In this document: positions 1 to 36,889 of the stretch, piece by piece | Position numbering within the stretch: position 1 is the first letter of the stretch | Layout: each line of letters opens with the position of its first letter | Assembly: GCA_947167135.1 (NCBI GenBank) | Contig: CAMVGV010000025.1 | Coordinates: 1-36,889, forward strand | From: an uncultured Lachnospiraceae bacterium | GTDB taxonomy: Bacteria; Bacillota; Clostridia; Lachnospirales; Lachnospiraceae | Direction: 5' to 3' | DNA: 36,889 bases | The notes under the pieces: generated by a model | Told to the model about the DNA's origin: nothing | The model's input: only the letters and a program-made list of their open reading frames with translations | Database searches by the model: none | Program-made: the position numbers and the translations under genes

Positions 1-96
1 TTCTTCGCTTCGCTCAGAATGACAGTGATGGTTTCTTCGCTTCGCTCAGAATGACAGTGATGGTTTCTTCGCTTCGCTCAGAATGACAGTGATGGA
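1..96 (-). repeat. Three tandem copies of the intergenic palindromic repeat
   Basis: A 32-base unit is repeated three times head to tail (1-32, 33-64, 65-96) with no change except at the very last base. Each unit contains the complement of the core GTCATTCTGAGCGAAGCGAA, so these copies point to the minus strand. The same core recurs at five other intergenic places in the window. No coding region overlaps it. Bases 97-165 hold no feature I can support beyond the leader of rex; no clear -35/-10 pair was found there. Confidence 0.9.
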
Positions 97-165
97 CACA
101 CCAGTGGTGGTTACGTCAGTAAAGGATCTTTGATTTAACGGAATATTTGTCCGGATCGGTGTTTT

Positions 166-822
166 ATGTCGGAAAAAGAGATTTCAAGAGCAGTCATAAG
201 GCGTCTTCCCCGGTACTTCAGGTTTCTCGGGGAATTGAGGGATGCGGGAGTGGAGAAGATCTCTTCCCAGGATCTTTCTCTTATAATGCATGTCACGGCT
301 TCCCAGATAAGACAGGACCTAAATAATTTCGGCGGCTTCGGCCAGCAGGGCTACGGTTATAACGTAAAGTATCTCTATGACGAGATCGGAAAGATTCTGG
401 GCCTCGATCAGGAGCATAATGTGATAATAATCGGTGCCGGGAACCTCGGAAGTGCCCTCGCGGGTTATGGGAATTTCGCAAACAGAGGTTTTATCGTCAA
501 GGGTGCCTTTGATGTGAATCCGGCTCTTGTCGGGCAGTATATAAGAAATGTCCCCATCATGCCAATGAGCGAGCTTCCTGATTTTATAGAGAAGAATAAT
601 ATCGATATCGCGGTTATCGCTATCCCCAAGACCCAGGCAGTGGGGGCAGCTGCGACAGTGGTTTCCTGCGGGATAAAGGCTATCTGGAATTTCTCCCATG
701 TGGATCTAGAGGTGCCGGATGACGTGATCGTTGAGTCAGTGCATCTTTCGGAGAGCCTTATGAGGCTTTCCTATAACCTGAACAGGGTGAAGGAAGGAGA
801 GGAGCCCGATACCGGGAACTGA
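166..822 (+). CDS. rex: Redox-sensing transcriptional repressor Rex
   Basis: Rex is a cytoplasmic homodimeric repressor that leaves its operators when NADH is high, and in clostridia it controls fermentation and NADH-consuming genes. The 218-residue product has the usual length. An N-terminal winged helix (about residues 1-80) contains the recognition-helix stretch TASQIRQDLNNFGGFG (residues 44-59), typical of Rex. A Rossmann fold follows with the dinucleotide motif GAGNLGSAL at 90-98, and the C-terminal NFSHVDLEVP region is also characteristic. The ATG at 166 has only a weak ribosome binding site. The coiled-coil gene follows after 18 bases, so the two are probably co-transcribed. No Rex operator of the usual form was seen near the gene. 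Confidence 0.95.
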   Translation: MSEKEISRAVIRRLPRYFRFLGELRDAGVEKISSQDLSLIMHVTASQIRQDLNNFGGFGQQGYGYNVKYLYDEIGKILGLDQEHNVIIIGAGNLGSALAGYGNFANRGFIVKGAFDVNPALVGQYIRNVPIMPMSELPDFIEKNNIDIAVIAIPKTQAVGAAATVVSCGIKAIWNFSHVDLEVPDDVIVESVHLSESLMRLSYNLNRVKEGEEPDTGN

Positions 823-840
823 AGGGGTTTAATATAATTT

Positions 841-1548
841 ATGTCTCAGGATAAAAATGACGAGCGCTTCAGGGCAGCTTTACTCGGGAAGAATGTTCCT
901 ACTCTCACCCTCGACAATAAGTGGCATAAGCTTATGGCCGAGGTTGGGAAGACTGACCGTATGGAGGAGCTTGAGAATACAATAAATAAGCTTGTAAAAG
1001 AGCAGGGCAGGATAAATAACGAGCTTAAGGATCTGAAGAAATTAAAGAACAATCTCATGGATGAGATAGTCAGCAACATGGAGGGAGCCGAAAGGGCTGC
1101 TGCAGGGAGTACCGCCAAGAAAAAGCTGGATGAGAGCAAGCGCCTCATAGATGAGATAAACGATAAGGTGGATTCCTATAATGACGAGCTTCTGGATCTT
1201 CCCAAGGAGATAGCAGAAGCAAATTCGGAGCTTATGCTTCTTACCATGAGGGAGAGCTACGCTCTTATAAAGAGTAATACAAAGGACATTGAAGAAATAG
1301 GCGGATGGATAAAGTCCATGCGCATGGAGCTGAAGAGAAATATCTTAAGAAAGCAGCATATGGAGCTTGTGAATGTGCAGCTCTATACCTTTATGCAGGG
1401 GATCTTCGGTCCCGATGTTCTGGATATTTTTGATATCGACTACGACATAGAGGGAACCCGCCAGGCACTTCTTGCGAAGAGAGAGGCCATTAGGGAAGAA
1501 AAGGAAAGGGAAGCCGGGAAAAAAGAAGAAAAGAAGCCCGGTGAATAA
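841..1548 (+). CDS. Coiled-coil protein of unknown function
   Basis: This 235-residue soluble protein is not one I can assign to a named family. It is strongly charged and helical: residues about 40-75 and 90-135 are Lys/Glu/Leu-rich heptad-like coiled coils, there is a less polar stretch around 180-205, and the last 25 residues are a Lys/Glu tail. No signal peptide, membrane segment or cysteine cluster is visible. It begins 18 bases after rex and ends one base before the next start codon, so it sits inside an apparent operon with rex and the NAD(P)HX repair gene. The context says nothing firm about function. Confidence 0.8.
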   Translation: MSQDKNDERFRAALLGKNVPTLTLDNKWHKLMAEVGKTDRMEELENTINKLVKEQGRINNELKDLKKLKNNLMDEIVSNMEGAERAAAGSTAKKKLDESKRLIDEINDKVDSYNDELLDLPKEIAEANSELMLLTMRESYALIKSNTKDIEEIGGWIKSMRMELKRNILRKQHMELVNVQLYTFMQGIFGPDVLDIFDIDYDIEGTRQALLAKREAIREEKEREAGKKEEKKPGE

Positions 1549-1549
1549 T

Positions 1550-3112
1550 ATGAGCTTTATCCTATGCAGAGATGAAATGAGAGACGCCGACAGCCGGACA
1601 GCCATGGAGCTGCATGTTCCGTCGGCTGTTTTAATGGAAAGAGCCGCACTCCTTACCGCCGGACGGGTCATAAAAAGACTTGATGATACCGGGGAGGGAG
1701 GAAGCAGCCGTTCCGGTAGGAAGGTGCTTATCGTATGCGGCCCCGGGAATAACGGCGGAGATGGCTTTGCCTGCGGACGGATCCTTATGGAAAGGGATAT
1801 TTTCGTGGAATTTCTCTTTGTCGGACAGGAGGAAAAGATGTCTCCTCTTGAAAGGGAGCAGTACCTGTCGGTAAGGGCATTAAAGGAGGATGCGGTCTTC
1901 TTCGGCTCTGTTCCCGTTATTGATCACGATATCATAGTGGATGCGCTCTTCGGGATCTCCCTGTCAAGGAAGATAGAGGGGGAGTATGCAGATATAGTTT
2001 ACAGGATAAATGCCGGCAGAAAGCAGGGGGCTTATGTGATCTCCATAGATATCCCCAGCGGTATTGATGCGGACAGTGCCGCTGTCCAGGGGGTCGCGGT
2101 CTTTGCGGATGAGACCGTTTCCTGCGGCTTTCTGAAGCCCGGTAATGTGCTGTTCCCGGGAGCTCTTTATAACGGGAGGCTCATTGAGGGAAATATCGGC
2201 ATCACCGAAAAGTCCCTGAAAAAGAGACCCAGGATATCATATCTTGAAGAAAATGAGATAAGGCTCCCCGAAAGGCTGCCGGATTCAAATAAGGGAAGCT
2301 ACGGAAAGGTGCTTATCGCAGCCGGCAGCGAAACAATAGCGGGAGCTGCTCTGCTGTCAGCCCGGGCGGCCTTAAGAACCGGATGCGGGATGGTCAGGGT
2401 ACTTACCCACGAAAATAACCGTGCCGTCATACAGACAGCATTGCCGGAGGCACTGGTAACTACCTACCGTGAGGACAGCTTTTCCGGAGAGAAGAACGGG
2501 CAGACCTCCCTTTTTGACTATAAGGGAAAGAGCATAGAGGATATAGTGAAGGAGGCTGTTTCATGGTGCAGTGTCATTGCAGCGGGTCCGGGGCTCGGAA
2601 CGGACAGGAACGTTTTAAGGCTATTAAAGGCTATCCTTGATAATGCGGGAAGCAGACCCCTTATCCTCGATGCAGATGCCCTGAATATCATTTCCAATGA
2701 TACGGAGCTTCTTTCGGGCATATCGCCGGAAACCGTGATCACCCCTCATTTAATGGAGATGTCAAGGCTTACCGGGATACCGGTCCGTGAGGTAAAGACC
2801 CATATCATGGATGTTGCTTCGGACTTTGCCTCCGGCTATCACGTGACTGTGGTATTAAAGGATTCCCGGACTGTTACCGCCTTCAGTAATAAGGATATAG
2901 TGATAAACCTTAACGGTAATAACGGTATGGCAACAGCGGGGAGCGGGGATGTGCTTACGGGGATCATTGCTTCACTTGCTGCCCAGGGTGTGGAGCCGGA
3001 GAGAGCAGCGGCTCTTGGGGCTGCGCTCCACGGCCGTGCAGGGGACCGGGCTTCGGAGTGTTGTGGACAGCACGGTTTGATGGCGACGGATATTATTGAG
3101 AATATCGGGTGA
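1550..3112 (+). CDS. nnrDE: Bifunctional NAD(P)HX epimerase / ADP-dependent NAD(P)HX dehydratase
   Basis: Repairs hydrated NADH and NADPH: the N-terminal half epimerises the R and S hydrates and the C-terminal half dehydrates the S form at the expense of ADP. The frame is open further upstream, but the family N-terminus starts at the ATG at 1550, one base after the previous stop, giving 520 residues. The epimerase half shows CGPGNNGGDG (63-72) and the DIPSGIDAD stretch (167-175). The kinase-like half (about 240-520) shows LDADALN and, near the C-terminus, NGNNGMATAGSGDVL with the catalytic Asp at about 467. An in-frame GTG at 1541 is an alternative start but would overlap the upstream gene. 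Normal length for the fused form. Confidence 0.93.
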   Translation: MSFILCRDEMRDADSRTAMELHVPSAVLMERAALLTAGRVIKRLDDTGEGGSSRSGRKVLIVCGPGNNGGDGFACGRILMERDIFVEFLFVGQEEKMSPLEREQYLSVRALKEDAVFFGSVPVIDHDIIVDALFGISLSRKIEGEYADIVYRINAGRKQGAYVISIDIPSGIDADSAAVQGVAVFADETVSCGFLKPGNVLFPGALYNGRLIEGNIGITEKSLKKRPRISYLEENEIRLPERLPDSNKGSYGKVLIAAGSETIAGAALLSARAALRTGCGMVRVLTHENNRAVIQTALPEALVTTYREDSFSGEKNGQTSLFDYKGKSIEDIVKEAVSWCSVIAAGPGLGTDRNVLRLLKAILDNAGSRPLILDADALNIISNDTELLSGISPETVITPHLMEMSRLTGIPVREVKTHIMDVASDFASGYHVTVVLKDSRTVTAFSNKDIVINLNGNNGMATAGSGDVLTGIIASLAAQGVEPERAAALGAALHGRAGDRASECCGQHGLMATDIIENIG

Positions 3113-3202
3113 AAGATCCTTCGCTGGCGCTCAGGATGACAGGGATGGGGCTCTGTCATTCTGAGCGATGGTCCTGTCATTCTGAGCGAAGCGAAGAATC
3201 TT
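3113..3202. repeat. Palindromic intergenic repeat, three part-copies in opposing orientation
   Basis: A minus-oriented copy (3113-3140, the GATCC/GCTGGCGC variant) is followed by a short plus-oriented partial copy (3155-3168) and a full plus-oriented copy (3176-3202). The first and last copies can pair to form a long imperfect hairpin. It fills almost the whole gap between nnrDE and alr; only the alr ribosome binding site lies outside it. Confidence 0.88.
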
Positions 3203-3218
3203 ATAAGAAGGAAAAGTG

Positions 3219-4385
3219 ATGAGACTGTATGAAAGAGTGGCCGCCTACATCGATCTGGATGCGGTGCACAACAATCTGACAGAGTTATATAAGAAGATGA
3301 GACCCGGCTCCAGAATGATCGCCGTTATAAAGTCGGACGGCTACGGACACGGGGCTTATGAGATCGCCCGGGAAACGGAGGATGAGGAATTTATCTTCGG
3401 TTTTGCTGTTGCCACGGTGGAGGAGGCATTAGATCTCCGGGAAAAGGGGATAAAGAAGCCCATCATCCTTCTCGGCTTTGCCTTTCCCGAATTCTATGAA
3501 ACCATCGTAAAAAATGAGATACGTCCTGCGGTTTTCAGGAGGGATCAGGCAGAGGCACTTTCAAAGGAGGCACTTCGTCAGGGGAAGGAGGTGTATTTCC
3601 ATCTCGCAGTGGATACGGGAATGAACCGTATCGGAGTGAAGTGCGACGATTCCTCCCTTAAGGATGTACGCTATATGATGACCCTTCCGAATGTGGTAAG
3701 CGAAGGGATTTTTACACACTTTGCGAAGGCTGACGAGCCTGCGGCGAAGACCACGGAGCGCCAGATAGGGCTTTTCAGGGATTTCATTTTTTTATGCGGG
3801 GATGAGGGGGTATTTTTCCGCTATAAGCACTGCTCCAATTCCGCGGGGCTGATCCTTTATCCGGAAGCAAATATGGATCTTGTCCGGGTGGGAATCACCA
3901 TGTACGGAATGTGGCCGAGTGATGATGTACCCCTGAAGCGTTCGGAGATCAGAAACGCACTTGAACTGAAAAGCCATATCGTATATATTAAGACTATTGC
4001 GCCGGGAGACGAGGTGAGCTACGGCGGAACTTATGTGGCAATCAATGAAATGCGTATAGCCACAATACCGGTGGGTTACGGTGACGGTTACCCGAGGAGT
4101 CTTTCAAACCGCGGCTATGTCCTGATCCACGGGAGATACGCTCCCATCCTCGGAAGGATATGCATGGATCAGTTTATGGTGGATGTGACAAAGATCCCGG
4201 AGGCTGAAGAGGGGGACAGTGTTATCCTCCTCGGGTCGGACGGAGACTGCTATATCAGTGCCGAAGAGCTGGGGCGCCTGAGCGGCAGGTTTAATTATGA
4301 GTTTACCTGCGACCTCGGAAAAAGGATACCCAGGGTATATTTGAAAAGGGGAGAGATCGTGTCGGAGCGGCATCCCTTTGCCTGA
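3219..4385 (+). CDS. alr: Alanine racemase
   Basis: PLP-dependent cytoplasmic enzyme that interconverts L- and D-alanine and so supplies D-Ala for peptidoglycan. The product is 388 residues, normal for the family. The PLP lysine is K38 in AVIKSDGYGHG, and the second catalytic residue is Y268 in PGDEVSYGGT; ICMDQFMVDV in the C-terminal beta domain is also conserved. A GTG at 3216 could extend the protein by one residue, but AAGGA at 3208-3212 is spaced six bases from the ATG at 3219, which I therefore chose. The neighbouring nnrDE gene is a common partner of alr in Bacillota. The next gene starts seven bases after the stop. Confidence 0.95.
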   Translation: MRLYERVAAYIDLDAVHNNLTELYKKMRPGSRMIAVIKSDGYGHGAYEIARETEDEEFIFGFAVATVEEALDLREKGIKKPIILLGFAFPEFYETIVKNEIRPAVFRRDQAEALSKEALRQGKEVYFHLAVDTGMNRIGVKCDDSSLKDVRYMMTLPNVVSEGIFTHFAKADEPAAKTTERQIGLFRDFIFLCGDEGVFFRYKHCSNSAGLILYPEANMDLVRVGITMYGMWPSDDVPLKRSEIRNALELKSHIVYIKTIAPGDEVSYGGTYVAINEMRIATIPVGYGDGYPRSLSNRGYVLIHGRYAPILGRICMDQFMVDVTKIPEAEEGDSVILLGSDGDCYISAEELGRLSGRFNYEFTCDLGKRIPRVYLKRGEIVSERHPFA

Positions 4386-4391
4386 GTGCAT

Positions 4392-5204
4392 ATGAATATA
4401 TTAAAAAACCTTATAAAAAAGGATAATGTCAACGAAGATGAGATAATATCCATGGTAAATGAGGGTCACAGCCAGGGAGTGCTTGATTCATCAGAAGCCC
4501 TTATGATAAATAATATCTTCGAATTCGGGGATAAGGAAGCTCATGATATAATGACCCACAGGGAGAATATCATCGGCATCGACTGCAATGAGACCCTGGA
4601 AGATACGGCGGACTTTGTTCTGGACGGGAAGAATTCCCGCTATCCCGTGTATGAGGATAATATTGACAATATCATCGGAATCATCCATTTCAAGGATGTG
4701 ATGAAGGCAAATGTCAGGAGCGAGAACAGGGGGAAAAGCCTAAAGGAGCTTGAAAGCATCATTAAAGAAGCCCATTTTATCCCTGAGACCAGGAAGATAG
4801 ATCTTCTTTTCAAATCAATGCAGCAGAAGAAGATACATATGGTGATCGTTGTTGACGAATACGGACAGACCGCCGGAATAGTGTGTATGGAGGATATTCT
4901 GGAGGAGATAGTCGGGAATATCCTGGACGAATTTGATGAAGACGAGGTGATGATCCGTTCACAGGGCGATGACAGCTTTATCTGCGACGGACTCACTCCC
5001 TTAAGTGAGCTCGGAGAGAGGCTGAAGATAGAATTTCCCGATGAGGGATACGAGACCCTGAACGGCTTTATGACAGACAGGCTGAAGCACATCCCGAAGA
5101 GCGGGGAGGATTTTGAAACCGAATTCGGAGGCTGGCGCTTCCGCATCGCCTATGTAAAGGGACGGATAGTGAAGACCGTGAGGATCACGAAGGATCCCGG
5201 TTGA
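4392..5204 (+). CDS. CBS-domain protein of the CorC/HlyC (TlyC) family
   Basis: A 270-residue soluble protein with two CBS domains (about residues 50-110 and 115-170) and a C-terminal transporter-associated CorC_HlyC domain (about 185-270). It resembles the cytoplasmic part of CorC/YhdP-type proteins but lacks the N-terminal DUF21 membrane domain, so it is the short soluble form. CBS pairs usually bind adenine nucleotides; a role in Mg/Co efflux or haemolysin activity is only a family label. The start is either GTG 4386 or ATG 4392; the ATG is preferred because the protein then starts MNILKNL. It follows alr by six bases and is probably translationally linked. A repeat block begins two bases after the stop. 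Confidence 0.85.
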   Translation: MNILKNLIKKDNVNEDEIISMVNEGHSQGVLDSSEALMINNIFEFGDKEAHDIMTHRENIIGIDCNETLEDTADFVLDGKNSRYPVYEDNIDNIIGIIHFKDVMKANVRSENRGKSLKELESIIKEAHFIPETRKIDLLFKSMQQKKIHMVIVVDEYGQTAGIVCMEDILEEIVGNILDEFDEDEVMIRSQGDDSFICDGLTPLSELGERLKIEFPDEGYETLNGFMTDRLKHIPKSGEDFETEFGGWRFRIAYVKGRIVKTVRITKDPG

Positions 5205-5206
5205 AT

Positions 5207-5307
5207 GTCATTCTGAGGGCGGAGCAATTTGTCATTCTGAGGGCGGAGCAATTTGTCATTCTGAGGGCGGAGCAATTTGTCATTCTGAGGGCGGAGCCCG
5301 AAGAATC
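5207..5307 (+). repeat. Four tandem copies of the intergenic repeat
   Basis: The 24-base unit GTCATTCTGAGGGCGGAGCA plus ATTT is repeated three times exactly (5207-5230, 5231-5254, 5255-5278). A fourth copy at 5279-5307 runs on into GCCCGAAGAATC, the full form of the element. In this version the centre is GGGCGGAGCCC, a short hairpin, instead of GCGAAGC. It separates the CBS-protein gene from yebC and starts two bases after the stop codon. Confidence 0.9.
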
Positions 5308-5368
5308 TTTTTATCACGGAGAAATACAGAAAATATAGTATCATCAGAAACAGAAAAGGAGTGGAATA

Positions 5369-6106
5369 ATGTCAGGTCATTCAAAATTTGCAAACATTAA
5401 GCATAAGAAGGAAAAGAATGATGCGGCGAAGGGAAAGATCTTTACCATTATCGGCCGTGAGATCGCAGTGGCCGTAAAGGAAGGAGGACCGGATCCCGCC
5501 AATAATTTCAAGCTGGCTCAGGTCATCGCCAAGGCCAAGGCCAACAATATGCCCAATGACACCATAGAGAGGGGCATAAAGAAGGCCTCCGGAGAAGGCG
5601 CCAACGTAAATTACGAATACTGCACCTATGAGGGCTACGGTCCCGCGGGAACAGCCATCATAGTTGACTGCCTGACGGACAACAAGAACCGTACCGCTGC
5701 CAATGTACGCGCTGCTTTTACAAAGGGCGGCGGAAATCTCGGAACCCCGGGCTGTGTTTCCTTTATGTTTGACGACAAGGGTCAGATCATAATCGATAAG
5801 GAAGAGTGCGAAATGAGTGCGGATGATCTTATGATGACCGCGCTTGATGCGGGTGCCGATGACTTCAATGAGGAGGATGACAGCTTCGAGATACTGACAA
5901 GTCCCGATGCCTTTGAAGAGGTGAAAAAGGCGATTGACGACAGCAATATCCCCACGGTTTCCGCGGAGGTTACGAAGATCCCCCAGAACTATGTGGAGGT
6001 TAATGATGAGGAAAGCTTAAAGAAGCTGCAGCGCATCCTGGATCTCCTCGACGAGGAGGACGACGTACAGAACGTGTACACAAACGTGGATAATGAAGAC
6101 TTGTAA
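5369..6106 (+). CDS. YebC/PmpR family protein
   Basis: A 245-residue member of the widespread YebC/TACO1 family, whose members act as DNA-binding regulators or, in more recent work on the family, relieve ribosome stalling at proline-rich stretches. The N-terminus MSGHSKFANIKHKKEKNDA is diagnostic, followed by the DPANNFKLA and NMPNDTIERGIKKA stretches and the central GTAIIVDCLTDNKNRT motif. Length is as expected. AAAGGAG lies at a normal distance before the ATG at 5369. The unknown gene at 6128 starts 21 bases after the stop. Which of the two family roles applies here cannot be read from sequence. Confidence 0.94.
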   Translation: MSGHSKFANIKHKKEKNDAAKGKIFTIIGREIAVAVKEGGPDPANNFKLAQVIAKAKANNMPNDTIERGIKKASGEGANVNYEYCTYEGYGPAGTAIIVDCLTDNKNRTAANVRAAFTKGGGNLGTPGCVSFMFDDKGQIIIDKEECEMSADDLMMTALDAGADDFNEEDDSFEILTSPDAFEEVKKAIDDSNIPTVSAEVTKIPQNYVEVNDEESLKKLQRILDLLDEEDDVQNVYTNVDNEDL

Positions 6107-6127
6107 GACATACGGAAAGGATCACTG

Positions 6128-6613
6128 ATGTCTGAAATACTTGACAACAACATATATAAGCTTCTGGATGTGCTGGACAGCAATGCCGCAATGAAGAATT
6201 TCAGAAAGAGCCGCTATGAGGATTTCTTTCTGGAATACAGGCGTTCTACCTCCGACATTCACGAAGAGATCATAAAAATGTATGCTTCCGACAATAAGGA
6301 AGATGAGATGAAGAGTGCAGCGGATCATCTGGTTTCATACGCGAAGGAAAGATACGACAGTGTCATATTCTTTAAGAAATCCACCACCATTGTGGACATG
6401 CAGTGTATGATGGTTTTCTATGTGCTGCCTGCCATGCTTAAAAATCCTTCGGAGGAGGATTCGAAAATGTTTACGGATATTCTCTCCGAAAAATGGAATA
6501 CCGTCTTCCCGAAGGAAACCATAAAGGCAGCCGGATATGATGAGATCTATAACGGTTTCCGTACAACCATACTTGGCTTCAACGTTGAAGGGATGTTCGG
6601 GAAAAAAGACTGA
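6128..6613 (+). CDS. Conserved-looking small protein of unknown function
   Basis: A 161-residue protein I do not recognise. It is predicted to be mostly helical, has no signal peptide, and has a moderately hydrophobic segment around residues 80-105 (TTIVDMQCMMVFYVLPAML) flanked by charged helices. AAAGGATCACTG precedes the ATG. It lies 21 bases after yebC and six bases before the small acidic gene, so it belongs to the same transcript. Codon use resembles its neighbours, supporting a real gene. Confidence 0.75.
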   Translation: MSEILDNNIYKLLDVLDSNAAMKNFRKSRYEDFFLEYRRSTSDIHEEIIKMYASDNKEDEMKSAADHLVSYAKERYDSVIFFKKSTTIVDMQCMMVFYVLPAMLKNPSEEDSKMFTDILSEKWNTVFPKETIKAAGYDEIYNGFRTTILGFNVEGMFGKKD

Positions 6614-6618
6614 CTGCG

Positions 6619-6882
6619 ATGGATAAAGGCACTAACGGGAATGGATCTATTACCAAAGGATCCTCCGGCGCTCCGGTTCAGAGACCTGCTGCATTTGGAG
6701 TGCTTCCGGAGGATTTTGTGCTGCACAGGACAGGAAAGGGAAATCCGGGCATTGTATCATCAAAAGCGGCGGTGGATGAAACCGGGGCTGCTGAGTTTGA
6801 TACAGAGGTCGCCGGAGACGACGACTTTGACATAACAGTTCCTTTAGATGACGATTTTGACATTGAGGTAAGGTTTGATTGA
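6619..6882 (+). CDS. Small acidic protein, unknown
   Basis: An 87-residue open frame with a Gly/Ser/Thr-rich N-terminus and a very acidic C-terminus in which the motif DDDFDI occurs twice (EVAGDDDFDITV and PLDDDFDIEV). No homologue is known to me. Support for it being real: it fills the gap exactly between two genes, starts six bases after the previous stop, and its TGA overlaps the TTG start of the phosphoesterase (TTGA), an arrangement typical of translational coupling. The ribosome binding site is poor, which lowers confidence. Confidence 0.55.
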   Translation: MDKGTNGNGSITKGSSGAPVQRPAAFGVLPEDFVLHRTGKGNPGIVSSKAAVDETGAAEFDTEVAGDDDFDITVPLDDDFDIEVRFD

Positions 6883-7712
6883 GTAACAGCTTTTGCTTTA
6901 AAAAGCCTCCGGTTATAACGGAATATGCCATAAGTACGGAGAAGCTCCGTGAGGGAGAGGAGCATTGTTTTGCAGTGCTGTCGGATCTTCATGAATGCAG
7001 CTTCGGTGAGGACAACGCCCTTCTTCTGTCGGCCATAGACAGTATCGGCCCTGAGGCTGTGCTTATCCCGGGGGATCTGATCTCTGCTTATCCGCATGCC
7101 GATTCCCGGAGTACCATGCACTTTCTGGCAAGGCTTAATGAAAAATATCCGGGAATCTTTTTTTCTCCCGGAAACCATGAGAGGAAGCTCTTCGAAAGGA
7201 TAAAGTACACCCGGCAGATGATGCTTCTGAAAAAGGGACTTATTAAAGCCGGGGTTGAGCTGAGGAGGAACACGAAGGATCCGGTGGGAGACAGTATTTT
7301 GATCTATTCCCTCGATCTGAACCACGCCTATTACAGAAGGGTGATAAAGAAAAGGGTGCCACTGGGGATTCTTAACTGCCTTCTCGGGAAGCCGGACAGA
7401 GAGCGCTTTAATATACTTCTTGCCCATGACCCGGATCATTTTCCCGAATACGCAGAGTGGAAGCCCGATCTCGTTTTGTCCGGGCATGTACATGGCGGCC
7501 TTATAAGACTCCCGAAGCTTGGAGGTCTGATAAGCCCTTCTTACAGGTTTTTCCCGAAATACGATTCGGGGCTGTATGAAAAAAACGGGGTAAAAATGAT
7601 AGTAAGCCGCGGAGCCGGAAGCCATACCTTCAATATAAGGATCAATAACCCCCCTGAGATAATAAAGCTCACGATCAGGGGAAAAAGAGCGGGAAACAAT
7701 AATGGCACTTGA
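6879..7712 (+). CDS. Calcineurin-like metallophosphoesterase
   Basis: A 277-residue phosphoesterase of the YkuE/YaeI-like branch. All metal-binding motifs are present in order: SDLHE (D-x-H), IPGDLI (G-D), SPGNHE (GNHE), LAHDPDHF and LSGHVHGG (G-H-x-H). No clear N-terminal membrane helix is present, unlike many YkuE proteins, so it is probably cytoplasmic. The start is TTG at 6879, preceded by GAGGTAAGG at a usable distance and overlapping the stop of the acidic gene by three bases. Its end overlaps scpA by eleven bases. The substrate is unknown. Confidence 0.88.
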   Translation: MSNSFCFKKPPVITEYAISTEKLREGEEHCFAVLSDLHECSFGEDNALLLSAIDSIGPEAVLIPGDLISAYPHADSRSTMHFLARLNEKYPGIFFSPGNHERKLFERIKYTRQMMLLKKGLIKAGVELRRNTKDPVGDSILIYSLDLNHAYYRRVIKKRVPLGILNCLLGKPDRERFNILLAHDPDHFPEYAEWKPDLVLSGHVHGGLIRLPKLGGLISPSYRFFPKYDSGLYEKNGVKMIVSRGAGSHTFNIRINNPPEIIKLTIRGKRAGNNNGT

Positions 7713-8439
7713 AGTAAAGCTGGAAGCCTTTGAGGGTCCGCTGGACCTTCTCTTACATTTAATAGACAAGAACAAGATCGATATTTATGATATCCCGATC
7801 TCACTTATAACATCGCAGTATATGGATTATCTGAATGCCTTGAGTGATGCCGACCCCGACAGCCTGAGCGAATTCCTTGTGATGGCTGCAACCCTCCTTG
7901 ACATCAAGTGCAGGATGCTTCTTCCGAGGGAGGTAAATGAAGAGGGCGAAGAGGAGGATCCGAGGTCAGAGCTCGTAGAGCAGCTTCTGGAATATAAGAT
8001 CTACAAGTATATGTCCCAGGAGCTTAAATTTATGGAGAGGGATGCGGGCAGATCCCTTTTCAAGGAAAGCACCATGCCGGAAGAGCTTCTTGCCTACGAG
8101 GAGCCGGTGGATTACGAAGAGCTGCTTAAGGGTCTGTCCCTTAAGGATCTGGAGAGGATCTTCAAGGAAACCATGAAGCGACAGGAGGACAGGAAGGATC
8201 CCATAAGATCCAAATTCGGAAGGATAGAAAAGGAAGAGGTGAGTCTCGAACGCCGCACTGGGGAGCTTCTCCAATACTCACAAAACCGGGAGAAATTCTC
8301 CTTTGGTGAGCTTATAGGGATGTTTAAGGGAAAGCTCCAGATGGTAGTAACCTTCCTTGCGGTTCTGGAGCTTATAAGGAGCAATAACTGGAAGGCTGTT
8401 CAGGAAGAGGACGGCGGGGAGATAATGATATGGACCTGA
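7702..8439 (+). CDS. scpA: Segregation and condensation protein A
   Basis: Kleisin subunit of the Smc-ScpA-ScpB condensin, bridging the Smc heads during chromosome compaction and segregation. The 245-residue product opens with the conserved LEAFEGPLDLLLHLI (kleisin N-terminal domain), continues with the KNKIDIYDIPI and DIKCRMLLP stretches, and ends with a winged-helix segment around 190-235 that should contact the Smc head. It overlaps the phosphoesterase by eleven bases and scpB by ten, so the three are translationally coupled. Confidence 0.95.
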   Translation: MALEVKLEAFEGPLDLLLHLIDKNKIDIYDIPISLITSQYMDYLNALSDADPDSLSEFLVMAATLLDIKCRMLLPREVNEEGEEEDPRSELVEQLLEYKIYKYMSQELKFMERDAGRSLFKESTMPEELLAYEEPVDYEELLKGLSLKDLERIFKETMKRQEDRKDPIRSKFGRIEKEEVSLERRTGELLQYSQNREKFSFGELIGMFKGKLQMVVTFLAVLELIRSNNWKAVQEEDGGEIMIWT

Positions 8440-9059
8440 AAAAGCTGCAGGCGGTCATTGAGGCCGTGCTGTTTACCCTGGGTAAGCAGGTTGAAATAAA
8501 AAAACTCGCCGAGGTGGCGGAGGTCACTGAGGATGAGATCGAGGAAGCCGCAAAAAAACTGGAAGAAAGGTACGGCCGGGAAGAGAGCGGCGTTATGCTG
8601 ATACGGATAAACAACGCGCTGCAGCTCTGCACAAAGACGGAGTATTATGACCAGCTGATAAAGGTTGCCAGGGCAAAGAAGCAGTATTCCCTGTCCGATT
8701 CGGCTCTTGAAACCCTTTCCATCATCGCATACAAGCAGCCGGTGACCAGGCTTCAGATCGAGCATATAAGGGGTGTGAGCTGTGCACATTCCATCGACAA
8801 GCTTCTGGAATATGATCTCGTGCAGGAGCTGGGGAGGCTGAACGCCCCGGGACGTCCGCTGCTTTTCGGAACCACTGATGAATTCTTACGTTCCTTCGGG
8901 GTGAAGAACCTAAGCGACCTTCCGGAGCTTAATGAAGAGAGGATGGAGGATTTCCGGGAGGAAGCGGAGATCGAAGCAAGGAAGGAAATGGAGGAACGGG
9001 AGCTTATGGAGGGCTCCGCCGGCAGCAGTCCCGATAACCCTATAAAGGTCGGTATCTGA
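8430..9059 (+). CDS. scpB: Segregation and condensation protein B
   Basis: Winged-helix dimer that binds ScpA in the Smc condensin. The product is 209 residues, normal length. The second winged helix contains the diagnostic ALETLSIIAYKQPVTRLQIE region (about residues 92-111), followed by the GRPLLFGTTDEFLRSFG stretch. The Glu/Arg-rich C-terminal tail is variable in the family. The start overlaps the scpA stop by ten bases. No hairpin terminator follows; a new promoter appears about 50 bases downstream. Confidence 0.95.
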   Translation: MDLKKLQAVIEAVLFTLGKQVEIKKLAEVAEVTEDEIEEAAKKLEERYGREESGVMLIRINNALQLCTKTEYYDQLIKVARAKKQYSLSDSALETLSIIAYKQPVTRLQIEHIRGVSCAHSIDKLLEYDLVQELGRLNAPGRPLLFGTTDEFLRSFGVKNLSDLPELNEERMEDFREEAEIEARKEMEERELMEGSAGSSPDNPIKVGI

Positions 9060-9104
9060 TAAATTTTTTAAAATGAAAATTCGGACTACCTATTTACAAT
9101 TTGC

Positions 9105-9119
9105 TGTGATATAATCACA
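9105..9119. promoter_or_regulatory. Palindromic candidate operator over the -10 box
   Basis: TGTGATATAATCACA is an inverted repeat (TGTGAT / ATCACA around a 3-base centre) that contains the whole -10 hexamer. A protein bound here would block the promoter. It is one base shorter in the centre than the CRP/FNR-type and the older Rex consensus (six bases between TGTGA and TCACA), so I do not name the regulator. Confidence 0.45.
9107..9115 (+). promoter_or_regulatory. Extended -10 promoter for the decarboxylase operon
   Basis: TGATATAAT is a perfect TATAAT hexamer with the TGn extension, about 96 bases before the start of the carboxyltransferase gene. The nearest -35-like hexamer (TTTACA, 9093-9098) is only 11 bases away, so the promoter more likely relies on the extended -10. 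Predicted transcript start about 9122. Confidence 0.7.
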
Positions 9120-9126
9120 ATCGAGT

Positions 9127-9163
9127 GCAATTTGAAATTGCTTCGGGAAATAATCGTTTCCCG
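9127..9163 (+). promoter_or_regulatory. Two small stem-loops in the operon leader
   Basis: GCAATTT-G-AAATTGC (9127-9141) and CGGGAAA-TAATCG-TTTCCCG (9144-9163) are perfect 7-bp inverted repeats in the untranslated leader of the decarboxylase operon. Only GGTATTTCTTTATTAT follows, so attenuation is possible but not shown. A second TATAAT (9178-9183) has no good -35. The ribosome binding site GGAGG lies just before ATG 9212. Confidence 0.45.
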
Positions 9164-9211
9164 GGGTATTTCTTTATTATAATCTCAATTCAGACATGGA
9201 GGATATAGAGT

Positions 9212-10633
9212 ATGAGCAATCTCACTAACAGCTCAGCCGGACAGAGGATATTATCTCTTCTGGACGAGAACAGCTTCGTTGAAGTCGGCGCTCAGGTTCT
9301 GGCCCGCAGTACCGATTTTAATGAGAAGCCTTCGGACGTTCCGGGGGACGGTGTGATAACCGGCTACGGAACGGTTGACGGAAGGCTTGTTTATGTCTAC
9401 AGCCAGGACGCGAAGAGCCTTGGGGGCTCTGTAGGCGAAATGCATGCGCGGAAGATAGTGAATATCTACCGCCTTGCAATGAAGACGGGTTATCCCGTTA
9501 TTGGTCTTCTTGATTCCACGGGTTTAAGGATAAGCGAGTCCACGGATGCGCTGAATTCCTTAGGGAGGATCATGAAGATCATGGCAAAGGCCTCGGGAGT
9601 GATCCCGCAGATCACCGCCGTTTTCGGAAACGCAGGCGGCGGAATGTCCGTTATAGCCGAGCTCTCCGATTTCGTATTTATGGAGAAGAACGGTAAGCTC
9701 TTCCTTAATTCACCCAATGCGGTGAAGGGTAATTACGAGGATAAGTGCGACACCTCAGGGGCAGCCTATAAGTCGGAGGCCGGTGTTGTAGATGTATGCG
9801 CAGAGGGTAATGAGCTTTTCGCAAAGCTTAGGGAGCTTCTTTCCTTCCTTCCGGACAATTGTGATGATGAGGCTGTGATCGTTGAGGGCAGCGACGACCT
9901 TAACAGAGTGTCGGCGGATCTTTCCGGATGTGCGGATGACGCATATGAGATCCTCTTACGTATTGCCGACGACGGCAGATTCTTTGAGCTTAAGAGTGAG
10001 AGCGGAAGGAATGTTAATATCGGCTTCATCCGTCTTAACGGTGCCACGGTAGGCGTTATCGGAAACAGGAAAAAGTCCCTTTCCGACAAGGAGCTTAAGA
10101 TCGACAATAAGCTCGGGCTCTGCGGTATGAGAAAGGCTTTGAAGATGGTGGATTTCTGCGACGCCTTTAATATCCCGATCCTTACGCTTACCAATGTGAA
10201 GGGCTTCTGCACCTGCGAGCATACCGAGAAGATGGGAGCCCGTGCGGCTGCAAAGCTTGTACGTGCCTTTGCGGGAGCAGAGGTTCCGAAGGTCAATGTG
10301 ATAGTCGGAGAAGCTTACGGTTCCGCTGCAGTGATCATGAACAGCAAGGCCGTGGGTGCCGATTACGTTTATGCCTGGAACAGTGCCAAGGTTGGAGCAA
10401 TGGATGCCCGCCACGCGGCTGAGATCTTATGCGAGGGCGAAAGCGAAGCTGTTATCAGCGAAAAGGCAAGGGAATATGATGAAAAGCAGGGCAGCGTGGT
10501 AAGTGCAGCCGCAAGGGGTTATGTTGATACCGTGATCGACCCTCAGGAAACCAGAAAATATGTTATAGGCGCATTTGAAATGTTATACGGAAAGAGCGAC
10601 ATTTCACCGGACAGGAAACACAGCACCATTTGA
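9212..10633 (+). CDS. Acyl-CoA-type carboxyltransferase subunit (MmdA/12S-like)
   Basis: Member of the acyl-CoA carboxylase carboxyltransferase family that includes methylmalonyl-CoA decarboxylase alpha (MmdA), the 12S subunit of transcarboxylase and PccB. These move a carboxyl group between an acyl-CoA and biotin. The 473 residues form two crotonase-like halves: the first has the oxyanion loop FGNAGGGMSVIAELSDFV (about 139-156), the second has VGEAYGSAAVIM (about 366-377) and the WNSAKVGAM stretch. It is somewhat shorter than the usual 500-520. It is the first gene of an operon with OadG-, biotin-, OadB- and OadA-like genes, which argues for decarboxylation coupled to Na+ export or transcarboxylation rather than lipid synthesis. 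The acyl-CoA substrate is not readable. Confidence 0.85.
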   Translation: MSNLTNSSAGQRILSLLDENSFVEVGAQVLARSTDFNEKPSDVPGDGVITGYGTVDGRLVYVYSQDAKSLGGSVGEMHARKIVNIYRLAMKTGYPVIGLLDSTGLRISESTDALNSLGRIMKIMAKASGVIPQITAVFGNAGGGMSVIAELSDFVFMEKNGKLFLNSPNAVKGNYEDKCDTSGAAYKSEAGVVDVCAEGNELFAKLRELLSFLPDNCDDEAVIVEGSDDLNRVSADLSGCADDAYEILLRIADDGRFFELKSESGRNVNIGFIRLNGATVGVIGNRKKSLSDKELKIDNKLGLCGMRKALKMVDFCDAFNIPILTLTNVKGFCTCEHTEKMGARAAAKLVRAFAGAEVPKVNVIVGEAYGSAAVIMNSKAVGADYVYAWNSAKVGAMDARHAAEILCEGESEAVISEKAREYDEKQGSVVSAAARGYVDTVIDPQETRKYVIGAFEMLYGKSDISPDRKHSTI

Positions 10634-10648
10634 TAAAGGAGAGATTAA

Positions 10649-11488
10649 ATGAAAAAGATCATCAAAAGACCTGTTCTCCTCATACTGATGCTGTTCCTGC
10701 TCCTTTCGATGACGGCCTGCGGCGGAAGCCGGAGTAAGCTTGAATATAATGCCGATACCGTTGAAAAGAACACGAAAAATGCGATTGCCATTATGCAGCA
10801 TGCAGAAGAGCTCGGAATATCCCGGCTTGCTGAAGCAGAGGATGAGGAGCTTGTGGAATTTGAAGCATGGATAAAGAGCAACGGTCTTCCGATCAAGGGC
10901 TCTGCATTTAAGGACGGGTATCTGTCCTACCGTGAGGCTGTAAACGGAGACCTCGGAGAGGTCGTTTCCGTAGCCGATGATGTGATCATAACCGCGGGAG
11001 ATGACGCGATAACCTGTGATGTAACCCTTACCGGTACAAAGACCTTTCAGGACGGCTCTCCCCGTACCGCCACCGCGGAGATCATAATGACAAAGGGCGG
11101 AACCATCACAAGCGCAGTCATCAACGTGGACAGAACCTTCAATGAGAAGATCATAAATGCAGCGCTGAATACAGTTCTCGGTATGGGCACCACCTTCTGC
11201 CTGCTTATCTTTATAAGTATTGTGATCTGGATCATGGGTACGGTTGTCCAGAATATGGAGAACAGAAAGACCAAGGCGAGATCCGAGGCGGAAAATGCGG
11301 CAATTAATGCAGCAGCCCAGATAGCGGAAAGAGAAGAACAGAGCAGAAAACAGAACGCGGATGCTACAGCCGGTGACAGTGCACTTATAGCGGTCATCTC
11401 TGCTGCCATAGCAGCCTATGAAAGCGAAAGGACAGGAGCTGCTGTCTCGCCGGATACCTTTATAGTGCGTTCACTCAGGAGACGTTAA
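10649..11488 (+). CDS. OadG-like decarboxylase gamma subunit fused to a lipoprotein domain
   Basis: A 279-residue protein with three parts. A lipoprotein signal (about residues 5-24) ends in SMTAC with Cys24 as the likely lipidation site. An extracytoplasmic domain (about 30-165) of unknown type follows. Then come a membrane segment (about 174-197) and a cytoplasmic tail ending in ALIAVISAAIAAYES and a basic FIVRSLRRR. The tail is the signature of OadG/MmdD gamma or delta subunits, which anchor the carboxyltransferase to OadB. Ordinary OadG proteins are about 80-120 residues and lack the outer domain. AAAGGAGAG precedes the ATG. Confidence 0.8.
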   Translation: MKKIIKRPVLLILMLFLLLSMTACGGSRSKLEYNADTVEKNTKNAIAIMQHAEELGISRLAEAEDEELVEFEAWIKSNGLPIKGSAFKDGYLSYREAVNGDLGEVVSVADDVIITAGDDAITCDVTLTGTKTFQDGSPRTATAEIIMTKGGTITSAVINVDRTFNEKIINAALNTVLGMGTTFCLLIFISIVIWIMGTVVQNMENRKTKARSEAENAAINAAAQIAEREEQSRKQNADATAGDSALIAVISAAIAAYESERTGAAVSPDTFIVRSLRRR

Positions 11489-11510
11489 AAGAAAAAAGGA
11501 GATATACAAG

Positions 11511-11876
11511 ATGAAAAATTATACGATTACCGTTAACGGTACAAGCTATGACGTTACAGTTGATGAAAAGGGAGGAAGCACAGCAGGCGCACCTGCAGCA
11601 GCTCCCGCGCCCGCTCCTGCAGCAGCGCCTGCAGCAGCACCCGCACCCGCAGCCGGAGCCGGATCCATACAGGTTACAGCCGGAGCTGCAGGAAAGGTAT
11701 TCAAGCTTGACAAGAACGTGGGAGATCAGGTCAAGAAGGGTGAAACCGTTATCACCATTGAGGCAATGAAGATGGAGATCGGCTGCGTCGCACCCGAGGC
11801 AGGCACGGTTGCTTCCATAAATGTTTCCGTGGGAGATCCCTGTGAAAACGGTACTGTTCTCGCAACGCTTAAGTAA
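11511..11876 (+). CDS. Biotin carboxyl carrier subunit
   Basis: A 121-residue biotinyl protein that shuttles carboxyl groups between the carboxyltransferase(s) and OadB. Residues 1-22 form a short N-terminal strand region, 25-50 are an Ala/Pro-rich flexible linker, and 52-121 form the biotinyl domain. The biotin site is AMKM (85-88) with Lys87, and the matching glycine-rich hairpin (DKNVGDQVKKGETV) lies just before it. The ribosome binding site AAAGGAGAT is well placed. Equivalent to the 1.3S subunit of transcarboxylase or MmdC. Confidence 0.93.
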   Translation: MKNYTITVNGTSYDVTVDEKGGSTAGAPAAAPAPAPAAAPAAAPAPAAGAGSIQVTAGAAGKVFKLDKNVGDQVKKGETVITIEAMKMEIGCVAPEAGTVASINVSVGDPCENGTVLATLK

Positions 11877-11890
11877 AGGAGAGCCGGTAA

Positions 11891-13015
11891 ATGGAATATA
11901 TTGCTAATACATTGGCGAATCTGGCATCCCAGTCGGCATTTTCCAATATGACGGCAGGAAATGTGGCAATGATTGTTGTTGCACTCATTTTCATGTATCT
12001 TGCCATTGTAAAGGGCTTTGAGCCGCTGCTCCTTGTGCCGATCTCATTCGGGATGCTGCTCGTTAATATTTATCCTGACATAATGCAGGAGGGAGGGCTT
12101 TTACACTACTTCTTCAAGCTGGATGAGTGGGCTATCCTTCCCTGCCTTATATTCATGGGTGTCGGAGCCATGACGGACTTCGGACCCCTTATTGCGAACC
12201 CGAAGAGCTTCGTTCTCGGCGCTGCGGCACAGTTCGGTATTTTTACCGCATATTTCGGTGCCATTGCCCTTGGCTTTAATGATAAGGAGGCTGCTGCGAT
12301 CTCCATCATCGGAGGAGCGGACGGTCCGACCTCCATCTTCCTTGCCACAAGGCTTGGACAGACTGCGATCCTCGGACCCATTGCGGTAGCCGCATATTCA
12401 TATATGTCGCTGGTTCCCATTATCCAGCCTCCGATTATGAAGCTTCTTACAACCGAGGAAGAGAGAAAGATAAAGATGGAGCAGCTCCGTCCCGTATCAA
12501 AGCTTGAAAAGGTGCTCTTCCCCATAATCGTTACGATCATAGTAGCCTTGATACTTCCCACGACAGCGCCTCTTATCGGTATGCTGATGCTCGGAAACCT
12601 TTTCCGTGAGTGCGGCGTGGTACGCCAGCTTCAGGAGACGGCTTCCAATGCGATGATGTACATAGTCGTGATCATGCTGGGAACCTCTGTGGGAGCTACT
12701 ACAAGTGCGGAGGCCTTCCTCAATGTGACCACAATAAAGATCGTTATCCTCGGTCTCATTGCATTCGCATTCGGAACTGCGGCCGGAGCGATAGTAGGAA
12801 AGATCATGTGCTATGCCACCGGAAAGAAGATAAACCCTTTGATCGGGTCTGCCGGTGTTTCGGCGGTACCTATGGCGGCGCGTGTTTCGCAGAAGGTGGG
12901 AGCTGAATCCGATCCCACAAACTTCCTGCTGATGCATGCCATGGGACCTAATGTAGCCGGTGTTGTGGGAACCGCTGTCGTAGCCGGAACCTTCATGGCT
13001 GTTTTTGGAGTTTGA
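11891..13015 (+). CDS. oadB: Na+-pumping decarboxylase beta subunit
   Basis: Integral membrane subunit that decarboxylates carboxybiotin and exports Na+. The 374 residues form about nine to eleven hydrophobic segments. The conserved motif [12 protein letters not shown] (139-150) carries D144, the counterpart of the Na+/proton-binding aspartate of Klebsiella OadB, and the [10 protein letters not shown] and [12 protein letters not shown] stretches are also typical. It starts 14 bases after the carrier gene with AAAGGAGAG upstream. It is followed by 321 non-coding bases full of stem-loops before oadA. The symbol is used for the family; MmdB and GcdB are close paralogues. Confidence 0.92.
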
Positions 13016-13016
13016 C

Positions 13017-13294
13017 TTGATCCCGAAGGGATCGAGTCACGGCGACATCAGATTTGCCGAAGCAAATCTGATGTTGGTTGTAAAGTTTGAGAAAATTGAA
13101 ATTTCGCATCAGGCGAAATCCGGAACGACCTGCCACGTTTCCGAAAGGAAACGTGTCCTGCGAAGCAGGATTGCCCGAAGGCTACGGAGCCGAGGGCAAG
13201 CCAAAAAGGCAGCGAAAAGAAAAGCTGCCACGTTTCCGAAAGGAAACGTGTCCTGCGAAGCAGGATTGCCCGAAGGCTATGGAGCCGAGGGCAA
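13017..13294 (+). repeat. Array of at least nine stem-loops between oadB and oadA
   Basis: This 321-base gap has no gene I believe; it is packed with perfect hairpins. They are 13017-13035 (loop GAA), 13043-13076 (15-bp stem with one GU, loop CGAA), 13101-13119 (7 bp), 13134-13155 (9 bp, loop GAAA), 13156-13170 (6 bp, loop GAA), 13171-13199 (outer TTGCCC/GGGCAA, inner GGCT/AGCC), 13208-13229 (GGCAGC/GCTGCC), 13229-13250, 13251-13265 and 13266-13294, the last three repeating earlier ones. Most loops are GAA, CGAA or GAAA. None is followed by a T-run, so they are not simple terminators. Possible roles are mRNA stability or setting the ratio of oadA to the upstream genes. Confidence 0.9.
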
Positions 13295-13296
13295 GC
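13131..13296 (+). repeat. 71-base direct repeat inside the stem-loop array
   Basis: Bases 13131-13201 and 13226-13296 are the same 71-base sequence with one difference (C at 13185, T at 13280). Each copy contains three consecutive hairpins. The 24 bases between the copies supply most of the GGCAGC/GCTGCC hairpin. The near identity suggests recent duplication. Confidence 0.93.
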
Positions 13297-13336
13297 ACTG
13301 TAGGGAATGTGTAGAGATTATCAGGAGGAATAATAA

Positions 13337-14749
13337 ATGTCTGATACAAATAAAAAGAAAGTCGGTATCACCGAAACGATCCTGAGGGATGCCCACCAGT
13401 CACTCATTGCCACCAGAATGCCGGTTGAAGAGATGCTTCCGATACTGGATACAATGGATCAGATTGGTTACAATTCGGTTGAGTGCTGGGGAGGAGCAAC
13501 CTTCGATTCCTGTCTCCGTTTCCTCAAAGAGGATCCATGGGAGAGACTGAGAAAGATCAGAAAGGGACTTCCCCACCAGAGGCTGCAGATGCTCTTCCGC
13601 GGCCAGAATATCCTGGGATACAGCCACTATGCAGATGATGTGGTTGAATACTTTGTTCAGAAGTCCATAGCAAACGGAATAGATGTTATCCGTATCTTTG
13701 ACTGCTTAAATGACTTAAGAAATCTGGAGACCTGTGTAAAAGCCACAAAGAAGGAAAACGGACATGCGCAGATCGCACTCTCATACACGCTCGGAGATGC
13801 TTATACTCTTGAGTATTGGGAGAATGTGGCAAGGAAGATCGAGGAGATGGGTGCTGATTCCATCTGTATAAAGGATATGGCGGGTCTTCTCCTTCCCGGA
13901 GCAGCCTTCGACCTTGTAACCGCATTGAAGAAGGGATCAAGCCTTCCGATCCAGCTTCACACCCACTATACATCAGGTATGGCATCAATGACCTATCTGA
14001 AGGCTGTGGAAGCCGGAGTCGACGTTATAGACTGTGCCGCATCACCTTTTTCCATGGGCACAAGCCAGCCTGCAACCGAGGTTATGGTAAAGGCTCTCGA
14101 GAGCAGCGGATATGATACCGGTATGGATCTTGAAAAGGTCATAGAGGTAGGAAAGCATTTCGAGCCGTACAGAGAAGAGTGCTTAAAGAGCGGACTCTTA
14201 AATCCCAAGGTTATGGGAGTAAATATCAACACCTTAAGATACCAGGTTCCCGGCGGAATGCTTTCGAATATGATAAAGCAGCTTGGAGAGCAGGGTAAGG
14301 AGGACAAGCTTACAGAGGTTCTGGAGGAAGTGCCCAGAGTACGTAAGGATCTGGGAGAGCCGCCTCTTGTTACACCTTCTTCACAGATCGTCGGAACCCA
14401 GGCCGTTATGAACGTGCTTATGGGAGAGAGATACAAGGTTTCAACAGGGCAGACAAAGGATCTTTGCCGCGGTATGTATGGCCAGACTGTGAAACCGATG
14501 AATCCTGAGGTTGTTGCAAAGATCATTCCCGGGGAGACTCCGATAACAGACCGTCCCGCGGATCATCTGGAGCCGCAGCTTCCTAAGTTCAGGGAAGAAT
14601 GTGCACAGTGGATACAGCAGGACGAGGATGTGCTTTCATATGCACTGTTCCCCCAGGTTGCCACTGACTTCTTCAAATACAGGAAGGCACAGCAGGAGGG
14701 TGTTGATCTTTCAAAGGCCGATAAGGAGAACGGAGCCTATCCGGTTTAA
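13337..14749 (+). CDS. oadA: Pyruvate/oxaloacetate carboxyltransferase (OadA / 5S subunit)
   Basis: Transfers a carboxyl group between oxaloacetate/pyruvate and biotin. The 470 residues contain the HMGL-like TIM barrel (about 8-270) and the conserved carboxylase domain (about 290-460). Metal and active-site residues are visible: D18 in ILRDAHQS, K179 (the carbamylated lysine position) in ICIKDMAG, and H208 and H210 in QLHTHYTSG. The protein stops before any biotinyl domain, so biotin must come from the separate carrier at 11511, as in the 5S subunit of transcarboxylase. AGGAGG precedes the ATG. It is the last gene of the operon, followed by a terminator. Confidence 0.94.
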   Translation: MSDTNKKKVGITETILRDAHQSLIATRMPVEEMLPILDTMDQIGYNSVECWGGATFDSCLRFLKEDPWERLRKIRKGLPHQRLQMLFRGQNILGYSHYADDVVEYFVQKSIANGIDVIRIFDCLNDLRNLETCVKATKKENGHAQIALSYTLGDAYTLEYWENVARKIEEMGADSICIKDMAGLLLPGAAFDLVTALKKGSSLPIQLHTHYTSGMASMTYLKAVEAGVDVIDCAASPFSMGTSQPATEVMVKALESSGYDTGMDLEKVIEVGKHFEPYREECLKSGLLNPKVMGVNINTLRYQVPGGMLSNMIKQLGEQGKEDKLTEVLEEVPRVRKDLGEPPLVTPSSQIVGTQAVMNVLMGERYKVSTGQTKDLCRGMYGQTVKPMNPEVVAKIIPGETPITDRPADHLEPQLPKFREECAQWIQQDEDVLSYALFPQVATDFFKYRKAQQEGVDLSKADKENGAYPV

Positions 14750-14778
14750 GCTTATTCAAGGATAAAGCACTGAAAAAC

Positions 14779-14818
14779 ACCGCATTCTCCGTAGTTTTCG
14801 GGGGATGCGGTTTACTTT
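14779..14818 (+). terminator. Rho-independent terminator after oadA
   Basis: A 13-bp stem (14779-14791 with 14799-14811, two GU pairs, 7-base loop) is followed by TTACTTTAA. It starts about 30 bases after the oadA stop. Confidence 0.85.
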
Positions 14819-14848
14819 AATCATTCGTAATATTTTTGTAAAAAGCTC

Positions 14849-14877
14849 TTGATTATACGTGGCACATATTATAAAAT
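14849..14877 (+). promoter_or_regulatory. Candidate promoter of the TetR gene
   Basis: TTGATT (14849-14854), 17 bases, then TAAAAT (14872-14877); an overlapping TATAAA at 14870 is an alternative -10. It lies directly after the oadA terminator and about 60 bases before the TetR start. Confidence 0.5.
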
Positions 14878-14935
14878 AGCAAGTGTTTTCACGATAGAAT
14901 AAGGTGGTTTTTTGCCGCCGTATGGGAGGGTAGTT

Positions 14936-15490
14936 ATGCCAAGGAAACAGAGCGTCACGAGAGACATGCTCATTGATGCGGCTTTTGACCTTGTGAGGGA
15001 GAAGGGGATAGAAGAATTATCCGCAAGACACCTGGCAGAGAGAGCAGGATGCAGTACGCAGCCTATTTTCAGGATATACAGAAATATGGGCGAATTGGAG
15101 AATGATCTGTTTATCAGATGTGCCGATTATTTCGGCGGATATTTCGAGCTTGACAGCAATTTTTCCGTTATGCCCTTTGTTAATTTCGGGATGACATACA
15201 TCTCGTTTGCCAAGAATGAAGCAAATCTTTTCAGGCTTTTGTTCCTGAATGACAATAAGCTAAATAAAAGCAGCTATGACCTTGTGAACGGCGGGTCAAA
15301 GAACTACGTCATCCGGGAGCTGAAGCGTATACAGGGTGTGGAGCCATCGGACTATGAATCGGTCTTTATGAAGGTATGGCTTGTAATACACGGCACGGCC
15401 TGTATGATGATAAGAAATGAATTTGACATTTCCGAGAAGGAAACGGTGAGCCTTTTAGAGGATATGTTTGGAAAGATCTATGGAGAATAA
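14936..15490 (+). CDS. TetR-family transcriptional regulator
   Basis: A 184-residue repressor-type protein. The N-terminal helix-turn-helix spans about residues 5-52 (ITRDMLIDAAFDLVREKG-like opening, then LSARHLAERAGCSTQPIFR), and the helical ligand-binding part is unspecific. The frame is open from a TTG at 14912, but GGGAGGG at 14924-14930 fits the ATG at 14936, which also gives the standard N-terminus MPRKQ. It overlaps the rpiR-like gene by eleven bases. It may control itself and the two following genes; ligand and targets are unknown. Confidence 0.88.
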   Translation: MPRKQSVTRDMLIDAAFDLVREKGIEELSARHLAERAGCSTQPIFRIYRNMGELENDLFIRCADYFGGYFELDSNFSVMPFVNFGMTYISFAKNEANLFRLLFLNDNKLNKSSYDLVNGGSKNYVIRELKRIQGVEPSDYESVFMKVWLVIHGTACMMIRNEFDISEKETVSLLEDMFGKIYGE

Positions 15491-16412
15491 AAAGGGACTT
15501 ATCGCTCACCTGAATGAAGATTTTCCGAAGCTTTCCAAGGGACAGAGAGCCCTTGTCAGGTTCATTACGGATAATACGGATGAAGCGGCTTTTTTAACCG
15601 CCGCAAAACTCGGGAAGAAGGTAGGCGTGAGCGAATCCACGGTGGTGAGATTTGCGTCTGCCGTGGGATATGAGGGCTTTCCGGAATTTCAGGAGGCACT
15701 TTCGGATGTTGTCCGCCATAAGCTTAACCGGATCGACCGTATGGGCGAGGTATACGGCAACAGGAGCGACTCCGAGATCATAAATTCCGTACTTCAGTCG
15801 GATATAGACAGGATATCGGACACAATGTCCAGGGTCGATACCAGAGCCTTTGAAATGGCCGTAGATACCATAATAGGCTCGGAGAATATCTATGTTCTTG
15901 GGATAAGGAGCTGTGCTCCCCTTGCGGGATTTCTCTCTTTTTACTTAAATACAATGTTCGGCAAGGTCCATCTTGTTTCCACCAACAGCCTCACAGAGGT
16001 TTTCGAGCAGATAATCAGGATAAACGAGAAGGATGTCCTGATAGGTATTGATTTTCCCCGTTATTCCATGCGTACCATCAAGGCTCTGGAATTTGCAAAT
16101 TCCAGAAATGCACATCTTATCGCAATTACCGACAGCAACCGTTCACCGCTTACGCTGTATTCCTCGTGTAATCTTCTTGCGAAGAGCGACAGCATCTCGA
16201 TAGTGGATTCCCTGGCTGCACCCCTTTCCCTTATAAATGCCCTGGTGGTCCAGCTTTGTATGAAGAAGACCGATGAGGTGGTAGAGCATATGAAGCTTCT
16301 GGAAGACACCTGGGAGGAATATCAGGTCTATAATTCGGACGAGATCAATTTCATTGATGAGAATAAGATACGTGAATATCCGGTAACCAGATATACCGGT
16401 TCCTCTTTATGA
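15480..16412 (+). CDS. RpiR/MurR-family regulator (HTH plus SIS domain)
   Basis: A 310-residue regulator with an N-terminal RpiR helix-turn-helix (about 5-80, with KLGKKVGVSESTVVRFASAV) and a C-terminal SIS phosphosugar-binding domain (about 120-260). Family members respond to sugar phosphates or N-acetylmuramate phosphate. No sugar gene adjoins it here: it overlaps TetR upstream (11 bases) and the flavoprotein downstream (4 bases, ATGA). A TTG at 15468 is an alternative start, but the ATG at 15480 gives the family N-terminus. The effector is unknown. Confidence 0.88.
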   Translation: MENKKGLIAHLNEDFPKLSKGQRALVRFITDNTDEAAFLTAAKLGKKVGVSESTVVRFASAVGYEGFPEFQEALSDVVRHKLNRIDRMGEVYGNRSDSEIINSVLQSDIDRISDTMSRVDTRAFEMAVDTIIGSENIYVLGIRSCAPLAGFLSFYLNTMFGKVHLVSTNSLTEVFEQIIRINEKDVLIGIDFPRYSMRTIKALEFANSRNAHLIAITDSNRSPLTLYSSCNLLAKSDSISIVDSLAAPLSLINALVVQLCMKKTDEVVEHMKLLEDTWEEYQVYNSDEINFIDENKIREYPVTRYTGSSL

Positions 16413-17656
16413 GTAATATAGTCATTATCGGCGCCGGGGCATCCGGACTTATGTGCGCCCTTAAGCTTCTTGACGGTGGACATAAGGTGATCCTTGTGGA
16501 AAAAAATGAAAAGTGCGGGAAAAAGCTTTTCATTACAGGGAAAGGCAGATGCAATCTCACAAATTTTTCCGGTGTCGAAGAACATCTTTCCTCCATACAG
16601 TCAAATAGAAAATTTATGTATTCCGCACTTAATGCCTTTACGCCTTATGATACGGTGGAGTTTTTTAATTCCCTGGGATTAAGGACAAAGGTGGAACGGG
16701 GAAACAGGGTCTTTCCCGAATCCGACCGTTCATCCGATGTGATAAAGGTGCTGAAAAACAGGATAGAGAAGGGAAACGCCGAACTCAGGCTAAATACTGC
16801 TGTTTCAAGGCTGATTATCCGGGAGGGGGAAAGACCCGAAGTAAAGGGAGTCCTTTTGGCAAAGGGAAAAAAGATCTTCTGTGACAAAGTGATCGTTGCA
16901 ACAGGAGGAAAGTCCTATCCTTCCACGGGATCCACAGGAGACGGGTACAGATTCGCAATTTCCGCAGGGATGGAGGTGACACCGCTTTCCCCGTCCCTTG
17001 TTCCGCTCAACTCCCCGGACAGGGATGTACGCGCACTTCAGGGACTTTCCCTTAGGAATGTGGCGATAGAATTAAAGGACGGAAAAAAGAAACTTTACAG
17101 TGATTTCGGCGAAATGCTCTTTACACATTTCGGGGTAAGCGGCCCTGTTATCCTGTCGGCATCTTCTGCCGTCGCCCCGGGGTACTTCGAAAGACCGCTT
17201 GAGCTTCATATAGATCTTAAAAGTGCCGTAAGCCCTGACGAGATTGATAAGAGGCTTATAAGGATATTTGAGGAAAACAGAAATAAGGAGTTTAAAAATT
17301 CGCTTAATTCGCTCTTTCCTTCAAAGCTGATTCCGGTAATGGTGGAACGTTCCGGGATAAAGCCTTTTACGAAATGTGCCGATATAAGAAAAGAGGAACG
17401 CCGGGGCTTTGCCGCTCTGATCAGGGATTTCAGGATAAATATTTCAGGACTCAGGGGCTTTGAGGAAGCAGTAATAACCAAAGGGGGCGTGTCTGTTAAG
17501 GAGATCGGCCCTTCATCTATGGAATCGAAAAAGGTTAAGGGCCTGTATTTTATCGGGGAAGTTCTGGACATCGATTCGATGACCGGAGGCTTTAATCTGC
17601 AGCTTGCCTGGTCCACGGCCGCCGCAGCGGCGAGGCACATTCTGATGTCATCCTGA
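16409..17656 (+). CDS. BaiN/HI0933-like flavoprotein
   Basis: FAD-dependent NAD(P)-type oxidoreductase of the HI0933 family, 415 residues, which is normal. The FAD-binding GAGASGLMCAL motif lies at about 7-17, followed by the family stretch KCGKKLFITGKGRCNLTN (about 35-52), VATGGKSYPSTGSTGDGY and, near the C-terminus, GEVLDIDSMTGGFNLQLAWS. BaiN of Clostridium scindens has been linked to bile-acid reduction, but most family members have no known substrate, so that role should not be assumed. It overlaps the RpiR gene by four bases. Its last two sense codons and stop (TCA TCC TGA) are part of an intergenic repeat copy. Confidence 0.9.
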   Translation: MSNIVIIGAGASGLMCALKLLDGGHKVILVEKNEKCGKKLFITGKGRCNLTNFSGVEEHLSSIQSNRKFMYSALNAFTPYDTVEFFNSLGLRTKVERGNRVFPESDRSSDVIKVLKNRIEKGNAELRLNTAVSRLIIREGERPEVKGVLLAKGKKIFCDKVIVATGGKSYPSTGSTGDGYRFAISAGMEVTPLSPSLVPLNSPDRDVRALQGLSLRNVAIELKDGKKKLYSDFGEMLFTHFGVSGPVILSASSAVAPGYFERPLELHIDLKSAVSPDEIDKRLIRIFEENRNKEFKNSLNSLFPSKLIPVMVERSGIKPFTKCADIRKEERRGFAALIRDFRINISGLRGFEEAVITKGGVSVKEIGPSSMESKKVKGLYFIGEVLDIDSMTGGFNLQLAWSTAAAAARHILMSS

Positions 17657-17797
17657 GCGAAGCAACAGCTGGAAGATTCTTCGGGCTGCGCCCTCAGAAT
17701 GACATTAATACTATGGGAAGATTCTTCGGGCTACGCCCTCAGAATGACATTAATACTATGGGAAGATTCTTCGGGCTGCGCCCTCAGAATGACATTA
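17647..17797. repeat. Intergenic repeat block: one plus copy and three minus copies
   Basis: A plus-oriented variant (GTCATCCTGAGCGAAGCAAC at 17647-17666, then AGCT) provides the stop codon of the flavoprotein gene. It is followed by three minus-oriented copies in tandem, as 45-base units at 17671-17715, 17716-17760 and 17761 to about 17797. These carry the GGGCTGCGCCC (once GGGCTACGCCC) centre. The plus copy and first minus copy can pair. The block ends about 20 bases before the next start codon. Confidence 0.9.
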
Positions 17798-17816
17798 ACA
17801 CCAAGGATTAAATTCA

Positions 17817-19505
17817 ATGAAAAAAGCAAAAAAACAGATTTCAATATTTACAGCCTTTCTCCTGGCACTTTCCATGCTTTTTCCGGCCTGTGTTCTTGCC
17901 GATGAAGAAGAGGGCTACGAAAAGGACAGTATCTATCTCGAAACCAGTATAACAAGTATTAATAATGAGGGTGACATCATTTTGGGTGTCACGGAGAAGG
18001 AGCTCCTTGATGCCGGATTCTCCATAGGAGATGAGGTAAAGGTAGTCATAAGGAGCTATGATTATTCCGAAAAGATGCCCTTTTTTACCAGTGATTCGGA
18101 TTCGGAGCCGGATGAATGTGCCCTTATAATCGACGGGAAAACCGCATCTCTTTCCGCGGCCAAGAGCTGCTTTGCTGAGGATGAGGATCTGCTTTACTCC
18201 GAAAACGGAAGCGACGGGAAGCTGGTCTGGGAGGATCAGGACGGAAATAACGGTGTCGGAACCGGGGTAAAGATATATCTCCTTGAAAAGGGGAACTATC
18301 TCCGGCAGTACAATATGAGAAATCCTGAACGCAGTAATGACAGGGATGACTATTCCTCCGGAAAAAGATATGCGAATTTCCGGGAGATCACCGCGGGAAC
18401 CATAGGGAGGGAGGTGCTCTTCAGAAGCAGCAGCCCCATAAACGATGCCATCGGCCGGGCTGAATATGCCGCGAAACGTATGGAGAAGGCAGGCATAAAG
18501 ACCGTGATCAATCTTTCGGACAGCAAAAGCGAAGCCGAAAAGTACATAAAGAAAAGCAGAAACAGCTATTATAAAATGCTTATGGAGCAGGGGTGCGTTC
18601 TGACTCTGGATCTCAATTATGATTTTGACAGCGAGGGCTTTACGAAGGGTATGGCTCAGGCTGCAAAATTTATGTCGGAGCACGAGGGACCTTATCTCAT
18701 CCACTGTACGGAGGGCAAGGACCGGACAGGGATTTTGTCGGCACTTCTGGAAGCCCTTATGGGAGCCTCGGTAAGGGAGATGTCGGATGATTATTTAAGC
18801 ACCTACAGGAATTTCTATAATTACAGCTCGGATTCGGAGGAGTATGATTATGCGAAGGACAAGTATCTGAAGGAAATATACAGGGCCATTGCGGATGTGG
18901 ATTCAAATTCCGAGCTTGTCGGTATGGATTATCACGATGCCGCACTTGACTACCTTAAGGATGGCGGGGCATCAGATGATGTGATAAACAGGCTTATTGA
19001 AAAGCTTAGGGGCAAGGGAGAAAACATCAATAATGTACTGAGCTTCAGCGTGGATCCTGAGGCAGTGGCCTCTGCGGCAAAGGCAGAGGGTGTGCTGAAG
19101 CCTATATCAGAGGAACAGACCATAGCCGTATATTCCGGATCGCGGATCAGACCCGGGAAAAGCTCGGTCGAAGTAAACGGGACTTATCTATATAACAGGC
19201 GGGACTATCAGATATCCTACAGGAATAATATACATGCAGGAATAATGACTGCCACCGTGAAGTTCAAGAAAAAGACGGATCTTTACGGCAGCGGCGTAAA
19301 GAAAATGGTTTTGAGCTACACTATAGACCCGAAGAAGCTCAAGGAAGAGGATGTAAAGATCAAGCTTAACAAGAAGAAGACAGAGGTAAAGCATGTCAGG
19401 GATTTAAGGCGGGATGAGATAATAAAGAAAAAGTATTATTCCGCGGATATGAAGAGCAGAAAGATCACATTTAACGGAGACTACAGCGGAGTGGTATCAT
19501 TCTGA
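17817..19505 (+). CDS. Secreted tyrosine/dual-specificity phosphatase with Ig-like domain
   Basis: A 562-residue exported protein. Residues 1-28 are a signal peptide (cleavage probably after VLA). Residues 35-185 form a domain I cannot name. The cysteine-phosphatase domain (about 190-400) has the P-loop HCTEGKDRTG with C297 and R303, so it should be active; RVLFRSS-type sequence at about 198-206 fits the same superfamily. Residues 436-505 (AVYSGSRIRPG, NRRDYQISYRNN, HAG) match the Ig-like repeat found in many Lachnospiraceae surface proteins. AAGGA precedes the ATG at 17817. The gene ends inside a repeat copy, which supplies TCA TTC TGA. It stands alone between two repeat blocks. The substrate (protein, inositol phosphate or other) is unknown. 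Confidence 0.82.
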   Translation: MKKAKKQISIFTAFLLALSMLFPACVLADEEEGYEKDSIYLETSITSINNEGDIILGVTEKELLDAGFSIGDEVKVVIRSYDYSEKMPFFTSDSDSEPDECALIIDGKTASLSAAKSCFAEDEDLLYSENGSDGKLVWEDQDGNNGVGTGVKIYLLEKGNYLRQYNMRNPERSNDRDDYSSGKRYANFREITAGTIGREVLFRSSSPINDAIGRAEYAAKRMEKAGIKTVINLSDSKSEAEKYIKKSRNSYYKMLMEQGCVLTLDLNYDFDSEGFTKGMAQAAKFMSEHEGPYLIHCTEGKDRTGILSALLEALMGASVREMSDDYLSTYRNFYNYSSDSEEYDYAKDKYLKEIYRAIADVDSNSELVGMDYHDAALDYLKDGGASDDVINRLIEKLRGKGENINNVLSFSVDPEAVASAAKAEGVLKPISEEQTIAVYSGSRIRPGKSSVEVNGTYLYNRRDYQISYRNNIHAGIMTATVKFKKKTDLYGSGVKKMVLSYTIDPKKLKEEDVKIKLNKKKTEVKHVRDLRRDEIIKKKYYSADMKSRKITFNGDYSGVVSF

Positions 19506-19572
19506 GGGCGTCAGCCCGAAGGATCTTTCCTCCGGACATAAGGATCCTAGCTGTTGCTTCGCTCAGAATGAC
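19497..19572. repeat. Intergenic repeat pair, head to head
   Basis: A plus-oriented copy (19497-19530, centre GGGCGTCAGCCC) overlaps the end of the phosphatase gene. A minus-oriented copy (19541-19572) has the GCAACAGCT variant also seen at 17647. The pair can fold into a long imperfect hairpin. Bases 19573-19626 hold the cmk leader and its GAAAGGAG ribosome binding site. Confidence 0.88.
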
Positions 19573-19626
19573 ATTTGTCATCCGGATCATAACATTGAAA
19601 CAGAGCCATAGTGAAAGGAGAAAACA

Positions 19627-20283
19627 ATGGGATACGATATTGCGATAGACGGGCCTGCGGGAGCGGGAAAGAGCACCATAGCAAAGAAGATCGCCGAAAA
19701 AAAGAATATGATATATGTGGATACAGGGGCAATGTACCGTGCTATGGCATTATTTATGCTGCGGGAGAAAGTGAATCTCAAGGATACGGCTGAGATCGCG
19801 GAAAAATGTAAGGATGCGGAGATCACCATAAAATATGAGGATGGTGTTCAGTGCGTTTTTCTTAACGGCGAAAACGTAAACGGACTTATCAGGACCGAAG
19901 AGGTGAGCGAGGCTGCTTCAAAGACCTCGGCAGTGCCGGAGGTGAGGAAGAAGCTTGTGAGCCTTCAGCAGGAGCTCGCTCTTATGCAGGATGTGGTGAT
20001 GGACGGAAGGGACATCGGAACCAAGGTGCTTCCGAATGCAAACTTAAAAATCTATTTAACCGCTTCATCCTGGGTAAGGGCCAGAAGAAGGTATGACGAG
20101 TTTCTTGCAAAGGGAGAGAGCGCGGATCTCGAGGAGATAGAGAAGGAGATAAGGGAAAGGGACCACCGGGATATGACCCGGGAGGAATCACCGCTTAAAC
20201 AGGCGGAGGATGCCATCCTTGTGGACACGTCCGATATGACGGTCGATGAGGTGGTTGACAGGATCATAGGGCTGATAAAATGA
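19627..20283 (+). CDS. cmk: Cytidylate kinase
   Basis: Phosphorylates CMP and dCMP with ATP in pyrimidine nucleotide synthesis. The 218-residue product has the usual length. It starts with IDGPAGAGKSTIAKKIA (P-loop) and YVDTGAMYRA, then has MDGRDIGTKVLPNA and the lid region RARRRYDEF. GAAAGGAG lies before the ATG. It overlaps ispH by four bases (ATGA). The order cmk, ispH, S1-domain protein is a well-known clostridial arrangement. Confidence 0.96.
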   Translation: MGYDIAIDGPAGAGKSTIAKKIAEKKNMIYVDTGAMYRAMALFMLREKVNLKDTAEIAEKCKDAEITIKYEDGVQCVFLNGENVNGLIRTEEVSEAASKTSAVPEVRKKLVSLQQELALMQDVVMDGRDIGTKVLPNANLKIYLTASSWVRARRRYDEFLAKGESADLEEIEKEIRERDHRDMTREESPLKQAEDAILVDTSDMTVDEVVDRIIGLIK

Positions 20284-21134
20284 AGGTGATAACGGCAAAG
20301 TCCGCAGGCTTCTGCTTCGGCGTGAAAAAGGCCGTTGATACGGTTTATGAGGAGATAGAAAAGGGCGGCAGGATATATACCTACGGTGAGATCATCCATA
20401 ATGAGCTTGTCGTTGAGGATCTCGAAAAAAAGGGAGTGACCGTACTGAATTCCGTGGAAGAGCTTAATGAAATAGAGGAGGGCACGGTAATTATCAGATC
20501 CCACGGCGTTTCAAAGGATATCTATGAGCTCCTTGAAGAAAAGAAGGGGATCAGGGTGGTGGATGCCACCTGTCCCTTTGTCCTGAAGATACATAAGATC
20601 GTTTCGGAGGAAAGCAAAAAAGGGCGTCATATCATCATTGTGGGAAGCAGTGATCACCCGGAGGTAAAGGGGATAATCGGCTTTGCCGGAGACAGCGTGA
20701 GCTGCATACAGACTGAGAAGGAGGCGGAGGAATTCCTGCCGGAAAGCGGGAAAAGCGTATCCGTTGTTGCCCAGACCACCTTTAATTTGCATAAATTCAA
20801 TAATATTGTTGAAATACTAAAGAAAAAATGTTATGATGTCCATACTGTGAACACAATCTGCAATGCCACGGAGCAGCGGCAGACTGAAGCTTTGGAGATC
20901 GCATCCCAGGTGGATGCCATGGTCGTGATAGGAGGAAAGAATAGCTCCAACACGAGGAAGTTGTACGAGATCTGTTCTGAACGATGTGCTGACACAAGGT
21001 TCATTCAGACGGTGGATGACTTGGTCAATGAGTCTCTTAAAGGTGTGAAATGCATTGGTATCACAGCAGGGGCGTCCACCCCGAATTATATTATTGAGGA
21101 GGTTCAAAAACATGTCAGAGGAACAGACTTTTGA
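20280..21134 (+). CDS. ispH: 4-hydroxy-3-methylbut-2-enyl diphosphate reductase
   Basis: Last enzyme of the MEP pathway, making IPP and DMAPP with a [4Fe-4S] cluster. The 284 residues carry the three cluster cysteines: C12 in GFCFGVKKA, C98 in DATCPFV and C194 in TICNATEQRQ, the last with the catalytic Glu next to it. VVAQTTFN and the RSHGV histidine motif are also present. It overlaps cmk by four bases and the S1 gene by 23 bases. In some clostridia IspH is fused to the S1 protein; here they are separate but tightly coupled. Confidence 0.96.
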   Translation: MKVITAKSAGFCFGVKKAVDTVYEEIEKGGRIYTYGEIIHNELVVEDLEKKGVTVLNSVEELNEIEEGTVIIRSHGVSKDIYELLEEKKGIRVVDATCPFVLKIHKIVSEESKKGRHIIIVGSSDHPEVKGIIGFAGDSVSCIQTEKEAEEFLPESGKSVSVVAQTTFNLHKFNNIVEILKKKCYDVHTVNTICNATEQRQTEALEIASQVDAMVVIGGKNSSNTRKLYEICSERCADTRFIQTVDDLVNESLKGVKCIGITAGASTPNYIIEEVQKHVRGTDF

Positions 21135-22266
21135 ACAGTTGTTTAATGAGTCGCTGGAACACGATTCAAACATCAGACCGGGAGAGATCGTAAAGGGAAA
21201 GGTTATAACCGTTAAGCCTGATGAGATAGTGCTGAATATCGGCGCGAAGGGCGACGGCATCATAACAAGGAGTGAATACTCCAATGACAATTCCCTGGAT
21301 CTTACGACAGTCGTCAAAGAGGGCGACGAGATGGAGGCCAAGGTTCTCAAGGGCAAGGCAGGAGACGAGCAGGTTCTTCTTACCTACAAGAGACTGGCAG
21401 CCGACAGGGGAAATAAGAAGCTTGAGGAAGCTTTCAATAATAAAGAGGTTCTTACAGCCAGGGTTGTGAAGGTTCTGGACGGAGGCTTATCCGTTGTCTA
21501 TGAGGGCGCAAGGGTATTCATTCCCGCGTCTCTTGTTTCCGATACCTATGAGAAGGATCTGAATAAGTATAATGGTCAGGAAATCGAGTTCATGATCACT
21601 GAGTTCAATCCCAGAAGAAGAAGGGTTATCGGCGACAGGAAGTGCCTGCTTGTGTCCAGAATGGCCGAGAGACAGAAGGAGCTTCTCGAGAAGCTTCATG
21701 TAGGCGATATCATCGAGGGTCAGGTAAAGAATGTTACCGACTTCGGTGCTTTTGTTGACCTTGGGGATATCGACGGTCTCCTTCATATTTCCGAAATGTC
21801 CTGGGGGCATGTGGAAAGTCCGAAGAAGGTGTTCAAGGTTGGTGAGACCTTAAGGGTATTCATCAAGGACATCCAGGGCACGAAGATCGCTCTTTCACTG
21901 AAGTTCCCGGATGAGAACCCCTGGATCGATGCTGCTTCAAAGTATGCAGTCGGAACCATCGTAAAGGGAAGAGTTGCACGTATGACCGACTTCGGCGCAT
22001 TCATCGAGCTGGAGCCCGGTATTGATGCACTCCTTCATGTATCCCAGATATCAAGGGATCATGTTGAAAAGCCCTCCGACGTATTAAAGAGCGGACAGGA
22101 GGTCGAGGCAAAGGTGGTTGACTTCAACGAAGGAGATCACAAGATCTCTCTTTCAATAAAGGCTCTTTCCGGTCCTGCCGATGACGAGGCGGGAAGTGCT
22201 TCCTTAGATGCAGAGGAGACTCCTGCGGCAGAGGAAGCCGTAAAGGAAGCTCCGGCTGAGGAGTGA
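21112..22266 (+). CDS. Protein with four S1 domains (ribosomal protein S1-like)
   Basis: RNA-binding S1-family protein, probably assisting translation initiation or mRNA binding. The 384 residues contain four S1 domains at about 23-95, 110-183, 197-265 and 280-351. The last two have the full consensus (VTDFGAFVDLG / GLLHISEMS and MTDFGAFIEL / ALLHVSQIS), and an acidic tail follows. The frame is open from 21055, but GAGGAGG at 21096-21102 fits the ATG at 21112, which also gives the natural N-terminus MSEEQTFE. The 23-base overlap with ispH implies coupled translation. Bacillota S1 proteins are often shorter than the six-domain E. coli RpsA, so I leave the symbol out. Confidence 0.92.
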   Translation: MSEEQTFEQLFNESLEHDSNIRPGEIVKGKVITVKPDEIVLNIGAKGDGIITRSEYSNDNSLDLTTVVKEGDEMEAKVLKGKAGDEQVLLTYKRLAADRGNKKLEEAFNNKEVLTARVVKVLDGGLSVVYEGARVFIPASLVSDTYEKDLNKYNGQEIEFMITEFNPRRRRVIGDRKCLLVSRMAERQKELLEKLHVGDIIEGQVKNVTDFGAFVDLGDIDGLLHISEMSWGHVESPKKVFKVGETLRVFIKDIQGTKIALSLKFPDENPWIDAASKYAVGTIVKGRVARMTDFGAFIELEPGIDALLHVSQISRDHVEKPSDVLKSGQEVEAKVVDFNEGDHKISLSIKALSGPADDEAGSASLDAEETPAAEEAVKEAPAEE

Positions 22267-22293
22267 TAAAGGTCTGTAAAGGGGGAAACTTTT

Positions 22294-23073
22294 ATGGTAT
22301 CGGGAGATTACGAACAGTTTAAAAAGGCTATATTTGCTCTTACGAAGATCGATCTTTCCTCTTACAAGGAAAAGCAGATGAGGCGCCGCATAGATACTCT
22401 TATCGAGCGGAACAGCTTCAAGGACTATCCTTCTTATGCGGACGGATTGAAAAAGGACACGAAGCTTTTTGATGAATTTGTAAACTATATAACCATTAAT
22501 GTATCCGAGTTTTACCGCAATCCCGATCAGTGGGATCTTATGGACAAGGAGTTCATTCCCGAGCTTATCAAAAAGTTCGGAAAGAACCTGAAGATATGGA
22601 GCGCCGCCTGTTCCACAGGTGACGAGCCCTATTCGCTTGTTATGGCTTTTTCAAAGCATCTGCCGCTGAACCAGATCAAGATAAATGCCACGGATCTTGA
22701 TAAGACCGTTATGGCTAAAGCAAAGGTAGGGCTTTACAATGCCAAATCCCTGGCAGGTGTGCCTGCTGAGATGAAGAACAAGTACTTTGACAAGGTTGGT
22801 CCCTCCTTCCAGATCCATGACGAGATAAAGAAGCAGGTTGAATTTAAGGAGCATAACCTTTTAAAGGATCCCTATCCGACAAATCAGGATCTTATAGTCT
22901 GCAGGAATGTGCTGATCTATTTCACCGAGGAAGCCAAGGACGAGGTCTTCAGGAAGTTTTCGGCATCCTTAAAGAAGGGCGGTATCCTCTTCATCGGAAG
23001 CACGGAGCAGATCATGAACTATAAGGAAATGGGCTACGAACGGAGAAATTCCTTCTTCTACGAGAAGGCCTGA
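22294..23073 (+). CDS. cheR: Chemotaxis methyltransferase CheR
   Basis: S-adenosylmethionine-dependent methyltransferase that adds methyl groups to glutamates of chemoreceptors. The 259 residues contain the helical N-terminal CheR domain (about 1-75) and the methyltransferase domain. Motifs are NVSEFYRNP, the SAM loop WSAACSTGDEPYS, NATDLD and CRNVLIYFT. GGGGGAAAC lies before the ATG. It follows the S1 gene by 27 bases. No other chemotaxis gene is in the window, so its receptors must be elsewhere. Confidence 0.95.
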   Translation: MVSGDYEQFKKAIFALTKIDLSSYKEKQMRRRIDTLIERNSFKDYPSYADGLKKDTKLFDEFVNYITINVSEFYRNPDQWDLMDKEFIPELIKKFGKNLKIWSAACSTGDEPYSLVMAFSKHLPLNQIKINATDLDKTVMAKAKVGLYNAKSLAGVPAEMKNKYFDKVGPSFQIHDEIKKQVEFKEHNLLKDPYPTNQDLIVCRNVLIYFTEEAKDEVFRKFSASLKKGGILFIGSTEQIMNYKEMGYERRNSFFYEKA

Positions 23074-23138
23074 GGATCCTTTATCGGGAGATATCCGTTC
23101 CGGATCACAAAGGCTCTGAATGATTTTAAGATGTCAGG

Positions 23139-23165
23139 CGCACTCCATTTTGGAGTGCGTCTTTT
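23139..23165 (+). terminator. Rho-independent terminator after cheR
   Basis: CGCACTCCA (23139-23147), loop TTT, TGGAGTGCG (23151-23159), then TCTTTTC. It is a strong 9-bp stem about 65 bases after the cheR stop. The other strand has no U-run after the stem, so it is one-directional. Confidence 0.88.
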
Positions 23166-23252
23166 CATTGTACTGACTTAATCTGCTTGCCGAGGTTTTC
23201 ATACGTCACCTGCGGTTCCGCAAGTGACTGCTCTGAATAGTTACATCTTCAT

Positions 23253-24389
23253 TTACCTGAACCAGGTTTTAAGAGCTGTTTTCAGATATTCGGGGAGTAG
23301 GGGAGAATTTATTATTTCATCGCTTAAAAGAACGTATTCCGTTTTGCTTTTGTATTCCTGTCTGTGCGCGGCTGTGTCCGGAAAGCTGAAGCCCTCGGGA
23401 AGAGGAAGGAAGAGGCCGGAACTCTTTATATAGCAGTTTGAGGGAGAAGCCTTTTCACATTCGGTATTTTCCATAAGGGAGCCGATCTCCTTTAAGATCA
23501 CTTTGTCCTCCGACGGAATATAGAGGTAATCCCTGTGATTCTGGAAGAAATGCTTCATTTCGCCTTCATAGAGCGGTATTCTTAAAACCCCGGTGTTTCC
23601 GGAGGCCTGGAGGAAAAGCCTGAGATTATGAAAAAGACGGGGCTTCGGGACTGGCTCCGGAAGTACGAAGCTAATGACAAATTCCGTTTCCTCCCTATTG
23701 TCGAAGCCTAAGTGGCTTTCCCGGACGGCGCTTTTTATCTTAAACGCGCCGGGATCCGCTTCGGCCTTAAATATGGCGGCGTAAGACAGGACAGGAAGTA
23801 TTCCTGTCATCCCGAGCACATCATCCCTGTTATGGGTAAGCAATAGCTTTTCAAGCTCAGGATCCCCTGTTTTTACATATTCCCGATAGACATCGATAAG
23901 CTCTTTTCCGCTGTATTTATCCTCGCGGCATATTCCGAGCATTTTTTCCACAGATTTCTGATTTAGGGAGCTAAGGCCGAAAGAACGGCGGAAGGGGCGG
24001 AGCTCAGCATAAATATCTATGTCTGATCCGTCGGAAAGACAGGCCGGCGGGGTCAGGCCGTGTTTTTCATAGCGTTTGATCAAAAAAGGCAGGTCGAAGC
24101 GCCTGCCGTTAAAGGTAATAGGTCTGCAGGAGGGTGAGCTGAGGAGGCCGGACAATCCCTTCAGGAGCGCTGCCTCTTCATCAGGATCCTCGGCGAACAG
24201 AAGAGACAGGATGAAACGGTCATTACCGGAACCGTCTCCGGGATAAAGGGCACCTATCAGATAAATACTGCATTTCTCCCTGCTTAAGCCGGTTGTCTCT
24301 ATGTCAATGAAAACCCCCTTACCGCCGGATGTTTTTTTGTAAATGTAATCGTTGGAAATAGTGCCTAAATCATTGTCAATTTTTTTCAT
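23253..24389 (-). CDS. RNase H-like exonuclease domain protein (YprB type)
   Basis: A 378-residue protein with an N-terminal DEDD-type 3'-5' exonuclease fold of the RNase_H_2/YprB group. Acidic motifs are FIDIETTGL (D29, E31), TFNGRRFDLPFL and HNRDDVLGM. The remaining half (about 215-378) is not assignable and has no cysteine clusters. Such proteins are thought to process nucleic acids in the cytoplasm; the substrate is unknown. The start codon lies only seven bases from a good -10 box, so the mRNA may lack a leader. It diverges from the rnf operon and stands alone. Confidence 0.85.
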   Translation of the reverse strand: MKKIDNDLGTISNDYIYKKTSGGKGVFIDIETTGLSREKCSIYLIGALYPGDGSGNDRFILSLLFAEDPDEEAALLKGLSGLLSSPSCRPITFNGRRFDLPFLIKRYEKHGLTPPACLSDGSDIDIYAELRPFRRSFGLSSLNQKSVEKMLGICREDKYSGKELIDVYREYVKTGDPELEKLLLTHNRDDVLGMTGILPVLSYAAIFKAEADPGAFKIKSAVRESHLGFDNREETEFVISFVLPEPVPKPRLFHNLRLFLQASGNTGVLRIPLYEGEMKHFFQNHRDYLYIPSEDKVILKEIGSLMENTECEKASPSNCYIKSSGLFLPLPEGFSFPDTAAHRQEYKSKTEYVLLSDEIINSPLLPEYLKTALKTWFR

Positions 24390-24391
24390 AT

Positions 24392-24420
24392 TTGCTATTA
24401 TATCCTAGTATGTTTATGAT
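24392..24420 (+). promoter_or_regulatory. Promoter of the rnf operon
   Basis: TTGCTA (24392-24397), 17 bases, TATGAT (24415-24420). It overlaps almost entirely with the divergent minus-strand promoter, so the two cannot be occupied together. The expected leader is about 40 bases and ends in the double ribosome binding site AAGGAAGGAAGG (24454-24465). Confidence 0.65.
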
Positions 24421-24425
24421 GTCAT
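24397..24425 (-). promoter_or_regulatory. Promoter of the RNase H-like gene, possibly leaderless
   Basis: Read on the minus strand: ATGACA (24425-24420), 17 bases, TATAAT (24402-24397). Seven bases separate the -10 from the start codon, so transcription would begin at or next to the ATG. No ribosome binding site can be read in that space. Confidence 0.7.
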
Positions 24426-24465
24426 CAGGAGAGTACTGATAACAAAAATCTATAAGGAAGGAAGG

Positions 24466-25878
24466 ATGAGGATGTCACAGTTCAGACCCAGGTTTACCTT
24501 TGATGGCGGCATTCATCCCGGAGCACGGGATAATAAAGACATTTCAAAGGAAAAACCAATTAAAGATGTGCTTCCGAAAGGAGATCTTGTTTATCCCGTT
24601 TCCCAGCATATCGGAGCACCGGCCAAGCCTGTTGTCCAGGTGGGAGACAGGGTAAAGACGGGTCAGCTCATCGCAGAGGCTGGAGGTTTTGTCTCTGCCA
24701 ATATTTACGCTACCGTAAGCGGTACGGTAAAGGCTATCGAGAAACACAGGGTTCCCGTTGGAGATATGGTTCAGTCTATCATTGTTGAAAATGACGGACT
24801 GTACGAGGAAGTAGAATATCCCGAGGCCAAACCGCTGGATAAGATCAGCAAGGAGGAGATAGTTGCCGCGGTAAAGAATGCGGGTATCGTCGGAATGGGC
24901 GGAGCCGGATTCCCTACCCACGTGAAGCTTTCACCGAAGGATCCTGCAAAGATCGATTATGTAATAGCCAACTGTGCAGAGTGTGAGCCTTATCTCACAT
25001 CCGACTACAGGCGTATGATCGAGAATCCCGAGCTCGTTATCGGAGGAATGAAGTGCGTTCTGAAGCTCTTTGATAATGCTAAGGGCATAATTGCCATAGA
25101 GGACAATAAGCCCGATGCGATCGAGCTTCTCACGAAGCTTACCAAGGACGAGCCGCGTATCGAGGTTTATGCGCTGAAGACAAAGTATCCCCAGGGTTCT
25201 GAGAGACATATAATATACGCCTGCACCGGCAGAGCGATAAACTCGAAGATGCTTCCTGCGGATGCCGGGTGTATCGTTGACAACTGCGATACCCTTGTGG
25301 CCATAAACGAGGCTGTTACGAAGAACATCCCCCTGATGTACAGGATAGTGACGGTTACGGGAGATGCTGTCAGGGATCCCAGAAACTTCAAGGTGCGCTG
25401 CGGCACCAACTATAAGGAGCTTATAGAAGAGGCCGGGGGCTTTATTACAGAGCCCGGATGCATTATTTCCGGAGGTCCCATGATGGGATTCTCATTATTC
25501 GATCTGGACGTTCCGGTAACGAAGACCAGCTCGGCACTTCTTTGCATGAAGGTCGATGAGGCCGCTCAGGCTGTCGAAACCCCATGCATTAACTGCGGGC
25601 GCTGTGTCGAAGCCTGTCCCGAAAAGCTCATTCCGAGCCAGCTTGCCACATACGCTGAGCATGAAGATTATGATGCATTCAATGGTCTTTCCGGAAAGGA
25701 ATGTATCGAATGCGGCTCCTGCTCCTATGTATGTCCCGCAAAGCGCCAGCTTGCGCAGAGCATAAAGTCCATGAAGAAGCTGTCCATCGGACGCGACAGG
25801 GCTCTTGCGGCTGCGGCAAAGGCAAAGGCTGAGGAAGAAGCAAAAAAGAATGAGGAAAAGAAGGGTGGTGAGGCATAA
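24466..25878 (+). CDS. rnfC: Electron transport complex subunit RnfC
   Basis: Peripheral NADH/flavin/FeS subunit of the Rnf complex, which couples ferredoxin oxidation by NAD+ to ion export. The 470 residues include the N-terminal barrel, the FMN/NADH-binding region with IVGMGGAGFPTHVK, and two ferredoxin motifs, CINCGRCVEACP and CIECGSCSYVCP, followed by a Lys/Glu/Ala tail. Either ATG 24466 or ATG 24472 is usable, since the ribosome binding site is duplicated. First gene of the rnfCDGEAB cluster; its TAA overlaps the rnfD ATG. Confidence 0.96.
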   Translation: MRMSQFRPRFTFDGGIHPGARDNKDISKEKPIKDVLPKGDLVYPVSQHIGAPAKPVVQVGDRVKTGQLIAEAGGFVSANIYATVSGTVKAIEKHRVPVGDMVQSIIVENDGLYEEVEYPEAKPLDKISKEEIVAAVKNAGIVGMGGAGFPTHVKLSPKDPAKIDYVIANCAECEPYLTSDYRRMIENPELVIGGMKCVLKLFDNAKGIIAIEDNKPDAIELLTKLTKDEPRIEVYALKTKYPQGSERHIIYACTGRAINSKMLPADAGCIVDNCDTLVAINEAVTKNIPLMYRIVTVTGDAVRDPRNFKVRCGTNYKELIEEAGGFITEPGCIISGGPMMGFSLFDLDVPVTKTSSALLCMKVDEAAQAVETPCINCGRCVEACPEKLIPSQLATYAEHEDYDAFNGLSGKECIECGSCSYVCPAKRQLAQSIKSMKKLSIGRDRALAAAAKAKAEEEAKKNEEKKGGEA

Positions 25879-26828
25879 TGGAAGAAAAAAGACTGATGAG
25901 TGTTACCTCCAATCCACATATCAGGGATAACTGCACTACCCGGAAGATAATGATGCATGTGATAATCGCCCTTATGCCTGCGACGCTTTTCGGTATCTGG
26001 CACTTCGGAGCCTATACCATCGCGGTTATTCTGGTTACGGTTGTCTCTGCAATGTTCTTTGAATGGCTTTATGAGAAGCTTATGCATCTTCCCATCACGG
26101 TAAATGACGGCTCTGCCGCTCTTACGGGACTTCTGCTGGCACTCAATATGCCTCCCAGGATCCCCTTATGGATCTGCGTCATAGGTTCTCTTGTGGCCAT
26201 AGTTCTCGTAAAGCAGCTTTTCGGCGGACTGGGACAGAACTTTATGAATCCGGCTCTCGGTGCAAGGTGCTTCCTCGTGATCTCCTTCGCGAAATATATG
26301 ACGGACTTTTCTTATGATACCTTTACCGGTGCAACAAGGCTTGCACAGTTAAAGTCGGGAGAGCTTGTCAACACCTTTGAAATGGTAGTCGGAAATGAAA
26401 TGGGAACCATAGGAGAGGTTTCCGTACTGGCTGTGGTTATCGGAGCCTGCTACCTGATACTTCTCGGAATAATCGATATTACCATACCGGGAACCTACAT
26501 ACTGACTTTCGTGATCTTCTGGTGTATTTTTGGAGGACACGGCCTGGATCCGTATTACATCACGGGACAGCTTGCCGGCGGCGGTCTTATGCTGGGTGCC
26601 TTCTTTATGGCTACAGACTACGTTTCAAGCCCAATTACCACAAAGGGCAGGATAATTTTCGGAATAATCCTCGGAATCCTTACCGGTGTGTTCAGAGTGT
26701 TTGCATCCGGTGCGGAAGGGGTTTCCTATGCGATCATCATTTCAAATCTGCTTGTTCCCCTTATTGAGAGGTGGACAGTGCCCAAGTGCTTCGGCTATGT
26801 AAAGCCTGAGAAAGGGGGTAAGGCATGA
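25878..26828 (+). CDS. rnfD: Electron transport complex subunit RnfD
   Basis: Membrane subunit carrying covalent FMN. The 316 residues contain about eight to ten hydrophobic segments and the flavinylation motif TGATRL (150-155) with Thr153 as the likely phosphoester site, the substrate of ApbE. NPALGARCF is also conserved. The start overlaps the rnfC stop by one base (TAATG), and the end overlaps rnfG by four. Confidence 0.95.
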   Translation: MEEKRLMSVTSNPHIRDNCTTRKIMMHVIIALMPATLFGIWHFGAYTIAVILVTVVSAMFFEWLYEKLMHLPITVNDGSAALTGLLLALNMPPRIPLWICVIGSLVAIVLVKQLFGGLGQNFMNPALGARCFLVISFAKYMTDFSYDTFTGATRLAQLKSGELVNTFEMVVGNEMGTIGEVSVLAVVIGACYLILLGIIDITIPGTYILTFVIFWCIFGGHGLDPYYITGQLAGGGLMLGAFFMATDYVSSPITTKGRIIFGIILGILTGVFRVFASGAEGVSYAIIISNLLVPLIERWTVPKCFGYVKPEKGGKA

Positions 26829-27415
26829 GTAAAGAGGTCAGAAATACCCTGCTGATGACGGCTTTTGCACTGGTTTTCGGTCTTGTGCTGGGACTCGTGC
26901 ATGAGATCACCGCAGGACCCATAGAAGCCCAGAAAGAGAAGTCTTTGAAGGAAGCTTACCAGGCGGTGGTTCCCGATGCAACGGAGTTCAATGATCTGGG
27001 TGCTACCCCCGAGGGAGCTGCGGAAGCCATAGCAGACGGAGATTATAACGCTGAGATCACCTCTGTACTGGAGGCTGTAAATGAGGACGGCGCTATAGGT
27101 TATGTAATAAATGTTGTCAGCCATGGCGGCTACGGCGGAGATATAGGTTTTTCAATGGGTGTCGATGAGGGAGGTTCCATACTCGGGATATCCATCACAT
27201 CCATAGCAGAAACTCCCGGACTGGGAATGAGGGCGCAGACGGATCCCGACTGGCTTCCCCAGTTCTACGGAAAAGAACCCGGAACGAAATTTACCCTGGG
27301 AGAAAATGTTGACTCGATAACCAGTGCCACTTTTACATCACGCTGCGTGACAAGAGGGGTAAATGCCGGACTTGCCTATGTTGATTATGTATTGGGAGGT
27401 GGGGAGATCAAATGA
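26825..27415 (+). CDS. rnfG: Electron transport complex subunit RnfG
   Basis: Subunit with one N-terminal membrane helix (about 8-28) and an extracytoplasmic FMN-binding domain. The 196 residues end in the flavinylation motif DSITSATFTSR, with Thr171 the probable FMN attachment residue. SHGGYGGDI and ETPGLGMR are typical of the domain. It overlaps rnfD and rnfE by four bases each (ATGA type). Confidence 0.94.
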   Translation: MSKEVRNTLLMTAFALVFGLVLGLVHEITAGPIEAQKEKSLKEAYQAVVPDATEFNDLGATPEGAAEAIADGDYNAEITSVLEAVNEDGAIGYVINVVSHGGYGGDIGFSMGVDEGGSILGISITSIAETPGLGMRAQTDPDWLPQFYGKEPGTKFTLGENVDSITSATFTSRCVTRGVNAGLAYVDYVLGGGEIK

Positions 27416-28458
27416 ATTTAGCGGAAAATACGCCTCTTGAACGGCTTTTTAACGGAATCGTAAAGGAAAACCCGACGCTGGTTATAGTCCTCGGAATGTG
27501 TCCTACCCTGGCGGTAACCACATCAGCAATGAACGGAATCGGAATGGGCTTATCCACCACGGTGGTGCTTGCCCTTGCAAACCTTTTCATCTCGCTTTTG
27601 AGGAATGTGATACCTGATGACATCAGAATCCCTTCCTTCATCGTGATAATAGCTTCGTTCGTTACGATGGTTGACATGCTGATGCAGGCATATACGCCGG
27701 AACTCTACAAATCATTGGGTATTTATATACCTCTGATCGTTGTTAACTGTATCATCTTCGGACGTGCGGAAGCATATGCATATAAGAATAAGCCTCTTGC
27801 CTCTTTCTTTGACGGCATTGGTATGGGGCTTGGCTTTACACTGGCCATCACCGTGATGGGCTTTATCCGTGAGCTTATCGGCTCCGGTGCCATATTCGGC
27901 AATCCCATAGGCAGTCTTCCGGAATACGCTCCCGCCATCTTTGTTATGGCTCCCGGAGCATTTCTGGTGCTTGCGATCATGATCACCATCCGTGCCCACA
28001 TCATAAATACCATAGAGGCAAGGAAGGGGATCCGTCTTCCCGTTACCCATACGGACGAGGAAGGATCCGAGTGCTCAAGCTGTGCTATGAGAATGAGCTG
28101 TGCAGGCAAGTTCCAGAAGGTGGAAGCTATGATGAAGGCCGATAAGGAAGCAAAGGCCGCTGCAGCAAAGCCTACAGATACAAAACCTGCAGATACAAAG
28201 CCTGCAGATGTGAAGCCTGCTGATACAAAGGCCGCAGATGCAAAGCCTGCTGACGTAAAGACTGCAGAAGAGAAGCCTGCTGATGTAGAGCCTGTGGATG
28301 CAAAGGCCGCAGATGCAAAGCCTGCAGAAGAGAAGCCTGAAGAGGCAGAGTCTCCTGAGAATAAGAAGAAGGAAGAGAGTGCTGCCCCGCAGTCTGCGCT
28401 GGAGCGGCTGAAGGCTATGAAGACAGCTGATGAAGCGGAAAAGGAGGCAAATAAATAA
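27412..28458 (+). CDS. rnfE: Electron transport complex subunit RnfE with long repetitive tail
   Basis: Membrane subunit that with RnfA holds a [2Fe-2S] cluster in the membrane. Residues 1-205 are the normal six-helix core with C30 (LGMCPTLAV) and C113 (VNCIIFGRAEA). Known RnfE proteins usually end soon after this. Here 140 further residues follow: a cysteine cluster C-x2-C-x5-C (C221, C224, C230), a tail of about 60 residues built on Lys-Pro-Ala-Asp-x repeats (252-312), and a charged helix. The tail should face the cytoplasm if topology is as in known Rnf. It overlaps rnfA by one base. The tail is in frame and uninterrupted, so it is probably translated. Confidence 0.94.
   Translation: MNLAENTPLERLFNGIVKENPTLVIVLGMCPTLAVTTSAMNGIGMGLSTTVVLALANLFISLLRNVIPDDIRIPSFIVIIASFVTMVDMLMQAYTPELYKSLGIYIPLIVVNCIIFGRAEAYAYKNKPLASFFDGIGMGLGFTLAITVMGFIRELIGSGAIFGNPIGSLPEYAPAIFVMAPGAFLVLAIMITIRAHIINTIEARKGIRLPVTHTDEEGSECSSCAMRMSCAGKFQKVEAMMKADKEAKAAAAKPTDTKPADTKPADVKPADTKAADAKPADVKTAEEKPADVEPVDAKAADAKPAEEKPEEAESPENKKKEESAAPQSALERLKAMKTADEAEKEANK
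28164..28337 (+). repeat. 15-base tandem repeats in the rnfE tail
   Basis: Degenerate 15-base units of the type GCAGATACAAAGCCT encode the KPADT/KPADV/KAADA series at the end of RnfE. The unit is a multiple of three, so gain or loss of copies would keep the frame. Confidence 0.85.
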
Positions 28459-29039
28459 TGAGTAATACAACACTTATCTCAATACTCATAATGAGCATGC
28501 TCATTAATAACGTTGTCCTGTCCCAGTTCCTCGGGATCTGTCCCTTCCTCGGAGTTTCAAAGAAGGTTGACACCGCTTCAGGAATGGGTGCTGCTGTAAT
28601 ATTCGTTATTACCCTTGCCAGCATAATATGCGGACTCATATATCATTTTATCCTGCATCCGCTGGGGCTTGATTATCTGAATACCATAGTATTTATTCTG
28701 GTAATCGCCTCTCTGGTTCAGTTTGTGGAAATGTTCCTGAAGAAGGCAATGCCGGCCCTTTATAAGGCACTGGGAGTATACCTTCCGCTTATTACCACCA
28801 ACTGTGCGGTTCTGGGTGCTGTGCTGCTCAATGTTCAGAATGAGTACAGTGTTATCCAGGGAATAGTAAACGGTATAGCCACTTCGGTGGGATTTGCGAT
28901 CTCCATAATAATCCTTGCGGGACTCCGTGAGAAGATGCAGTATAACCGTATTCCCAAGGCTGTACAGGGATTCCCTTTTACAATGTTCACCGCTTCGCTT
29001 ATGGCAATAGCGTTCTGCGGTTTTTCGGGATTAAAGTAA
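28458..29039 (+). CDS. rnfA: Electron transport complex subunit RnfA
   Basis: Six-helix membrane partner of RnfE. The 193 residues have the conserved cysteines C28 (LGICPFLGV) and C116 (TTNCAVLGA) that in Rnf/Nqr structures contribute to the intramembrane iron site. Normal length, unlike rnfE. The start overlaps the rnfE stop by one base. Confidence 0.96.
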   Translation: MSNTTLISILIMSMLINNVVLSQFLGICPFLGVSKKVDTASGMGAAVIFVITLASIICGLIYHFILHPLGLDYLNTIVFILVIASLVQFVEMFLKKAMPALYKALGVYLPLITTNCAVLGAVLLNVQNEYSVIQGIVNGIATSVGFAISIIILAGLREKMQYNRIPKAVQGFPFTMFTASLMAIAFCGFSGLK

Positions 29040-29060
29040 CCAACAAGGAGGGATAACGAT

Positions 29061-29882
29061 ATGGGAATAGTTATAGCGACCGTCTGCGTGGCGGCAGTCG
29101 GTTTGTTTGTCGGAGTATTCTTGAGTATAGCCGGAAAAGCCTTCTATGTTGAGGTGGATGAACGTGAGGTCAGGGTAGGCGAGGTACTTCCCGGTGCAAA
29201 CTGCGGAGGCTGCGGTCAGGCGGGATGTTCTGCTATGGCGCATGCCATCGTGACGGGAGCTGCTCCGGTTAACGGATGTCCGGTGGGAGGCGACGCGGTT
29301 GCTGCGAAGATCGCGGAGATCATGGGTCAGACCGTTGAAGTATCAGAACCACAGGTTGCGTTTGTTAAGTGTGCCGGAACCTGTGTTAAGGCGAAGGATC
29401 AGCATAAATATACGGGAGTTTCCGATTGTAAGATGCTCGCCATGGTACCGGGCGGCGGACCTAAGGCCTGCTCCTTCGGATGTCTCGGCGGCGGAACCTG
29501 CGAGAGGGTCTGCCCCTTTGATGCGATCCATGTAATAGACGGAATAGCCGTAGTGGATGAGGAGAAGTGCAAGGCCTGCGGCAAGTGCATCGAGAACTGT
29601 CCGAGGCACATGATAGAGCTCAAGCCGAAGAAAAATAAGTATGCAGTGGCCTGCTCAAGTAAGGACAAGGGTCCTGCGGTAATGAAGGTATGCGCGGCCG
29701 GCTGTATCGGCTGCGGTCTCTGCGAGAAGAACTGCCCTAAGGATGCGATCCATGTAACAGATTTTATTGCGCATATTGATTATGAAAAGTGCGTAAGCTG
29801 CGGCATCTGTGCAAACAAGTGTCCGAAGAAGGTTATAGAAAAGATCGAGAAACCGGTCCTGAAAGAAGCAGTAGGGCAGTGA
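29061..29882 (+). CDS. rnfB: Electron transport complex subunit RnfB
   Basis: Ferredoxin-oxidising subunit. The 273 residues have one N-terminal membrane helix (about 3-24), then a cluster domain with C48, C51, C56 and C73 (ANCGGCGQAGC, NGCP). Four further ferredoxin-type motifs follow: CSFGCLGGGTCERVCP, CKACGKCIENCP, CAAGCIGCGLCEKNCP and CVSCGICANKCP. This multi-cluster form is the clostridial type. AAGGAGGGA lies before the ATG. Its TGA overlaps the likely GTG start of apbE. Confidence 0.95.
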   Translation: MGIVIATVCVAAVGLFVGVFLSIAGKAFYVEVDEREVRVGEVLPGANCGGCGQAGCSAMAHAIVTGAAPVNGCPVGGDAVAAKIAEIMGQTVEVSEPQVAFVKCAGTCVKAKDQHKYTGVSDCKMLAMVPGGGPKACSFGCLGGGTCERVCPFDAIHVIDGIAVVDEEKCKACGKCIENCPRHMIELKPKKNKYAVACSSKDKGPAVMKVCAAGCIGCGLCEKNCPKDAIHVTDFIAHIDYEKCVSCGICANKCPKKVIEKIEKPVLKEAVGQ

Positions 29883-30895
29883 GTTTGAGATGTAAGCGGA
29901 TAATAGAAAACTATAAGAGGCACGCAGTTTTATGCGTGCTTCTTTGTATCCTGTCTGTTTTTTCCGGATGTACATATTCAGACCGCGGGAAGCCTGTTTC
30001 AAAGACGGACTTTGTTCTGGATACCGTGGCAACCATTGCAATCTACGACGCTTCCGGTAAAGAAGATGAGGAGACACTCTTAAAGGCTGCATTTGATGAG
30101 ATAAGGCGCTATGAGAGACTGTTCTCGGCAGAGATAAAGGACTCGGATATTTCAAGGATAAATGAGGCCCGGGGAAAGGAGACGAAGGTTTCTCCGGAAA
30201 CTATGGAGCTTATAAAGCTATCCCTTAAATACAGTGAATTAAGTAGCGGTGCCTTTGATATCACGATAAGACCGGTTTCAAAGCTCTGGGATTTTAAGGG
30301 GGGAAATAAACCGCCGGAGGATGAGAGGATAAGGGAGGCTATAAGCCACGTGGGCTATAAAAATATCAGCTTAAATGAGGAAAGCTCTACCGTGACTCTT
30401 TCGGATCCTCTGGCTGAGATAGAGCCCGGGGGCATAGCAAAGGGCTATATTGCTGACAGAATAAAGGAATTCCTGCTTGACAGGGAAGTCACATCGGCAA
30501 TAATTAATCTTGGGGGAAATGTGGTACTTATCGGTTCGAAGCCTGACGGGAATGACTTTAATGTAGGTATCGAAAAACCCTTTTCGGACGGAGAAATGCT
30601 GAAAAACCTGAAGCTGTCGGATCTTTCAGTTGTAACAAGCGGAAATTACGAAAGATATTTCTATTACGAAGACAGGCTCTACCATCATATTCTTGATACC
30701 GCTACCGGATATCCTGTGGAGAGCGATATGGATTCAGTTACGGTGGTTTCAAGGTATTCAGCTGACGGAGATGCTCTTAGTACGACTCTTTTCTGTCTGG
30801 GGAAGGAGAGGGGAAAGGAGTTTCTTGAAAAAGGGGATTTTGGTGAACTGAAGGTTTTCTTTACAGATTCAGGGACTGTCACTGAGTTTTACTGA
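29879..30895 (+). CDS. apbE: ApbE-family FAD:protein FMN transferase, lipoprotein
   Basis: Attaches FMN to threonines of exported flavoproteins such as RnfG and RnfD. From the GTG at 29879 the product is 338 residues with a lipoprotein signal ending SVFSGC (Cys31). Core motifs are ITIRPVSKLWDF, IEPGGIAKGYIADR, INLGGNVVLIG and HHILDTATGYPVES. The frame is open upstream inside rnfB, but the GTG overlaps the rnfB stop (GTGA) and gives a clean signal peptide, so I chose it; TTG 29885 is an alternative. Its place at the end of the rnf operon fits its substrates, which carry matching motifs. No T-run terminator follows. Confidence 0.92.
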   Translation: MSLRCKRIIENYKRHAVLCVLLCILSVFSGCTYSDRGKPVSKTDFVLDTVATIAIYDASGKEDEETLLKAAFDEIRRYERLFSAEIKDSDISRINEARGKETKVSPETMELIKLSLKYSELSSGAFDITIRPVSKLWDFKGGNKPPEDERIREAISHVGYKNISLNEESSTVTLSDPLAEIEPGGIAKGYIADRIKEFLLDREVTSAIINLGGNVVLIGSKPDGNDFNVGIEKPFSDGEMLKNLKLSDLSVVTSGNYERYFYYEDRLYHHILDTATGYPVESDMDSVTVVSRYSADGDALSTTLFCLGKERGKEFLEKGDFGELKVFFTDSGTVTEFY

Positions 30896-30914
30896 TTGTG
30901 ACACTTTGTAACTA

Positions 30915-30985
30915 TTCAGAACCCGAAGGGCTCTGAACCGGGAACTTAAACTGATGTTTGACCGGAACGGAATAGGGATTCCGTT
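30915..30985 (+). promoter_or_regulatory. Two stem-loops upstream of the GH25-like gene
   Basis: The first runs 30915-30937 (TTCAGA-A-CCC, loop GAA, GGG-C-TCTGAA, one mismatch); its CCCGAAGGG core resembles the hairpins at 13017 onward. The second is a perfect 8-bp stem, AACGGAAT / ATTCCGTT, at 30966-30985. Neither has a proper U-run, and I could not find a convincing promoter in 30896-31024, so the downstream gene may be read from the rnf transcript. Confidence 0.5.
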
Positions 30986-31024
30986 TAACCAGATCGTACT
31001 CAGCAACAGAGGTAGAATAAAGAA

Positions 31025-32203
31025 ATGTCAATGCTGCATGATGAAGATGATGATTATATAGTTGAAAGAAAAGCAAAGACCGGGGTAGTGCTCGGTCTTT
31101 TTGCGGCGGTATCGGCGGTTGTGCTGGTTCTGCTTATAACTTTTTCGGTAAATAAGAAGCCTGAGAAAAAGACTGGGAATACGGCAAGGGTACAGTCACA
31201 GCAGGCTGAAAACACCGGGAATGAAGATCTTTCCACTCTTGAGAATAAGAGGACCAGTGACGAGCTTTCCTTCTGGCATATGTATGATGAGGAGGAGGAG
31301 AATAATACCTTTGTCCCGAGAACGGACGGTACGGGAAAGGATGACAAAATAAAAGAGAAGTTCATTCCGGAGGAGAGTGTTTCCGCTGATGCTCTTTCGG
31401 AAAACAGTGTGGGTTCCCAGCAGCGGGAGAGGGATACCGTTTCAGGTAATGTTTTTGATGTAAATGAATTGTCGGAGGGTACGGCGCAGTTTGTGGAAAT
31501 ACTGGATAATATGCCGCTAAATGAGAGATTTGACGATGCCTTTGAAATGAACGGGATATGGAAGGACTATTCTCTTAACGGCCGTACTACCAGTTATCAC
31601 GGGATTGATGTTTCCTCATATCAGAAGAATATAGACTGGGAGAGGGTTGCAGCTTCGGGGGTAGATTTTGCCATGCTCAGGGTGGGATCCAGAGGCTACG
31701 GTTCAGGCAAGGTGGTCCTGGATGAAAAGCTCCTTGACAATATGAGGGGCTGCTCCGAAAATGCCATTAAGATCGGACTTTATTTTAATTCCCAGGCTGT
31801 CAATATAATTGAGGCGGTAGAGGAGGCAAATTACTGTGTGGCTGCGATAAACGGCCATCTGATAGAATATCCGATAGTATTCAGCTCCGAATCCATATCA
31901 GGTGACAGCTACAGGACAGAGATGCTTTCAAAGGAGGAGCTGTCCGCAGTCGCAAAGGCATTCTGCGACACCGTGAGAGCCTACGGCTACACTCCGATGA
32001 TCGCGGCTACCAAGAAGCAGTTTGCACTTAAATTTGACCTTCCTTCTCTCGCTTCATATGATTTCTGGCTTTACGATACCGATGAAATCTCGGTTTTTCC
32101 TTACCGATACAATATGTGGCAGTACAGCATTACAGGGAATGTGGATGGTATTGAAGACCCTGTGGATCTCGATATTTCCTTTACGGATTATTCGGTGAAG
32201 TGA
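31025..32203 (+). CDS. Membrane-anchored GH25 (lysozyme)-like protein with altered active site
   Basis: A 392-residue protein with a short cytoplasmic N-terminus, one membrane helix (about 20-41), a low-complexity acidic linker (45-180) and a C-terminal GH25 domain (about 190-390), so the domain is outside the cell. GH25 enzymes cut peptidoglycan between MurNAc and GlcNAc. YHGIDVSSYQ (191-200) with D195 matches the first conserved Asp, and NMWQYSITGNVDG matches the family end. The D-x-E motif normally found after the YPIVF strand reads S287-S288-E289, so the first acid is missing. It may be a weak enzyme or a binding protein. The start could also be ATG 31031. Confidence 0.82.
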   Translation: MSMLHDEDDDYIVERKAKTGVVLGLFAAVSAVVLVLLITFSVNKKPEKKTGNTARVQSQQAENTGNEDLSTLENKRTSDELSFWHMYDEEEENNTFVPRTDGTGKDDKIKEKFIPEESVSADALSENSVGSQQRERDTVSGNVFDVNELSEGTAQFVEILDNMPLNERFDDAFEMNGIWKDYSLNGRTTSYHGIDVSSYQKNIDWERVAASGVDFAMLRVGSRGYGSGKVVLDEKLLDNMRGCSENAIKIGLYFNSQAVNIIEAVEEANYCVAAINGHLIEYPIVFSSESISGDSYRTEMLSKEELSAVAKAFCDTVRAYGYTPMIAATKKQFALKFDLPSLASYDFWLYDTDEISVFPYRYNMWQYSITGNVDGIEDPVDLDISFTDYSVK

Positions 32204-32226
32204 TATTGATACAGCGTAAAAAAATG

Positions 32227-32255
32227 TTGTGAAGCTACACTGACCATGCTACAAT
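32227..32255 (+). promoter_or_regulatory. Promoter upstream of the Ala/Gln-rich secreted protein
   Basis: TTGTGA (32227-32232), 17 bases, TACAAT (32250-32255). Expected start about 32262, giving a leader of about 157 bases that contains the repeat hairpin at 32282-32351. Confidence 0.65.
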
Positions 32256-32281
32256 AAATTAAGCAATGGCGTTTAGTTAGT

Positions 32282-32351
32282 GTCATTCTGAGCGAAGCGA
32301 AGAATCTTCTATAACCGGTCGGAAAGATCCTTCGCTGGCGCTCAGGATGAC
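32282..32351. repeat. Intergenic repeat pair forming a long hairpin
   Basis: A plus copy (GTCATTCTGAGCGAAGCGAA onward, 32282-32309) faces a minus copy (GAAAGATCC...GATGAC, 32322-32351). They pair over nearly their whole length, with the GCGAAGCG and GCTGGCGC centres as the weak point. It lies between a good promoter and the gene at 32419. Confidence 0.9.
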
Positions 32352-32418
32352 AAAATGCTTAACTTAACGGCATTGATAAATCAAGTATCTTTATTATTTT
32401 TTTATGGGGGTAAAAATC

Positions 32419-33027
32419 ATGAAAAAAACAACAGGACTAATCATTACTGCATTATTGACCATGATATTCAGCGTGCAGGCCTTTGCCGCACCCACACCTG
32501 AGGATAAGCTTGCAGCCCAGAATGAGGCTATGAAGTATACTCTGGTTCAGGCCGGTGCGAAAAAGGATGCAGTGATGTCTTCCACTATGGAGGATGAGCT
32601 GAATCAGGCCGCGATCACACAGACCGCAAAGAATCAGGCTCTGGCTGATGCCGCAGTGCTCCAGACTGCACAGGCGGCTCTGGCAGCCCAGATGAAGATA
32701 GCGTCCACTCCTGCCGGCAGAACTCCCGAGCAGGCCGCGGTGGTAGATGCAGCACAGAAAGCAGTAGTGTCACTCACAATAAAGGCTGCGAAATCAGCTG
32801 ACAACGCCATCCGTCAGGAACAGCTTCTCGGAGCCGTAGCCATTCAGTCAGCTCAGAAGCAGATGGCTGCATCACAGGAACTGGAAAAAGCGATCGCAAT
32901 GCAGTCAGCGATCACCGGACAGACGGCAATAAATTCATATAATGAGATAGCAGCCAGAACTGCCAAGCAGGATAGCGCACCTGATCTGGCAGCACTTAAC
33001 AGAGCCAGGGCAATAATCAACCACTGA
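32419..33027 (+). CDS. Secreted Ala/Gln-rich helical protein, unknown
   Basis: A 202-residue protein with a signal peptide (about 1-24, cleavage probably after AFA) and a mature part that is almost entirely Ala, Gln, Lys and Glu, predicted helical, with no cysteines. I recognise no family. The ATG at 32419 is preceded by GGGGG at a good distance; an in-frame ATG at 32404 overlaps that site and is unlikely. A promoter lies upstream. The gene ends exactly where a fragment of a PTS transporter gene begins (next frame, shared base 33027), so its own C-terminus may have been affected by the rearrangement there. Confidence 0.75.
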   Translation: MKKTTGLIITALLTMIFSVQAFAAPTPEDKLAAQNEAMKYTLVQAGAKKDAVMSSTMEDELNQAAITQTAKNQALADAAVLQTAQAALAAQMKIASTPAGRTPEQAAVVDAAQKAVVSLTIKAAKSADNAIRQEQLLGAVAIQSAQKQMAASQELEKAIAMQSAITGQTAINSYNEIAARTAKQDSAPDLAALNRARAIINH

Positions 33028-33379
33028 ATCCCGTACTCATTATTCCGATAGGCCTGGTTTTTGCAGCAATTTATTATTTCCTCTTCAAGGCAGTTATCCT
33101 GAAGTTCAATCTGATGACTCCGGGACGTGAAGAGGGTGACTTTGAGGAATCGGAGCTGCAGGCTGTTCTTGCAAATGATAACTTTACGGAGATCGCAAAG
33201 GTCATTCTTGAAGGCCTGGGCGGTAAGGAAAACCTGAAGGAATTTGATTACTGTGCTACGAGAGTCCGTGCAGAGGTTACAGACTACGTAAAGGTTGATA
33301 CGAAGAAGATCAAGTCCGCAGGTGTTGCGGGTGTGATCCGTCCGTCAAAGACCTCCGTTCAGGTAATTGTGGGACCGAA
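33027..33379 (+). pseudogene. 3' remnant of a PTS EIIC-EIIB gene (glucose/GlcNAc family)
   Basis: Read in the frame starting at 33027, the translation begins NPVLIIPIGLVFAAIYYFLF (last helix of EIIC), continues FNLMTPGREE (the usual linker) and then has an EIIB domain with the phosphorylation site DYCATRVR (Cys codon 33252-33254) and PSKTSVQVIVGPK. The first 400 or so residues of EIIC expected for the family are missing, with no start codon at the junction, and the EIIB end is replaced after VGPK by the terminator hairpin. Its frame stays open through the terminator into the nagB remnant (to 33590). By context it was probably an N-acetylglucosamine transporter; glucose is also possible. Confidence 0.82.
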
Positions 33380-33407
33380 GGGGCAGGATATCCTGCCCCT
33401 TTTATTT
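33380..33407 (+). terminator. Rho-independent terminator after the PTS remnant
   Basis: GGGGCAGG (33380-33387), ATAT, CCTGCCCC (33392-33399), then TTTTATTT. It interrupts what should be the last codons of EIIB, so it was probably downstream of the gene before a deletion. Confidence 0.88.
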
Positions 33408-33455
33408 CGCATGGTGCGATTTCATCTTCCCTGCTCGATAAAAAAGGAGAGAGGC

Positions 33456-33646
33456 ATGCGTATCTATGTCACAAAGGATTATGCGGAAATGAGCCGGAAG
33501 GCTGCCAATATCATTTCTGCCCAGATCATTCTGAAGCCTGATTCGATACTTGGCCTGGCAACGGGATTCTTCAATTACATGATGATGTGATACTGGTTGC
33601 AGATAAGGCGGCTTACAGTAAATGCAGCGAACGGCAGAAACCCTGA
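33456..33646 (+). pseudogene. nagB: nagB (glucosamine-6-phosphate deaminase) with large internal deletion
   Basis: AAAAAAGGAGAGAGGC precedes ATG 33456. The translation MRIYVTKDYAEMSRKAANII continues to ILGLATG, the N-terminal 37 residues of NagB including the start of its first loop. Directly after GGA (33564-33566) the sequence matches the C-terminal end of NagB in another frame: LQLHDDVILVADKAAYSK, read from about 33569 to the stop at 33644-33646. About 190-200 residues are therefore missing and the join is out of frame; the N-terminal frame stops at 33590. The product cannot be an active deaminase. nagA follows 20 bases after the old nagB stop. Confidence 0.83.
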
Positions 33647-33665
33647 AAGGAGCAGTTGCTGATAT

Positions 33666-34808
33666 ATGAATTACAGACTTACCGGCGGAACGGTATTTGA
33701 TCCCGACTGTGTTTTCCGAAAAGCTGATGTATATATTAGAGACGGAAGGATCGTGGAGAAGGCTCCGGATGTTGATTTTGAAGATATCGATATAAGCGGT
33801 CTAAAGCTTATCCCGGGACTTACGGATATCCATTTTCACGGCTGCAAAGGGCATGACTTTTGTGAGGGAGAGGCGTCGGTGATCCGGATAATGGCGGACT
33901 ATGAGGAGTCCCGGGGAATTACTCAGATCTGTCCTGCCACCATGACCTTTCCGGAGGAAAAGCTTCTAAAGGTAATGGAGGCAGCGAAAAACTACAGGGG
34001 AGAGGGAGGAGCGTCCTTAGTCGGAATTAATATGGAGGGACCCTTCATTTCCTATGAAAAGAGAGGCGCACAGAATCCGGACTTCATAATGAAGCCGGAT
34101 GCCGGTATGTTCAGGCGTCTGCAGGAAGCGTCCGGGAATCTGATAAAGCTTGTGGCGCTCGCGCCGGAGACAGAGGGGTCCGAAGGATTCATTGAGGAAT
34201 TAAAGGACGAGATCATCATATCTTTTGCACACTCCGCAGCGGATTATGACAAAGCCCGAAAAGCCTTTGAGGGTGGAGTCCGCCATATGACCCATATCCA
34301 TAACGCAATGGCTGCTATGGGGCACAGAGATCCGGGACCGGTTTTTGCGGCAGCCGATACGGAATATGTGGAGGCGGAAATGATATGTGACGGGATCCAT
34401 ATCCATCCTGCTGCTGTCAGGGCAACATTCAAGCTGTTCGGGGATGACAGGATCATTTTTATTTCAGACAGTATGGAGGCCGTGGGAATGCCGGACGGTG
34501 AATATGAGCTGGGAGGGATACCGGTCATAAAGAAAGGCATACGAGCCGCACAGAAAAACGGAACCATAGCCGGAAGTGCCGCAAACCTTATGGACTGCGT
34601 AAGGACAGCGGTACTTGAAATGGATATCCCTCTTGAAACAGCAGTAAAATGTGCATCGGTAAATCCTGCCAGATCCATAGGGATCTATGACCGCTTCGGC
34701 AGCATTGAAACGGGAAAGGAAGCTGCGCTGGTGGCACTTAATGACGATTTGGAGGTCTGTCTGGTCATTAACCGCGGAAGGATAGCCTATACGCTGTCAG
34801 TCCACTAA
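33666..34808 (+). CDS. nagA: N-acetylglucosamine-6-phosphate deacetylase
   Basis: Removes acetate from GlcNAc-6-phosphate, feeding NagB in amino-sugar use and cell-wall recycling. The 380-residue amidohydrolase is full length. Metal and active-site motifs are TDIHFHG (H-x-H), GINMEGPFIS (Glu), FAHSAADY, THIHNAM, ICDGIHIHP and FISDSMEAVG (catalytic Asp). AAAGGAG lies about 13 bases before the ATG, slightly far. With its PTS and nagB partners broken upstream, it would depend on other copies in the genome. Its last 12 bases overlap the convergent minus-strand gene. Confidence 0.93.
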   Translation: MNYRLTGGTVFDPDCVFRKADVYIRDGRIVEKAPDVDFEDIDISGLKLIPGLTDIHFHGCKGHDFCEGEASVIRIMADYEESRGITQICPATMTFPEEKLLKVMEAAKNYRGEGGASLVGINMEGPFISYEKRGAQNPDFIMKPDAGMFRRLQEASGNLIKLVALAPETEGSEGFIEELKDEIIISFAHSAADYDKARKAFEGGVRHMTHIHNAMAAMGHRDPGPVFAAADTEYVEAEMICDGIHIHPAAVRATFKLFGDDRIIFISDSMEAVGMPDGEYELGGIPVIKKGIRAAQKNGTIAGSAANLMDCVRTAVLEMDIPLETAVKCASVNPARSIGIYDRFGSIETGKEAALVALNDDLEVCLVINRGRIAYTLSVH

Positions 34809-35597
34809 TTTCCTTACATATGACAAAAAGCTTTCCGGGAGTTCTATGCTTTCGTAGATCTCCCGGTATTCCTCTTCGGGCATGTCGGAAATATAATTTG
34901 CCGGCGTGTCCTTGTTTCTGCCCTTTTCACGGAGGAAGGAGCGTGCTTTATTAAAGGCGATCGCTGCCCTGTCTTCTGATGAAAAGACTCCGAGATTATA
35001 GTAGCCGTTCACATGGATAAAGGAACGGTATTTCCGGGGTATGGTGTTTTCTATCAGCTCAACTCCGAGATAACGGTTGATTATTTCGATATTTGCATAT
35101 CTGAAATCCAGGACATCTCCGTTTTTGAACCGGTAGTCCTTATTCGCTACAGCAAAGGGATGGATACCGTAGCGGGAAAAAAGCGACATCTGGGCACCGT
35201 AGTTTTCAACAAAGAGATGACCTCCCCTCCTTTGGATCCGGTGCTGTGAATAGAAGAACAGATCATCAGTATCAAATTTCAGCTCTGTATCCCTGTCAAG
35301 AAAATACGAAAAATACCTCTGGTGAAGGTAGATCGGGTTATGAAAATAGACTCCGTTATCCCGGTAATTTATGATGGTCAGATATTTATCGAAGGAAATA
35401 TACCGGTAAGAAGTATATTCATCCACCCCGTCACCGCTGTCTCTTAAATGAGAGGCTTCTTCATATATCATTGCAGCGGTTTCTATGCTTTCCGAGCTCC
35501 CGAGACTGATATGCCTTCCTTTGTATGTGATCGATACCCGGAAATAGACAGTTCCGTTTCTTTTTTTGGATCTGCAGACCCCGCGGGGCAGTTTCAT
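34797..35597 (-). CDS. AP2-HNH-AP2-like DNA-binding protein, probably without nuclease activity
   Basis: A 266-residue protein with three parts. Residues about 4-52 (PRGVCRSKKRNGTVYFRV, KGRHISLGSSESIETAAMIY) and 188-225 (KYRSFIHVNGYYNLGVFSSE, DRAAIAFNKARSFL) look like two AP2/ERF-type DNA-binding domains. Between them, about 98-175, lies an HNH homing-endonuclease-like part (LDRDTELKFDTDDLFFYSQH, then NGDVLDFRYANIEIIN in place of the usual NG..LDNR..NL end). The histidine normally found just before that end is not visible (VANKDYRFKNGD), so cleavage is doubtful. GGGAGA precedes the ATG. It stands alone, tail to tail with nagA. The assignment rests on pattern resemblance. Confidence 0.6.
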   Translation of the reverse strand: MKLPRGVCRSKKRNGTVYFRVSITYKGRHISLGSSESIETAAMIYEEASHLRDSGDGVDEYTSYRYISFDKYLTIINYRDNGVYFHNPIYLHQRYFSYFLDRDTELKFDTDDLFFYSQHRIQRRGGHLFVENYGAQMSLFSRYGIHPFAVANKDYRFKNGDVLDFRYANIEIINRYLGVELIENTIPRKYRSFIHVNGYYNLGVFSSEDRAAIAFNKARSFLREKGRNKDTPANYISDMPEEEYREIYESIELPESFLSYVRKLVD

Positions 35598-35922
35598 TGT
35601 TTAAATCTCCCAAAAGGATAATAGCGGATAAATGGTATTGTATAAAGGTTGCAAAATAACAAGTTTACATAAGCAACATTTTCCTAACATTTTACTGTAA
35701 GAAATGACAGATAAAATGGTATACAAGATTATAACAAAATAGGTAATTTAATACAAATATGACGAAAAACTGTCAGGAATAATTGCGTCAAAATTACAAA
35801 AATAGAAATAGTCGTAACAAATCCTTAACAAATTGAAAATTAAATGATATAATTCCAAAAGAAAAATCAGAAAAGAAAAAACAGTGTCGACGGGACACAT
35901 AGAAAGAGGAGAAGATTAAGAG
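35598..35922. other. AT-rich divergent intergenic region
   Basis: This 325-base gap separates the minus-strand AP2-like gene from the SleB-type gene. It is clearly more AT-rich than the rest of the window. It contains the sleB-side promoter (35825-35853) and a weak hairpin GTGTC/GACAC near 35884-35898. A promoter for the AP2-like gene must also lie here, but I could not pick a convincing -35/-10 pair. No small gene or repeat copy was seen. Confidence 0.6.
35825..35853 (+). promoter_or_regulatory. Strong promoter of the SleB-type hydrolase gene
   Basis: TTAACA (35825-35830), 17 bases, TATAAT (35848-35853), with the TGn extension just before the -10. Expected start about 35860; the leader ends in AGAGGAGAAG before ATG 35923. 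Confidence 0.85.
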
Positions 35923-36702
35923 ATGAATTCAGCTAACTCAAATAATAAGAATATTTTTTTGCCGGCGGTATGTTTTCTGGCAGCTTTGGCAATGATGATA
36001 TTATTCACTGCGGTATCGGTATACGCTGAAGAGATCGTGGCGGCTCCCGCTCCCGTTATTCAGGAGAATGCCAATGTCAACGCCCAGATCATTGCCCAGC
36101 AGGAAGCGGCAAGGGCTGCAAAGGCAAAGGCCGACCAGCAGATAGCCGCCCAGCAGAAGGCAGCAGATCAGGCAAGGGCAAAGGCAGAGGCTGAGATCGA
36201 AGTGCAGAAGAGGCTTGCAGAAGAACAGAAGGCAAAGGCGGAGGCTGAGAGAAAGGCCGTCGAGGAAGAGATAGCCAGAAAGAAGGCAGAGGAAGAGGCC
36301 AGAAAGAAGGCTGAGGAGACCCAGAGGAAATTCGAGGAATCCCTTTCCGCTTCGGGAATGTCAGACAGTGATTTCAATGCACTTTGCAAGATTGTAGAGG
36401 CAGAGGACGGTCACGATTCTATTGAGGGACGTATAGGTATAGCCAATGTGGTGCTTAACAGAGTGAGGAGTCCCTTCCATCCCAATACGATAATGGGTGT
36501 GCTTACAGCTCCGGGACAGTTCGGACCTGTTTCAAGCGGAAAGTTCGCCATTACGGTTCCCTCTGCTTCAACCATATCGGCAGTTAAGGAAGCTATAGCG
36601 GGAAAGAATACGGTTGGCGGTGCCCTGTATTTCCACAGGGGCGGAAGCTTTGGAGGAAGGACACTCGTAGCCACAGCCGGAGCCCACAGCTTCTTTGTAT
36701 GA
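35923..36702 (+). CDS. Exported SleB/CwlJ-type cell wall hydrolase
   Basis: A 259-residue exported protein. Residues about 11-35 form the signal or anchor segment (cleavage possibly after VYA), and 50-140 are an Ala/Lys/Glu/Gln-rich coiled coil. Residues 148-259 are a Hydrolase_2 domain as in the spore cortex hydrolases SleB and CwlJ, with the probable catalytic Glu in KIVEAEDGH (157-165), then GRIGIANVVLNRV, APGQFGPV and ALYFHRG. SleB-like domains also occur in non-sporulation cell-wall enzymes, and there is no peptidoglycan-binding domain here, so a role in germination is not implied. It has its own strong promoter. Confidence 0.88.
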   Translation: MNSANSNNKNIFLPAVCFLAALAMMILFTAVSVYAEEIVAAPAPVIQENANVNAQIIAQQEAARAAKAKADQQIAAQQKAADQARAKAEAEIEVQKRLAEEQKAKAEAERKAVEEEIARKKAEEEARKKAEETQRKFEESLSASGMSDSDFNALCKIVEAEDGHDSIEGRIGIANVVLNRVRSPFHPNTIMGVLTAPGQFGPVSSGKFAITVPSASTISAVKEAIAGKNTVGGALYFHRGGSFGGRTLVATAGAHSFFV

Positions 36703-36889
36703 TCAAACAGACCTACAGTTAATTAAACTTCTTCATATCTTTCATAAAAGGGGCTAGTAATTACGCATTCCCCTCAATAATCTTGTAGAATCAGCATCCG
36801 ACAATGGAAATATTTTCTTTTAGGAAATGAGTGCCAAAATAAGGTTATTTTTCATACACATCGACAAATCTTTTGTTTTTGATGAATCA
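36703..36889. other. Non-coding end of the window
   Basis: No gene, repeat copy or convincing terminator is visible in these 187 AT-rich bases. A weak inverted pair (AGGGG near 36750 and CCCCT near 36771) encloses about 17 bases but has no U-run. Confidence 0.5.

Follow-up and report, generated by a model that had tools for sequence, protein, structure and literature searches.

The chain of stem-loops between the oadB- and oadA-type genes of an uncultured Lachnospiraceae bacterium very probably goes back to an old insertion of an intergenic repeat of about 125 bp, a non-autonomous mobile element whose copy here has since multiplied in tandem and partly decayed. The window analysed here is a stretch of 36,889 nucleotides from genome G000. 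The repeats form a dispersed family with a common four-hairpin structure and a preferred target; a precise insertion was observed, as were the variation of the oad array between relatives and its growth in tandem. This ties the array to a repeat family that is highly active in gut Lachnospiraceae and listed in no library searched.

Positions 9212-14749 of the window hold a sodium-pump decarboxylase-type operon, in which Pfam gives the order Carboxyl_trans, OAD_gamma, Biotin_lipoyl, OAD_beta, array and PYC_OADA, the last as a separate protein after the beta subunit. The gap between OAD_beta and PYC_OADA is 321 bp and the stem-loop chain runs over 13013-13294, whereas gaps elsewhere in the operon are 14-22 nt, the same values as in an earlier interpretation made from the letters alone (the sequence-only reading). 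The oadB stop codon TGA (13013-13015) forms the first three bases of hairpin A, and directly 3' of the array AGGAGGAAT was read by eye as the ribosome-binding site of the oadA-type gene. The features, with scores from the covariance model R2 introduced below, are:

11891..13015, + strand: oadB-type gene (OAD_beta, Pfam PF03977, E 4.4e-153), the upstream neighbour of the array
13013..13039, + strand: hairpin A, 12-bp stem with one G-T pair, loop GAA
13043..13076, + strand: hairpin B, 15-bp stem with one G-T pair (13 strictly paired), loop CGAA
13099..13121, + strand: HP0 of unit 1, stem ATTTCGC/GCGAAAT, loop ATCAG
13122..13201, + strand: core of unit 1, with linker, HP1 (13134-13155), HP2 (13156-13170), HP3 (13171-13199; 6 bp and an inner 4 bp) and tail; R2 58.8 bits, E 2.5e-11
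13208..13229, + strand: hairpin at the HP0 position of unit 2, stem GGCAGC/GCTGCC, 10-nt loop
13217..13296, + strand: core of unit 2, with HP1 (13229-13250), HP2 (13251-13265) and HP3 (13266-13294); R2 56.9 bits, E 6.8e-11
13337..14749, + strand: oadA-type gene (PYC_OADA/HMGL-like, Pfam PF02436, E 8.9e-54), the downstream neighbour

The window array consists of probable remnant hairpins followed by one full and one partial unit. Hairpin A, which is also found 3' of oadB in G028, G015 and G004, was probably left from an older unit, and hairpin B, present with changes in the same three genomes, is probably a remnant as well. The loop ATCAG of the unit 1 HP0 recurs in several other family members. 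A 72-nt block is duplicated at 99% (13130-13201 and 13225-13296) with a period of 95, in agreement with the three-hairpin block, duplicated with one change, that had been reported earlier.

The sequence-only reading had counted at least nine perfect stem-loops. The array itself holds up, with ten stem-loops in 282 bases, but only seven of them pass a strict test (at least six perfect pairs, loop of 3-8), and the stem described as 15 bp long and perfect at 13043-13076 has that length but includes the G-T pair. Loops of the GAA, CGAA or GAAA type, noted before as a shared trait, occur in six of the seven strict hairpins. In 1000 dinucleotide shuffles the maximum was 3 strict hairpins (mean 0.39), and when the window was cut into 260 overlapping tiles of 282 nt, a single tile held 6 and no other more than 4. 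The predicted RNA fold of 13005-13336 has a z score of -15.6 relative to shuffles. No promoter-like site was found in 12900-13450, and no intrinsic terminator (GC-rich hairpin and U-run) on its + strand; two terminator-like sites in this interval both lie on the minus strand.

Among the outcomes named in advance as fatal to the sequence-only reading were a known RNA family and a coding frame conserved in relatives. Rfam covariance models gave no match over the window. An open frame (13005-13385) does span the gap, but a coding function was rejected, as relatives have unrelated sequence or just 11 nt there.

The genome and its relatives were searched by BLAST and with covariance models, much as had been proposed, and this revealed the dispersed family. 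BLAST with 89 nt gave matches in seven of 48 genomes of the genus, and in six of these they lie outside the oad gap; in G000 it returned the oad copies alone. As there is no near copy of the oad version elsewhere in that genome, the oad array joins the family by its structure and HP2, not by near identity. A first covariance model, R1, built from nine BLAST-found sequences, matched 15 of the 48 genomes at E<=0.01, and R2, built from 31 matches, matched 23 at E<=1e-4. R2 copies number 25 in G004, 22 in G000 with the two oad units counted, 21 each in G028 and G020, 19 in G019, 17 in G006 and 14 in G032, most genomes used being fragmented MAGs. Across the wider Lachnospiraceae, six of 397 genomes had matches (11 candidates scored per genome), the window's own among them, and hence five other genera; the layout there is similar, and the match in G351 (34.5 bits, no HP0 seen) is the least convincing.

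The unit of about 125 bp has the order HP0, linker, HP1, HP2, HP3 and a tail of 3-4 nt, and HP2 (TCC-GC GAA GC-GGATT) is its most conserved hairpin. In the 31-row alignment, whose fitting to the model biases pairing figures upward, 96.9% of 744 cells are paired versus 69.3% after shuffling; both sides are changed in 216 cells (64 in shuffles), affecting 21 of the 26 modelled pairs, and sliding the alignment by 1-3 columns leaves 28-47% paired. Among seven loci with dispersed copies the sole Rfam match above threshold was an FMN riboswitch beside a copy (L163, 1994-2137); two young elements in tandem lie about 0.8 kb from it. Below the threshold, models of unrelated families (best E 4e-4) hit stretches that the L158 copies also cover. 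One young copy queried against plasmids had no match, and five viral contigs with the HP2 string carried no unit better than E 0.024. The literature searched, which included few subscription journals and no bioRxiv preprints, did not describe a family of this kind for Lachnospiraceae, and this family of tiny four-hairpin mobile elements is apparently undescribed so far.

Young copies are mobile. At G028:C98, the counterpart of the G000:C7 copy, the site is empty (...CATGATATAATG/TCATAACTG...), and the G000 insertion adds 123-124 bp between the same flanks (one base is ambiguous) without target duplication. This is the one clean empty site read; a second query gave a larger indel that also held another repeat. 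Five copies in G000 and three in G028 are identical over 123 nt. When 12 loci of G000 were set against 12 of G028, homologous flanks beside the element were seen in L161/L301 only, as patches of 70-91%; a further match, between L161 and L294, lies away from the elements. Around the repeat CATTCTGAGCGAAGC, locus L167 (G000:C36:12300-14400) holds a second dispersed family (GTCATTCTGAGCGAAGCG...); the matches listed for it include many in G000, G027 and G025.

The ends of the element were read in 31 copies from G000, G028 and G018. It starts with ATAG in 26 of these rows and with GTAG in one, and the right flank is CAT(A/G) in 27 of the 30 rows that show one (TATA, CTTA and CCTG in the others); on the opposite strand, the young elements of G000 therefore have YATG directly 5' of them. 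TATA mostly follows the right end in the families of G004 and G019. Tandem copies on G000 C67 join at the target sequence, and solo HP0 and solo HP3 copies exist. The end hairpins, the tetranucleotide target without duplication and the solo end hairpins together point to an HUH-type enzyme, and we infer single-strand movement in trans from this insertion footprint, not from an enzyme.

The same gap was compared in close relatives, as had been suggested, and it ranges from 11 nt to three units. Thirty oadB loci of the genus were taken and 28 measured from stop codon to oadA start, the contigs ending in G018 and G014. The gap is 321 nt in the window, 320 in G027, 272 in G015, 225 in G028 and 102 in G004, and just 11 nt in G025 despite a 99% identical OadB. 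G009 (681 nt) and G003 (280 nt) have other repeats; by eye, the G009 gap (L009) is mostly imperfect tandem repeats of about 48 nt, unrelated to the hairpin units. The remaining 20 gaps are 22-93 nt in 16 cases and 139-202 nt in four. A small open frame, similar in both species, was seen by eye between oadB and oadA of G016 and G033 (L018, L026).

R2 detects three units in the oad gap of G027, two in that of G000 and a single one in G028, with a weaker match (37.5 bits) in G015; the other 96 of the 100 oad loci searched have none (29 from the genus and 71 from a named-genome collection, at least three genomes apparently being in both sets). The tandem period is 95 in G000, and 97 and 82 in G027. 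Compared with unit 1 in a fixed register, the middle unit of G027 has both sides changed in 5 of 25 pairs and one side in 2, and 22 of the 25 remain paired. Whole units, not single small hairpins, were repeated in tandem as the oad array grew. The earlier suggestion of a growing mobile palindrome family is therefore upheld for mobility, by its presence in 23 of 48 genomes, the empty site and the near lack of sites common to two close relatives, and for growth, by one to three units in near relatives; its idea that small hairpins are added singly is not.

A proposed course of events may be given for these observations. An element of about 125 bp would insert precisely, leaving its target unduplicated, with an HUH-type enzyme moving it in trans. 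In the oad operon the insertion directly after the oadB stop codon would have come first, and would later have been repeated and trimmed, probably via recombination between direct repeats. Once transcribed, the hairpins of long-kept copies may shield or separate the two halves of the mRNA, and copies may be retained at gene ends because insertion there is harmless or useful.

A rival account holds that the hairpins are cis-acting RNA elements, recruited between cistrons as signals of mRNA processing or stability; they would fix how much downstream product is made relative to the upstream one, and selection on the RNA would keep them. This account, which is compatible with a mobile origin, is possible rather than probable. 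Support for it comes from the old copies. We grouped 98 matches (two of 100 left out) by 85% identity and placed 96 relative to genes called by a simple longest-frame script; the sites are partly non-independent, orthologous ones being counted separately. Of the 40 placed copies in groups of one or two, the old copies, 31 have the upstream gene on their own strand and 8 on the opposite strand, and in 1 it was not seen; within 30 nt of a gene end the count is 20 same and 4 opposite. In groups of at least five, the young copies (53 placed), the corresponding numbers are 29, 20 and 4, and 9 of the 15 abutting a gene end have it on the same strand. Middle-size groups contain three copies.

Among 30 hand-picked copies, mostly old ones on the coding strand, HP0 and the stop codon could both be placed in 24. 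In 12 the stop codon overlaps or touches the 5' arm of HP0, in four of these by its last base only; in 10 it lies 8-9 nt before HP0, six of them with a TGAGCGNAG box and four representing one alcohol dehydrogenase site seen in different genomes. For most old copies, then, the place is at the stop codon of the upstream gene, on the coding strand. Contexts confirmed by Pfam include atpB-atpE (G028), oadB-oadA in another genus (G212), rplJ-rplL and gatC-gatA (G364) and dnaK-dnaJ (G223), and by eye, paired changes separate the atpB-atpE copy of G028 from that of G007. Pfam-checked neighbours also include the 3' end of an iron alcohol dehydrogenase gene and others that form no such pair. However, contexts that demand no stoichiometry occur as well, and the 11-nt gap of G025 makes the array dispensable there. 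The stems, moreover, are nearly pure Watson-Crick and give no clear sign of selection on one RNA strand. An excess of G-U over A-C (25 to 0) was discarded as such a sign, as it came from a model-fitted alignment of related rows; a strand-neutral recount gave 5 G-U and 2 A-C among 41 representatives, and 13 and 6 when all 98 were counted. So few wobble or mismatched pairs suggest that the arms are matched at the DNA level and not solely by RNA selection. An effect of the transcribed hairpins on mRNA is possible, and close relatives, whose unit number runs from none to three, provide a dosage series made by nature in which to see whether the hairpins alter operon stoichiometry.

That the element is a REP/REPIN member moved by a RAYT tyrosine transposase we regard as doubtful. 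In its favour are the tetranucleotide 5' of a hairpin (mostly ATAG in young copies, GGAG or GTAG before HP0 in several old ones), the inverted TATAG...CTATA ends of the G004 and G019 families, the solo end hairpins and the RAYT-like genes read from protein sequences in G000, G027, G019 and G032, as well as the gene-end location and repeat-supplied stop codons. The Y1 family (PF01797) was found in 24 of 48 genomes, being present in 7 of 13 with at least seven copies (one as a fragment at a contig end), 2 of 10 with 1-6 copies and 15 of 25 with none. It is no commoner in element-rich than in element-free genomes, which counts against Y1 as the mobiliser; MAG incompleteness limits the tally, but G020, 93% complete with 21 copies, is among the six element-rich genomes where no Y1 gene was detected. 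None of the 32 Y1 loci searched, part of those in the genus, has a unit nearby, and six element copies share no match longer than 16 nt with them. The RAYT-like gene of G000 (L210, G000:C13) is flanked, by eye, by inverted GGGGACGGTTCTGTGATT repeats, another palindrome system. The conserved internal HP2 would also not be needed in a mere spacer.

Other candidate enzymes were rejected as well. TnpB (PF07282) is in 5 of 15 genomes tested and absent from G004, G019, G028 and G018, IS91-type Y2 (PF04986) is in 7 of 48 but not G000, and reverse transcriptase (PF00078, RVT_1) is in 17 of 48. The 64 loci around candidate genes (32 Y1, 12 of 24 TnpB, 4 Y2 and 16 of 20 RT) hold no unit, and no mobiliser gene was found among the four families. 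The mobiliser is a concrete target for further work.

It is unlikely, in our estimate, that the repeats form a new class of mobile element, with an enzyme outside the tested families and arms re-copied from each other during movement, so that stems change wholly yet stay perfectly paired, old copies persisting between genes of multi-subunit complexes as hairpins linked to stop codons. Near-perfect pairing together with heavy stem turnover raises a testable question, namely how the palindromes are copied. A retroposon-like element copied from RNA by target-primed reverse transcription is very unlikely: a nearly fixed 3' flank CAT(A/G) with a variable 5' flank, copies without the 5' part (L302, L339, L343, L344) and the somewhat higher frequency of RVT_1 in element-rich genomes (8 of 13, compared with 2 of 10 intermediate and 7 of 25 element-free ones) would fit it, but RVT_1 has no match in G000, which is 99.8% complete and carries 22 copies, and 5' truncation of the retroposon kind was discarded, as copies without the 3' part (L336, L337, L346, L347) are equally common in the sample.

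The preferred reading, a non-autonomous mobile repeat, finds several partial counterparts among known systems. Palindromic MITEs derived from IS200/IS605 have hairpin ends and a tetranucleotide target that is not duplicated, and the present element resembles them in all three: the empty site and the CAT(A/G) flanks place its insertion 3' of a fixed tetranucleotide without duplication. No IS200/IS605 copy with matching ends, as expected of a parent element, was found among the Y1 loci searched. With REP, BIME and REPIN sequences it shares non-autonomous mobility, repeat-supplied stops and a location of short palindromes at the ends of genes (PMC3733652, PMC3116915); for GTAG REPs, TAG stops supplied by the repeat are reported in PMC3733652. 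It differs from them in its four-hairpin unit, conserved internal HP2, stems that turn over and ends that are mostly ATAG/CATR instead of a GTAG beside each palindrome, and in that no associated RAYT gene flanked by the repeats was found at the Y1 loci searched. HP0 and HP3 lie at the unit ends, bounded by TATAG...CTATA in G004 and G019, as a pair of inverted palindromes might, but by eye the two hairpins differ in sequence. CGTC-tagged REPs, described as 20-40 bp palindromes predominantly of alphaproteobacteria, are likewise repeats near gene 3' ends with no dedicated transposase (PMC3733652), but no CGTC tag was seen in the hairpin elements here. BOX repeats of Streptococcus pneumoniae, as described in PMC3049150, are composite, modular and intergenic, with predicted stem-loops and a middle module whose number varies between strains; in the present family it is the entire unit that recurs in tandem, with covarying stems, which sets it apart from the BOX layout as described. 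The element works in the manner of REP/REPIN and BOX repeats, but it departs from REPs in both the GTAG tag and the RAYT association, and the search for a parent insertion sequence gave none.
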